The notes under the pieces were generated by a model. The model had not been told where the DNA came from and did no database searches. It saw only the letters and a list, made by a program, of their open reading frames with translations. Both the position numbers and the translations under genes were made by a program. DNA of 64,000 nucleotides from Ulota crispa (taxonomy: Eukaryota > Streptophyta > Bryopsida > Orthotrichales > Orthotrichaceae): contig OY987252.1 in NCBI GenBank assembly GCA_963920765.1, positions 4,821,966 through 4,885,965 of the forward strand. The letters run 5' to 3'. Numbering within the stretch: position 1 is the first letter of the stretch; each line of letters begins with the position of its first letter. Positions 1 through 64,000 of the stretch are shown in pieces.

Positions 1-989
1 GGGATCTCCAGCTGGTCAATGCTGATGGGGTACTTGGATTTAATTGATGGAACATATGAGTTCGTGTAATCCTTCTAGAAGTCTTTGTATACTTTGCATG
101 ACTGCTCAAAGTCAATGTCGTGGCCGTTTGGGCCAACGTCCGTGGGAACATTTAGTAGCTCAAACTTGATGCTACTCTTTGGGGGAGGCTCCTTCTCCCC
201 AAATTTAGGCACTAATTTGCTTCTTGCCTTTGCAACGGATACTGGACCCCTAGATGGTGTTCCCTTGCTGTTGACAGGGGTTTTTTTCTTCTTTGTTCCG
301 CTCTGGCGAGAACCTGGAGTTGCCATAACTAGTGAACCGTGGCTGCCCCCTCCTTGACCGGAGTAATCACGGTTAAGTGATACTAGTTCCATGCTTTTAG
401 CCTTCTGCAGATTCTCCTCTCTTGTTTTCTAGAACTCCTTGACAAGTCCGTTACATCTTATTGCCAATGTTTTGGGTGGCAAATGGGATTTGTCCTTGTT
501 CTGGTAGTATTAGGCTTGGATTTGTTGGTCGAGCTCGTCCAGGTTACTTGAGAAATCACTGTTTGACAAACTTTTCCAATAAGCTGACAGAGAGAATAGG
601 GTTTTCTTGCTAGGGATTGCATAGGTGAATTTGTGTTGCTCTTTCTTATCTACGCCTTGTACTATTGTTGTGCAAGAGACAAGTATTGCATCTCCTGGCC
701 CGTCGCTAAGAAGTGTCACCATCTCATGAAGTGACAATGAAAGCTCAGACTCACAATTCTAAAATTTGGACATGAAGCTGAGTTCACTCATCATGGATAC
801 TAATGTCAACGTCTAATACTCAATGTTATGCAGAGCCATCGGTTCCTAGCACTCACCAACGACTAGTTCATCACCATATTCATCCATGTTATCTTCTGTC
901 AGCCTGATCTGGTCAAAGTGGACGAGGAGTTTGGTCCTCTGCTTTGCCATCACTCATTGAGCGACCTTGGATATCTAATGTTTAGCCAT
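1..989 (-). pseudogene. Decayed ORF, unrecognised protein, runs off window start
   Basis: One minus-strand frame can be followed from an ATG at 989 (another in-frame ATG at 950) to the window edge with no frameshift, interrupted by eight stops: six TAG, one TGA and one TAA. Most would become Trp, Gln or Arg by undoing one transition. Readable stretches include MAKQRTKLLVHFDQIRLTED near the N-terminus and a Lys/Gly/Ser-rich basic segment around 270-340. I do not recognise a domain. The conserved single frame argues that it was recently protein-coding; the stop pattern suggests a methylated, transposon-borne gene. The C-terminal part lies outside the window. Confidence 0.5.
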
Positions 990-1717
990 TGCTGCAAAAT
1001 ACACAAATGGCATCAGATTTAACTCAAGCCGGGTTAAACTTACACTAGTCATACGGTGTTTTTAGTCTCGTGTTTTGTTCGTTGGATTAGCAGTGTCTGA
1101 AAATGTTAATGTTAAATTGAATGTATGTTTTAGTTCATCTAGATAGCTAGCGTTTTTGTTTTGGAGGATTTTTGTATATTGTTTTGCTTCATGAGCTGAG
1201 TTACTTATCTTTAAATGTCATTATATTCCGTTGTCAAGATGTCTTTGAATTATTCTAAGTCAGCTCGAGTCGAGTTAAACTACAACATTTTGTGATGTAT
1301 CACAGGTTTTACTATTGGCGTAATGATTGAGCAAAGGTTTTTTAGCTTGGTTTGAGTTAAATATTTTGAATGCATGTTCATTGGCAGACAAGTTGACTAG
1401 ACGAGACATTATAAATTGGTGTCATTTAACTCGACTCAAGTTAAATTGTGACATTCTTTACTATATTTAAGATGGCAGTGCTGGCCAAAAGGCTAATAAA
1501 TGTGCCTTTTTAGCTTGGTTTGAGTTGAATATTATGAGCTTGCAGTGCTTGGCGGACCACAAATCAAGTTAAATTAAGATTGAGTTAAAATGACAACACT
1601 TTTATGTCTGACATATTTATGTAAACTCAAATTCTAGTGCTTCAAAAGGTGGAATGAGGTCTACAATACAAAAAATGGAACTGCGGATTATTAAATCTAC
1701 AAAAAGTTAGGCCTACG
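990..1717. other. Non-coding AT-rich DNA
   Basis: No coding frame of note. The stretch contains several loose repeats of a motif resembling GACTCGAGTTAAACT (near 1030, 1265, 1425 and 1560), possibly remnants of a short dispersed repeat. It is upstream of the decayed minus-strand ORF. Confidence 0.4.
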
Positions 1718-1722
1718 ATGAC

Positions 1723-2455
1723 TGTCATGACCCTTGATGGATGAATGCTTGATGAATGAACTAATGCATAATAAAATGTGAATTAGTGGGCAATGAGAAA
1801 GGCCATAAATGCGGACATCTTTAGATGATGGATTTGTGCATTGGAGTTAGATAACTCCATTTGCATGACAAGGGTACTACACTTGAGGACAAGGGTACAA
1901 GATGTACCTTTGAGGAAAAGTGTACAAGATGTACAATTTGAGGACAAAGGCATGGGATGTACCCTTGATGACAAGTATCAAGATGACTTGATGATAAGTA
2001 TCATGATAACTTGATGACAAGTGTATGGAATGCACCTTTGATGACAAGTGTACATGATGTACAACTTGAGGAGAAAGGCATAGCATATACACTTGATGAC
2101 AAGACAAAGAGTGGAACTTGGAGCTAGAAAACTCCAAGTAAAAGATGAGTTTTGGTATAATTTACATTTAGAATATTTCTAAATGTAACTAAGAGTTTTA
2201 CCTTAGCAAAGGGTTGGAGATGAATATTAAAGATAGAAAGATAAAAATAGTTAAAGCGGTTCTATTTTTATGAAAAGATTGATAGTATAAGATGGGGCTC
2301 AGAGGGTGAGGAAAAAAATCCTTACTAGGAAATAATCTCTCTCTATAGTCGGGTGGTTGAGCTCCTTGTGATTTTTATAGTTTATTATGTATAGATTGTT
2401 GTTTTATATGAGCATTTGGATGATTGAAGTTATGGACCGTGGGAGGTATGTAACA
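1723..2455. mobile_element. Solo LTR with 5-bp target-site duplication
   Basis: The 733-bp segment begins TGTCATGACC and ends GGTATGTAACA, so it has the TGT...ACA termini of LTR retrotransposons. It is flanked by the identical 5-mer ATGAC (1718-1722 and 2456-2460), the usual target duplication length. No gag or pol sequence is present, and no second LTR was seen. This is what remains after recombination between the two LTRs of a full element. A degenerate minisatellite lies inside it. Strand cannot be decided from the sequence alone. Confidence 0.75.
1868..2110. repeat. Degenerate ~27-bp minisatellite inside the solo LTR
   Basis: About nine imperfect copies of a unit close to GTACACTTGATGACAAGTGT followed by ACAAGAT are arranged head to tail. 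The array is bracketed by two similar short palindromes, GGAGTTAGATAACTCC near 1844 and GGAGCTAGAAAACTCC near 2119. Spurious open frames on the minus strand come from this repeat. Confidence 0.7.
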
Positions 2456-2460
2456 ATGAC

Positions 2461-3568
2461 TTAAATCCAAATCTGATAGCAACGCAAGAGGATTTACAGT
2501 AGAGGTTTAGGGTTTAGCAATAAGTAACCAAGATTTGAGGAAATTAGCAACATACATTCATAGGGAGTTCAAATGCTAGGATCTCATACATTCTTCTATG
2601 AACAATAGCTGCACTGCACTCGGAAAGACAACATTGAATATATAATGCTAAATAAGGAATTGAATCAACCTTTGAACCTCAATTTTTAGCAAAAACTTCT
2701 AAACATGTAAAATAACTGAAACTCAGCCTCACAAAAATTGCAATGACATGATTTTAACCTCTAGATGCCTTTGGCACCACATTTTGGTGATTTTACAATA
2801 GATTCTAGTGCCACTGGTTTAGAGGTTACTCTATATGTACTGGCTTAAAAATCTACTTCATTTCTACAATTTCTCAAATAGCTAGTGCATCCACAAAAAT
2901 AACCAAATGAAAATTACAATATAGGCTATTAGCAATGAAGCTTAAAGTTTTCCAACGTAAAAACAAAAACATGAAAAAAAACCAACTCGATTGAAATCCA
3001 AAACATACAAATAACAGTGACAAAGCAAATTGGGGTTTTGAGTTCAATGAATTGAAGAATTGGATTTAGGGGAACAAACCTAGAGTGGAGGGATGCCACA
3101 GCTACAATTCCTCAAATCACAATGATGACAATCACCTATAGCTCAACCCTAAAAATTTGGACACAATTCAATAGTGAATTTATGGATTTCAACTACTAGA
3201 ATCCTATGATTTCATAAAGAAGTTTATAGCCTAATACCTTTCACTGCCAAATGTTCTCTTCATCCACTCACTTTGTTTACTTACAAAGTATAATGGACTT
3301 CTATTGTGATAATAGAAGCGCACAATGAAACTCTAATTATTGACGTTAAGCATGAACATGCACAAAAGCATGAAATGCAAAAGAAAATCAAACCTGCTTT
3401 GAATGAGGCGGTTCTTGCACACTGTCTTAATCTAGAAGAGCAATAGGTAGCAAAAACAAAAGATGAAGATTGGAAAAAAACAAAAAAACAAAAGAGCGGT
3501 TTAGGGCTTAGGTTTTAACAATGACGACAGAAAGACAATTGTGGGAACACTACAAAATCCCTAAACAC
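2461..3568. other. Non-coding DNA, no gene seen
   Basis: AT-rich sequence with stops in all frames. No terminal repeats or recognisable protein remnants were found. Confidence 0.4.
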
Positions 3569-3904
3569 TCAAAACCCTAGGTGACAACGAGATACGCACC
3601 CAAGAGCAGAGGTTTTAGCGGCAACAGCAGGTGCAATAGACAGCGTCAGTAAGCAAGGAGACGAGGCACAATTCAAATTCCGAGGGAGAAGGGGTGGGAA
3701 GCAAAATGCGTGGGAGTACAAGCGGGAAAATTGAGCCAAATACAAGGGGCGGGAAGCATAGTCCAAGGGGGAAGGAGCAGGAATCACGGTGCGAGGAAGA
3801 CAAGGCAAGAAGCACAGAGCGACAAAGGAGCGAGAAGGAAAGTGCAAGGGAGAGGGGCAGGAAACAAAAAGAACGGCGGGTTTGATGAGGGGAGTGCCAG
3901 CTGA
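3569..3904 (-). other. CT-rich (minus strand) leader-like segment
   Basis: The minus strand is pyrimidine-rich with imperfect repeats of CTTCCCGCCCCTTG-like units. It is clearly more GC-rich than its surroundings, as plant 5' leaders often are. Open frames on both strands here are low-complexity. It could be the promoter-proximal leader of the decayed minus-strand ORF at 1-989, interrupted by the solo LTR, but there is no direct proof. Confidence 0.25.
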
Positions 3905-4003
3905 GGCAATGCTTTTTGAATTTTAGGGTTCAATGGAAGAGGCTCATAACTGCAACCACTAAGGGAACTTGCGCTTTTTCAAAAAAATCAATGCAACTTC
4001 ATA

Positions 4004-4586
4004 CTCCCTATGTTCCAATATTAAGCTTCAAATTAGGCATAGTTCTTGTCCCACTAAAAAGCTCCCTTTTGCTCATTTCAATTGTTGAGAAAGCGTTTGT
4101 CAAGTCCAATAATCTCATTGGGGCAAGTTAAGCAATTAGAGAGCATTCCTCTCCTTACAAGCTTTTCCTTTCCCATATGAGGTACCATTGTTGCTACTAA
4201 TCTTTAAATCATCAATGATGAGGAGCTAGCAACATGTACAAATATGGTATTTTTTGCATGGAATTTGGGTGTCCAAACAGCAACATCAAAGCTGGAGATT
4301 TTGCATACATTTGGTAGAAGGTATATTGATTCTAGAATGCATGTGTCATCATTACAAAAACTAAAATAATGGGGAGCCGACATTTTTCACAAATAATGCA
4401 CAAAAATGGTACTTTTTGCATGGAATTTGGATGTCTAAACGGCAATATAAAAACTTGAGATTTTGCATATATTTGGTAGGTGATATATTGATTCTAGAAT
4501 GCATTTGTCACTAGGATAATGACTACAAATTTAGTTAATCCCTCATGGAGAAGTTTTTTGGAGCTTTTATAATGGGACAGAGGGAG
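4004..4586. mobile_element. Stowaway-like (Tc1/mariner-type) TIR element
   Basis: The left end CTCCCTATGTTCCAATATTA and the right end, whose complement reads CTCCCTCTGTCCCATTATA, are inverted repeats very close to the CTCCCTCCGTCCCA consensus of plant Stowaway elements. Both ends are flanked by TA (4002-4003 and 4587-4588), the expected target duplication. At 583 bp it is long for a Stowaway MITE; an internal direct repeat explains part of the length. No transposase is encoded. Confidence 0.7.
4239..4510 (+). repeat. Two direct copies of a ~110-bp repeat
   Basis: Copies at about 4239-4348 and 4400-4510 share long stretches such as TTTTTGCATGGAATTTGG and ATATTGATTCTAGAATGCAT. They lie within the Stowaway-like element, about 161 bp apart. 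Confidence 0.65.
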
Positions 4587-4588
4587 TA

Positions 4589-7528
4589 TAATGTAACGGC
4601 ACCCATAAATGAGCAATCCCTAAAGTGGAGCCCTACTTTTGAGTTGTTCACCACTCATTGTGAACCCAAAGTGGAGCAGTGAATGTCCCTCGCACAATAA
4701 AATCTTGCCACATGATGTCAATTGCTAAGTTGCTGTGAGATGGTTGGGAGATAGATCGTCAAGCACATGTATAGAAACACATCAAAGCAGCTTCAAGGGT
4801 TGTCTAGAGCTGCTCATAAGGACCTATGAGCTGCAACTTTTCCCTGTAATATGAAGTAACTACAAAACTTTTTTCCATAGAAATTACGTTCTATGATAGC
4901 TTGTTGAAAGGCTAACTCTACAAAAAATTCTTGAATTTTCCAAGATTTGAAGTACTCTAAATCCTTAAACCCTTAAACCTTATGGTATGGATGCGGTTAC
5001 CTCAAGGAATTTTTTTGGGTACAAGTCCAAATAGGAGAGAGTTTTTGGGCAATTTAGTTGAAATTTAATGAGTTAGTATGAATTATGAATAATATATCAA
5101 ATCAAATGTTTCATAGGCACTACCTATTTTTGATCATAGGAGGTAGCATTGACGTTGCAAAGGTGGCTTGTAAAATAAGCAGATACATCTTAAAAGCAAC
5201 CACTACAAAGCCAAGAATGCTCCTATAAGACACTCTTCAAGGGTGCAAGCACGCAATGGCTATTATAATACTCAAATCATGATTAGAAACATGTTTTCAT
5301 TTATATTAGTGTGACATATATGTATATTTTATTGAAAGACAAAATTGAACAAAATTATGACAAATGTGCACATATAATATCAGCTCATGTAAATAATTAA
5401 AGATCCTAAAACAATGCATGCACAAATACAAGTTTTGAAGTTACATAGCAAATGGGATCCATTTAAGAACCTCAGTTTGTGCAATATTTTTGTGATCCGT
5501 ACATGGTCCATTCAAAAGATGAACTCCAAATTATAGCCTTATACCTTAAGGCACCTCCACCAAAGCGACTTCCCTACCTATATTAGAATTATTTTCATAT
5601 AGTCATAGGAAAAAAATCCCTCCACGAGGTGTTTGTAACTAGAAAAATATGGTGATGCAATTTATGTCCAAGCCAAGTTTTGTATTGCGAGGGCCATACT
5701 AGAAACTTAGTTTTGGTAAACCCTATTCTATTATTGACCCAAAAAGTGCTTGTTCTTTATTTGTTTAAAATCCTACTCCACCTGCACCAACCCATGTACA
5801 ACCATTTTCTTCTAGTTTGGGCAACATAAACCCTTTATTTCACAAGGCTTTTATGACCTTTTAGAATTATCTATGAACTAAACAAACAAATAACTCTTTT
5901 ACAAAACACTTTAGGTTTATTTTAGTTGAAACTATACAATTTTAGAAAATTAAACAAATTACAGATTCTAATAAAATAATAAACTGAACAACATCTTTAT
6001 TACTTTTTAAGAGTATAATGTTAGAACATGATGATCGTAGAATTACAAAACTAACTTGAAGGCTTCCAATCCTCATTTCACACTTCATATCTAAAGAATT
6101 ATTTACCAAACACATTTGAGGTTTAGGGTATTTAATTACATGTCTAACTTCAATCAATTCACAGCTTATAAAACCTACTCTAGTGTTTTCTTAATGAATT
6201 TTTTATGGGAATTTATTCCTATTTGTAGTGTATTTAGGGCTCATTATTAAGATATTGTAACTTAATGACTATGGAATTCAATATGGTAAACGGCTATTTT
6301 ATGCAAACTAATGTGTAAGGAATTCATTAATGTTTATTCATTAAATTAAGTTTTTAGATGTCGAAAAAAGATTTGAAAACATATTTATAATCAAATTTAT
6401 TGATAAGGTTTCATTTCTCTTCAAAATTTAGGTAGCACCCAAAAAGGATGCTTGTGGTATGTATGGGTGAGGTCATTATCTAGCACATCAATAATAATCC
6501 TCTTCATGTGCATCCATTGTTACTATAATACATAAAAAAACTAATCCATGCTAGGTTAAAGATACTAAGTATTGAGCATAAATTGTACGTGCACATCTTT
6601 CATAGCATAGTTACTAATTCTATGAAATAGTAAAATGAAGTTGTTCAGCACTATTTTGTTGACAGTTGACATTATATACGTACCTATTATTATATAAGTA
6701 AGAAACCCTCTTTAATTTGATGTTTTTATAAAAGGTAGTAATAAATCTATAATTGTAACACTAAAAATATGTATACAAATATTTGATGAATTTTTTATCT
6801 TACTCATGAACTTTTTTAAAATAAAACACTATAATGGTTTAGGCAAAGTAATCCCAATTATACATAGTTCAGATTATGTGTTATCCATGCCTCATTTTTT
6901 AAAAAGAAGGCACTAAAATTTTTCATTAATTATAAAATAATATACACATGTCATAATTTGATAAAGGTGACTTTTATGAAAATTATGTGGAGAAGAAATT
7001 AGAAGATAAACAACAACAGACTACTTTATTTTACTACAAGAAACAAATCTATACACATTTACTTTTGTTAATTATTGTATACTTATTCCTTACTTTAAAT
7101 TAAGTTATTTTTGTGTAAAAGGTTATTATTGATTTGTTGTATATTAAAAGATAGAATAATAGCACATAAAGTCTACATTAGCAACTTTATGGTAACCTTA
7201 TAACTGCATGGATATTTTACTATAATGGCACTTCTTGGTATCAATTTGAACCATCTCAAAGTAGATCAGCAATTGACTTGTGACAAGATTTGCTTTGTGC
7301 AAGGACTATTTGCTTTCATTATGGGTTTAGGGTTGGATGGTGAAAACATCAAATATTGGGTGCTAAATTTTGAAGCAATTGCAAATGGATGTGTCTCCTG
7401 TATTGCAACACTATATAAAAAATTTGAGAGTTTATTTGTCTACCACTTTGAGATTGGAATTGTGAATTTTGAATTCACTTTTAGATTTAGGGTCAATTGT
7501 TTAGTATGGAACCATAATAGAAGATACG
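4589..7528. other. Non-coding AT-rich DNA
   Basis: Nearly 3 kb with stops in every frame. The longest open stretches (for example 7225-7551 plus) have the composition of random AT-rich DNA and no recognisable domain. Confidence 0.4.
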
Positions 7529-7679
7529 CACTACTAGAAATTGTGTCCTAATTGACATGTCCAAATTGACTAAATGTGTCCAAAATGACAAAAATATTGT
7601 CAAACTGGACAATTTTTGTAGATTTAGCCATGTTGATTTGGACATATTCTTGTCAATTTGGATAGTTTCCCTTGTAGTG
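7529..7679. mobile_element. CACTA-type MITE (151 bp)
   Basis: The segment starts CACTACTAGAAATTGTGTCC and ends TTTCCCTTGTAGTG, giving imperfect inverted ends with the CACTA signature. Subterminal parts are also inverted copies (GACATGTCCAAATTGAC against GTCAATTTGGA). The flanking triplets are ACG and ACA, a likely decayed 3-bp target duplication as used by CACTA transposons. Non-autonomous. Confidence 0.65.
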
Positions 7680-10003
7680 ACAATTGACCAAAATTAAAAT
7701 GGGGAAAATTCATTGTTCTTAATGTTATATGGAAATGAAATTGAGAATTTTGATGTTGGCCACAGAAATTGGCATGCTATGAAAACATTGCTTTGAAGAT
7801 TATGGTGCTCTAAAATATCTCTAAAGTAATCTTTTTTCAAACCAAATTGTATTCACAAGCATAATAATTATGATAAGCCAAGGATGAAACTGCAAAAAAA
7901 AATGTCAGAAGTAATTATTTGCAATGTGAAACCATAAATTTCTTAAGTTCAAAAATAGAATTGGCAAATACAATGTTGGTGACAATTACAGCTGAATTTA
8001 CTAGTACACTACTTTATTTTGTTGTAATAAAAAGATGAAGAATTTTTTTGCCTTAGTAATCCTTGGCTACTCCAATTTAGAGGGGCAGTTGTTTTGTTTG
8101 CTTTCACTATATTGCTTGAACTTACTTATACTGATTCAAGAAAAACAAAGTTGGATGTAAGTATTTAATTTTCATTACAATTTTAAAATGAGGAGAAAAT
8201 CTTACAAAAAGTAGAATAGCAAACAAGCTTGAAGATTTTGTTTATAAGAAGTTGTTATTTCAGCATTTGTTGGGTTTTACATACAAGTAATTCTCCTAGT
8301 AATTAATACAAAAGCTTCAGATTGTAGGTAGCTTTACAAGATTGAGGATAATCTTGGAAAAAATAGTCGAAAAATGTGACTTTCTTAATGCTTATCAACT
8401 GAAGGTCATTGTCACCTCAGGTGACTATAATGGACAATAACAATAAATAGTTGCTTTCATAAATGAGGTTTTAGGAAGAACTAATAAGGAAAAAGTTGTG
8501 TTGTGTAAGGAAAACCTCTTTCTTGACAATGAATGACCTTCTCTAACAAAAAAAACTTCTTTGCACCTTAATCTCCATCAAGGTTGTCAATTTACAACCA
8601 CAATGTAAATAATTGTATTTATCCCACTGTTTGAGTAAACTGACTTTTGTATTTTGTCATACATATGTATTTACGAATTCAAATTATTTTGAAATTGTTA
8701 CTTTATAAATATACTAATTCTGCTACTGTAACATACATCTTGACATTTATTTAGAGGTAACAGATATGTATTAAAGTATAAGTTTTTTCCTTCAAAAATG
8801 GGTATATTGCCAAATAAAAATTTGTTTGATCCTTTTGAGGTTACTTTAATTTGAAAATCTTTTAACTTAGTACTTCTACCTATGATATTAGGAACTTACG
8901 CTATTACTAGATTATGCAATGGTCATAGCATTCCCCCTTAATTGAATATAATTGAGTTGTTCATGAGATGCAAAGCAACAACAGAGGTAGTATTTTAATG
9001 ACAACCCAAATTTTATAATTTTGTAACCTAGTGGGCAAAGAACAAGAATTGAGGTTTCTCAAATCAATTTGAATTAGAAGTTTATTATATACCAACATGC
9101 AATGATGTATTACATAATGAGAATGACCTATGATTGATATTGTCAATCATTCATTATTAGGGTTTTTTGCAAATCAATACACATTGCCTAAGTTAGTGCA
9201 TTCTATCTTTTTGAACATTATTGCTTGAAATTATTAGTTTTAACAAAATATGTGGGTGGTTGGATATAAGGTATGTCACCTACTGTGTAATGAAACCATA
9301 TTTTCCCTATTACCACTAGTGGCAACTAAGAACAAAAGAGTTCCAACGTTGTTGTGGTGTTGTCAAGTATTTTGTATTTTGTGGAAACCCCCAAACTTTG
9401 ATATTGAACTTTTGGAAAATGACATTGACTATTGTGTTTATATTATTGTAAACATTATCATGTTGTCTTCTTCTAAAAGTTATCTCATGACTCATTGCTT
9501 CATCATTTGAAAATGCATGTCACGACCTATATACTAGATTTAACAAGAGTTTTGTCATGGACACTATTATATTGTTTTTTGCAAGGTTCATTATACTTGC
9601 AAGGCCCTTTTAGAGATGTTAGTTACAATAGTCATTGATGGAATGCACAGTAGTATTAGTATGTATTTCTAAAATGTGACATGTCCAGAAAAATTTGTGG
9701 AGCATCTCAAAATGCATTATTTGGTGTAGATAATTACAAAATAATTTAAAGCAAAATTAGTAGGAGATTTAGGTTTTGGAATTCATAGAATACCACGTAA
9801 TTAGCAATTTCTTGACTTGGCCAAATGCAATTCTGTGCTATCAACTATAACAAAAATGTATAATCTAATTTTTGAGAATTTTGGAGTTATTGTTATATAT
9901 ATTTTTAATACAATTATTTTAATTAATATTTATTTTTGTTTATTTAATTATGGATTTTTCTTTCTTATTTTTGAACTCAAATACGGCAAAGGTTTGCAGG
10001 GTT
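7680..10003. other. Non-coding AT-rich DNA
   Basis: No gene or terminal-repeat structure recognised; the open frames present are short and AT-biased. Confidence 0.4.
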
Positions 10004-10209
10004 GACAGGGAAGAAACATGGAAATGATTCAAAATAATTAAGGCTTCTAGAATAATTACAAATTGTGATTTTTAAATTTAAATTTATTAATTGTATACAT
10101 TCTTTTATTTTAACTTGGACCTGCCTTATAGGTTTGTGGATGACCGCGCAAACCTATAGATGTGCACGCATTTGTGCGGGCCGATGCACATTTCCGTATT
10201 TTCCCTGTC
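10004..10209. mobile_element. Short TIR element, unclassified
   Basis: The 206-bp segment has inverted ends: GACAGGGAAGAAACATGG on the left, and GACAGGGAAAATACGGAAATG-like sequence as the complement of the right end. Inside are nested palindromes around 10127-10160 (TATAGGTTTG with CAAACCTATA) and TGTGCACGCA-type inverted pieces. No clear target duplication was found, so the family is open. Confidence 0.45.
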
Positions 10210-12850
10210 AAAACGAAATATTTACATGAAATTGATTAATCCAAAAAAAAACTTACACGTGTTTGTTTTTTATTTTTAAACCCCACTCGCAAAGGGAACT
10301 GTTCCAATTGAATGAAATATACTTGCCTTGTACTATTGTGAATGCAATTTTATATGCTGAAGTGTAATATATTTAATTGCTTGTGAAGTTGCTCTAAAGG
10401 TTGTATGACTTATATGTTGAACCATTTCCATTAATACACTTACATTTATTACACAATGAGATTCACGTTCAATTGAGTAGGTCATAGACAGCTCCTTCCA
10501 CATACTGTTCATTCATACTCTAACATACAAAAATTGAAGAGCTAAAATTACTCAAACATTTCTTTGCCAGATTGATAGGAGCATGATGCTTTATAGGAAC
10601 CTAAACATTTAAGTTAGAACGGAGACTAGCAATTACGTAAATTGGAGAATCTTCATGAACTCTGTGGAGGTGGATACTCCCCTGCAAATGCTTGCCATAC
10701 ATTTTCACAAAGTTGCTTCAAAAAATTTGTGTTTATGAGGAATATATACAATTGTAATCATTTTCTAATGAATGCATAGAAGTAATTGTTACAATGTAAG
10801 AAACAATTGATTTTCTATAACGAAAGCCTAAAGATGTCAATGATAAGTACGTCACAACAACAATTTTATGTACCAAAAACAAATGTACTGATAAGTTTTA
10901 TCAAAATTATTAATTTTGTTCAAATCTATTCAAGAGTGAAAATGAACTTTCAAAGTTTCATGAATGTTTTTTCAACGGAGAACTAGTACAATAATAGATG
11001 TCAATGACATTTTTTTTTTTAGTCACCTTGAAAATGTTTCACCGCCCCAGCTAGTATTTTTTGTAGCAGCTCTATTGGTAGCATGTTTGGCAATTATTTC
11101 TAATTATTTTCAAGTTGTAAACATAAATTTGTTCTCCTTTGTCCTCATCCATAACAATAAAACTAACACAAACCTCTGGAAAATATGGAGACTTCTCATG
11201 TCTTCGATACACATGCACTTCAAACTTTGACTTGGGCCTTCATTGAGAAGAAAAATCAGAGAGCCACCCTTCCTCATTCCATTACTTGCGACGGAATGCT
11301 TCCATCCATAGGAAAATTGTACATATTTAGTTGCTACAAATAAACCCAAGGTTGCACAACCCTTGATTGTATCGGCCATCCTATATATGACAAATTTTGA
11401 AGGATGACACATTCTTAAACTTTGTTAGCACTTTCACAAACAAATTGTGTAGATAGTATGTAGTCAAATCAAATATAGCAACAGCCCCATGTACATCATC
11501 AATTTTTCATGGTCATTGCTAAAAGCTGTATTCTACAAGAACACATGCATAAAATTTTGCAACCACAACATTGTCTCTCTAGTTGCAACTCTATATACCA
11601 TTCAAGTATTCAGCAAAATAAATGAATTAGAGTTTGAAAGTCGATGTTGGGGATAAAAATTTGCTCTTGCAAACCAAAGAACATTTTTCTTATTATGAGA
11701 GAAGGAAAACTATTATTTGTAAGAGAGTTTTTAGAAAATGGATGCTTCTTGCACACTCCATGTCTATAATAGCATCATTCAAATTTCATTGCTAATGCGT
11801 GCATGTTTTAAGGCTTTGTAATCGGCTTTACTAACTCAATTGCAGCGTCTAAACATGGCTTAAAACTTCCACTCACATATGAAGCCAACTCTTAAAATAA
11901 GTTTGTATTGCTCCAAAATTTGAAGAGCTTTACTTTGCAATGTTGTAGCTCACTGAGTTTGTGTTGCTATAGAGTTTGAAGAGCTTTACTTCACTGATGT
12001 TGTAGCTGACTCTCTAGAACAAACCAGCCATCTACCACAAAATATTGCTCAACAATGAAAAAAAGAATAATAGTACATATGCTCGGGGCGGTCACTCTAC
12101 CTTATGTTTGGTAACCACGTGCAATAATGGGGTATTAAAAGAAGGGTATTTATATTTTGTAAGGGAATTTTTCCTCCCTATCTTTAGATAAAAAGCTACT
12201 ATGATGTATTTTATAGCACCCTATTTTTTTTATTTTTATAAACGGGTTGATGAACAATTTATTGGCACCCTGTTTTATTTATAAATTGCAATGTACCAAT
12301 TCCAAGACACGAAAAGGTAAAAGGTTTCAGAGTGCAAGAACGCAAGCACAAATTGAAAATACAACAAGCAGAATTGAAATTTAAACATATAGCAAAATAG
12401 ATTGCGACCAACTTTACAAATGCAAGTGTAAACTTCAAAGAGGTTTAGGGTTTGGGGGTGAACATGATCTCTCATAGTGCGTTTAAAAACACATCACCAT
12501 GTAGCAAAACATAAATGAAGTATGTAACATTTACAGTTCAAAATGGGTTCTCAGAGTAGGGCACGACTAAGGAAATCATGGTATGTTGTGATCTAGCCTT
12601 TGGAGTTTAGGTCAAGTATACAGCGACTCTACCACAAGCGTATAGAAACATGCAATTGGGTCAGCAGAGTGAAAGTATGAGACCCCAACAGCATGCATTG
12701 TGCCTAAATGTAGAGTACATGAAACTATAAAAACAAGGGCCTCAATGTCTACCTACCCGGTTAGCTGGTGTGATCTACAAAGTCAAAGATGGCTTGATGA
12801 AGCTTGAACTCGGCAATAAGAACGATTGCACTAAAGTTTGCTGCAGCGCC
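10210..12850. other. Non-coding DNA
   Basis: AT-rich; open frames such as 11110-11412 minus show no domain I recognise. Nothing else supported. Confidence 0.35.
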
Positions 12851-12871
12851 GCACAAAGACCATCATAACTT

Positions 12872-13344
12872 TCAACCTTCAGGTCTTGGAATGGACTTGT
12901 TCTCCAATTGTCGTTGCAGAGAGGCCAATGTAAAATCCAATTCTGACTGAAAAGGGTGCGGTTTGCCTAGAACTGAGCTGCCACGAACTCCTCCTCCAAG
13001 TGCCACCGCAATTGCTGTAGATGCTGGAACTCTTGTTTGGCTGAAGAGAGCGCCGCCCACTCGATCGTGCCATTGACGTATTCTCGCCAGGACTTGCACG
13101 TTTTGCAAATGCTAGCAATCTCAGCAAAAGCAGCTGCCATCAATTGCTGCGGAAGACTCCAATCCCATGGATCTCGTCCTTGCGTTTGCAGCAACAAAAC
13201 GGGGACAACACAATCGCGGAGAGGGCGTACTAAGAATCCCTCTGGTACATTCCATTCCTCTGGTCTTGGACTAACATCCCCCAAATTCCCTCCAATATTG
13301 CCCATTGAGGCTATTTTGACCTCCACCACAGACAGTGCAGACAT
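12872..13344 (-). pseudogene. Unrecognised plant protein, probably frameshifted
   Basis: A GC-richer minus-strand frame runs from ATG 13344 to a TAG at 12967 (125 codons). It has protein-like composition, with readable motifs such as VPEGFLVRPLRDCVVP, a Trp-rich WDWSLPQQLMAAAFAEI, CKTCKSWREYVNGTIEW and an E/Q-rich helix. Coding signal then seems to continue in a second frame to about 12872 (LDFTLASLQRQLENKSIPRP), so a frameshift near 12990 is likely. I do not recognise the family. Upstream lies a TATA-like element and a CT-rich leader. Either a decayed gene or a mis-split exon of one. Confidence 0.4.
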
Positions 13345-13689
13345 GACCAATGCAAGAGGGGACCCAACCTACTAGCACTATGTCACTAAAATCACGCACC
13401 AAAATAAGAGTACAAAAAGAAATCCTGGTTTTGAAAGAAAGAAAAACTGGTATACCCAACGAGAAACCACAACAATATTGCAACAAGCCCCAAACTTCTA
13501 GCACCTGCAACAGAGAACGATTGCATAACAATAAGAAGAACAACGGCAAGGAACCCAGCAGCTGACTCTCACAATCATCGTTGCCAAAGCTTGCACATCA
13601 AGAAAACAAAAGAGACTGAGAAGAAAGCTTGCAGGTGTAATCGACAATGCAATAGCAAGGTCAACCAAGGGTACTAATGCTTTGCAAAG

Positions 13690-13950
13690 AGGACCGCCGC
13701 AATGGAGATAAATAGGCCGGCAGAGAGGGTAAGTGAAGGAAGAGAGAGTGTTCAGGTTTGAAAGTAAAAAACCTTGTCACGGTTGCTCAAACACGTGCGG
13801 TTTCATTACTCGGGGATGGATGGTCCTTCCAGGTCAACTCAGTCAAACATGAATTATGTACCTCTAAAATCCACTCCCTCATGCCAAATCCAGTATCTCA
13901 AGCAAGAAGGGTCCCAATAAATGTTGGCATAAGGGCTGGTTAGGCACGTG
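13690..13950 (-). promoter_or_regulatory. Possible promoter with two G-boxes
   Basis: Read on the minus strand, the segment has a TATA-like CTATTTATC near 13706-13716 followed by a CT-rich leader. Upstream are two CACGTG G-box cores at 13792-13797 and 13945-13950, the latter in the form gCACGTGTC on the plus strand, typical of ABRE/bZIP sites. A third CACGTG lies at 14521-14526. This would drive the unrecognised minus-strand gene at 12.9-13.3 kb. No transcript evidence. Confidence 0.3.
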
Positions 13951-14206
13951 TCAGATGTTGCAATCCGCCTGATTCTCAAAATCATGGCTTTTGTTTCTAC
14001 ACACTCCTGAGACCTTAATTCTTAAGGACATGGTAGGCTTAGTGACTGAACATGGTAGAGGATTAGGAGAAACAAAAATTGCTTTGTAAATATACCTGAT
14101 TATCTTGTAGAATTGAAGAGTTTTGTATTGAACAACATCAAAAATCCCTTGCACCCCACATTCATAGGCCTTGCACTATAAATCATATGTACATGCAACA
14201 ATTTTC

Positions 14207-14612
14207 TCATATAGATTTTTCAACAAACTCATCTAAGGAACTCCCACCAACATGGTCAAGCTCAAAAACTTCATTGCTAGAATCAAAAGACATAGTCACA
14301 GTGCAAATTATGGAATCTATGTCTATCCAGATAGAATTAGAATGGTCATACTTAAGTTTCAAAAATCCAAGAACTCTCCTGAAATAATTCAAGTAAACCA
14401 TGAATCCAAATGAAACATTATCTTTTTGCTTACCTTTGTTGACATCTCTATTGAGGAGGCCTACAATTCCCCCACCTTGTTCCTACTTTCCGTCTCATTT
14501 TCTAGACTTGACCAACACACCACGTGCCGCGGTCAGCTCCATCAAGGACACAAGCGCTCCTCAAATTCTTGGATGGTCGTCATTTGGAATGCTTTCCAAT
14601 AGCTATAAGTGA
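14207..14612 (-). pseudogene. Unrecognised ORF remnant
   Basis: Minus-strand reading gives a protein-like stretch from about 14600 to 14207 with two stops in its first part. It contains NYFRRVLGFLKLKYDHSN and an acidic tail. No domain recognised. It lies between the unrecognised gene at 13 kb and the DDE-like pseudogene, and could be a C-terminal exon of either. Confidence 0.2.
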
Positions 14613-14817
14613 TGGGGGATAGATCCTATACTTCTCTGCACAAAATAAACTCCACAATCCATCCCAAGCCTAACAACATGGTCTCTGTAGAAGACAAAGC
14701 CCTAATATAGTCATTTGAATTATTAAAGTACATGGAGTTCTTAACTTTGATTAGCATTAAGCTATGATACAAGCGTAGATTTGTAGATATTATGACCGCC
14801 AAATTCAACAAAAGGAA

Positions 14818-17800
14818 TTACTTTTTCCGCTTGAACATCGGTGATGACGTCAGTGGTGTTGACTGGAGTATATCCACCACAGCGTCAGCTGTCTCTACTT
14901 CTAGCAAAGGTAAGGATTCAAACCAGTCGTCAAGAATGTCGTCTTCTCCTTCTAGCCCAAAATTTGAATCTACAACAGAATTTTGTAAGGGACATGATTG
15001 CAGGTCCTCACAAAGAACCTCAGCATCCCCGTCCTCTCCTCTAACTGGCACTGTAGCAGGAACGTAAGCAAAGGATTGGGGGTCATCCCATTTGGCCAAC
15101 CAGGGGATAGTGAACCAGTTTTTGTGAGGGCCATGTATAGAAGGAGCCATGTTTAATAATGTCAATAGCTTCTGGGCCTCTTCTAAGCCTTTGTGTAGGG
15201 CACATGTCACATTGGTAGGGGTAGATATTCTATTGTAATCAGCCAAGTTGCAAGGAGGTTCATGATCAAGAAGAGGTTGCAATTCAGCCCAAACATTCTT
15301 CATCTTGTTGTGGACTTTTCCAAATTTCAGCCCCCCCTCTCTATGTTCATTTGCCGCTAATTGGTCAAGTGTACTAGCCGTATTTACAAGTTGGTGGAAA
15401 TTGTATGCCCTCTCGTGGCCTTCCATTCCACCAATCTTAGAGAAAAAAAATTTGCAAGCGTCACTCCCGGTGAGGTGCAACGAAACTGCCAAGCTTGGAT
15501 ACTTGTCCCTGAAATGACAGATTAGCAAAACAACAAAGTGACATGACATTTGTAAATAAAAAAAACACTATTGTGACACAAAATTGATAGCAAGTCAAAG
15601 CATTTTGGAGTTTCATCCAACATCATGATTTCTGTGTTTAAACCAAAGCCTCCAAATTTGAAAGAAAAAAGAAAGCTTTGCAGTTAACACTATCTTTCCC
15701 CTCAAATCCAATCTAGGAGAGATAAAGATATCAATGTAGTCACCGCAAACCTCCAAATATAGCTCAATTCCAAGGGTGCGCTCCTAGTGCACCTCATTCA
15801 AGTTCCGCAAAATTGCTAAGCACAACCTGGTTAGCCTTTGGCACAATCTTTGAGCAGACGCCCAATTCTAGTGATCCTTTCAATTTGTGTCTTCTAACTT
15901 TAGGCCGTGTTGCTCAAAGCTGAACTTACTGTACACAAGTCCAATATGTGTTAAACTGACAACATCTGCCCCAAGTTGCGGAGTTCTTACCGGCAAATCC
16001 ATTGGGTTAATGAGTTTTTTTCCGTTGTGTATGAAGTCTTGATCATGCAAACCAAAGGCATTGTTGTCATCATCCAAAGTTGCTGTGAAAACCCAGCCAA
16101 GCCACCCCATCATTAAGCGTTGCCCACTTATACCCCTGTACTCCTGCAGCATGAGTTGCCTCTGCCTTGAATCTTTGTCACTAGCATGGCCTAGAATCAA
16201 CCCTACCGCGTCCTTGCAGTGAGTGTCCCACAACTCTTGGATTCTATCCCATTGACTTTTGACCCATTGAGAATCAAACAAATTACAAATACAATAAATA
16301 CACAAATCTAATCTAGGCAGCTTTGGGTGAAGCGGGCTCACCATCACAACTCTAGCAAAACCTCCAACTTTGTTAGAACAAAACTCATCCAGAATTTTGT
16401 TGTATCCACTCTCCCCGTTCCCAATAGTAGGTTTAAAATACAATTGGCAAACATGGTTATCTAGTGGACCACAAAAGCCAGCTAAAGTGTCAAATCTTTC
16501 CTCGTAAGACACCCTAGATCTCTCCTTTGTCTCGTCTTTTGCTAGAATCACTGGAACTGGCCCCTCTATCTTGTGTGCTATTTTTGCATCTCTGTAAATG
16601 TCTGCAATGTTTTGAAATATTTTTTAATGCTCACCTGGCGCATGGATTCCCTTCTTATTATCTCTTTTAATAGTACTATAACTTCATCCAGCATAATTTA
16701 GGGCAAATAGATCACACATTCTTCGACCTCCATACACCTTCATTGTTTGGGCAAGCGCCTTCAAATTTTTGGAAAACCGAAAACCCTCCTTCCTGCAATT
16801 TAGGTTAGCAGCAGCATTCTGCAGAAATCCCACAAGGCCGGCCTCCCCTCAAACACCCCAAATCTATGCACTCATAGAATATCTCCACAAAACTTAAACA
16901 AGTTGTGCTCATTAGAAGAAGCAATTGCAGATTCTTTTAGGGTTGGACGGCTAACTTTCAATTGGGCAATCCTCACCTTTGCTGCCCAGTGGTACAACCG
17001 CTCTGTTCTCATTTTTTTAGATATTGACCTAGTATGTGCTGTGAGTTCATGCAGAGAAAGGTACCCAATTCTCCTTCCACCCTTTGTAGTTCTTGTCCCT
17101 CGTTTCTCAATACACAAATCCTCCCTTACCACCCTTAGCCTGAAATCTATTTGCAATGGAATTGATCAACACATACTACAAGTTAGATTAGGCCAAGGTG
17201 AATTAGTAACTGAAATTCTAGAGCATTGATGGTGTCTAAAAGTTCCAGCAATTACCACAAATTGACCGTCCACCTCTAGAATTTCTTGGAGCCAAGGCTC
17301 AGAGTACCAATTTAGACCAAGTTTGACATCCAATAGCAAACCTTGCACCTCGTAAGACTTTCCACCATACATAGTACGTGGACCTCTAAAGCCCCAACAC
17401 ATGAGCAACTTACAGTGACTCCGGTCCATGCTGAAGGAATTACTAACCTCCTGTCTGTGGTTGCAAAACAAATGCAGCAACCTCTGGCTCGTGTGGGAAT
17501 TGTCACCAGAAGATTTTGTCGGTCTTCCTCTACTGCCGGAAAGTACTGCTCTTGTTTTAGGGTTTTGTCTTTCTAGCAACTTTTGTGCATGCCAAGTGCC
17601 CATTGCGTGGTTCATCAAATTGACCTCCAAGTTCTTCTTTGGAGGGCATAAACTATAGACATTGTTGCAAGTGAAGCATCGTGTCTTCCACCAAAAACTC
17701 TTCAATTCAGTTGATTGAGGATCCCCTCCAACCAACTAAAAAGTCTCCTTTGTAGGATCAATTGAATTATTGACACCCTTTAGGATGTCAACACCTTCTA

Positions 17801-18610
17801 GTACCAATTTCTTTTGATCTTCATTTGCCAAGATTACGGTTTAGGGTTCCTTTGCCAATGATTGGGAGTGATTGCACCACCAAACCCTTCTTGGAGCACC
17901 AACTCCAAATGTGTTGGTTGCTCATAATGTGGCTTTTTCCAAAATTTGAGAATAAGTTTGAAATTATGTCTTTTGTGTGCTGTCCATCTAAACCGCCGAA
18001 CCCCTTCTTGCACTCCATGCAGAACAAAATGACAATGGCTTTGCCGACTTGATCATAAGCTTTCTGATTCCACTCGTGATCCTCTAGAGACACCTCCTTT
18101 AGTGCAGACCTCAATTTTTCTTCCCCCCCCCCCCCGGTACATTGCTATTATCTTTGCAGGTAAGACACAGGATTGAACGAGACTCTCCTTTGTGGAAGCA
18201 GTGATCCCTGAACACAAAGGAGGATCAGGTGCAATATTGTCATTCTCGCTGCTCAACAAAGGGAATTCAATTGCATCACCGTCCATGTTGGTACTTTGGA
18301 GGCTATCAATGACCGGTTCTTCTCCTCCGGTGTGCTGTCGCTTGCGAGGCAAATCCGTCACCTCGTCGTCAATTGCAGGGATCATGTACACAGAGTGGTC
18401 AATGTTATTTAGTGCCTCCAAGGTAATCGCCACTTGGCATAGCTCCTTCGGGTCCCAATATTGATAATCACATTTTATTACGTTTTTCTCTTCTCAGCAA
18501 ACCCTTAGGTTCGCTAGAGTTTCACCATTGGTAGCTTTCATCGTACCCATGCACTTGGGAGAGGCTCTCTCATCGGCCAAGGTATAGAGCTTAATTTTTT
18601 TCATCGCCAT
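14818..18610 (-). pseudogene. Decayed DDE-transposase-like protein
   Basis: A long minus-strand protein can be followed from ATG 18610 to the stop near 14818 with several frameshifts and stops. In order: an acidic N-terminal part, a Cys-rich segment about 18.1-17.8 kb (CMECKKGFGG, then HIMSNQHIWSWC), a second Cys-rich part near 17.6 kb, the segment NIADIYRDAKIAHKIEGPVP then AKDET (about 16.54 kb), GHASDKDSRQRQLM (about 16.18 kb), GLHDQDFIHNGKKLINP, and near the C-terminus GSDACKFFFSKIGGMEGHER. From general recall this order matches a transposase-like family seen in repeat-rich plant genomes, with candidate catalytic acids in the AxDET, GHASD and GSDACE motifs. The last motif here has Lys (codon 15451-15453) where Glu is expected. 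A 13-C run at 18123-18135 coincides with one frameshift. Not functional as it stands. Confidence 0.6.
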
Positions 18611-19690
18611 ATCACAAGATCAATCCCTTGAAGATATACATTACAACGTTAGAGATGCAAATCGGAACAATGAAAAAGTAAACCTTGCATTGGACACAAC
18701 AAAGGCAATGAAAAGGTTTGACCCTAAACCAAATAATGAAATTGATAGTAATGGGTCCTAAACCCTAACCCTTGCACCCAAGGCACTTTATCCTAGAACC
18801 AAACACTACTAAGCAGACATGCAATATCCTAAGCTCGTAGTGAAATAATCAATGCAATATGAATCAGGATACCATGAATCCTAAATGAATCCAACAAGCT
18901 TGAACAATGAAACAACAAAATTGCCATGCACCATTTATTATCTCACCTTGAATTTTAGAAGAAGCTGAACCCTCAAGGTAAAATTGGTGCAACAATGCAA
19001 AGATGTCTGAATTGCGAACCAAATAACACCCTCACAAAAGTTGTCCATCCCCTTTGTGAATGCTAAACCTGCACCACAATTTTGAGCAGAAAAACAAAAC
19101 CCTCAAGTGCTTCACACAGTTGCGTCAGTCAAAAATGAAGCCTGACCCCGGAGCACCTCAAACCGAACAGAAAACAGAAAACAATCTAATTGCAGAACAG
19201 ATACCCCGCAAGAACCTAATCGGAAGATAGGCGATGAGAGGGGAGTCCCAGTTACTGAAGTTAATTGTAATGACATGCAGCATATCACCATCAACAAGGG
19301 TTTGCAAAGCGTCTGGCACTGCCACTTCCACGGCTCTACTGCGCTGCAAACATAAAGCCACAGAATCTATGCGCATTCAATCAGGAATGACGAAGCAAGC
19401 AAACATGCTTTTGGAAGAGCAACAACAAAAACGCGGTAAACCACAAAGCCCCTTCGCCGCTTCCAAATCTTGCAGTGAACGTGTAAAGGCAGAAGTAACG
19501 CACAACCTGCCAGCACTCGTGGAGTTCCAAGGAAAATTAACCACACAAAGGGATCCCATGCGCAATAACACTTAGCCATGGTGTGCACTTCAAAGCGCGG
19601 GAGAGAATACAAGGCAAAAAACAATGAGTAAGATAATGCTTGTGGACATTATAACCCTAAATAGCTGACTGGTAAACACTGGAGCTGACA
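18611..19690 (-). other. Leader-like, GC-richer DNA upstream of the DDE-like pseudogene
   Basis: No single long frame persists, but base composition is richer in G+C than the flanks, especially 19100-19620, and short minus-strand ORFs overlap. It may be the 5' leader and promoter of the DDE-like gene. No firm transcription or splice signals. Confidence 0.25.
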
Positions 19691-19929
19691 TGTGGCCAAC
19701 TCAATAGGAAACCCACAAGCCTTTTCATCCACTGAACCTGCTATTTGGATGGAAACTGCAAAATTATTCATCCAAACTGCTCACGCACTTAAAAGGAAAC
19801 TCCTCCTACTAAGCATTTTTGGGGGGAACCAATTTCTCCTATCCTATTTTTTTCTAAAATGGAAGGATTATTCACCACCCTATTTTATTTATAGTGGAGC
19901 AAAAGACAAATGTTCAATGCTATGGTAGA

Positions 19930-20243
19930 TCTAAAGAATATATAAACTTTGCTTCCAATGAATAAAATTGACCCTATTTTTTTATCTCACTTAGTTTTCT
20001 AAAATTTAAATGGTCACCTCTCTAAGACCTTCACATTACAAGATAATAGGGCCTAAAGTTAGAATAAAGTATTTTTACTCAAAAATGCTTGAACTTAGTT
20101 GGATAGAGTTAATAGAGTTTGACCCTTGTAGAATGTGATTTGATTCAATTTATTTAATCTTTTTTCCAATTGGGTACCATATCTTACTAGCTAAGTACAT
20201 GCAAAATTTTAAAAGTAAATGAGGATTTTAGCATAAGATTTTC
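19930..20243. other. Non-coding AT-rich DNA
   Basis: No gene or repeat structure supported. Confidence 0.4.
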
Positions 20244-20246
20244 TAA

Positions 20247-20378
20247 CACTAGTAGAAAACTATGTTGAAGTCATCATAAACTACATGGTGTTTTCATGCT
20301 TCTAACTTAGAAATTTGCCTTAGAAGCATGAAAAAGTCATGTAGTTTATGTTGACTTCAATGCAGTTTTCAACTTGTG
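20247..20378. mobile_element. 132-bp hairpin MITE (CACTA-like), TAA target duplication
   Basis: The element starts CACTAGTAGAAAACTATG and the complement of its right end reads CACAAGTTGAAAACTGCAT. Almost the whole length is an inverted repeat with arms of about 60 bp (for example ATAAACTACATG and CATGCTTCTAA in both arms). Flanking triplets are identical, TAA at 20244-20246 and 20379-20381, the 3-bp duplication expected for CACTA elements. A transcript would fold into one long stem. Confidence 0.7.
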
Positions 20379-20381
20379 TAA

Positions 20382-23084
20382 AGATGCTTGAGTTGCCCAA
20401 GCTGCTCAAATTGTTTTGTGTAACATAACTTTTGAATGGGACATCCAATTGGGACAAAATTACTTTTGCACTTAGAACATTAGTATGTACACTTCATGTA
20501 AATTTTTTGAAAGCATCTTATTAAAATTAACTTCAAAAGTCTCTACCCAAGTCTTCAAGTGTCTATTGAAAGGACACTTGGTCTGTTAGGGGTTAACACA
20601 TGTTCTTGCTTTTTTACAATGATTGTAGTGAATATACCATATACATAATGATGCGTATTGCTAAACTTGTGCTTTCAAATTCACAAAAATGTATGTAATG
20701 GCCCAACTAAAAACTAAGTTGCTGCAATTCATAAGCTCACAATAGTATGAGAAAATGTCCAATTTTGTGGTGCTTCTTTAGATTCACTTTTCAAGGCAAG
20801 TTGGCCACATGCATTAAAAAATGTCAATCATTTGAATTTGTACAACATGTTGGAAAATTATATTAAATAAAAAACTTAAATATCAATTCAAAATACAAAG
20901 TTGCTAAAAAATTTAGTTTTGAAACTAAAAGAAGACAATCCCAAATAGTTGCAATGTTATAGTAGATAATGTACATCCTATGGTTTTATTTATTTTTGAA
21001 CATATAGGAAATTGAGTGAATTAAAGGATTTTAAGGTTAATTTCAAAGTAAAAAGTCCGTAAATACCCACAAACAAAAAGGCCTAATAACTTTTAATTCA
21101 TTGATGAGAAAAGCAAAAAGCTTTACATGTACATAGAAATCTAGAAAACTAATCTCAAAGTTTTTTAAATAAATATCAGTTTTTTTCAATTTACAAAAAT
21201 TGCTCAATTACAAAAATGTACATATATATTAAGCTATAATTTTGAACTTGTATTTGCAAATTTCTTCAATTTTAAGCACTTGAAAGATATTCTATGTGCA
21301 TACCTTCTACTAAAATTTGGGCCCAAAATATGGAAATCTCCACTCACATTATCTTGAAATTGTTATGTTAGCTAAATTTAATGGTCAAGTTCATTAGAAG
21401 TTAAATAATGTACATATTGTATTATACCTTATTTCATGTTGTATTGTTTAATTATTGATACTTAACTTTATTGCAATACAACAATAACATGTGTTTGATT
21501 TTTTTTAAATGCAATACTACAAGAGAACAAAGATTTTATTTTGTTATTAAATGACTCCAATAGCATTGAAACAACATAGTAAAAGTATTGAAAAAGGAGT
21601 CTTAATATCATGTTGCAATAATTATGTACTCATATAAATAATGCTTTGTTACATATTAATACAATATTAGTAAAATATGAACACGAAATTTCATTAGTTT
21701 TAGAAAATAAATATACTTTTTGTATAGATGCAATATCCGAGTAGATCACTTAAAGCATTTTACAAATGACAAGCAACATAATTTAGCAAGGGTTTTATTC
21801 ATTAGAGGTATATATACATATATATATTAAATTATATAAAAGAATGGGAACATTCAAAGTATTAAATCTTGTATAAATAATATAGCTACATATAAAACAT
21901 GGGATATTATTATTTTTGTAAGTAATGTAGAGTAATAAGTAATTAGGTTCCCTATGTAATACTATGTACACTCATTTATTCAGTAAAGGTTGGAGGTGTC
22001 TTATGCAATATTGTATTAGTATGTGTCTTTATTAAAGGAGTGGGTATGCAATGGGCCAGTTGTATTGGATGAAAAGTCTAAGACATGACTATTGATGGAT
22101 GTTAGATAACTCTAGCTTTCCGGCTTAGGGTTTAAACAAGCTGAATTTGGAAAATTTGAATATAGATTTGGATTTAAAAATCTTGCTTTACTTTAGAACC
22201 TTAAAAGAGATTACAATTAAAAAATGCCCAATGGAAAAGCTTCACTAAGAAACAAATTATTACTTTCCCCTTTTTTTAAAAAGAAACTAAGCTTTTTCAT
22301 TAGTATTTGATCAATTATAACCACTTTCAAAGTTCTAGACTAAAACAAGGTTTTTATGTCCAAATTTGAATTCAAAATTTCCAAATTCAACTTGTTGATG
22401 GTAAATATCTAAAACTTACTCCCCTATGGTAAACTACTATGCTTGTGAACAGTGCAAGACTTAGTGGTGAGATATTGCAGTGGATTTAGCAAAAAGCATC
22501 ATAACATTCAGTAGCCCAAAGAGAGGTTGCCTTTCTCTCTTTTCAAGTACCATCCACAAACTTCATCCTGACAATTTTTTATTTTTTATTTTTTTAAAAT
22601 TTTCTGACATGGCTAGCCCCTACGTTGACATATTTGCACTAAACTAAGCCTCTCTTTCATAAACTCTCTGACAAATTTAGCCAAGTGTCCTCTTAGCTAT
22701 TGATGGGTGTGGAATATTCCACACTCTTTAGTTAGAGGGAAGGCAAGCTTGCTCACTGCTATTGAATGTTATAATGGTGGATTTAATGATTCCCTTTACT
22801 TAAGAGTTTGTTTTTTCTCTTTATAAAGAGAATAGCCTAGGAAAAAATGGAATGTCGAAAGCTGTATAAGTAATTATTTAGTGCCCTGAAATATGTCATT
22901 TTTCCAAATTAAATAATTATAGAGGCCCTTTTATATTTGCTTAGGAGGTAAATAGCTCCTAAATATTACCCTCTTGCAGCACGTGGGGTACCCAAACATA
23001 TTAAGAGTGATCTACCTCAAAGCCACTACCATATGCAATATTGCATCAGTGTAATCCTATATATAAACCTATATAGACCCTCTT
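20382..23084. other. Non-coding AT-rich DNA
   Basis: About 2.7 kb of very AT-rich sequence without any open frame of note. Short simple repeats such as (TA)n occur near 21810. Confidence 0.4.
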
Positions 23085-23994
23085 GTTGTACAATACCTGG
23101 ACCAAAATAATTGTCACCCCCCTTTTGGCAATTGTGCCATTGATGGAGTTTAGCAATTTAGAGAATGTATTCAACATTTTTTTATTTTTTATTTTTTATA
23201 TTTGATTATAAATAGCAATCCTAATCAAGCGTATCTAAAATTAACTTCAAAAAATCAAAACCCAATTTTTGGTAAATGTTTTTGTACAATAATTATGGGT
23301 TTTACAAAAGGATTGATTGAAAAAAAATGGTGATGAATTTTTTAGATTTGATTGTATGGATATGTAGGAAACATCCACATGCACATTTTCCATGCTAAAT
23401 AAGAGCCCCTCAAGTAACAAAATTTTGATTTACAAAAAATTCAATGCAACCTTTTATATGCCCAAAATTTGTAAAGTAGATATTTCTTTCTAATAATCAA
23501 ATTTTGCCATTTGACTTGAACATGGTGACTAAGTATGTGCTTTTGAACATGATATTTGGTTTACTTAGTGAAAAACTAGTTAAAACAAAAAAATATCTAT
23601 TTCACAAAATTTGGGCATATAAAAGGTTGCATGGAATTTTTGTAGATCAAAATTTTGTTACGTGAGGGGTTCTTATTTAGCATGGAAAATGTGCATGTGG
23701 ATGTTTCCTACATATCCATACAATCAAATCTAAAAAATTCATCACCAATTTTTTTCAATCAATCCTTTTGTAAAACCCATAGTTATTGTACAAAAACATT
23801 TACCAAAAATTGGGTTTTGATTTTTTGAAGTTAATTTTAGATACGCTTGATTAGGATTGCTACTTAGAATCAAATATAAAAAATAAAAAATAAAAAAATG
23901 CTGAATACATTTTGTAAATTGCTAAACTCCATCAATGGCAAAACTGCCTAAAAGAGGGGCGGCAATTATATTGGTGCAGGTACTGTACTGCAAT
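23085..23994. repeat. ~0.9-kb long inverted repeat (foldback element)
   Basis: The left arm, about 23085-23489, and the right arm, about 23587-23994, are near-identical in inverted orientation, with only scattered substitutions by eye; the spacer is about 97 bp. Shared stretches include CCATTGATGGAGTTTAGCAA, CCACATGCACATTTTCCATG and ATTTTTTATTTTTTATAT. The outer ends read TTGTTGTACAATACC and, as complement of the right end, TTGCAGTACAGTACC. No target duplication is obvious, so the class (Mutator-type foldback or an inverted duplication) is open. It ends within about 850 bp of the TAF15 start codon. Confidence 0.85.
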
Positions 23995-24845
23995 CATATG
24001 AAAGGAGTGAGGGGGCACTTTCCTGATGTCTTTCGAAGGTTGTGATTTAGAGACGAATGACTTTCGTTCATACCTAGGAGCTCTTGGTGGCGAACTATGC
24101 GCTCAATTGGATTTTACAGCAAGAGTGAGTTGTGTAAATTGTCCGCATCCCAGAGCTCGCCGTAGCCGTTACTCTCACGCAGCACGTTTCCCGCGTAATA
24201 AGCAAGGTTGTTCTCTTTGATGTAGGTAGTTAGTTGTTTGGGTTCTGCTCTCTTGGTCTTGCTTTGATCGTTTTCGACTTGCTCGACCGTCATCGTGTTT
24301 TCTTATGAAACTTGCAAAACGACGACAGATACACGCATACCCTTTCCGGCTTCGATTTATACCATTTGGCTGGTCAGCTCTTGAGAGACAACGTGTCATG
24401 TTTTATCTGGCCACGTCCCATGGTGGACATGCTGTGGAGAAGGTACCGAAGAAGGTCGTGTGACTGTAGTGGTCAATGATGCTTTATGTCGCTGGAGGGG
24501 CTTTCTTTACGCATTCTATTGTACAAATTCATCATTCTTGTTAGAATTGCTTCTGGTACTCACTTTGTTTTATTTTTATCGAAATTCGTTTGGTCAATCT
24601 GGTCCCTCGAGGATTGTGCACAAATGGCCTTCAGTCGTTGCTCACCGATCATGGTCACCTGATCTCAAGCATTTACGTTAAGCTTAATTATTTTCTGAAA
24701 ATTCAGTACGGGAAGTGGTCATATGAAACGTTTTGAGGTGTTATGCTTTGTACATTTATGTGACAGTTTACCTCGTAGATTTTTGTTACGCGAATCTTAT
24801 GTTTCAGTTATCTTTGCCCTTGCTGCAGGTTTGATTGGGACGAAG
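23995..24845 (+). promoter_or_regulatory. Promoter and 5' leader region of the TAF15 gene
   Basis: Composition changes from AT-rich to mixed at about 24.0 kb. The leader intron very likely ends at the acceptor TTTGCCCTTGCTGCAG just before 24830, because the in-frame sequence upstream does not resemble the family. The matching donor is not certain; GAGAAG|GTACCG near 24440 is one option. No clear TATA box was identified. The right arm of the foldback repeat abuts this region. Confidence 0.4.
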
Positions 24846-27800
24846 ATGATGGACTGCAGGGGAACTGCACCCCCTGCAACTAGTATCGTCTTCGTTTGCA
24901 ATCTACCACCTGGCATGTCCGAGGTTTTTCTTGCTGATCACTTCGGTCAAGTTGGTCTTATTCTGGTATTGCTATGTTCCTTTCCCCTCTTCTCTCTTAC
25001 ATGTGCGGAATTGGCGTGTCAAGGCAATTCAGCTATTTTTTTCAGGGTTCCACAGCTTGTGGCTTGGAAATCTGATATCAGCACATGAAACATGCTTCTT
25101 ACAGAAAGATACAATATCTGGTGCCCCAATGATATGGTTGTACCGTGACAAGAACACCCAAGCGCTTAATGGCGACGCAGCTATAGCCTTCGAAGATCCC
25201 CATGCTGCTGTGGCTGCGGTGGAGATGTTCAATAACACCGAGTTTCGTGGTAACAAAATAAGTGTCTCAACAGCGGAAGGTGTACAGTTTTTAACTCTGG
25301 TTGCAACGCCACCTACAATCGTGAACCACAACACGCATGGTGTCTCTGAACATGGGGCAGATTCATGTTTTGCACCAGACACTAGTGGTTACGGTGGTGT
25401 TAAGATTGGGGGGAGTATTGAAGGTTCTGGAGGACCAATGTACTTGGAGGAAGGTAGAAGAAGGGGACGTATAGATGGCAAACTTTGGCAACAAGAGGGG
25501 GATTGGCCGTGTCCAAATTCCAGGTTCGTGTCGAGTTTTATATCAGCAGCAAGAAACTTTTCCTCTTGAGGATTTCCATCCACCTGTGCATCACGGGGTC
25601 TCACTGTTATTTATTACGGCGCCATTCTCTTTGATGAGAACTTTTGTGTGTGATCCTGATGTGTACGTCAACAGGTTTTTTTAGTTAGGCAATGGAGAAT
25701 AACCGATTTTGTGGGATTGCAGCTGTGTCAACATCAATTTTGCATTCCGAGGTATTTGCAATCGATGTGGTAGTACTCGCCCTGCAGGTAGTTTAGTGAG
25801 TGCGGGAGGCGGAATAGGAGGCGGTCGAGGTCGGAGTCGGGAAGCTACTGAAGCAGGTTCTAGAGGACGAGGACCTGGTGGACCACCTGGCTTGTTCGGT
25901 CCCAATGACTGGAGTTGTCCAATGTATGTTTTAGCTTGCTATTTTTAAGGAGTCAAGAGCTTTCTGCTTCAAGATTACCTTCCTTTAACTAATCAGTTGA
26001 ATGTGTACCGATTTCTCAGCCTCTTTTTGCTGTGGTTTCTCCTTTCGGGTTTAGCGTCAACTCGTCGCTTGAATCGTAAATATCACTAGTGCTAGTACAC
26101 ACAAGCAAGTTCTGAATATTGTAATACATATCGTCTTCAAAGGAAGTTATTTTTTTATCTATCATTTTGAGTTAAACGTTCATAATGTACTAGTCCTAAT
26201 GCAATTTAATGTTCGATCATTGAGACAATGCTTGATTGAGTGTGCCTCGAGGCTTACTTGTCCATAGCTATTGCTCTCATTCTAAGAATTTTACTCACCA
26301 TATTGGAACGAGAAGGAACCAAGTAAGTCGATGCAGAGTGAGATCCATCTGTAGATATTCTGCAGTGAATAATTAAAATACGTCTGATGTAGTTCGTTCT
26401 GACACTAATTTTTTCTTTACTCTTTGATTGTTTGCTTCAGAGTTTCCGGTATATGGATATTTAAGTTGCATTATAGCACATTTATTTGAGCTTTGGCAAA
26501 AGATTCATAAATGTTCGGTGTTGTTGGGAGAAGTGCGTGTTTTCTGACCGGCCCTGCTTGATGTTGCCAGAAAGTTTATCTTTGGCGACCTTTATTTAAG
26601 GGTTATTGAATGTTGGTTTTAGCCAGCTGATCATTCTGTGGATATTTTAGGTGTGGAAACATAAATTGGGCTAAACGCTGGAAGTGCAACATTTGCAATA
26701 CTTCAAAACCAGGCCACAGTGAAGGTGGTGCCAGGTCTGTGTGGCCATTTCAAAATCAAAAGTTATATGTATAGTCCTTTTGATATTTTCTATGGTGATT
26801 TTGTCAGCTAGATTTTAAATGGAATAGGCTCTGCTTTGTAGAGATATTAGTTTTATATCTTCTGATTTGATGTTTGTGAATTTCTGTTTTTATGTTCTGT
26901 GAGTTGATGAGATTAAACGGTACTACTTTAAAATTGAATCGTTAGCGTTGCATAGGTTTAAATAAGAAGATTGCCTATTTTAGAGCACAACAGCCCAACC
27001 TTTCTCTGAACTTGAATACCAAGAAAATTTTGTGATGACGATTTTTCTGTAGCCCTCATTATTAGAAGATTTTGATGTAGCTTCGTAGTGTAATTACTTG
27101 GGTTTTATGTCTTTGATGGTGAAATATTTCATTGAATTTCACATAGTTAGTGAGGTTTTTCTGCCGGAGCTGATTTTATCAGTGTTTGATTAGGCTCCTA
27201 GAGTCAGACATATGTTTGGGGATCTGCTGCATGTTTATTTACATGGTATTGTCACATTTTTAGAGAGGGAAGGGCAGGAGGTTTTAAAGAGTTTGACGAA
27301 GCAGAAATCGAAGAAACAAAGCGTAGACGACGCGAACAAGAGAAGGTTTGTCTTCTTTGCCTTTCTCAGTCACATGCTTTAGACTTGAGAACAGGTATGG
27401 ATAGACGAAGTTGGTGAAAAACGTAGACATGGAGATTGACTTTGATATCTGTTTAAACAAATGATCGTCTATGTTTACCGTGGTGTTGATTGTTTGATGG
27501 AAACGAATAATCTGGTTTAACCCTTGGTCTCTCAAATGAACAAGCTAGACGTGTTAATTGGAATAGCATTTGCTGCCACCGATGCTGAGGTTGCTCTACA
27601 TTAATATAGTTTTTCCAGAAAGCCTGTTCAAGCTTGGTGGGTTGAATTAGTATTATCTGGTGTAGTTGTTCGACATTCCTTTCATGACCAACGTCTCAGT
27701 TACATATGTCGATTTGTCTAGTGATGCATGCTTGGCTTCTTTTTTCCTGCTCTTCCAGGATGATGGCGAAATGTACGACGAATTTGGAAATCTCAAGAAG

Positions 27801-28073
27801 AAATTTCGCACAAAGGCGAAATTAGGAAACTCGCTGGGTTTAAATATTTCTGGGATTCAAGTAGGAAAGGCTGGCTGGGATAAAGATCTGAGAGTTGTCG
27901 AAGAGCATGTTAAGGAGAAGAGCGCTCATTTTGGTGGTTATTCGTGCAGCTCTGGTGGGCATGAAGATGAAAATAGTCGGACTTATTTGCATACCGAGAG
28001 CACTAAATTTGACCATCAAGGGTCCCATTACAAAGGAGGTCGTAAAAGGAGTAGGTCGGCTGCTGAACCTTAG
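24846..28073 (+). CDS. TAF15: TAF15-like protein: RRM plus two RanBP2-type zinc fingers
   Basis: Exons 24846-24965, 25105-25523, 25723-25923, 26651-26734, 27264-27345 and 27759-28073 join in frame to 406 codons; all introns are GT-AG. Residues 14-98 form an RRM (RNP2 IVFVCNL, RNP1-like NGDAAIAF). Zinc finger 1 (172-200) has WPCPNSSC with C176, C181, C192, C195; zinc finger 2 (241-268) has WSCPMC with C245, C248, C259, C262. Between them is a Gly/Arg-rich linker with GLFGPNDW. An Arg/Glu helix with EETKRRRREQEK is followed by DDGEMYDEFGNLKKKFR and a short basic tail. This order matches Arabidopsis TAF15, an RNA-binding factor associated with TFIID in the nucleus. ATG 24846 is chosen because the family starts shortly before the RRM; a second ATG follows directly. 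No defects seen; the only gene in the window that looks functional. Confidence 0.88.
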
Positions 28074-28350
28074 CCATGAGCATTTTTCCAGTGTGGTATC
28101 TTGCTGAAAGGCGACGCTCGCAAGAGGGTTCTGACGAGGACAAAGCATTGACGCGGAGGTTGTATTGGTCTCAGATTCAGAGAGCTATCGAGATGCACTG
28201 TGATCTGGAAGGAGCTGCGCACGTGAATATGACACCGTTGTGTTTTTCCGTTACTGCTTTTATTTAAACAAAATGAAATCGTATTGCAATGTTTTTTTTG
28301 TTTTGTGTACCTTAAAATAGAAATTTGGTTCGTAGTACTTAAATTAAAAC
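28074..28350 (+). other. Probable 3' UTR of the TAF15 gene
   Basis: The sequence stays of genic composition to about 28290, then becomes AT-rich. An AAAATGAAAT-like near-upstream element at about 28268 could serve polyadenylation. No canonical AATAAA. Confidence 0.35.
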
Positions 28351-28700
28351 TAACGAGCCATAGTATGAGTGAAAAAAAAATGTGCTTCAGTATTCAGTAA
28401 CTCTGATCTATTTTTGGACGTTATTCATAACACAGTATATGTCGTTGAACTTACAGACTATGATAAGGTGCTAAGAAGTGGACAGTTTGACAAAAATCAT
28501 ATAAGAGCAGAGTTCCTTGAAATACAATGGATGTGTGAGTGGTGTGATTTATTATTGTATTGTTTCTCCATTTATAACTATCCATTTGAATTTTTCTATC
28601 TATCATCGAAGTGATTCTCATTTTACAGAAGCTAAGGATATGTTCACTTGGATGTCAATAGGGGTATTAGCAATATGAATGTAGTCGAAAAGTGTCTCTA

Positions 28701-29178
28701 AATGCATTAGTTTTCCTTTGCTATTACCACTCTTAACATTAAGTGTGAACATATCTTAACCCTTATATGCCAAAGGGAACAATAATTGTCCTCTCCTAAT
28801 ACACTGGGCCCTGTATTCACAATGATACACCTTGGCATAATGGTTAACCCTTGATCAACCCAAAATCCCAAATTTGGCCCCTCCAATCGTTATTTTTGGT
28901 CCTACAAAGGTAGATGGAGTCATATTGGGGCACTTGAAGTTTTGAGGGTACTACTATTGGTGTTATTACTTGGGGTAGTGTGGACAATGCATTAGTTTTC
29001 CTTTGCTATTATCACTCTTAACATTAAGGGTGAACATACCGTAACCCCTGAGTGCCCCAGTGCCCCAGATCTGGCCCTTTCAATTGTTATTTTTGGTCCT
29101 ACAAAGGTAGATGTTGTGATGAGGTGCTTGAAGTTTTGAGGGTACTAGTATTGGCGTTATTACTTGGGATAGTGTGGA
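28701..29178 (+). repeat. Two tandem copies of a ~190-285-bp repeat
   Basis: Copy one (28701-28985) and copy two (28986-about 29178) both start AATGCATTAGTTTTCCTTTG and both end with sequence like GGTGTTATTACTTGGGGTAG. Copy two lacks about 90 bp from the middle. Each copy includes a TAACCC end resembling the TA-flanked TIR family described below. Confidence 0.7.
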
Positions 29179-29838
29179 CTAGTGCCATCATGTTGGCATG
29201 CTACGTCAAAGCAGATTTGGGATTTACAAAAAGAGTTTTTGGAGCCATTTTGGGTACAAGCGGGGATTGGCACCATCGGCCTTAGGAGGTGGCATACTGT
29301 TGGGTGCGGGTGCAGTTTGAGCACAACAGGGAGAGGTCTAAACCCATTCCCTTTGCCCTTGGTTTGTTCATCTCTCTTGTCTTGCACCACTAGCCCATAG
29401 TCCTCCGTGTTAGTCCATGTCGTATTGAGACCCAATGACTAGTTTTGGGGTACTTGGCTTTGAAGTCAGATTTCACACTTCAAATTTTGTTGTTTGATTA
29501 CGAAATCTTCAAGTCAAATAGATGTCTGACTCCCCAACCTTGATACAAATTTTGACCCCAAATACCATTGGGCCATGTCAAAATGAGAGGTCGGAAGTAG
29601 CGGGGGCCCATAATTTCCCCCTAAATCTAAAAAGTCAAAACAACATTGAGCATTGTAACATTCTGAATGGTACGATGAAAGGATCCTAGACTTTTCAAGG
29701 GGGTCGTAGGTCAAGCTGAGCCCCAACTTCAAAGGTCCATACATATGGATGTGTTTTTTCCAAAATCCACACCCTTTTTAATGACAAGAGGTCTTTCTGG
29801 TCTCCTAAATTGTGAACCTAAGCTAGGCGCTCAGGGAT
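29044..29838. mobile_element. TA-flanked TIR element (Tc1/mariner-type ends)
   Basis: The left end ACCCCTGAGTGCC and the complement of the right end, ATCCCTGAGCGCC, form inverted repeats differing only by transitions. Both are flanked by TA (29042-29043 and 29839-29840). The interior has no transposase. It belongs with the elements at 45866-46520 and 61477-62121, whose ends begin ACCCCTAAATGCCC. Confidence 0.5.
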
Positions 29839-30279
29839 TAACTTAATAGGTGATAAACTATTTTATTGTAATACTTAGAGCATACATTGTACCAACTAAT
29901 CCTACCAAAATTTTAGCAACATTCTGTTTAATCCCTAAACATCCCCAAGGCTGCAAAGAGACTAGGCCATAGAGTATTGCTACAATTACATTTGGGTTGT
30001 AGGGCATTGAACCAAAGAGCAGTAGCAAAATCGGACCAAGTCAATGCAATCCGGTCAATTTGGCAAACTCCTTGCCAATTTTTGGTAAAGATCTACCACA
30101 AGAGCTTCAAAATCATGGATGCACCATAGTCTCTCCAAACGTGACAGGTGACCATAAGAAGAGTAGAGCACAAACGGTAATATTGGCCATAGTGGTTGCC
30201 ACCTGTGGCAGGAGACACATTAGAAAGAACAGGTACATTGCAAAATTGTGGGAGACAGTGGTGAGTGCTATGGTTGTCT

Positions 30280-32851
30280 ACGATGTGGGTTACAGCATCG
30301 AGCAATATTGAAGTAGCCATGCCTATACATAACTACAGCAAGTTGGGTCACACTTCTTGCAAGTATTTGCCAACAACCTTGGAGCCATAGTAGGGATTAG
30401 TTGTGAGGAAATGTTCAGGATTGTAGTTGGTATCAATGATGATTTTTCCCAAAGCATTGTGCACATGCACATCTTGGCTCCCTTTGCTTACGAGGTGCTC
30501 CAAAAATAGTGAAAGCTAGCGCAGACGGTTCCTCTTTTCACACTCAAGAACCAATGAATCTATTGGAAGCTAGGATCAAACCAGTCATGAAGTCTTCATG
30601 ACAGTCATCATCCAACAATTGTCCCACCACTAAAGGTACGTTTTGAGGGTTGACCTTCTGCACATAACCTTCAATATAACATAGCATATTGTTCACATAG
30701 AGGTAATGAGTAAGGTCTGGCACAAAACCATGACTGTCGTAAACATTGATAAGAGGGCCTTGCATTTGGTAGTTTTGATTCCATCAAGAAATTCTTGGTC
30801 CTGTTCTCTCAGGAGGATAGTAATTGGACTCCCTCGTAACACGTTCAAATTCTTTGATTTGACCGGTCTTTGCAGCAGCCTCGATGTTGTTGTAGTGATT
30901 CTCAGGTTCCTCACTTGAACTCAAATAAGTTCCAAAAAAAAAGTACAAACCCTCAAACAACTTGAAAGTCTCAAACAGCTTCACACAGGAATCAACACCC
31001 AATTTCTCAAGGTGCCAAAAAAACTTGACCAAAGCTTGTGGATCAATTGCATGGGTGTTGATAACAATACACTTGATATCATTTAACTCTGTATAATGCT
31101 GAAGGGCATGCACGTAAGACCAGCCTTCTCACAAAGTTGAGCAACTCGAGGGCGGTCATAATGACTGAACATGCCCTTAGCCAAAATTGCATCAGCCATG
31201 TTCGAAAATGTAACCAAATTAATCTCTAAAACCTTGGTCTGGAGTAGGGTATGCTCTAGAAGATTGGGCTTTACAACATCCAACAAGAAAGCCAACACCA
31301 TTTTTGTTAAATTGGAAAAATGAGGTTCCCAAAGTGATCTTCAGCTTAAATCCAACAAGTTACCTTGAACCAGATTCAAAAGTATCAAATTTAGTTTGAG
31401 CCACTACGATTTTTTCCTTGCAAATTCCTCCTCTCAAGTGAGTGAGGGCATGTGTACCAAAAAAATGTTGCTTAAACTTAGAGTTGGGTTTAACCCCTCG
31501 TTGCTAAAGCGGACGATTTTGTCCTCATTTCCCGTGTATATACTAAACCACTGGCAAGGAGGGGTTAAGGTGATCACCTTAAACCTTCAAAAGTCCCAAA
31601 TACAAATATAGTTCCCAAATTAACAAATATGCCAACTGTTGCCTCTTTATTGTGTTGCGCTGGAGGAACAAGTCAGTGATGACATTGTATTCCACAAAGC
31701 AACCACCTTCCAACTACGACCTGCAATTCATGTAATCAATGCTACTAAATGAGACTCCACTGTTCCTAGGTCAGGATTCATTATTGCACTTTTGAAGTCA
31801 ATAACATGCCAGCATTTATAGGGCTGCAAAGAAAATGAGGACTAGGATAATTATTGATGCTAAAACCAAGTATTAAAGCGTTAAGTAGCATGAGATGCAA
31901 CTAAATCTTCTTTAGAGCAAGACGAGCATATCATCTTTCAATAGTACGGATGCATCCTCTGAATTTGTTGATAATGCATTAAGTCAAGCACTTTGGTGTT
32001 AGTTTAGCAAGCCTCAAGCTTGTGTGTTGTAACAATATTGCATGTTGTTACAGCACTGTGAGATCTCAAAAGTACCATGGTCTGTGCTAATGAAATAACT
32101 TGCTGATTTAGAGTACTAAAATGTACCAATCCCTCTGCTCTAGGTAAGTTTCCTTGTCTTGCAAAATTCACAATTTTGCTCCAAGTTATTGAGCTGACAA
32201 TAAAAATTGGCATTCAAGGTTAGAGGAGAGTATGAAACAAACAAATAAGAAGTCCATATGTAGCAATACGACGCCATATCCCATTAAAGAGTGTCTAGCC
32301 ATGTAGAAAACATCAGAGGAGAAGAGCACAAAGTCTGCACGGAACATGATACTAAAGCTTGAGATAAGGAAACAATAGTAGGTTAGAAAGAGACATGATA
32401 TACTTGGTTGCTAACAAAAGGAACGATTATAGCCTCATTGACAGTAACAAGGAGGGCTTGTCCTTGGCGATTGATTGCATAGAACTCACCAACTGTTAGG
32501 GCATTGGCAATCAAGGAAATAGGGTTTAGATTGATTCAATCTGTATACGTAGCTATTGCCATTTCTAGGTCAAGCCCCAATAATTTTGGAGTAATCCACT
32601 TCCAAAAAACCACTTGGTAACAAATGCCATACCAAGGAGCTGATTCAATGATGGAGACTCTTGCCTTGCTATGGCTCTATTTCTGAAGCTACTTCTAACA
32701 TCTGCAGGAATGCATGTTTAAAATTAGCAGCAGTGACTAATTCATTAAGGCTACATTCTCACCTGCTCTGACTTTTGATACAATTCTATCTTGGCTTTCA
32801 ATTCTATGTTAAAAATTTGAAGATGATCTTGCATACTACCAAGCATTTGAG
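30280..32851 (-). pseudogene. Clathrin heavy chain pseudogene, exon/intron copy
   Basis: Minus-strand pieces match clathrin heavy chain in gene order. 32851-32763 encodes DHLQIFNIELKAKIE and ends at a GTGAG donor. 32616-32568 encodes VVFWKWITPKLLGL. About 32520-32410 encodes [19 protein letters not shown] and IVPFVSNQ before a GTATAT donor. About 32200-32085 follows a TTATTGTCAG acceptor and encodes NFARQGNLPRAEGL. About 31740-31645 encodes VITDLFLQRN. About 31310-30280 carries the longest run: [58 protein letters not shown] and [14 protein letters not shown]. Several frameshifts, stops and deletions are visible, including a loss of about 37 residues after QALVKFF. Retained introns show it came from a genomic copy rather than mRNA. 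Clathrin forms coated-vesicle triskelia; this copy cannot. Confidence 0.85.
31493..31565. mobile_element. 73-bp TA-flanked MITE within the clathrin pseudogene
   Basis: The ends ACCCCTCGTTGC and, as complement, ACCCCTCCTTGCC are inverted repeats flanked by TA (31491-31492 and 31566-31567). It lies between two clathrin exon remnants. Confidence 0.5.
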
Positions 32852-33182
32852 CTGAAACACATAAGAAACACAACATGAATACTGCATATATATTGCCATT
32901 GGTATCATTTCCTAGCGCTTGAGTTAACTGTGAAACTGATCAAGGCTGCTGTAGATAGTGCCAAGATACCACCAATAGTGCCTCACAACTCTATTTCAAT
33001 GCAAGGCGGAATAGTGCAAGTTTCAATTGAAGAATCAAAATGCAAATGTAGATTTCCAGTACATGTTACTATTTTTGCAAGAAAACCTCTATAAAAAATG
33101 CAACCTGCTATCTTCTTTTTCATTTTGGTTTAGAGAGGCACCACTCTCTCCGTTGAACATACGCTAAAGGTGCAAAGTGCAT

Positions 33183-33499
33183 AAGGTATGTACACCCATA
33201 AGCGTCAAACTAAGGACTTTGAACATGATGAGTATCAATAAACAACTAGCAAATTATAGGATCCTATTAGAAACAGAAATGTAATGAGTTTACACATTTG
33301 AATGTTTTATTTGGATACTGTGAGAATACGTTGTGAATTTTTAAAGAACAAACTGCCCTTGCACCCATAACCACTTTGAAGATTTCATGTTCACATGTTC
33401 TACATCCTTGTCATTACATCTATCCACTTCCATTGATTTTCCAAGATTTTCAAAGGTGACAGTTATGGAGACACTAACGCTTATGGATGTACATACCTT
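33183..33499 (+). mobile_element. TIR element, copy 1 of an inverted pair
   Basis: Ends AAGGTATGTACACCCATAAG and, as complement, AAGGTATGTACATCCATAAG are near-perfect inverted repeats of about 22 bp. The interior is strongly similar to the element at 34271-34579 in opposite orientation, sharing CTAGCAAATTATAGGATCCT and CATCCTTGTCATTACATCTA. Target duplication not clear. Confidence 0.6.
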
Positions 33500-33783
33500 A
33501 CTCCTGCTATAACCATCGCACTTGCTGCCAACTAGGAAGGTCGTAAGCCACGTCCTGACCTCGACACCCGATTCTCCTTTGGGTTGACAACCTGTAGCAA
33601 ATATATGTAGATTGTAGACTTTGGAACATATAATCACCACTCAATCTCTGCAGATTGATTGGCTGCAATTGCGAAGCACGTCAAATTGTTGAGGAAGGCA
33701 CAAGTACAAGCTCCACCAAACACTAGCGGATTCCCCCTAGTGCACCGTTTTCAACTACGCAGAAAACCACCTATATTGGCCAC

Positions 33784-33837
33784 AGCGGCACGTTGGGATG
33801 TTTAGGGGTTAACCCCTAAATGTCCCGGCGTGCCGCT
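33784..33837. repeat. 54-bp palindrome at the junction of two TIR elements
   Basis: The sequence is symmetric about the TA at 33810-33811 (GGGGTTAACCCC at the centre, AGCGGCACG and CGTGCCGCT at the ends). The only mismatches are four transitions, which would pair as G-U in RNA. It is explained by two elements with ACCCCTAAATG-type ends lying back to back around one TA. Confidence 0.7.
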
Positions 33838-34268
33838 CCGACCAATACAATATAGGATATTTTGTTTGTATTTGGAATGGATCTACACCTCTACTATAGT
33901 TGAGACCAACAAAGAAGTTTGAGAATAGATCAATGCGGTTCTAGTGAGCTACTTGAGATCCCAAATTAAAATTTCTTATTGGTAGTAAATGACATTTATA
34001 CAACAGCGTGTATACTATGTCTTATGGGTATTTAAGGGTTAATCCTTGAACAGCCCAAAAGCCCTTTGCGGCCGTATGTATGGCCATATGTGTAGACGTA
34101 TTTGAGTTGCTATGAGCGCTTTCCAAATTTTTTTATGCACCCACCACCATACAACCGTTCAATATATGTGGTTGTAACACTTCATTTCTAACTAATTCAA
34201 ACTTCTTAATGATGGTTGTGATTGTATTTGATACCGTAGCTCCAAAGCCCAAGGGCCCTTTTAGGGAT
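33812..34268. mobile_element. Chain of two TA-flanked TIR elements (228 and 227 bp)
   Basis: Boundaries are TA dinucleotides at 33810-33811, 34040-34041 and 34269-34270. At each one a TIR-like end faces outward: ACCCCTAAATGTCCCGG; TTTAAGGGT | TA | ATCCTTGAAC; and CCCTTTTAGGGAT. The two segments are almost the same size, but their interiors are not obviously alike. Could also be one larger element with internal decay. Confidence 0.4.
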
Positions 34269-34270
34269 TA

Positions 34271-34579
34271 AAGGTAGGAACACCCATCCTTGTGAGGGTT
34301 CCCAGAATCAGAAATCTTGGAAAATTTGTGGAAGTGAATAGATGTAATGACAAGGATGTACAACATGTGAACATGAAACCTAAGTGTTGGTTGTAGGTGC
34401 AATGACAATTTGCTCTTGAGAGTTTCACAACTTGCTCTCATAGTATCTAGATAATACATTCAAAAATGCAAACTCATTATTTTTTTGTTGCTAATAGGAT
34501 CCTATAATTTGCTAGATGTTTATTAATAATCATCATGTTCAAAACCCTTAAACTTGTGCTTATGGCTGTCCCTACCTTA
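34271..34579 (-). mobile_element. TIR element, copy 2 of an inverted pair
   Basis: Inverted copy of the element at 33183-33499, with ends AAGGTAGGAACACCCATCC and, as complement, AAGGTAGGGACAGCCATAAG. It directly follows the TA boundary at 34269-34270. Confidence 0.6.
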
Positions 34580-34589
34580 GTTTATCATA

Positions 34590-37500
34590 TTTATGTGCCA
34601 TTTAGAGTCACTTATTTCTTATTCTTTTGTAAGGTACAAATTTAGCAATATACTATTTATGGTATTTATTGTTATGTTACCACAAGTGCTACCTGCACTT
34701 TTACTTCACTTTAAATCTCAACTAGTTTGCATATAGAGTTACCTTCCTTTTGTTCACACCCCTCTTTGTTGCCTCTTCTCCTTATCCTAAACCCCTTATA
34801 GTCTACTTATCTTCATTGCTTGCAATCCACGTTGCTCCTCTCTCTCCTTCTAGCTTGCTTCAATTTCATCGCTCCTCTCATAACTTTGCCTTTGTTGCAC
34901 TATTTTGGAAGATTGACCTTTGTTATGTCTCTTGCACGCTTGCTTGTTGTTCCATACTGCTGTATTTGCATTCCTTGCATTGCTCATATTGCCAAAGAGC
35001 CACAAAGTTCAATAGGTGATTTTTCTCTTGAATTTTTTCAATTTTGGTGTGTTTTTTCCAATTTTCAAGGGTGCAATGCTTTTGTTTAATCAAATGTAAA
35101 AGGTAAATACAATCCCCCACCTTCCATGGGTCTTGATCCTCCTCATGCAATCAATATGGAAAGATATCCATTGTTGCTTCACCAATGGTTTATTTCTAAA
35201 GCACCTTGATTTAGCAAGAATAAAGCTTTTGTTTTTTGTCAATGCCAATTCAATAACTAGGATTTTGGTTATAGATATGGAAATTTGTGTCAAGGCCACT
35301 TTATATATGGCTTGGGGCCGGATAGAAGGTCAACCTATTTTGAAGAGCTTTGGGCCTTTGATCCAACTCCAAGTGGTGCAACCAACTCAACCATGAATAA
35401 AACTTGTAGGGCCAAAGACTACAAGCTCCCAAACTATGGGAACATTGGAGACATCATTGGGAACTTTGGAACTTTGGGGACTTCATTGGGAACTTCATTG
35501 GGAACTTTGGGAACATCATACTATAATATTAAATTAAAAAATTAATTTTTTTAAAGAAAAAAAGTTATGACCTTTGTTAAGAAATAACAATTCTATTGAT
35601 TCTTTTGTATTTATTTGATTTTAGGTTTTTGGATTTTAGAATTTTAGGATTATTTTTATCTTTTTTCATTAAAAACAATGACAGAGATTTTAGTCTACTA
35701 AACAAACTCAATGTGGTCCAAGCTTGTAGTTTGCGCTATATAATGGTCCAGATATTAACTCATTACATTAATTTATATTTTTTTGTTGTAGTAAAAATGA
35801 ATCAACTTCTAACATTATATATAAACTTGGAAAAAATATTTACTCCCAAAAGTTACTATAGTTGACAAGTAGTGTATAGGTTGACATTTAGTGTTGGTAA
35901 CATTAAGGTACTTCTTGATATTTATTGTTGGGGTTTGTAATAAGTGTTACTAACACTAAATACCATAAATAGTGTAGCTTGAAGGGTTGAAACTAATTGT
36001 AAAGTACACATGAAGGCCCTTGAGAGCAACCAAGGGAACGGCCTTAGAACTTGCATAACATACTACTTTTGTTAGAATGATGGAATTTTCACACTAAGCG
36101 CTTAAACTGTGTAAAACTAAGACAAATTGAATAGCCATATGCAACCAATTTATCTATGTGTTTGATCTAAAGTAGAGGGATGAATACAAGATGGACTCCA
36201 AATGAAATTCTAACATGGTTGGTATTGGGTTGCAATAGGAGACCAAAAGTTTTCTCCATTGTACTAGATTCATTTTATATTGCAAATGAGCCTTGATGCA
36301 CAACCACAACCATGGTAGTTACTTCAAGCAAGTTTTGGCTATTGGACAACACAAGAGGACGGACAAAAAAGGTAGCACGGACAAAAGTGTTTGCCTTATT
36401 GTAAATTTTAAGGCATTTATAGGATATTTGACCTAAAATGGAAGAATTAAATTATCATTTTTCATTTTATTACATAATATGGCTTTGAATGCACTTTTCA
36501 ACTTCATGTTGGCAATAATGAGTGTCACTAGCATGTATACAGTAAGTCTTTTTTATTATTTTGCACCATTTTTTAAAGTCAATTATGAGTTGACTTTATT
36601 AGATAGACTATGATTTCAAACGGGCATTTTGGGCTTACAACCGAGCAAGCAAACATGCGGCCTTATGTGGCAACTGTGGTCACAACCATCAAATCAAGAA
36701 CAACAAAAAAAATGCAAAACACAACGCCCATTGTAGCAAACCATTAATGTCTTACGAATTGATCTATTCTTTTTGATGTGACATAAGTAGTAAAAGTTAT
36801 TATTCTATGTCATTGTTTTTGTCAAGATATATTAAGACCACATTTAACACAATCATTTGACCGTATTTTGGGTCAAATAAACTTGTCTTGTGAACTCAAG
36901 TTTCTTTGAATTCTAAAGAGGCTTAATATGTATTGTGCCTAAAATTATTAATTTAGCTTCTTTGTCTTTTACTAGTTGCAACTTTGGCTTCTTGTGATAT
37001 ATTAGAATTCAAAATTAGGGACCTTTTTGTGCTAGTGAATTTGTAAGCATAAGTTTTTTTATTGTTGGAGTCTCTTTGGAGATTGAGGAGGTTGTTATTG
37101 TAACATATCTATGCCCATTAATCCAGCTTTTTAGTCTTTGACAAATCTCATGACAACTCTATTAATACAGCTTTGGTTCCAAAATAGGAGTTTAATGTGT
37201 GCTAATGAATTTGTAAATGTGAGCTTATCATAGCTTGCAGCCTCCTTGAAATCTAAAGAGGTTGTTTAAAATTCAAAATTATGCTAATATGTCTAGCTCT
37301 TTAACCTTTGGCAATTCAAATGGCAGTTCTTGTGCGACCTATTTGGTTTGAAGAGTGAGTTTGTATTGTTCCAAGTGAATTTGTAGATGTTAATATATTG
37401 TAGGTTGAAGCTTCCTTAAAATTTGAGGGAGTTCTCTTAATTTCTTATTTATGCATACCTATTCATTATGTACCCAAAATTTGTGTCATAATCTAATTTT

Positions 37501-37630
37501 TTGGATGATATTTTGATGGGTGATTGGATGAATGTTTTTGGATCATGGATAACCCTTTCAAAGTTATTTTCATGTGCATGAAATAGAATTTCTACCATTT
37601 TTGCTTTTGTTTACTTTATTTGAACATTGT
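34590..37630. other. Non-coding AT-rich DNA with small repeats
   Basis: No gene supported. At 35438-35520 there is a short degenerate tandem repeat of GGGAACTTTGGGAAC-like units, translating as repeated Gly-Thr/Gly-Asn motifs. At 35886-35961 a hairpin has 17-bp arms (ATTTAGTGTTGGTAACA with its near complement). Confidence 0.4.
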
Positions 37631-37637
37631 ATGAGTT

Positions 37638-37904
37638 TATAAAAGCCCTATCACGAGACATGGCGTCGAGGGTCTCTCCATATTGTAGTGCTTGCGTGGA
37701 TTAGTGTGTTGCTAATCTACAAGTTAAGACGCGCGCTTGGCATGCAACATTCATCCAATGGATGGATTTCATCCGTTAGGGTTGTGTGTGTGTACATAGT
37801 GGCATGCAAGCCCTTGACTTGACTTTCTTTGTCAAGTTAAGCTTTGTGAGTGAGTTGAGAGTGTTAGTGATTGTTTTGCTTGTAATTGATGTTTTATTAA
37901 TAAA
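37638..37904 (+). promoter_or_regulatory. TATA box and AATAAA block, LTR-like
   Basis: A good TATAAAAG box at 37638-37645 is followed, 260 bp later, by AATAAA at 37899-37904 with no coding frame between. This compact promoter-to-polyadenylation arrangement is typical of the U3-R part of an LTR. I could not locate TG...CA ends or a primer-binding site, so an ordinary promoter for the hAT gene downstream remains possible. Confidence 0.35.
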
Positions 37905-38108
37905 ATCTCATTGTTTTCTATCATTTTACACTTGTTGATTCTTCCTTTGTGGAGTGCAAGACGATTGACTACTAGTGAGTTAGAACCTAATCACTTGACA
38001 AATAGAGAGTTTGTGGTTTTGGATTAGGGTTGAGTAATCTGAAGTTTGAGTGAGGATTCATGTGCATTGCTTTAGGCGGTCACAAACATTGAGGCAAAAA
38101 TGACGTAG

Positions 38109-38375
38109 TTAAATGCAAGGTAGTCTAAACCGACATGACATTGGGTTTTCACATCCAGATGTCATGACGCGTCCGTCCTGACGTGTCTGGACACGGCAAG
38201 AGCCGTCCGGAATGCTAACGAGCCGTTCAAGCCGTGGATGAAGTCCGTTGACAAGACCACCGATTGGACACATGGTTTGTTGGCTGAATGCACGATTCGT
38301 CAATTGGACCCACGGGCCGTCCAGTGGATGGCCCAACAACATTTCCAATCCGTTGGGCAAGACTAGCCGTCCACA
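38109..38375. repeat. CCGTCC-rich degenerate array, 5' of the hAT ORF
   Basis: Within about 260 bp the motif CCGTCC, CCGTTC or CCGTTG (GGACGG on the other strand) recurs about ten times, for example GAGCCGTCCGGAATG, GGGCCGTCCAGTGGATGG and TAGCCGTCCAC. It is much more GC-rich than its flanks. Similar arrays lie 5' of three other decayed ORFs in the window. Confidence 0.6.
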
Positions 38376-38614
38376 AAAGTTTTAGGGTTTAGGGACCATA
38401 AGAAGGACTCCCTCATATTGAAGGTCACTTTTCTTTGTTCATCTTTGCTCCTATGATTTGGTTGGTTTACAACCATTGCACTGGAGGGAAGTCCAAGAAG
38501 AGTGTGTGTGGGGAACACTTGTTGTGAGAGCAACAAGTGTTGTTTCTTCATCACATTATGTTCAGAATACTAATCTTGCTCTCTTCTTTGCAGGGTTAGG
38601 TAGAAGAACAAGTA

Positions 38615-41286
38615 GTGGCAATGGGAGTGGGGAGGACTCAATGGAATCCTTGGTACACGCATCAATCAAATGGAAAAAGTGCATGCAATTACACTGGGAC
38701 TTTAATAAGTTATCAAAAAGATTGCTTGCTTTTCCATTTGGGGTACAAAGGAAATAATAACCTCCCTAGCGTGAGGTCTTGCAACAAAGTTGTTGCAGCT
38801 AAGAAGGCCATGTTTTTCAATTGTGGAGGAAATGTACTTGTTGTCTTTTTGGGTGAAATTGAAAATAATGTGGAAGTGATATTGCCGTCAACAACTCTAG
38901 CAAGTGCGGTATATGGAGAGCGGCAGCGTACTACTTTAGTCTCAGCAAATGAAGATGCAGAACCGTACAAGGGGCAATGCTCCCAAGTACAATTGTCAAA
39001 GGCGTCTGGCCCTAGTTTAACCCCCAATTGACCTTTGAGGCAATTATTTGTACAAGAAGGAATGAATTCCTCAAAGAAATGGTTGCTAAATAAGAAATGG
39101 GCTAAGTTTTTTTATGAAGCTAATATATTATTCAATGTAGCAAAGCACCCTGCTTTTATAGATGCAGTGAGATCAACATCAAAGGCAAAAGTTCTATATA
39201 AACCTCCAATTTACCATGCACTTTGTACAAAGCTCTTGGGATCTGCAAAAGGTGAAGTGGTAGCAATAGTGGTAGAAAAGACAAGGAGACCAATCTATAA
39301 GTATGGTGTGACAATATGCTCAGATGGATGGGACAATGTCTCACATTGGCCATTGATCAATATCATGTTGGCATGTACAAGCGGAGAGGTATTTCTTAGA
39401 TTGGTAGATACCACAGGTGAAAGCAAAGATGCTACCTACCTGGCTAATTGTATGCTTGATTTCATCAAAAAAGTGGGGGGTCAGAATGTAGTACAAGTTT
39501 GCACAGACAACGTAGGGAGCATGCGTGCTGCCTCTGCTTGAATAATTGGACGGTTTCTACACATTTACTTCCAAGGTTGTGCAGCGCATGTGCTGGACCT
39601 TTTACTTGAGGATTGGGAAAAACAAGATTGGATAACTAGCATTGTGGGGAAAACAAGGCTCATTGTAAATTAAATTTGTAGGCATCATATGCCACTTGCA
39701 ATCTTTTGTCAGCATTCTTCCAATCACATGCTTAAATATCCAAATGAAATGCGCTTTGCAACAACATTCCTCATAATTGAGCGGTTGGTGGAAGTAAGGG
39801 AAGCCATGGAATTGACTATCCATGATCCGCAATGGAATGAGTACATGAGGAAATTGACAATAGACAAAACTTGGAAAAAGGTGGACTTTGTTCGACAACA
39901 TGTGCAATCAAATGCCTTTTGAAGGTCATGATTGAACTTTGTGCGCATGGTGGAGCTTGTCTTGGTTGCCCTTTGAGAGTTTGATGGCAAGCGTCCGTGT
40001 ATGGAGAAGGCATGGCTTGTGATGAAGAACGTGGAGAAGATGGTTTTATCTTTCAAGGATCCATTGTTTTCTTTACCAGCTTATTATGCGGGTCGCGCTG
40101 AAGACAAATTTTATGCAAGGTGGGATATGATGAGAATAGATCTGCATTACGCAGGTGCTCTATTGAATCTCTTCTTACTTGATGAAGTCACGCTAATGGA
40201 CCATGATGAAGCAAAACAAGCCATATTGAGAGTATTGCGCAAAATGTCAGATGGAGACCAAGCGTTTGCCTCAGCTTTGTCTGAGTACCAAGCTTTCCGA
40301 GAGGAGCAAGGCCATTTTGGTGGACTCCCAAGCGTTCACACCTGAAATTTGGAGCCCCATGAATAGTGGGATTTTCTTGGAGCGGGTGCCTGTACTCTTG
40401 CACCAATTGCCAAAAGGATCCTCGTACAAGTATGCTTTGCATCATCATGCAAACGCAATTGAAGCATGTACTCCTTTGTTCACAACAACGCCCGCAATAG
40501 ATTGACATCAGAACGCACAAAGCAATTGATTTATATTTATACAAATTCCAAGGCTATGAAGGACAGGGCTGCAGCTGATCCAACAAGGTGGTATACCAAG
40601 AACATGATATCAGAAGACTCCATGGTAGAAGAATTTGATAGTCTGGACCATGGATTTGTTCTCTCCAACCCTGACAACGACAACTTCAATGAAAATGGTG
40701 ACCCGTTTTGTAGGGACAGTGGAAGGCAGGGAAGGCGTACCTAATTGACGAGTCCATATTTGACTTTGATGAAGGGGATACTATTGGCAATGGCCATGAG
40801 GGACTCAAACAAAGACCACGGCATATTGCACATGCATGGACTCATGTACCAAGTGGGAGAAATACAGAGTCTTGAAGACATTGTAGCAGAAACTCTACCA
40901 AATCTAGACACTCTTGACAAACGAGTGGCCACTTTAACATTACCAGGTGGTATTCAAGTTCAAGGAGAATACGAACATGATGAGGTCGTACCACCAACAT
41001 TGCCTGCTCAAAATGCTCGTATAGAAGGCCCTTTTGTACTCCTGTGGTAGATATGCCTCTTCCACATGAAGTCTCAAGTGGAGTGCAACATAAGACGCCC
41101 ATATTGGACAATCCACCAATTCAAAATTTGTCTAGGCCATCTTCTTCTGAGGTTCATCTTGCTCCATCATCTTTGTCAATAGGCACACGGTTGACTAATC
41201 TCTTTCCAACTTTGAATATGCCAGAGTGTAGGACTTCATACTGGGCTTCATCACGCCCAGGTGTACGTCCAAGCAATCCATCTTAG
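38615..41286 (+). pseudogene. hAT-family transposase pseudogene
   Basis: One frame runs from 38615 to the stop at 40742 with about nine internal stops and no net frameshift. The N-terminal part (38615-38820) resembles a BED zinc finger (SACNYTGTLISYQKDCLLFH). Residues encoded about 39150-39541 match the DUF659 transposase core: YGVTICSDGWDNVSHWPLIN, VDTTGESKDATYLAN and NVVQVCTDN. The C-terminal hAT dimerisation region (40370-40560) has CKRN*SMYSFVHNNARNRL then LIYIYTN, where the stop replaces the invariant Trp. Stops are TGA or TAA at positions expected to be Trp, Arg or Gln. A Ser/Pro-rich tail continues in another frame to about 41286. hAT enzymes cut and paste DNA with 8-bp target duplications; the ends of this element were not found. 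Confidence 0.82.
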
Positions 41287-42056
41287 CCTCCTCATCAACA
41301 AGGTACTGCTAGTGAACATGTGAATAAATGAGGACGGCACACATTGCAAAGAGAACATGCAGCAGCCCAACCATTTGACTCTGTAGGGATGCCCAATACA
41401 TATGGGGTTACGGATGCAACCGGGCAAAGATCTATTTGGACAGTGTCCTCCATTGTTTGTCCTTCTCCTTCTACTAACCTTGTCCCCCTTCCTCATGCAT
41501 CAAGTCAAAGTGGCAGTGCTAGATCCAGCAATGATGACATTTCCGAATCCGTTGGGGCTATGTCCGGTGACTTGGGCAAGGTTCCAAGAGATAGTGATTA
41601 TAGAGTGCCGCGACAAATTCCAATATTGGGACTTGGCGACAATAAAACTGCTACCAAAGAGGGTAATGCAGTTATTTCCAGGTGCAACCGTAGGCACAAA
41701 AATTGTTGAGTGATTTTATGTAGAAGAGAACAACATCTTCATGTTCTCATGTGCAAGGGTTTAGGGTGCTCATTGTACATCACCCTACATGCCAATTTTG
41801 GCTTTAATATGAAGGATCACTCTTGCTTCTTTCACTCTCATGAAGTCATGAAGGACGTGCATAATTGCCTTTTACATCTTCTTTGCACATAATGTCCATG
41901 TGTTTTTATACTGGTCCATAATAGATCTTTTTCCCTAAAATTTAAAGCAAACATTGTTTCTGCAATATTTCATTCTTTGCATAAGGGACAATGGATTTAG
42001 GGTTTTGTAGTGCTTCATTTCATTTTGGCCCATGGGGTAGTTATAAATTGTAGAGG
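41287..42056. other. No clear gene
   Basis: Ser/Thr/Pro-rich open frames at 41344-41709 (plus) may be more of the decayed hAT tail or low-complexity DNA. No domain recognised. Confidence 0.3.
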
Positions 42057-42460
42057 CGGTTTTAGGGTTTAGGGTTTATCACAACCCTCTAAAAGACTAT
42101 ACTTTTCTCTGTGTCAAAATCAACGCAAAATGCCACTTCCAGGAGGTTTAGGGTTTAGAATTAAGGGTTTAGGGATTAGGAAAATGCAACTGGAAGGTCT
42201 TTGCCCAGGATTGTGAGAGTATAACAATTGATTGTGGAAATTAGCTCTTTCCAAATCATACGGAGTGACACATTTTAATTTAAAATAACAAAAAACATAA
42301 TTTGTGATGACCATATTATTCTTGCACTCATACGCCTTTATCCTTGATTTTTTTATGGTTTAGGATTTAGTGGTTGCAATATAATTTTTCCGTGTATGAC
42401 ATCAATTTATGGTTTAGATAGTTCATGGTTTAGGTACTTTAGGGTTTAGGGTTTAGGAAT
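42057..42460 (+). repeat. Interstitial telomere-like TTTAGGG repeats
   Basis: Clusters of TTTAGGG and degenerate forms occur at about 42058-42080, 42146-42180 and 42430-42455. The heptamer is the usual plant telomere unit. Copies are few and scattered, so this is not a telomere. Confidence 0.5.
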
Positions 42461-43552
42461 TTTAGAACAATTGTAACCATATGTACAACAATCAACAGAT
42501 GGGAAAGTTTGTGAGTAGATAAAGGTTTAGAAAGACTGAAATCACTAAATGGGTAAGCATTTCAATACTGAAATGAAATATGCTAATCCGGAAAATTACA
42601 AAATTGTGATACATAATCTACTTAATTTGATTAATTGATTTCCCAAAATATATCAAATCAATTAAACCAAATTGCTTCTATGATTATTTTAGAGTGTACA
42701 ACTCTTCATTGACTATAAATAAAAACTACCAAAAAGGCTAAAACCTTCACTTTATTGATTGAAATTGAATCATTCTAAGTTTTTCTTTTACAGATCATTG
42801 TGAATGCCTAGATTAAAATTCTAATATTAGAACAATGTACATTACAAAGAATTTGACCAATTGATTTTGAGGTTTACGGTACATTTGTACAAGCAATCTT
42901 AAGCAAATCTCCCTAAGTAACTAAGATCATGCATAACTTTATTATCAAATGACAAAATTAACATATGATTGCATGCTCACATAGATCTCTACTTCCCCAA
43001 CCATTAGTAAAGCTCTCAAAAAATCACAAGAAATAGTTTACAGATACGTACATTTCCAAAGGCTAAAGCAACAAAGCCCAACCTTTCCCCCAAATAGGCA
43101 ACTGTCTTTCAAGAGTTTAGGCTTAGTTTGAAAACGATCAAAGCACATATTGTAGATCTAATGCTTTTGTTGAATTTTGCATATTACCATACAAACTTTG
43201 ACCCTTTGAGGTACACTTCACAGTTGGAATAAATTGAATGACATACCACAAAATAGTTCATTACAAACATCTTGAAAATAGTCAACAAAACATTTATTTA
43301 TTTATATAAAAAGGAACGTAGAAAACGTTACATTCCTAGAAGAATGCAAGCATTGCTACACGTCTATTTTGCCACTATTATAATGGAGTAATAGACCCCA
43401 GTGCTACGTAGTGCATCCCAAATTTGCACTTAAATGTAATATACTAATACCTAGCCTTTGTTCTTTGCTTCTTCGTCCTTTAATTCTTGTTCTTTTTGGG
43501 CTTTGTGGTAGGAATCCACAGGAGGTGTCCAATTTGTTGGAGCCCCACTAAG
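42461..43552. other. Non-coding AT-rich DNA
   Basis: No gene or terminal repeats recognised. Confidence 0.4.
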
Positions 43553-45062
43553 TCATTGCAAGGCATGTGTCATTGAGTGTCGTTGCAGTGGATCCTCCTT
43601 GCACGGTTCCTCCAATATTGCCTGGAACATCAAAAATGCAGTATTATTAGGAATCATCTCTTCATTTCCTTTGTCTTCCTTCCATACCTTTGCCACAATT
43701 TTTCCTACGGCATATCCATCTCTATGTATACCTACACATAGTGGCTTCACCACTCTAGTGGGAGATACAGAAGATCCTGCCCCTCCAATTAAGTACATCA
43801 ATTCCGATGCCACCCACCAATGTTTTTTTCTTGTTGCCTGCAACTGTCCAAGGTCTTGGAATTGGTACTACAAAGGGGATATTTCATTCAGGCAATTGCC
43901 CATTTCCCAATTGCATAGCCCAATCCACACATGTCTTCCATCATCATTTGGAAAGTGCAGCATGATGTTATTTGGGGTTTTGTTATTGTGTAATACCAAA
44001 TATTCCTGCATAGCCTCCATAATGCAAATCATTGCCCACTCAAGTTTGGTGCGGTTGCGCCTGTATACCATGGTTTGTTTGGCTTCTTCCATCACTTGTG
44101 GAGTTGCGTGATATGCAAGCTCTTCAATTTCTTCATAATCTTTGTTCATGCAATCCAAATGAAACATGGCACCTAGGGTACCTCCATTCCACCATTGTGA
44201 ATAACATTCCATAGTTGTGTCATTCACAGCAAAGAATTTGATGACTCCTAGATGCTTGCATGGATAAACCAATGCCTTGATGGACAACTTCTCCCTAGCC
44301 TTCTTCAAATTTTCAACATGCAAAGATATCTTCCTCGCTAATTCCATTCTATTGAGAATATGTTTAGAATTTTGGAGAATAACTCTACGCACTCGTCCAT
44401 GCCCCCTTTGTTTGCTGCTGCTGGAATAGGCGTTCACCACCACCCCTCGCACAAAGAACACCACCCCTCCTCCTGCCCCTTGACCTATGGCCAAGTTTTG
44501 ACTCTTTTGAAACCACGGAGCAAAGCAAACATTGCATGAGGAGAATCCACAAATTGCATTGTGCCACCAATACACCTTCCTGTACAGCAGCTTCAATGCT
44601 TTGTTCCTTTGGCTCATCATCATGCTTGAAGCCTTTTATGTTGTCAACGTCTTGGACGAGGTTGAAGACGCAAGTTTGCACTTGATCATCTAGCCATTTC
44701 TAGAATTTCACCTTTGTCCCGTCCTCCAGCCACTCGTCCTCGTTCATTGCTATCCAAAACAAGTGGTGGAGTTTTTTCTTAACAATATCCACTCCTTGCA
44801 TTCCGTGCAAGATGTATGCCGTATTCAGTTTTGAGGTGGAGTAATGATCAAAAAAATATTCAGTTTTGAGGTGGAGTAATGATCAAAAAAATTCATTGCC
44901 ACTTCGTGCAACCTCCTTGTTGCAATCTTCCTTGGGTACTCCTCAGGGTTTGTAGCTTTGTGCCTCTTTCGTTGCTTTCACTTCTTCCCTTTGAAGATTG
45001 TCCAACACCCACAAGATTGACCCCATTTGGTCATGCAATCACAGCCTCCAAAATGCCATCTA
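43553..45062 (-). pseudogene. Protein-kinase-like pseudogene
   Basis: Reading the minus strand from about 45.06 kb, a helical, Glu/Lys-rich N-terminal region (VLDNLQREEVKATKEAQSY; YILHGMQGVDIVKKKLHHLF) is followed after a frameshift near 44.5 kb by a kinase-like C-lobe. The catalytic-loop equivalent is VLHNNKTPNNIMLHF (about 43960-44010), where kinases have H-x-D-x-K-x-x-N. The DFG-like position reads GLCNWEMG (about 43900-43925) and the APE-like motif is VASELMYL. Near the C-terminus, DGYAVGKIVAKVW and EDPLQRHSM match helix F and the closing Arg of the fold. Asp is replaced by Asn at both catalytic sites, consistent with G-to-A change. Frameshifts lie near 43850 and 44500, and there is a TAG in KF*KWLDDQ. 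Non-functional. Confidence 0.6.
44823..44892. repeat. Exact 35-bp tandem duplication
   Basis: The unit starting ATTCAGTTTTGAGGTGGAG occurs twice back to back, at 44823-44857 and 44858-44892. It lies in the N-terminal part of the kinase-like pseudogene and shifts the frame. The copies are identical, so it is recent relative to the surrounding decay. Confidence 0.85.
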
Positions 45063-45357
45063 TTGATTTTGGAGAAAATTGCACAATTGGATCTCTAATG
45101 CATGTGAACTAGGCATCTACCTTCTCATTCAAAAAATCACGCCCCACCATTGAAATATAAATCAAGTATAAAGAACAAAGAATTTAGGGTTTAGAGTTTG
45201 CAAAATTCGCAAAACCCCCCCCTTCTTCACCCAAGCCCCTACCCAAGCACCCGCGCTCCCAAGCAAGGATTGAAGACAATCAAGGACAAAGAAGCACTGT
45301 CAAAGCAAGAGGGACTTGTGCAAATTAAACCAAAAGGGACATATAAGTATGCAATTC

Positions 45358-45690
45358 CTATGGACGGCAGTCCGTCAAGGGGATGGGCACCCCGTCCTCA
45401 AGAGATGGGCTAGCCATCCAAGCAACGGGCAGGCGGACAAGGCAATGGGTTGGCCATCTTGGCGACGGGCAGGCCAACAAGGCGATGGGAGGCTTTCCAA
45501 GTGATGGGCTATCCTTCCAAACAATGGACTCTCCATCCAAACGACAGGCGGGCCGTCCATGGTCTCGGTCGCACCAACAAGGCAACGGTTTAGTCCGTCC
45601 TTCAGGCCGTCCAGGGAATGGATGTGGAAGTTGTCCAATGAATGGGCATGCTCTCCATTGGATACCCTGCAAAGACGGTTGGAGCAATTA
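45358..45690. repeat. Degenerate GC-rich array, 5' of the kinase-like ORF
   Basis: Imperfect repeats of about 40 bp with GATGGGCTAGCCATCC-, GGCGACGGGCAGG- and GGGCCGTCCATGG-like motifs. Overlapping open frames on both strands are by-products of the repeat. The array lies about 300 bp upstream of the minus-strand kinase-like pseudogene. Confidence 0.55.
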
Positions 45691-45865
45691 GGGGTCAAAG
45701 TATCCGTGGAAATTCTCTCTAGATTGCAACTCCAAAGGAATTTGTACACGCATCGCCCTAGCTGCAAGAATTGCCTAGAAGTGGGTGAAAACTAACATTG
45801 GGTCATTTAATTCCAAGAATACTCCTACAGATTTGAACACGCTCATTAAACCCTATGCTCCATTA

Positions 45866-46520
45866 ACCCCTAAATGCCCAAGGCACCCTATTTGGGTGTT
45901 TACAAAACTTTGAAGATGAATAAAACCTTACCAAATCACTTTTTCTAGTAATGTCTGTTGTACATAAGTTTGTTTTGAAGTCTACTTTCAACATCAGAAA
46001 TTTGATTTAAAAATTGAATATTGCTGATTTTTCTACTCAAGATGTTATACAAGGGTGCCCACTGCAATGTTTAGTTTTTTAGTATTGGAACATCTTGGAA
46101 ATGAGCCTAGAATACTCTACAGCCTAGAGAAAAATCCGCATTAGAAATCCATTCAAAAAATACACAAGAGTATATTTTGAATAATGAATATTGTAAATTG
46201 ACTAAAATTAAACATGTAATAATCTTGAACCTCATATTGTATTGATGACAATCTATTTAGATTTGACATGTGAAATGAGGATTATAAAAACTCAAGCATC
46301 TTTTGCAGCATTAACACCCTCATGTCAAAACGTTATAATTTTTCAAACTACAAGTGATATTGTTGAGTTTTCCTTTTCCATGCAATTTCTACCATGTCAA
46401 AATCAAATTTATACAATTATAGTTTCCAAAAACTTCATGACAATTATGAGAAGCTTGGTTGGTTGTTCAGTTCCTTGAAAATGCGAAGAAGTTAAAAAAG
46501 GGCTTGGGTATTTTAGGGGT
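45866..46520 (+). mobile_element. TA-flanked TIR element, copy A (655 bp)
   Basis: The left end ACCCCTAAATGCCCAAGG and the complement of the right end, ACCCCTAAAATACCCAAG, are inverted repeats flanked by TA (45864-45865 and 46521-46522). The interior is clearly related along its length to 61477-62121 in the same orientation, sharing GAAGATGAATAAAACCTTA and GTCTACTTTCAACATCA. Non-autonomous; the TA target points to a Tc1/mariner-type enzyme. Confidence 0.75.
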
Positions 46521-46756
46521 TAAAGGTTAGAACAACCCAAAGCAGCACACTTCTTAGTTAGGTTTCATCATTGACCCCAACTTACCATCTCTAGAGCACG
46601 TTTGAGAAAACCATAAACTCCAAAGGCAGTCACAATCATGATCAATCCTTACGCTTCCAAATAAAGTTAACATGGCGCCTTACCGTAATAAGTACATGTA
46701 GATCAAATTTAAGCCCTGTAGCATGTGTTTTTGCTACAAATGTATACTTGCCTTCC

Positions 46757-47008
46757 CATCTTTGAGCAATTCCATGAAAGTGTGAACCTTGAGGGGGTCA
46801 CCAAGGAATTAGCGTTAATTAATTCCACAAAAATTCCCACATGACCCTTGCTCTAATTGGAAGTGAATGTGCAAGTTTTAGGTCATTTTGACTATTATTT
46901 CTATGTGATTTAGTTAGGAACCTTGTTATTCCATCTTTGAGCAATTACATGAAAGTGTGAATCCTAAAGGGGTCACTAAGGAATTAGCGTCAATTAATTC
47001 CACAAATC
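46757..47008 (+). repeat. Two direct copies of a ~75-bp repeat
   Basis: Both copies (about 46757-46835 and 46932-47008) contain CCATCTTTGAGCAATT, ATGAAAGTGTGAA and AAGGAATTAGCG followed by TTAATTCCACAAA. They are about 175 bp apart. Confidence 0.7.
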
Positions 47009-47689
47009 TTTTTCTTCTCACTTCTCAAGTCATTCCTGTGGAAGTAGATGTTTCCAATGAATTATGCTTAACAATTTAGTGTTTTGACTCATTCTCTATT
47101 TCCTTTTACTTACTATTTTTTCCCATGTGGTGTATAGTTCCAATTGATTTGAAAATTCTCCCACATATACCTAAATTGATCTCTAACATGGAACAAAAAG
47201 GCACAACTTGAGGTACATCAACTTCTTTGTTATAAGAGTGGTTAGAAGCTCCTAAAATTTTTGGGCAGGGTGGTTTTTATTTTTATTTTTGAAGAAAAAA
47301 GGGTGTGGTCATCTAGGGGTTAACATACCCTTTTAATGTACAATTGTTCACGCCGTCCATGAGAACTCAAGACCGTCAAAATGGACGGGCCTACCTCCAA
47401 TGGGGATCACGGTTTTCTTTTCCTTTTTTAAGAAGTGCCAAAATGGCAATTTATAACGTTATAGCACTGCTCCATATTTCAACATTCATCCACGCATTGG
47501 ACAGAAAATATCACATTACCACATGTTACATGTCTATAAGTTGGTTTTCATTCACAATTTGATAGTTTCATTCAAGTCTTTTTAAAGTTTGAAGTTTTTT
47601 GACAATTTCATCCAAATATTAGTGATTTTTTTCTATAGGATTGGTGCTAGTTAAAAACACTTGGTGCAATTCTGCCTGAAATTGCCAAA

Positions 47690-48310
47690 AAAAGAAACCC
47701 TGTTGGAGACAAAGTGATGGACGGGATGTTCAGGGTTCGTTGCGCTCAATTGACGGGCTGTCAACGTTCAATTGTAGCTGTCCAACTAGATGGACCATTT
47801 GTCCGCCAGAGCCGTCGACGTTCAATCGTAGCCATCTAACTGGACATACCAGTTGTCCGCCAAGGCTGTTGTCAAATGGCGCAAGCTGTCCAGACCTTTG
47901 ATAGTCACTCTAGGCCGTCAAGGCCATTGACGAGCAATAATAGCCATTGATGATGTCAGCATGTCTGTCCATGTAGGTCGTCAATGGGCTTGGACGGCTT
48001 TTTAATTTTGATTATTAGAACACAAGGCTACTGATGGCGTCTGGACCATTGGGACGGGAATTTGAACCTTTGGATGGATAGCCAAACCTTTGGACAGAAC
48101 ACTAAGGCGGCCAACGGTCTCTCTAAGCGGTCAACAGTCCCCTGAACCTGCCGACGGACTCTCCGTCGACGCTTGGCCCGTCGATTAATGCACACGCCGT
48201 TATGATGGCAGTATGAGGCTGGGGATGGTGCCCCAAACCTGTCAACAGGCTGCCAAACCTTTGTGGATGCCCTGGCCGCTGATAGAGGGGCGCATCCGTC
48301 CACATCAACG
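47690..48310. repeat. CCGTC-rich degenerate array, 5' of the coiled-coil/RING ORF
   Basis: The array contains many CCGTC, GTCCA and GACGG motifs, including a 54-bp direct duplication at 47760-47867 (GTCAACGTTCAATTGTAGC then GTCGACGTTCAATCGTAGC). A smaller cluster of the same motifs lies at 47350-47400. Open frames on the minus strand here are repeat-derived. Confidence 0.55.
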
Positions 48311-48594
48311 GTCTAGATTTGGGGTTTTAATGCCAAATTTATCCCAATTACCAACCCAATCAGCTTGGGTAAATTGGGGTGTATAAACTTGCTAAATCTC
48401 CTAATAACCGTGCTTCCTCTCTTGAGATGCTTTGTCTTTGCTTGAGAAAGCTTTGCATTGCAATTCAAGGGAAAGTGTTATACATTTGGCATTTGCTTTG
48501 CCAAATTTCAGTTGCCTCCACGCAACAGAAGGCAAAGCAATTTGCCTTTGTATCCTCCTACAGACTGTGGTTTTTTACTGTGCAAGTAAATAGT

Positions 48595-50675
48595 ATGGCT
48601 ACTCCAGGCTCCCCAATTCACTCAAAGAATGAAAGTGAACCTCCGAGGAAGAGATGAAGAAATTGGTCGGAAGTGGAATGGGCTTCTATAGCAATGTGGA
48701 GGTTCTGGCAAAGCCTGGCTACAAACAGGAGGTGGAACCTTGGACAAGAATGACATGTAAAAAGTACATTGACTGTGCCCACATAAACCGCCATTGGGAA
48801 TTCACTAGGTACAAGACGCATGTGAAGTTAGGCATGGCTTTAATCAACAAATGCAAGCACCTTGCATTCAAAAAGAGGTTGACTAAGGTTTCATTGACAC
48901 TTTGGAGGAGGTCACAAAGAAGGATGCAATGCTCTCACAATGTCAAATGGCATACACAGAGGTTTATTTTGGGAAAGATGTAAATTGGACTACTTACCAA
49001 GCCACAAAATAGAAAAACAGGTTTCCAAACAGACATTGCCACATTCCTGCAAATGCAAATGTGATATTGGAAGAGGTGGCACATGACGTGGAAAACAATC
49101 AGCAAATTGTGCAAGAGATTCCAGCGCAAGTTGTGGTCTAAAATGTAGTAGATCTACATGAAGCGCAAGATCAAGATGTAGAAGTGGATGTTGAGCCACT
49201 AGAAAAACGTGGAGTTCATGAAGGAAACAACCTAGCAAATGAGGTTGCCGTGCCAGTAGCAGTGCAATAGAATGTGAACGTTATTGTTCTGGTGCACCAA
49301 GAGAATTTTGTCTTCAATCTGATTCATGGAACGGGCACCAATGATGAGGACCTCTAGTACATGCGCAACTTAGTGCTAATGCTGCAAGCAGAGAAAGACA
49401 AGGCATTAAGGGCACATGCAGCAGATGTAGAGGTGCATAGAATAAGGGTAGGGTGCTTCATGGATGAGAATGACAAGCTAGCTAAAAGCCATGCCACCCT
49501 TCTAGCTTGCAAAGGACGATCAAGCATGGACAATATTCCATTGCTAGATGATGCTGTGACAAGCACAACATATGCTGCAGATGAAAGCCCAATAGCCGCC
49601 ACTCATGAAAATGAATTTGTGGTGCAACCTCATTTATCATTCCAGCCTCAAACTTTCAGGGGTGAAAATTTGAATGCGGCCGAGGCTGAAGCAATCCAAG
49701 CGGTGCAAAACCTTAGGGGGCCCATGTTTGACTTCAACGCCATGCGTGCACGTGCGGAGCAAGCAAAAGCAAAGGTGGCAAGTACAAAGGCAAATATGGA
49801 AGAACTAACAAACTCCATGCAAGCTCTAGAACTTTGCTCCATGGCAACTGAGGATAATGTCATGGTTCTCACGACATTGAACATAGAGTTGCAACAAAGA
49901 TTGGACATTTTGAAGGCCTCAAATACAAGATTGATCTAGAGCCTTGAAAAGAAGGGAATGTTGCTGCCGTTGTTGAACATGAAGTTGGCGTGCAACATTT
50001 CAAAGAACAAGGCCTTGCAAATGCAGCGAGAAGTGAAGAGAGTAGCTGCAGAATTCAATGATGGAGGTCATTGTTATTTTGGCTTGACCTTGTGGCCTTG
50101 CATTGAAGAAATGTTCCCCAAAACATTGCCGACAAACCGGCTGAACACAAGCATTGATTGGAACGTGGACCCAACTTTGCAATTTCAAATACAACACTAT
50201 ACAATGTAGGTATTTGCGCAAAGGCCAAGTAGGCAAATCCTCATTGTTGTGGCTTGAAGTTCAAGATTTTATAAAGGATGGCACGGTATGCATTATTGGC
50301 AAGAGCCTTTTGGCCCAGAGGGTGGATGGAGCCTCGGCACGTGCCCGCATATGTACCATCTTGGGTGTCTCATTGCCCACATGGTGACCAAAAAGCAATG
50401 TGTTAATTGCAAGGCCCCCTTTCATGAGCGGCTTTACAAAATGTTTGGCCTCCAAAACCACATGCCAATTCATTACGAGCATGATGAAGATAATTTATCG
50501 GGGCTAGGTAATAGGGTTCATTGGGGGAAGGATTTGTCATGGCTCTAGAAGTGGTCCTTCAACACCTATCATCTACTGACACAAATCGCGGACAAGGCCA
50601 TGCAATTTGAAAGTGTGGAGAGCGTCACCAACATCATCAAGGGGGTGATTAGAGATGGCAATCGTGAGCATTGAT
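48595..50675 (+). pseudogene. Coiled-coil and RING-like protein pseudogene
   Basis: Starting at ATG 48595 (MATPGSPIHSKNESEPPRKR, then a stop), coding signal continues through several frames. The best-preserved part, 49361-49939, encodes a long charged helix (MRNLVLMLQAEKDKALRAHA; FNAMRARAEQAKAKVASTKA) with heptad character, ended by a TAG and resuming with LNMKLACNISKNKALQMQRE. After a frameshift, 50280-50450 encodes a RING-H2-like motif: VCIIG in one frame, then GTCPHMYHLGCL and QCVNCKAPFHERLYKMFGL in the next. Spacing fits C-x2-C...C-x-H-x2-H-x2-C...C-x2-C, with the second Cys now Gly. RING domains act as ubiquitin ligases; here it is broken. I do not know the full-length family. Confidence 0.5.
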
Positions 50676-50679
50676 TGTA

Positions 50680-52230
50680 TGCAAGTCAGCTTGCTGGTGG
50701 ACACTAAGTCACAATTCACAATGTCTTTTCACATGAACCGCATCCATAGGACATACTATATGACAACAAAGGTCACAGTGTGGGATCAATTGCCAACATG
50801 ACTTTTGAGCAACAATCAGCCTTTGTTGAAGACAATACATTCTACAAGGCTCAATTATTAAGTTCCATATACAACTACATCCATAATCAGTACGATAGGT
50901 GAGTAGTGGCGTTGTTGACCACTTTGCAATCTTAGAACAAATTGCAAAGGTTTTTGAGAAATGGCGTAGATTTAGCGCAAAACTTTATAGATCTAGGAGA
51001 TGCCTAGATATTATATTTTTGAAGTATTTTTGATATATACCATAGTACAAGGCATTGTAATACAAGGAGATGAGTAATTTTTTTTTGGAAATGTATGCAA
51101 CTAGTCTACATAGATGTAAATATATACAAGAATGTTTTCAAAACAAGGATCCAAGAAGACTTAGCACTTGTTGTTGCACTTGCAAAATTTGGTATGAAAT
51201 GAAGCATTTACAATTCACTATGTCTTCTGTACATATTGTATTAAGCATTTGTATTATAGTCGTTTGCATAAAACAAATAGAGTACATTCCTAAACCACAG
51301 ATCATTATAGTAAACCCATGGAAATAATCACTTTTGTGAAAGAACTGCATGATGTGATTTGGAATTACTACATGTATTACAAGCATTTTACTACATCACC
51401 TGGTGACCAAACCAATTTTTGTACTTTTTTTCAAACTTGATAAAATGTAACATGGTGAACCACACCTTTTTCCTACTTTTTAACAAATGCAACTAATAGA
51501 ATATGGTGAAGGACACAATTTTTCCTACGTTAGAAGAAATGCATCATATGATAATTTCCTTGTTGAAGTAGGGGCCAACATATAGAGACTTTGGTTTCAC
51601 ATTGATGTACATGTGCACAAAGCATAATTTTTGTTGCCCAAATGTAAAATCCTAGAATACAACATTGATTTGTACATTACATATTTACATAAGATAAGGC
51701 TTGAACCCTCTAGGATTCAAACCCTATATCAAGATAACCAAGTAAATTGCCTAGGGTATGGAAACGCTTACAATCCTAATAACATTGTGCTAAACCCTTG
51801 AAAACCAAAACAACTAAAACAATTCAGAGTACATAAAACATATTGTTAATTTTTGATAGCAAGATTATTTTAACGGCAAAGTTTACAATTTGGTTTTTTG
51901 TAGACACTAGCAAGGCTTGAATCCACATTTAAGTTTTGACCAGAACAAGAGTTTTAAAGTAGAAGAAGAAATTAGAAATCATAACTAAAAGAAATTTAGA
52001 TATAAAGCAAAACTTGAGTTGCAACAATCTATTGAGAATTGAGATTGTTATAATCCAAGCAAAATATGTATGCAAAGGTCAAAGCCAATTTTTTTACTAC
52101 ATACAGTTTATGTAAATTGTATCTGCTTTTCTCATGTATCTTCTAAGTGATGAAGCAAAGTTTGGAAAAATTACTTGGAGGCCTAAACGATCTATAGTAG
52201 CCATGTTCTTGTGGTTTATTATTTCTTCAA
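50680..52230. other. Non-coding AT-rich DNA
   Basis: No gene recognised; short open frames lack domains. Confidence 0.4.
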
Positions 52231-52237
52231 AAGAAAT

Positions 52238-54700
52238 ACTTAAGTATGCTAAAATGGCCTCCACACTTAGAAAATAATGACAACAGTACAATAGTGACAT
52301 TTAAAACACAAATGCAATTTTAAATTTCCCTTGGACATTTGTGCTAAAATGTGATGTGTTGGTGAAGGTCCAATGGCCCATGGGCTGGTAACCAGGAGGT
52401 CATTGGTGATTTGGTTCAAATCCTTGACGTTGCAATTATTTAGAACTTGTTATACAAGCCTATAACTTTTAATTAAGACAAAGTAATCTGGGAAAAAAAT
52501 AGTGGAGGTGAAACACAATTGCAATGGCCAACTTTTTTTTATTTTGTGTTCCTTCAAAATAAATATTGTAGCCTCTAAAAGACCATTGTCCCATCTGAGG
52601 ACAAATGGGATTTCGGGCATGTTCCTATGGCTAAATCACTTTGCGTGATTTCATGAAACTTTTATTAAAGGCCAGAAATTCAAAGATCTATGTGGGTTTG
52701 CCATTTTTCCTTCATTCCGACGGTTATTGAAGATGTTAAATATTAAAACCTATGAAATGTTGCTCCCCGGGCAGCCAATAACTTCTTTCAAAATTTTCTT
52801 TTTTTTCAAAAAAAAATCTGAAGTAGGTTCTTTAGACTTATATAGATGTAGGAAGCTTTGAATCATTCAATTTTGATTGATGAGATGAAAGTTATGAGAA
52901 GTTTTAGTTTGCAGGTAAGTGTGGTTATACTCTGAAAAAATAACTTATGAACTATTGAATTTCATTTTTGAATGCAAATTTAATGTTAAACCCTAAGAAA
53001 TATATTGGAAAATGGAAAGAGACCAAAGGGTGAAGATTGCTTGATACTTGCTAGGACAATCTCACCATTGGGATTCTTGTGATTCAATTCCATTGCTAGG
53101 AAAGTGAAAATGTAACATTTTCTTCAATCTAAAACCGTCTTCTATTTAATGTCTTTTTTAATAATGAAAATTAAGTATGTTTTGTTTTGGTTTTTTTCCA
53201 AAGACTCTCAACTCAATTTCCCATTGTAAAAAAATAAACCTCAAAAATCCATGGTGAAAAAATTTGAAATTAAAAAAGCTCAAAGTCAAATAATCTAGTC
53301 GTGCAAGGTGCAAAAAAGCTTGTTTTTTATCTTGTAAATGTTAATATCTTGTAATCTATGCGGTCAAAGTTTTTAAGTTTTGAATGACACATTTTTATAC
53401 AAGTCTAGTACAAGATCCTATGGTTAGATATGCAAAAAGACTAATCTTCAAACTTTTTTACTCTTTGCCATAGAAGTGACAGGTTTGAATATCTTTTGAA
53501 AAAAATAAAGGCCATGGTCCTTTAGGGCTTAGTCATTGAAATAGCCATTGAACTTGCAAAATAAAGGTAGTGCTGTGATTTACAGTACAAGTACAATATT
53601 AATTCTCTATTGACATTTGGCCTAGCACGTGGTGAATTGGTGAAGGCCCATGGGTTGGTAACCAGGAGCTCCTAGGTTCAAACCCTCAACATTGCAATTC
53701 TTTAGAACTTGTTATTTATGCCTATAACTTTTAATTAAAGAATAGAAATTTGAAAAAAGTTGGTGGAGGTGAAACTAAACTACAATAGCCAACTTTTCTT
53801 GGCTTAGAGATTCTTATAAAAAAATACTTTAGTATGCTAAAACAGCCTCCAAAATTGCAAAAAAATGATAGTGCTGTGATTTACAATACAAGTACAGTAT
53901 TAATTCACTATTGGACATCTAGCCTAGCACTTGGTGTGTTGCTGAAGGTCCATGGGCTGGTACCCAAGGGGTTTGGGGTTCAAGTCCTCTCGGTGGCAGA
54001 CGAGCACAGTTGTGGGTGAGGTCTTGTCAAGATATACTGGTCCTAGATATCAACGTATGGTTCTTATGCAGACCTATCCAAATGTGGTTGAATTTTGCAA
54101 CCACATTCGGATAAGTTTGCATGTGGACCATTTGTTGATTTTCAAGAGCAATACATCTTGATAAGATCTTGCCTCCAACCGTGGTCAACTAGTTGTCCAT
54201 TCATTGATTGCAGCTGCCAAGAATCGTTACATTAGCACCAGCCAACACAGCACAATTTGCAAACTTTTCGCATTTTCTATCCTTTCATCAGTATAACTTT
54301 TAAATTAATACTTGAAATCTGAAAGAAATTGTTGGAGGCAAAACTAAACTACATTAGCCAGCTTTTCTCAATTGGAAAATTCTTGAAAACAAATACTTTA
54401 GTCTACTGAAATAGCCTTAGAACTTTAGAACTTGCAAAATAATGATAGTACTCTCATTTACAATACAAGTACAATATTAGTTCTCTATTGGACATTTGGC
54501 CTAGCATGTGGTGTGTTGGTGAAGGCCCATGGGCTGGTAACCAAGAGGTCTTGGGTTCAATTCTTTGCCTTTGCAATTCCTTGCAAGGGGGAGGACTGGA
54601 GGAGGTTCCAGTGTGGCAAAATTGTGTCAACATATAAATCGTGCAAGTGTTTGCCGTTCAGGGTCCGCATCCACGTGCTTGTAGTACGTCAATGCATACC
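52238..54700 (+). mobile_element. tRNA-Thr-like SINE, four copies in one orientation
   Basis: Four related units each hold a tRNA-like core with an A-box-like GGTGTGTTGGTGAAGG, a segment GGGCTGGTAACC whose loop CTGGTAA resembles the tRNA-Thr(GGU) anticodon loop, and a Pol III B box. B boxes are at 52413-52423 (GGTTCAAATCC), 53675-53685, 53977-53987 (GGTTCAAGTCC) and 54554-54564. Each core is preceded by a conserved leader (ATACTTTAGTATGCTAAAA; TTTACAATACAAGTACA). All but the third-type tails share GGTGGAGGTGAAAC. The last three units are contiguous, starting about 53500, 53819 and 54382. The cores do not fold into complete tRNAs. Confidence 0.6.
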
Positions 54701-55920
54701 TTGAACGGCTTGTGCATGCATGTTTTCTATGTTGTCGCAATCCTACCATAAACCCTAAAACATCCAGCAATTTCAGCTCCTCACACCAGCACTGGCCAAC
54801 ACAATCTTTTATATTTTCTTGCATTTCATGGTCTCAAGTGCAAAGCAACTCATAGGCAATAGCATGCTGATTCCTTGCGCCAACTTACCCATGAACTTGT
54901 TCCTCCATTAATTGCAGATATTAAATCACTCATAGAAGCTGTTGGCCTTGATGGAAAGACTTGGACGATTGTAGTCAACAGGCAATCATGGTTGTGGGCA
55001 AGAGATCACACATATCAGCAATAAGAGGTCCACATTCACATACTAGCAATTCTAGTTGGCTTTTGCATGTTAGGATGGATTTGGATTTTACAACATCATG
55101 CTCCATGTAATTGAGCTGGGATTTGGGAGGATCATGTGGTTGAAGGGCCTAGTGAAAGGAGTCTCCTAAAACCTCTTTCATGTCCCTTCAAGACTTTGCA
55201 AGTTTACCCTAAACCATCATATTTTACCCTATTTCTTAGGCCTATTTCTCTAGGAGAAAAGGTGATTTGGGTTTTCATTTTTTCCCCTAAGTCATCATTG
55301 TGAATTGGTTTGTCCCTTCGATTCAATGTTTTTGGTTGTTGACCCCACAGCACCAAGTCAGTTGCTAGATTGCCTACCCACGACCTGATCGACAACCACT
55401 TCAAACATCCAAATAGTGTACTACTATCAGTGAGAAAAGCATCCCTTAGAAACCACTCCTCCTGCACTAGTCATTGTGGATCATTGCAGAGGAAATGCAA
55501 ACTCCATACAACCAATAACAATTGCAAATTTGAAATAACGTGGCCTCTATGGCGCTCTAAATTTGCCAGATCTACTTCTCCATGTTCTTCTCCGTGCCTG
55601 GCGTCAGCAAACAACAAATTGCCAGAGTCGTGTTGACTACAAAATTAGTTGGAAGCGCACTTGTATTCCCACCATTCTACCCAGCATTACACTAATATTG
55701 TCAAATATTGTTGGCAAAACTAATTAAAAACCCTAAAACTAAATGTCAAAAAATTGTTGCCAACACTAAATGTGAAGTTGTGAATGTATACACTAATTGT
55801 TAATTTTTGTAAATTGTGGGAGTAATTTTTTTGTACAAGGTTACATTTAGTGTTTGAATTTAATTTTGGTAAAGTTTTGGTCGACACATTTATTCAAGAA
55901 GTTATGCATGAATATTATAA
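54701..55920. other. No clear gene
   Basis: Mixed-composition DNA with short open frames and no recognisable domain. Confidence 0.35.
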
Positions 55921-55924
55921 GGTG

Positions 55925-56640
55925 TTGAAGCGAGCTGTCCAACCAAGCCGTCCACTTGGCTGCCAAACAAGGCCATCCATGTGGCCGTCCTCTAAATTGT
56001 CAAACTAGGCCGTCCATCTAGTTGTCCAAGAAGGCCGTCAAACTAGGCCCTCCATGTGGCTGTCCAAGAATGCCGTCACACTAGGCCGTCCATCTTGGCG
56101 TCCAACTGAGATGTCCATTTGGCCGTCAGGGCAAGCCGTCCATCTCGTCGTCCAACCGAGATGTCCATCTGGCCATTAGGGCAAGCCGTCCATCTAGTTG
56201 TCCATCCAGATCGTCGAAACACGGCGTCCATCTGGCCGTCCAAGATGGCCGTCAAACTAAATTGTCCATCTAGCCGTCCGACCAAGATGTCCACCTGGCC
56301 ATCATACCAAGCCGTCCGACCAAGCCGTCCATCTGGCCGTCCATATCGATCGTCAACGTGGAGTCGTGGATTGTTGACCTGTTTGTCCAACGAGGTTTAT
56401 TGTCAATTGAAGACATCCTATGCGTGCATTGCAATGTCTGTCCAGTGGATTTTGAAAGTGCGGTCGACGGTTTTGTCAATAGATTCATGCATCCATTGCT
56501 CTTTTTCATCCACTTCTAGAAGTTTGTTGACAAATTTCATCTTGACGGACGCCAAGGTTGGATCCTGACGCTTGGACGGACATCCGAATGTCCGGATGTG
56601 ATGTGACAAGGACAAACTTGGTTAAATGGCTGTACTTGTG
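55925..56640. repeat. CCGTCCA-rich array, 5' of the gag/methyltransferase element
   Basis: From 55925 to about 56360 the DNA is an almost continuous series of GGCCGTCCATCTGG-, GCCGTCCAAGATGG- and GGCCGTCAAACTA-like units with a basic period of 11-13 bp. Looser copies continue to 56590 (CTTGGACGGACATCCG). Open frames on both strands are by-products (repeated Arg-Pro-Ser or Asp-Gly-Arg). Confidence 0.75.
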
Positions 56641-56675
56641 AGTAAAGTGGGAGTGACTAAGCTGTAGTATGGAGC

Positions 56676-57962
56676 TTGTCTGAGAGTGTGAAGCCCACGT
56701 GGAGACGGAGCAACAAGTTGGCCAAAGCACGGCGACAGGAGGCGCGGTTGCGGTCACAGCAGCAGGGTTTGCGGGGTCCATGCAACGGAAGGCGTGGCAG
56801 GATTTGCGGGGTCAGCAGCCAGGACGACGTTGAAGAGCGAAGACAATGTTGGAGAACAAAGGCAATGTCAAGGAGCAAAGGCGACTTCAAGGCGAAGTGA
56901 CGGCAAAGAGGTGACCATTGCACAAGAGTAGTGTCGGAGCAAGGATCTCACAAAGCAGCGCCAAAGCGGATTTTGAGGAGAGGCAGTCAGGGTTTCATCC
57001 TTGAATTTCATTCCATTTGTTTCATCCACCTTGGTTTTCTATCCTTTGAGGTTCTTCACCCCTGCCCTTTCATTCCGGATACAAGATTTGAGTTTGAACC
57101 AGAGTGGAGTTAACTCAAAGCAGAGTTGCTCCATGGTAGGAAGCTGGATATTTTTAGTCCACATACATGCTAAAATCTACTCCACCCGGACATCTTGTAT
57201 ATCTGAAATTTTTAAATCAAGTACATTTTGCAATCTAATCATAAGAGCACATTTCTAAATCCACCCTCCACCTAGATCTTGGAAATCCAAAATCTAGAAA
57301 TAGGTACATTCCAACAATCTATGGAAGTATAAATCTTCATTATTCCTAAATTTTGAAGGAATTGCCAAAGTTGTTTTAGTGCATTTTGAGCATTAATTTT
57401 GAGGGCAATTTCACTTGGATTTGAGTGAGATTTGCTCCCATAGTTGAGGATATTTGCCACTTAATCCATCTGTAGTGTTGGATGGCATTTTGGCCCGTTA
57501 TATCACCCATTTTGGCAATTTGCATTAGGAGATTCATGTTTTGTGAACATTGCAGCCGGAGTATCCTATTATCTCTTTAGTTTTAGACATTGAGAGAACA
57601 CTTTTAGTATTTTCCTTTGCTTTGCAGGCATTGCGACTTGGGGTTTTCCACTACATGCGTGCACTAATGGCGTTGACCCTTTCGATTTGTGCTTTTATGT
57701 TGTTTGGGAAGAAGATCTAGTTTTGATTGTTGGATTTAATTGTTGGTACCTTCTCTATATGCGGACAATGTCTTGTTTTGTGTTGTTGGGTGTTGGGCAT
57801 ATTGTGAAAGTGAGGTCAAATTGATTGCCAATGAGACCTTTTTGTATGCATTGAATTTGTATAATCCGGAATTGATCACCGGTAGACCACATAGATTGGT
57901 GGTGATTGCAGGTTAGATTGCCCTTACCCTGTAGATAGTTGTAGGTACTCGGTAGTTTATTT
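56676..57962 (+). other. Leader-like region upstream of gag
   Basis: 56676-57000 is purine-rich with GGAGCAAAGGCGAC-like imperfect repeats. It then turns pyrimidine-rich (57000-57070) and AT-rich, with possible acceptors such as TTTGCTTTGCAG at about 57628. No persistent coding frame. It could be the transcribed 5' leader of the element, possibly spliced. Confidence 0.3.
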
Positions 57963-60900
57963 ATGGTGAGCACGAGGAGTCAGTACTATCGCTCCCCTTT
58001 GCTAGACTATCCAGAGGGTACTTCTATTTCAAAACTTGGGCCAAAGTCGGATATTGACGAGGCTTTTGAGCATGTTTCAAAATTGGATACCAATTATAGG
58101 CTTCGGGTTTGGACTGTTGGCATGCTCAACAACACAAAGGACAATCATCACCATGTTGTGCAAGACCATTTCTCAAGACAGGCTGCGGGCATCTCCCTAC
58201 CCGATTGGGGGTGCCAATTCCACACATGGATGAAGGAGAAGTGTCAGCAAACACCGTTGTTCAATGACTGGTATGCATTTGAGCTTCTATCCCAGCATTT
58301 GGAGCTAGAGGCTCTTCAGACGTATGGGTCATGGATTGCACGACACGCAAAGTAGTTGCACCTAGTGGAAGATTACTGGCTCACCCAGATGGAGTTGGTG
58401 ACCGCTCTCAAGGAGAGTGTAGTTGGCCGAGTTTCTACTATTATTGATCAGCCCAAGACGGAAGAGGGGTCTTCTAGTAGTGAGCGGCTTGGCATGGGGA
58501 TCATGTTATGTCTGGCCCAAGCCACACAAGCGGCATTAGATGAGGTTGGTCCTTTGCCAGCATTCATCCTCTAGCGCTTTTCTTGGTGCATTTGGAAGCA
58601 GAGAACGGATGATTCTGACGGGATCAAATGAAGCAAATCTAAGAATTCCGCCGTGAGAAGGAGGATACTCCTCGCACCATGTATACTTGGTTGGTAGCAG
58701 CAGCTAGCAATGTCTTCACACAGCGTTAGCTAGTACACATTTACTTGTCCAAATTGGATAAGCGGATGGTAGATATGCTTGACGCGCGTCTCCTCTTCTG
58801 CTATCATGGTAACAAAACTTTGGTAGAAGATTTTGCCGAGGTATAAGAGCGAGGCAAGGCTCTTGGTGTGAGAGAAGCCACAGTCTTAGCCATGACCATG
58901 ATGGACACTCCCAAGCCTAAGAAGCTTGCTATCGTGACTGGTAGCTTGGCAAAGGCACAATCTAAGAGGGTTGTGTACTATTGGGCTTGTGGAGAAGCCG
59001 GCCACGCCAAAGGAGACCCAAAACGCTCCAAAAAAAAGGATGCAGGTGCTGCAAAGGCTAAATCCAAGATTGAGGTGCCCAAGACTGAGGCACCAAAGTC
59101 TAGCAACAAGACTAGGGGCAAGGGAAAGAAGCCTTTGGTAAATTTTCATTGTGGCAAATCCGGCCATAGTGATGAGAGATGCTTAATTATTCATCCAAAT
59201 AAGCGCCCAGGATCTTTAGCTGCCAGATCAAATGAGGTGAAGATACTTCAAGCTAAAATTGTAGAGCTCAAGATGAAGATGAGTGCAATGGCTTCTTTGG
59301 AGCAAATGGCGGACGCACAAGCTCCAATCAAGAGTCATGGCTCATCTTTCGTCATGGATGCCTATTTGTATGGCGTCTCACGGCAGATTGTGGCAAGGAT
59401 TGCTACTCGCGCTTAGACCACCGCACAGATAGTGGCATCTTCTTCAACTCCTGCCAATAATGGCGGGCGTCAGCGACACATAGGGTTGCCGGATCACACT
59501 AGGTAGTCCCAGTTACTTCTATCTTTCAGCATTGCAAATGCAACTACTTCTAGTGCCACTCCTCCTCTGCCTTTTGTTTCTCAAATTTCCCCCACTGAAG
59601 GGAATAGCACACACAATTTGGCGTACAAGTTATTGCAATTTCATATGTTTCTTGGAGTGGATTTCATGACACAAGATTTTTAACCGTCTAGTGTGTCTCA
59701 TTTGGCGGGGAGTATGTTGGAGGGCAAAGTGCCTATACCATCATTGGAGGTGTCGCAGGCAGTGATGGCTCCACCCACTATGGAGGATTTGCTGGCCATG
59801 CAAGCCGAATTGGCGGCAAAGGCTATTTTTGCATTTGAGGCCAATGCCCCATTGACATCTATTATGTAGTCATCCGTAGTGACTTATTTGTCTCACATTG
59901 CGGCTTGTTCTATCCTGGAGAGACGCAACTTGCATTTAGGGGTGATACGTTTGGTAAATGACAATAGAATTATGGTGGTTGGTAATACCAATGGCAACTC
60001 TAGATGAGCCACTCTTGTGTGCGTTATGTTAGATTCCGCGGCTTAGCCAGTCATGATTGGCAAATAACTAATCCAAGATTTGGATTTAGTCGCTGTTGAT
60101 GTTGAGCCTTGCCCATTCACAATTATCACATCAATTGGGGGCACGAAGATGGTCCTGTGTTATACACAACATTCATTATAGTTGATGTTCAGTGTAGGAT
60201 CAAGTCAATTGTTCTCCCATGTATCTTTCTAGTGCACTATGACCGGTGCTACCAATTACAACATTTTGGTGGGCCAACAAGCACTATATCCACTCCATTT
60301 GGCTTGGATAACTAGACAGAGGAGGCATGGATTAGGCCACAATGGTCTGCCGGCAATGGTAGCAAAGAGCTCATTCTTGTTACCTTTGTAGCTAACGTAG
60401 TGACCTCTATAGCAAAGACTGTGTTTGGATGCACTATTTTGGCATTTGATTTGCCATGTCGTTCCATACTTTTGGATGAGACATATGCATTTATGTTAGC
60501 ACTTGAAGAATCATGTGAGTATGCACTTATAGAGATCCTTGCACGCCATTGCAAGGATCTGTTTCCACCATGGGGAACTCAATGGGAGCTTACTCGTCAC
60601 AGTAGAGAGATTGTGGATGCTTTTGATGCTCCTCAATCCCTTTTGGATTCTTTTGCACTATTATTGGTTTGCACTATTCAGTAGGTGCCACCAGACAATG
60701 ACATTACCCTTGTCAAGTTCTTTGCTGGCATTGGTATAGGATTAGCAGCTATATTAGACGCCAAGGGCAAGGTGCAAAAATACATTCATGTCAACTGTGA
60801 CTTTGCAGCCAACCGTGCCGCTTGCCACCACATACATTGTTTGTTGGTGTTATATCTTGAGCAGCTTCAACCTTCTGCTATCCATGGATGTATTGGCAAG

Positions 60901-61195
60901 TTGCCACGGGATGTTACACTTATTAGTAAGGATGATCTCTAGAGGCTAGGCCATGTGGATCTAGTGATTGCTGGATGGCTTTGCCAAGGCCATTCACGAG
61001 CAGACAACGAACGTGGATTAGATGATTCAAGGTCATCACTCTTTGCAGATTTACTCAGGCTCATCCAGCGGTGGGTTATCCACCAATCTATGCCTCCAAG
61101 GTACATTTTTTAGAATGTATCTCCGTCGGGTGACGCACAAGTGAAGGTGTGTGAGGATGGTGCATACATCCATTCATCACAAACTCTCAAATAGT
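57963..61195 (+). pseudogene. Retroelement-like gag, retropepsin and C5-DNA-methyltransferase remnant
   Basis: The frame opens at ATG 57963 with a gag-like helical protein (to about 58574, TAG at 58353). It shifts near 58600 and continues through a Lys-rich part with two defective zinc knuckles (ACGEAGHAKGDPK; FHCGKSGHSDERC; each lacks its first Cys). About 60000-60290 is retropepsin-like: VMLDSAA*PVMIGK and NYNILVGQQALYPL. After a 2-nt shift near 60295, one frame runs to 61195 with four TAG stops. It encodes a C5 methyltransferase: motif I VKFFAGIGIGLAAILDA (60715-60765), motif IV GHVDLVIAGWLCQGHSRA (Cys codon 60982-60984), RGLDDSRSSLFADLLRLIQ, and motif VI YIF*NV with a stop (61111-61113) where Glu is required. 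Order I-IV-VI is canonical, unlike permuted plant DRM enzymes. No reverse transcriptase was found. Defective throughout. Confidence 0.75.
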
Positions 61196-61476
61196 GAATT
61201 TCATTGTCATATCAATGATTGATTGAATTGGTACTAAGTCAAAATCTAAATAGACTTGAAAATTTCATTGAGTCAACATACCTTGACTTAATACTTTTCT
61301 AGTTTAAAATTCCTCAACACAATTTCAATCCACTTCTTATCAATATTATTTCAATCACTTTTGATAATGCACTAAATGATCACTTTTTATTAGAGAAGAT
61401 TGAAAAATGTACCTACTAGTACTAAATCAATCACACATTGAAAATTGTAACATTAAAATATTGACTCAAAACGTAA
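61196..61476. other. Truncation zone after the methyltransferase
   Basis: Coding signal stops near 61195, before the C-terminal methyltransferase motifs. AT-rich DNA follows up to the TA-flanked element. Confidence 0.4.
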
Positions 61477-62121
61477 CCCCTAAATGCCCAAGCAACCAAA
61501 TTTAGGTTGCAAGGAAAATTTGAAGATGAATAAAACCTTATCAAATCATTATTTTCAGCTTTTTTTTTTTCAATATAAGTTTGTTTTCATGTCTACTTTC
61601 AACATCAAAAATCTGATTTTGAAAATAAAAGTTGATGATTTTTCGACATGAGATTTTGTACGAGGGTGTCCACTGCAATCTTGAGTTACCTAGTGTTGGA
61701 AGATTTTGAAAATGAGCCTCAAATACACTAGAGCTTGGAGAAATTCCACGTTAGAAACCCATTTAAAAAAAATATAGGAATAGATTTTCAAAACCATAAA
61801 TTTATTTGAATTAGACATGTAATGACCTTAAACCTCATATTTTTATGGTGACCAACTTTTTGGATTTGACATATAAAATGAGGATTGGAAGAATTTAAGT
61901 CACTTTTGCAGTTTTAACACCTTCATGTTCAAATATTATAATCTTTCAAACTATAAGTGATACTATTGTGTTTTCTTTTTTCATGTAATCTCTAAGATGT
62001 TTAGCTTAAATTTGTACGGTTACAATTGAAAAATCCTTGATGGAATTTATGAAGAGGTTGATTGATTGTTTAGTTTCATAGAAAGTCCAAGAAGCTCAAA
62101 GAGAGCTTAGGCATTTAGGGG
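61477..62121 (+). mobile_element. TA-flanked TIR element, copy B (645 bp)
   Basis: The left end ACCCCTAAATGCCCAAGC and the complement of the right end, ACCCCTAAATGCCTAAGC, are inverted repeats flanked by TA (61475-61476 and 62122-62123). It is related along its whole length to copy A at 45866-46520 (for example CATGTAAT, ATTTGACATATAAAATGAGG and TTTCAAACTATAAGTGATA). No coding capacity. It abuts the transposase remnant at 62.1 kb. Confidence 0.75.
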
Positions 62122-62129
62122 TTAAAGGC

Positions 62130-64000
62130 ATTTATAAAATAAGTGCCTTCTTCACAAAAATTCAGAAGCACTTGAATGGTTTGTAGGATATTTTGAACAT
62201 CAAGAATCATGTAAGGATCATAAATTCCTTTATCATGCTTGGCCTTAAATATAAAGACTTGAAGACTCATAGTTTGCCAAGTGAGATGAGGGCATAGAAC
62301 CAACCTACTAAGGTGAGTAGCTGGAACCTTGTGATACATTTGTAGAAATGCTAAATCTTTTACAACAAGATTTTGTTCTTCATCTTTCAAAGACACTTTA
62401 AAAATCAACCGCAATTGTCCATAGAAGGTCAATTCAAGCTCACCAGCTGCCTCCATCTGTATGGCAACACTAAAATACCATGGTGAACCATAAAAGTTGC
62501 TTGTGGCCCGTGTATATTGTGGCATATTACCAAAGCGCTCACCAAGACCTATTGGAATGGCTAAAGATGTAAAGACATGAAGTACCTATTCAAATCAAGG
62601 AATTGATTATCAACTTTTATGCATTGACTTTCTTATTGCTTCCAAATAGAATACAAGTAGTATACACTAATTGCAATTCAAGCAACCATGCTCAAATTGA
62701 TTGCCAACTGTACCAAAGTTGCAGTATGAAATTTGAGCTTGTGAAAACCATACCTCTCCACTTGTGAAATTATTCTTAGCTTTGTAAATGTTCAAAGTTT
62801 TGTGGAAGAAGGTTTGTAGCTCTGGTTGCTGAGAAATGAGGGTTTGAGTGCTCTTAGATACAAAAAGCTATGTAGAGTCAAATGTGAAGCCACATGCAGG
62901 ATCCAATCATGAGCTTTGCAAATTGACTTTGGCTCCCTATAGAATATTAAGACCTGTTTCCACAGCCTTCATACAAACATCACACCAAATAACTAAAAGT
63001 TAGATCTACTATGTCTTTGTATTCAATTAAAGCCATTTTGGCATTTTTGGTTATAGCTTTGTGACAACAAAATTTAGACAAAAATTTTCACACAACCCAA
63101 AAAATAATCTTATCACAGTAACTAGATAATCTAGTTTGAATACTTATTTGGTCTAGAGCAGTGTACTTTTCTTTTTGCCTCATGTCAAAACCCTGCATAG
63201 TGTCTTGCAACTTGCGTAAGGCACCTAGCCATTGATTGTGCCTAGCAATTTGAGGAGTAGCTTGCCTCTTATTGCTAGCTCTATATCTAGCCTTCATCAA
63301 GGTTATGTGCATTTGTTCGTACATGTTGGTACTATATTCCCAAGGAAGTCCTAATCGACAAATACAATTACTAAAATATGACATGGCATGTATTTTCATC
63401 ATATTAAATCTTGACTTTTGCCATTCAGACATAGCCCACTTCAAAGCCTATACAGATCTAATTATCCAAAAATTATGTTAGAATAAAATATTCATTCATT
63501 TGTAAGACAACAGTAATACATGAACGTACACTTTTGAAAAACTTAAATTAGTAATTGAAGTAGATTAAAATTTGAATTGACAACTTACCTTATCATTACG
63601 TTATCCATTTCAACCAATGAATCTCTTGTGTGTTTTGGACTACAAGTAGCAACCTTATAGCATTTCAAAAATAACACAAAGGCCTTGACGACGTCATCTT
63701 TATAGATCCCAATGAGACACAAAACAATCACTTGAAAATAACACACAATTTCTAATAAAACTTTTGCACTTCATTATAGAAAGTTATTAGTAAGATCACT
63801 ATTCTATGGTAAAATAAGAATAAAAAACCATTGTCACAATAACTGAAAGAAATCAACATACAAAATTGTCCTTCTAAAATGAGATTGAAAGAACCTGCAT
63901 GACTACTCGTTATTCAAAACCTGCAAAGTTTGCATTGGATTCAAAGTATCCTCCCTTATCAATTCCTGGAATCTTGGCATCAATATCACAAAAAATGAAA
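62130..64000 (-). pseudogene. Plavaka-like (CACTA/EnSpm-type) transposase remnant
   Basis: Minus-strand coding pieces run in order from the window end: IDAKIPGIDKGGYFESN (about 63970), GIYKDDVVKAFVLFLKCYK (about 63690), and 63444-63088 with LGLPWEYSTNMYEQMHITLM then KARYRASNKRQATPQIARHN. They continue with TLISQQPELQTFFHKTLNIY (about 62800) and 62585-62130 with YTRATSNFYGSPWYFSVAIQ. The Y-x-T-x-x-x-E-x-x-H-I and YRASNKR motifs followed by an H/Q-rich helix are those of Plavaka-type DDE transposases, best known from fungi. Frameshifts and intron-like gaps separate the pieces. The N-terminal part is outside the window. Confidence 0.6.

Follow-up and report, generated by a model that had tools for sequence, protein, structure and literature searches.

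Cytosine methylation normally targets transposons. de Mendoza et al. described in 2018 an element that carries a methyltransferase (MTase) of its own, KnitGypsy-Dnmt3, a Gypsy/LTR element of the charophyte alga Klebsormidium nitens; as that report presents them, the MTase-bearing elements of dinoflagellates belong to the LINE and DIRS types and none is of the LTR type, and the charophyte case is the only Gypsy/LTR one (PMC5890265). The first-pass annotation of the DNA analyzed here, which spoke of LTR retrotransposons in both groups, was right about the charophyte but not about the dinoflagellates. In yeast, SymbioDIRS-Dnmt3 of dinoflagellates methylates CG de novo, and KnitGypsy-Dnmt3 gave no methylation, a result that its authors deem inconclusive (PMC5890265). 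In the available text of a later paper, the cases from 2018 are summed up with the words “streptophytes and dinoflagellates” (PMC12344493). The moss genes PpDNMT3a/b of Yaari et al. (2019) are described as host genes with a DUF3444 domain (PMC6453930), and the accessible part of another paper deals with host DNMT3 only (PMC10952607). A search of the openly licensed literature found no report of an MTase-bearing retrotransposon in a bryophyte.

The window, a stretch of 64,000 nucleotides from the moss Ulota crispa, contains the decayed 5′ portion of a Gypsy-type retrotransposon at 57396-61173 on the forward strand, to which all features of the element given below belong. Plastid matK likewise identifies the host as a moss. 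Its domains run from a leader through gag, zinc knuckles, and retropepsin to a DNMT3-type cytosine-C5 MTase directly after the protease. Our reference for alignments and dN/dS was L001, an uninterrupted relative on a metagenome contig, whose ORF1 aligns over 57951-61173 in three frames with 62%, 58%, and 68% identity (tblastn). The region had been annotated as a single retroelement-like ORF with an MTase at 57963-61195. The gag-pro-MTase content stands, but this is not one ORF: the frame changes near 58566 and 60298, and there are 19 in-frame stops (1 in 57963-58565, 14 in 58568-60297, and 4 in 60298-61173, of which 2 fall inside the MTase). Homology begins at 57396, upstream of the start given earlier, and ends at 61173. 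This copy is unable to make an MTase enzyme.

The leader (57396-57962) is represented by its 3′ part, the 5′ end and first A repeat being missing; 57396-59228 shares 80.8% and 81.5% nucleotide identity with the copies cL009 and cL012. The N-terminal part of gag (57963-58565) starts MVSTRSQYYRSP and is 62% identical to the N terminus of L001 ORF1, and the C-terminal part (58568-59416) continues in a shifted frame, within a tblastn alignment to the same ORF (58568-60373, 58% identity). Pfam gag profiles gave no match in the window copy, so the label rests on position and on the zinc knuckles behind it. Both knuckles are degenerate, YWACGEAGHAKGDP at 58979-59020 (L001 counterpart, CWACGEAGHTKGDPNC) and NFHCGKSGHSDERC at 59141-59182 (L001 counterpart, CSHCGKTGHSNENC, a canonical CX2CX4HX4C), and the zf-CCHC profile reaches only an E value of 1 in the window. 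The retropepsin-type protease (60005-60307), VMLDSAA ... NILVGQQALYPL, aligns to LDSGAQPVMIGK...NYDILVGQQALYPLGF of L001, whose own protease region scores 20.5 bits against Asp_protease_2, under the cut-off of 24.3. A linker (60298-60702), beginning TEEAWIRPQWSAGNGSKELI..., leads to the MTase and is part of a match to protein P0001 (63% over 60298-60939); in P0001, P0008, and P0009 the protease end and linker share one frame.

Only the N-terminal part of the MTase (60703-61173; 73% to residues 1 to 154 of P0005) lies in the window, since a 12.8-kb insertion with inverted ends (AAACTCTCAAA at one, TTTGAGAGTTT at the other) starts at 61174, runs through 64000, and ends beyond the window at C11:4895927, on the same contig. 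It splits the element between L001 positions 2711 (at 61173) and 2713 (at C11:4895928). The remainder of the MTase follows at C11:4895928-4896702 and a partial reverse transcriptase (RT) at C11:4896706-4897638; the element's integrase was not found within 48 kb. No flanking terminal repeats are left. At 37648-38002 the window has a lone A repeat, the terminal repeat of this family (76% to L001:7056-7424), which also flanks MTase copies elsewhere. The window gave no tRNA and no Rfam family.

The presence of an MTase is confirmed. Positions 60946-61110 (55 codons) alone pass Pfam PF00145 (25 bits, cut-off 22, E=1.6e-5), the profile that the first-pass annotation had named as the test of its claim, and the read-through translation of 60316-61110 matches nine proteins at 52 to 74% identity (best E=1.2e-74). 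Motifs I, IV, and VI had been called recognizable. They are present in that order, but two are damaged: motif I reads FFAGIGIG (60718-60741; ELFAGIGTG in close relatives), motif IV reads GWLCQGHS (60973-60996) where relatives have GWPCQGHS, and in motif VI (61102-61128; YIFENVPPL in close relatives) the Glu codon is a stop. In a profile ranking against the PDB, the best matches are DNMT3A/B/C (E from 2e-8), DRM gives E=0.49 (4onj), and no chain named CMT or DNMT1 appears at E up to 10. This agrees with the earlier placement nearer DNMT3 than CMT, DNMT1/MET1, or DRM, and we reject a placement with any of these three. The permuted order of DRM (VI-X before I-IV) was not seen; the window copy and its relatives have I-IV-VI. 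The same moss genome has two permuted, DRM-looking genes (L056 and L059).

At least 90 MTase loci (103 matches) were found in the U. crispa genome. The suggestion that a host MTase retrocopy came to lie by accident beside an unrelated gag-pro fossil finds nothing in its favor except the decay of the window copy, and we reject it as having practically no chance of being correct: in every one of the 30 best loci, those inspected among the 103 matches, the MTase is immediately preceded by protease sequence and immediately followed by RT, L001 has the identical order, and protease-MTase fusion proteins occur in public databases. Adjacency in other copies, on which the earlier reading also depended, is therefore borne out. 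Seen from the RT side, an MTase precedes the RT by no more than 1.5 kb, in the same orientation, at 75 of 85 loci. In-frame decay is general, with stops in 102 of the 103 MTase matches, the sole stop-free one being a 101-residue end piece, and in 91 of 91 RT matches. No uninterrupted copy was seen among the 103 matches, themselves a lower bound, and because the window copy is also dead, the idea that such families are active elsewhere in the genome is unsupported. C>T makes up 56% of private changes and occurs in CG, CHG, and CHH, a pattern that fits host methylation as well as self-methylation.

This near-universal decay could be taken to favor the MTase having been passenger cargo, captured once, copied along, and useless to the element. 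We consider that very improbable. Against L001, ten subfamily-A stretches from nine copies gave dN/dS values of 0.18 to 0.26 for the MTase, near those for RT (0.14 to 0.22) and gag (0.18 to 0.29), with protease at 0.09 to 0.19; judged from these ratios, the MTase evolved under purifying selection in the past, like the other domains. The catalytic PCQ is retained in 33 of 35 protein relatives, and 31 of 33 proteins matching ORF1 show an MTase by profile (the other two, outside the profile test, end at or before the MTase start). Motif VI EN is kept in 34 of the 35, and a motif VIII pattern was found in 27. Departures are a gap at motif IV in P0034, ECQ in P0038, and a motif I that is weak in Marchantia proteins (LFGGISTG) and weaker still in P0037-P0043; the motif VIII pattern missed all five Marchantia proteins. 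In the tree, the window copy falls within a moss-A clade (support 100/100).

The complete plan is visible in L001: gag-pro-MTase, one TAG, then RT-RNaseH-integrase-PHD finger. ORF1, a Gag-Protease-Methyltransferase read from one ATG, has 1346 codons, and Pfam finds RVT_1, RNase H, Integrase_H2C2, rve, and PHD, so that RT, RNase H, and rve integrase stand in one element. PHD was also found in two of three 3′ stretches searched in the moss genome, the third containing no element end. We conclude that the window very probably holds a dead copy of a Gypsy-type moss family whose working members encode a Gag-Protease-Methyltransferase ending at a single leaky TAG.

The TMV-type read-through rule is a stop followed by CARYYA. 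L001 has TAG-CAATCA, which we take to be such a leaky context, and stop+CARYYA recurs where the window element itself continues beyond the insertion, as well as in 26 of 30 loci (it is missing or lost in 4 of 30). Across two diverged subfamilies CARYYA is kept; the second codon after the stop varies among Ser, Pro, and Leu while YYA is constant. One could suppose instead that ORF1 and ORF2 are proteins started separately and that the TAG context is inherited but unused. This seems improbable given that conservation and given that both ORFs lie in the same frame with one stop between them. The first Met of ORF2 is at residue 117, and because RVT_1 begins at residue 128, profile position 7, a start there would barely hold the RT and presumably lose everything before it. 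Read-through would add RT, RNase H, integrase, and PHD finger, and the MTase is part of Pol only if it happens. We think it likely, from the stop context, that read-through does happen, in which case the MTase would be made at Gag-like amounts, far more than RT.

The terminal repeats are DIRS-like in order (A-coding-B-A-B) and enclose Gypsy domains, and copies end TGTC...GACA. Five of five 5′ ends have A without B; three of four 3′ ends have B-A-B, the fourth (cL009) B only, and the cL012 stretch held no 3′ end. Paired direct terminal repeats flank L013, L033, L022, and L010, with 92.3% identity over 297 bp and 87.4% over 301 bp in the two copies compared. A target-site duplication is clear in one of four copies (GATC, cL009), nearly so in L013, and absent in L033 and L010. 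A DIRS retrotransposon is rejected, an rve integrase being present instead of a tyrosine recombinase. DIRS-like repeats with a DDE integrase would imply an unusual replication cycle.

The family MTase probably methylates cytosines de novo. It forms the last domain of the Gag-Pro product, ahead of the leaky stop, a position typical of packaged proteins. This would suit an MTase that works within the particle, either by modifying the element's cDNA or RNA or by serving Gag structurally, with chromosomal methylation incidental. Such a role we regard as unlikely, although less so than the alternatives above: the closest solved relatives are the DNMT3 DNA methyltransferases, and SymbioDIRS-Dnmt3 methylates CG in yeast (PMC5890265). 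Tentatively, we propose that the main targets may be DNA of the element itself, as cDNA or as integrated copies, together with the chromatin around them, and that the integrase PHD may read unmodified H3 tails and help to steer insertion to silent chromatin. The MTase would then write, and the PHD would read, a safe and quiet habitat for the element.

Relatives of the moss family occur beyond mosses. Five Marchantia polymorpha proteins (Mp_4g09160, MARPO_0008s0049, 0084s0073, 0063s0090, and 0020s0163) align to L001 ORF1 at 29 to 37% and have the MTase on the C-terminal side (PCQ in 4/5, ENV in 5/5); they form a separate clade (100/100) and are 61 to 88% identical to one another. We assign L001 to no host: matK gave no match in its metagenome-assembled genome, a negative of little weight, and the crust samples of PMC7901476, linked to L001 only by a guess from the tag AVDCRST, are described as almost lacking mosses. 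The remark in the first-pass annotation that no land-plant example is well described thus needs qualifying: such proteins were already in databases, but unnamed as such, annotated just as hypothetical or CCHC-type. A viral origin was rejected, one scan of viral contigs giving no relative and another only 6 short MTase matches (33 to 61% identity, 33 to 101 residues). It is conceivable, though we hold it loosely, that this is an old streptophyte lineage with its own de novo methylation system, DNMT3 joined to Gag-Protease at particle-protein amounts and a PHD reader on the integrase, persisting in mosses and liverworts, still intact in some hosts, and forming a second source of cytosine methylation, owned by transposons.

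With a land-plant transposon family carrying a methylation writer, kept by selection while the family lived, a phenomenon described from a single alga and from dinoflagellates now includes mosses and the experimental liverwort Marchantia. Because Marchantia genetics is easy, why a transposon methylates DNA becomes directly testable. Such proteins could also be miscounted as host DNMT3 genes. The kind is already known from KnitGypsy-Dnmt3 (2018); the window copy belongs to a family of about ninety decayed copies in this moss, with relatives in a liverwort and in soil DNA.

Among known systems, PpDNMT3a/b share an unpermuted DNMT3-type MTase and a non-flowering plant host with the moss family but are described as host genes with DUF3444 (PMC6453930). 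The metagenome polyproteins P0039-P0042 have RT, RNase H, rve integrase, PHD, and a DNMT3-like MTase, as the moss family does; P0039, the only one of them mapped, differs from the moss family in being a single ORF with the MTase flanked by RNase H and integrase. SymbioDIRS-Dnmt3 resembles the moss family in being a retrotransposon with a DNMT3-type MTase, in its own case in Pol, and DIRS-type repeats, but is described with a tyrosine recombinase in place of an rve integrase (PMC5890265). No K. nitens record appeared among the named protein matches, and KnitGypsy-Dnmt3 is compared here by its description only, in the available text of which a PHD finger and a leaky stop are unmentioned (PMC5890265). 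By that description, both are Gypsy-type LTR elements with an unpermuted DNMT3-type MTase under purifying selection and A-coding-B-A-B repeats; the charophyte element has its MTase in the Pol ORF (PMC5890265), whereas the moss family has it in the Gag-Pro ORF, between protease and leaky TAG, where it would count as Pol only upon read-through.

A cytosine-C5 methyltransferase (MTase) had been proposed within a retroelement-like frame by the first-pass annotation, and a Pfam search confirmed that it is real, with a match to PF00145 above the curated cut-off. Positions 60946-61110 clear this cut-off on their own, as does a read-through of 60316-61110 (26.6 bits). The latter matched 9 proteins at 52-74% identity (best E=1.2e-74), a homology that, judged by sequence, is far beyond chance. 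The end of the retropepsin runs unbroken into the same linker in three database proteins (P0001, P0008, and P0009), and P0001 continues unbroken from the linker into the MTase. The window copy is heavily decayed, with frame shifts near 58566 and 60298, 19 in-frame stops across 57963-61173, Leu in place of Pro within motif IV, and a stop where motif VI should have its Glu codon. The segments proposed as a single gap-free ORF at 57963..61195 share one strand but do not form one open frame.

To assess the kind of METHYLTRANSFERASE, a profile built from four relatives was compared with all PDB chains. DNMT3C, 3B, and 3A ranked highest (from 2e-8), followed by M.HaeIII (2e-5) and M.HhaI (2e-4) and then by DNMT2 (0.11) and DRM (0.49), in a list of chains without plant DNMT3; no chain named DNMT1 or CMT appeared up to E=10. 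This ranking and the unpermuted motif order, I-IV-VI, agree with the earlier placement nearer DNMT3 than CMT, MET1, or permuted DRM. Two permuted DRM-like genes occur elsewhere in the genome. In an alignment of protein relatives, PCQ was kept in 33/35 and the EN of motif VI in 34/35, while motif I reads ELFAGIGTG in close relatives and LFGGISTG in Marchantia and is weaker in P0037-P0043; a separate pattern search for motif VIII matched 27/35.

Homology of the window copy starts at 57396, in the leader (81% versus two other copies from the genome), breaks off at 61173, and resumes 12.8 kb on, at position 4895928 of C11, the contig holding the window. The element is split there by an insertion (window 61174-64000, on to C11:4895927) with inverted ends, AAACTCTCAAA / TTTGAGAGTTT, whose ORFs at 62115-62585(-) and 63088-63447(-) had no Pfam match at E 0.01. 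Past it lie the remaining MTase, TAG-CAATCA, and 310 codons of reverse transcriptase (RT), to C11:4897641; no further ORF2 sequence was found in the next 48 kb, and the vicinity of the window copy yielded no 5' terminal repeat. An isolated A unit of the same family's terminal repeat occupies 37648-38002, and downstream of it is a DUF659 match (39032-39541), perhaps a hAT remnant. Overlapping 133-nt repeats form a block upstream of the element (56009-56355), and an RRM match at 24850-25569 (22.5 bits, cut-off 20.7) is likely a host gene exon.

An alignment of four MTases, each complete or close to it, was used to scan contigs from bacterial and archaeal genomes and gave 19 pattern matches, one of which was a relative, L001 (CADCWO010000201.1). 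This 9285-bp contig is binned in a Synechococcales cyanobacterium MAG, and its ends share 127 identical bases, as expected for a circularly closed assembly of 9158 bp. Its ORF1 is unbroken for 1346 codons from the gag ATG to a TAG and encodes gag, two zinc knuckles, protease, and MTase; this lone TAG is followed, without a change of frame, by 1047 codons for RVT_1, RNase H, Integrase_H2C2, rve, and a PHD finger. At the DNA level, the window shares 72% identity with L001 over 58492-61173 and 73% over 57866-58456. L001 is a eukaryote-type retrotransposon contig and probably a contaminant of the cyanobacterial MAG, where it could be mistaken for a bacterial MTase. Another relative, P0003, likewise carries a prokaryote label (Candidatus Obscuribacterales).

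Among the best 120 of 283 matches, the plastid matK of the U. crispa genome (274.8 Mb, 157 contigs) shares 94% identity with a metagenome matK (P0044), 84% with Orthodontium lineare, 83% with Bartramia pomiformis, about 55% with Sphagnum and Takakia, and 42-45% with liverworts, which places the host among the true mosses (Bryopsida). The genome contains at least 103 MTase matches (101 of 159 candidates scored), and these collapse into 90 loci. Gag/protease lies upstream and RT downstream in all of the best 30 of the 103 matches, read with 1.5 kb on each side, so the adjacency of gag-pro and MTase recurs elsewhere in the genome. At least 91 RT matches (85 of 1003 candidates scored) merge to 85 loci. 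An MTase on the same strand begins no more than 1.5 kb upstream of 75 of these, whereas 7 lack one within 20 kb; one of the seven overlaps an MTase match and was excluded by the cut-off. Because stops are present in 102/103 MTase and 91/91 RT matches, no uninterrupted copy was seen among them. Subfamily A, to which the window copy belongs, is ~60-74% identical to the MTase query P0005, and subfamily B ~50%. Two equal-scoring MTase pairs lie in opposite orientation, ~20 kb apart on contig C3 (L014/L015; 32753160(-), 32773881(+)) and ~11 kb apart on C4 (L017/L018; 9402334(-), 9413279(+)), an arrangement that inverted duplication or an artefact of assembly would give. Besides the matK on C157, a second full match lies on a large contig (C7:6541578-6542525); its frame is open over 522 aa, and it is probably a nuclear copy of plastid DNA.

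One in-frame stop separates MTase from RT, and CARYYA follows it in 26/30 loci (23 TAG, 3 TAA), counting two pairs of equal-scoring duplicates, as well as in L001 and in the continuation of the window element. L021 and L028 have no stop at this junction, which reads TAG-CAATTG in L029 and is lost from L036. Ser, Pro, and Leu all occur at the second codon after the stop while pyrimidine-pyrimidine-A stays constant, which points to constraint at the nucleotide level. Tobacco mosaic virus is known for UAG-CAR-YYA as a leaky context. ORF2 of L001 has no Met before residue 117. We infer that the stop is read through, in which case the MTase would be made in Gag-like excess over RT.

L001 ORF1 matched at least 33 proteins (best 8000 candidates scored). 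Nine of them, P0011-P0019, span all or almost all of gag-pro-MTase (1252-1376 aa, 57-82% identity), and five, P0032-P0036 (29-37%), come from Marchantia polymorpha and are entered in the database as hypothetical or CCHC-type. P0039-P0042 are single metagenome polyproteins with RT, RNase H, integrase, PHD, and MTase, and P0039 stands for 196 member sequences. RNase H and integrase flank the MTase in P0039, whereas protease and RT flank it in P0037, and thus the domain has occupied more than one place. In a midpoint-rooted MTase tree of 55 rows, built without plant or animal DNMT3 genes, the window (its row filling 38% of columns) fell in a moss-A clade (100/100) that joins L001 and the copies from metagenomes (100/100). 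Moss-B forms a clade of its own, as does Marchantia (100/100 each), and P0037-P0043 group at 93/92; P0012 and P0036 carry extra sequence, and P0031 and P0041 have long branches. The PHD finger is nearest to those of PHF12, Cph2, CHD4, and UHRF1, with PHF21A further down the list; several of these proteins read unmodified H3 tails.

Relative to L001, dN/dS in subfamily A was 0.18-0.26 for MTase (ten stretches representing nine copies, since the window copy entered as two halves), 0.14-0.22 for RT (9 stretches), 0.09-0.19 for protease (9), and 0.18-0.29 for gag (8). These values include neutral decay after insertion, so selection during the family's lifetime was probably stronger; in subfamily B, dS was large or saturated. 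C>T accounts for 453/809 private changes in the subfamily-A stretches, at per-site rates of 0.110 (CG), 0.127 (CHG), and 0.076 (CHH), versus 0.013 for A>G. Of 202 stops, 102 are a single C>T or G>A away from the L001 codon, 27 are a single change of another type away, and 73 differ from it at more than one position. This pattern fits cytosine methylation in all three contexts, by the host or by self-methylation.

Beyond the element's anatomy, selection, and decay, which the data show, we postulate that Gag-Pro-MTase is most likely the main product and would be processed by the protease within particles. The MTase could then methylate element DNA or chromatin around element copies, and the PHD-bearing integrase may prefer chromatin in which H3K4 is unmodified. 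An element that both writes and reads one silent state would do its host less harm, and its insertions would continue to be tolerated.

Paired repeats surround MTase copies L013, L033, L022, and L010, and the two pairs compared are identical at 92.3% of 297 bp and 87.4% of 301 bp. A purine-rich tract, B (~105 bp), A, and B make up the 3' ends of L013, L033, and L010. A further copy, cL009, has B alone at its 3' end, as recombination between its two B units would leave; the stretch fetched for cL012 contained no 3' end. All five 5' ends examined have A without B. The termini read TGTC...GACA apart from point changes in individual copies. A clear target duplication (GATC) is seen only in cL009; TTTAGCT flanks both sides of L013, but two bases off, and none was seen in L033 and L010.

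An LTR element with a captured MTase was already known from a charophyte alga, as the first-pass annotation noted: KnitGypsy-Dnmt3 (PMC5890265). The annotation knew of no well-described land-plant example, and we found no earlier bryophyte report within the openly licensed literature; the Marchantia proteins were already in the databases. As far as our searches reach, what is new is a land-plant family, in a moss, with some ninety loci, together with its leaky-stop arrangement, its PHD finger, and the assignment of those Marchantia proteins to the same kind. The A-coding-B-A-B arrangement of the moss family is the repeat order of DIRS elements, and KnitGypsy-Dnmt3 has the same order according to the Figure 4 legend of PMC5890265.
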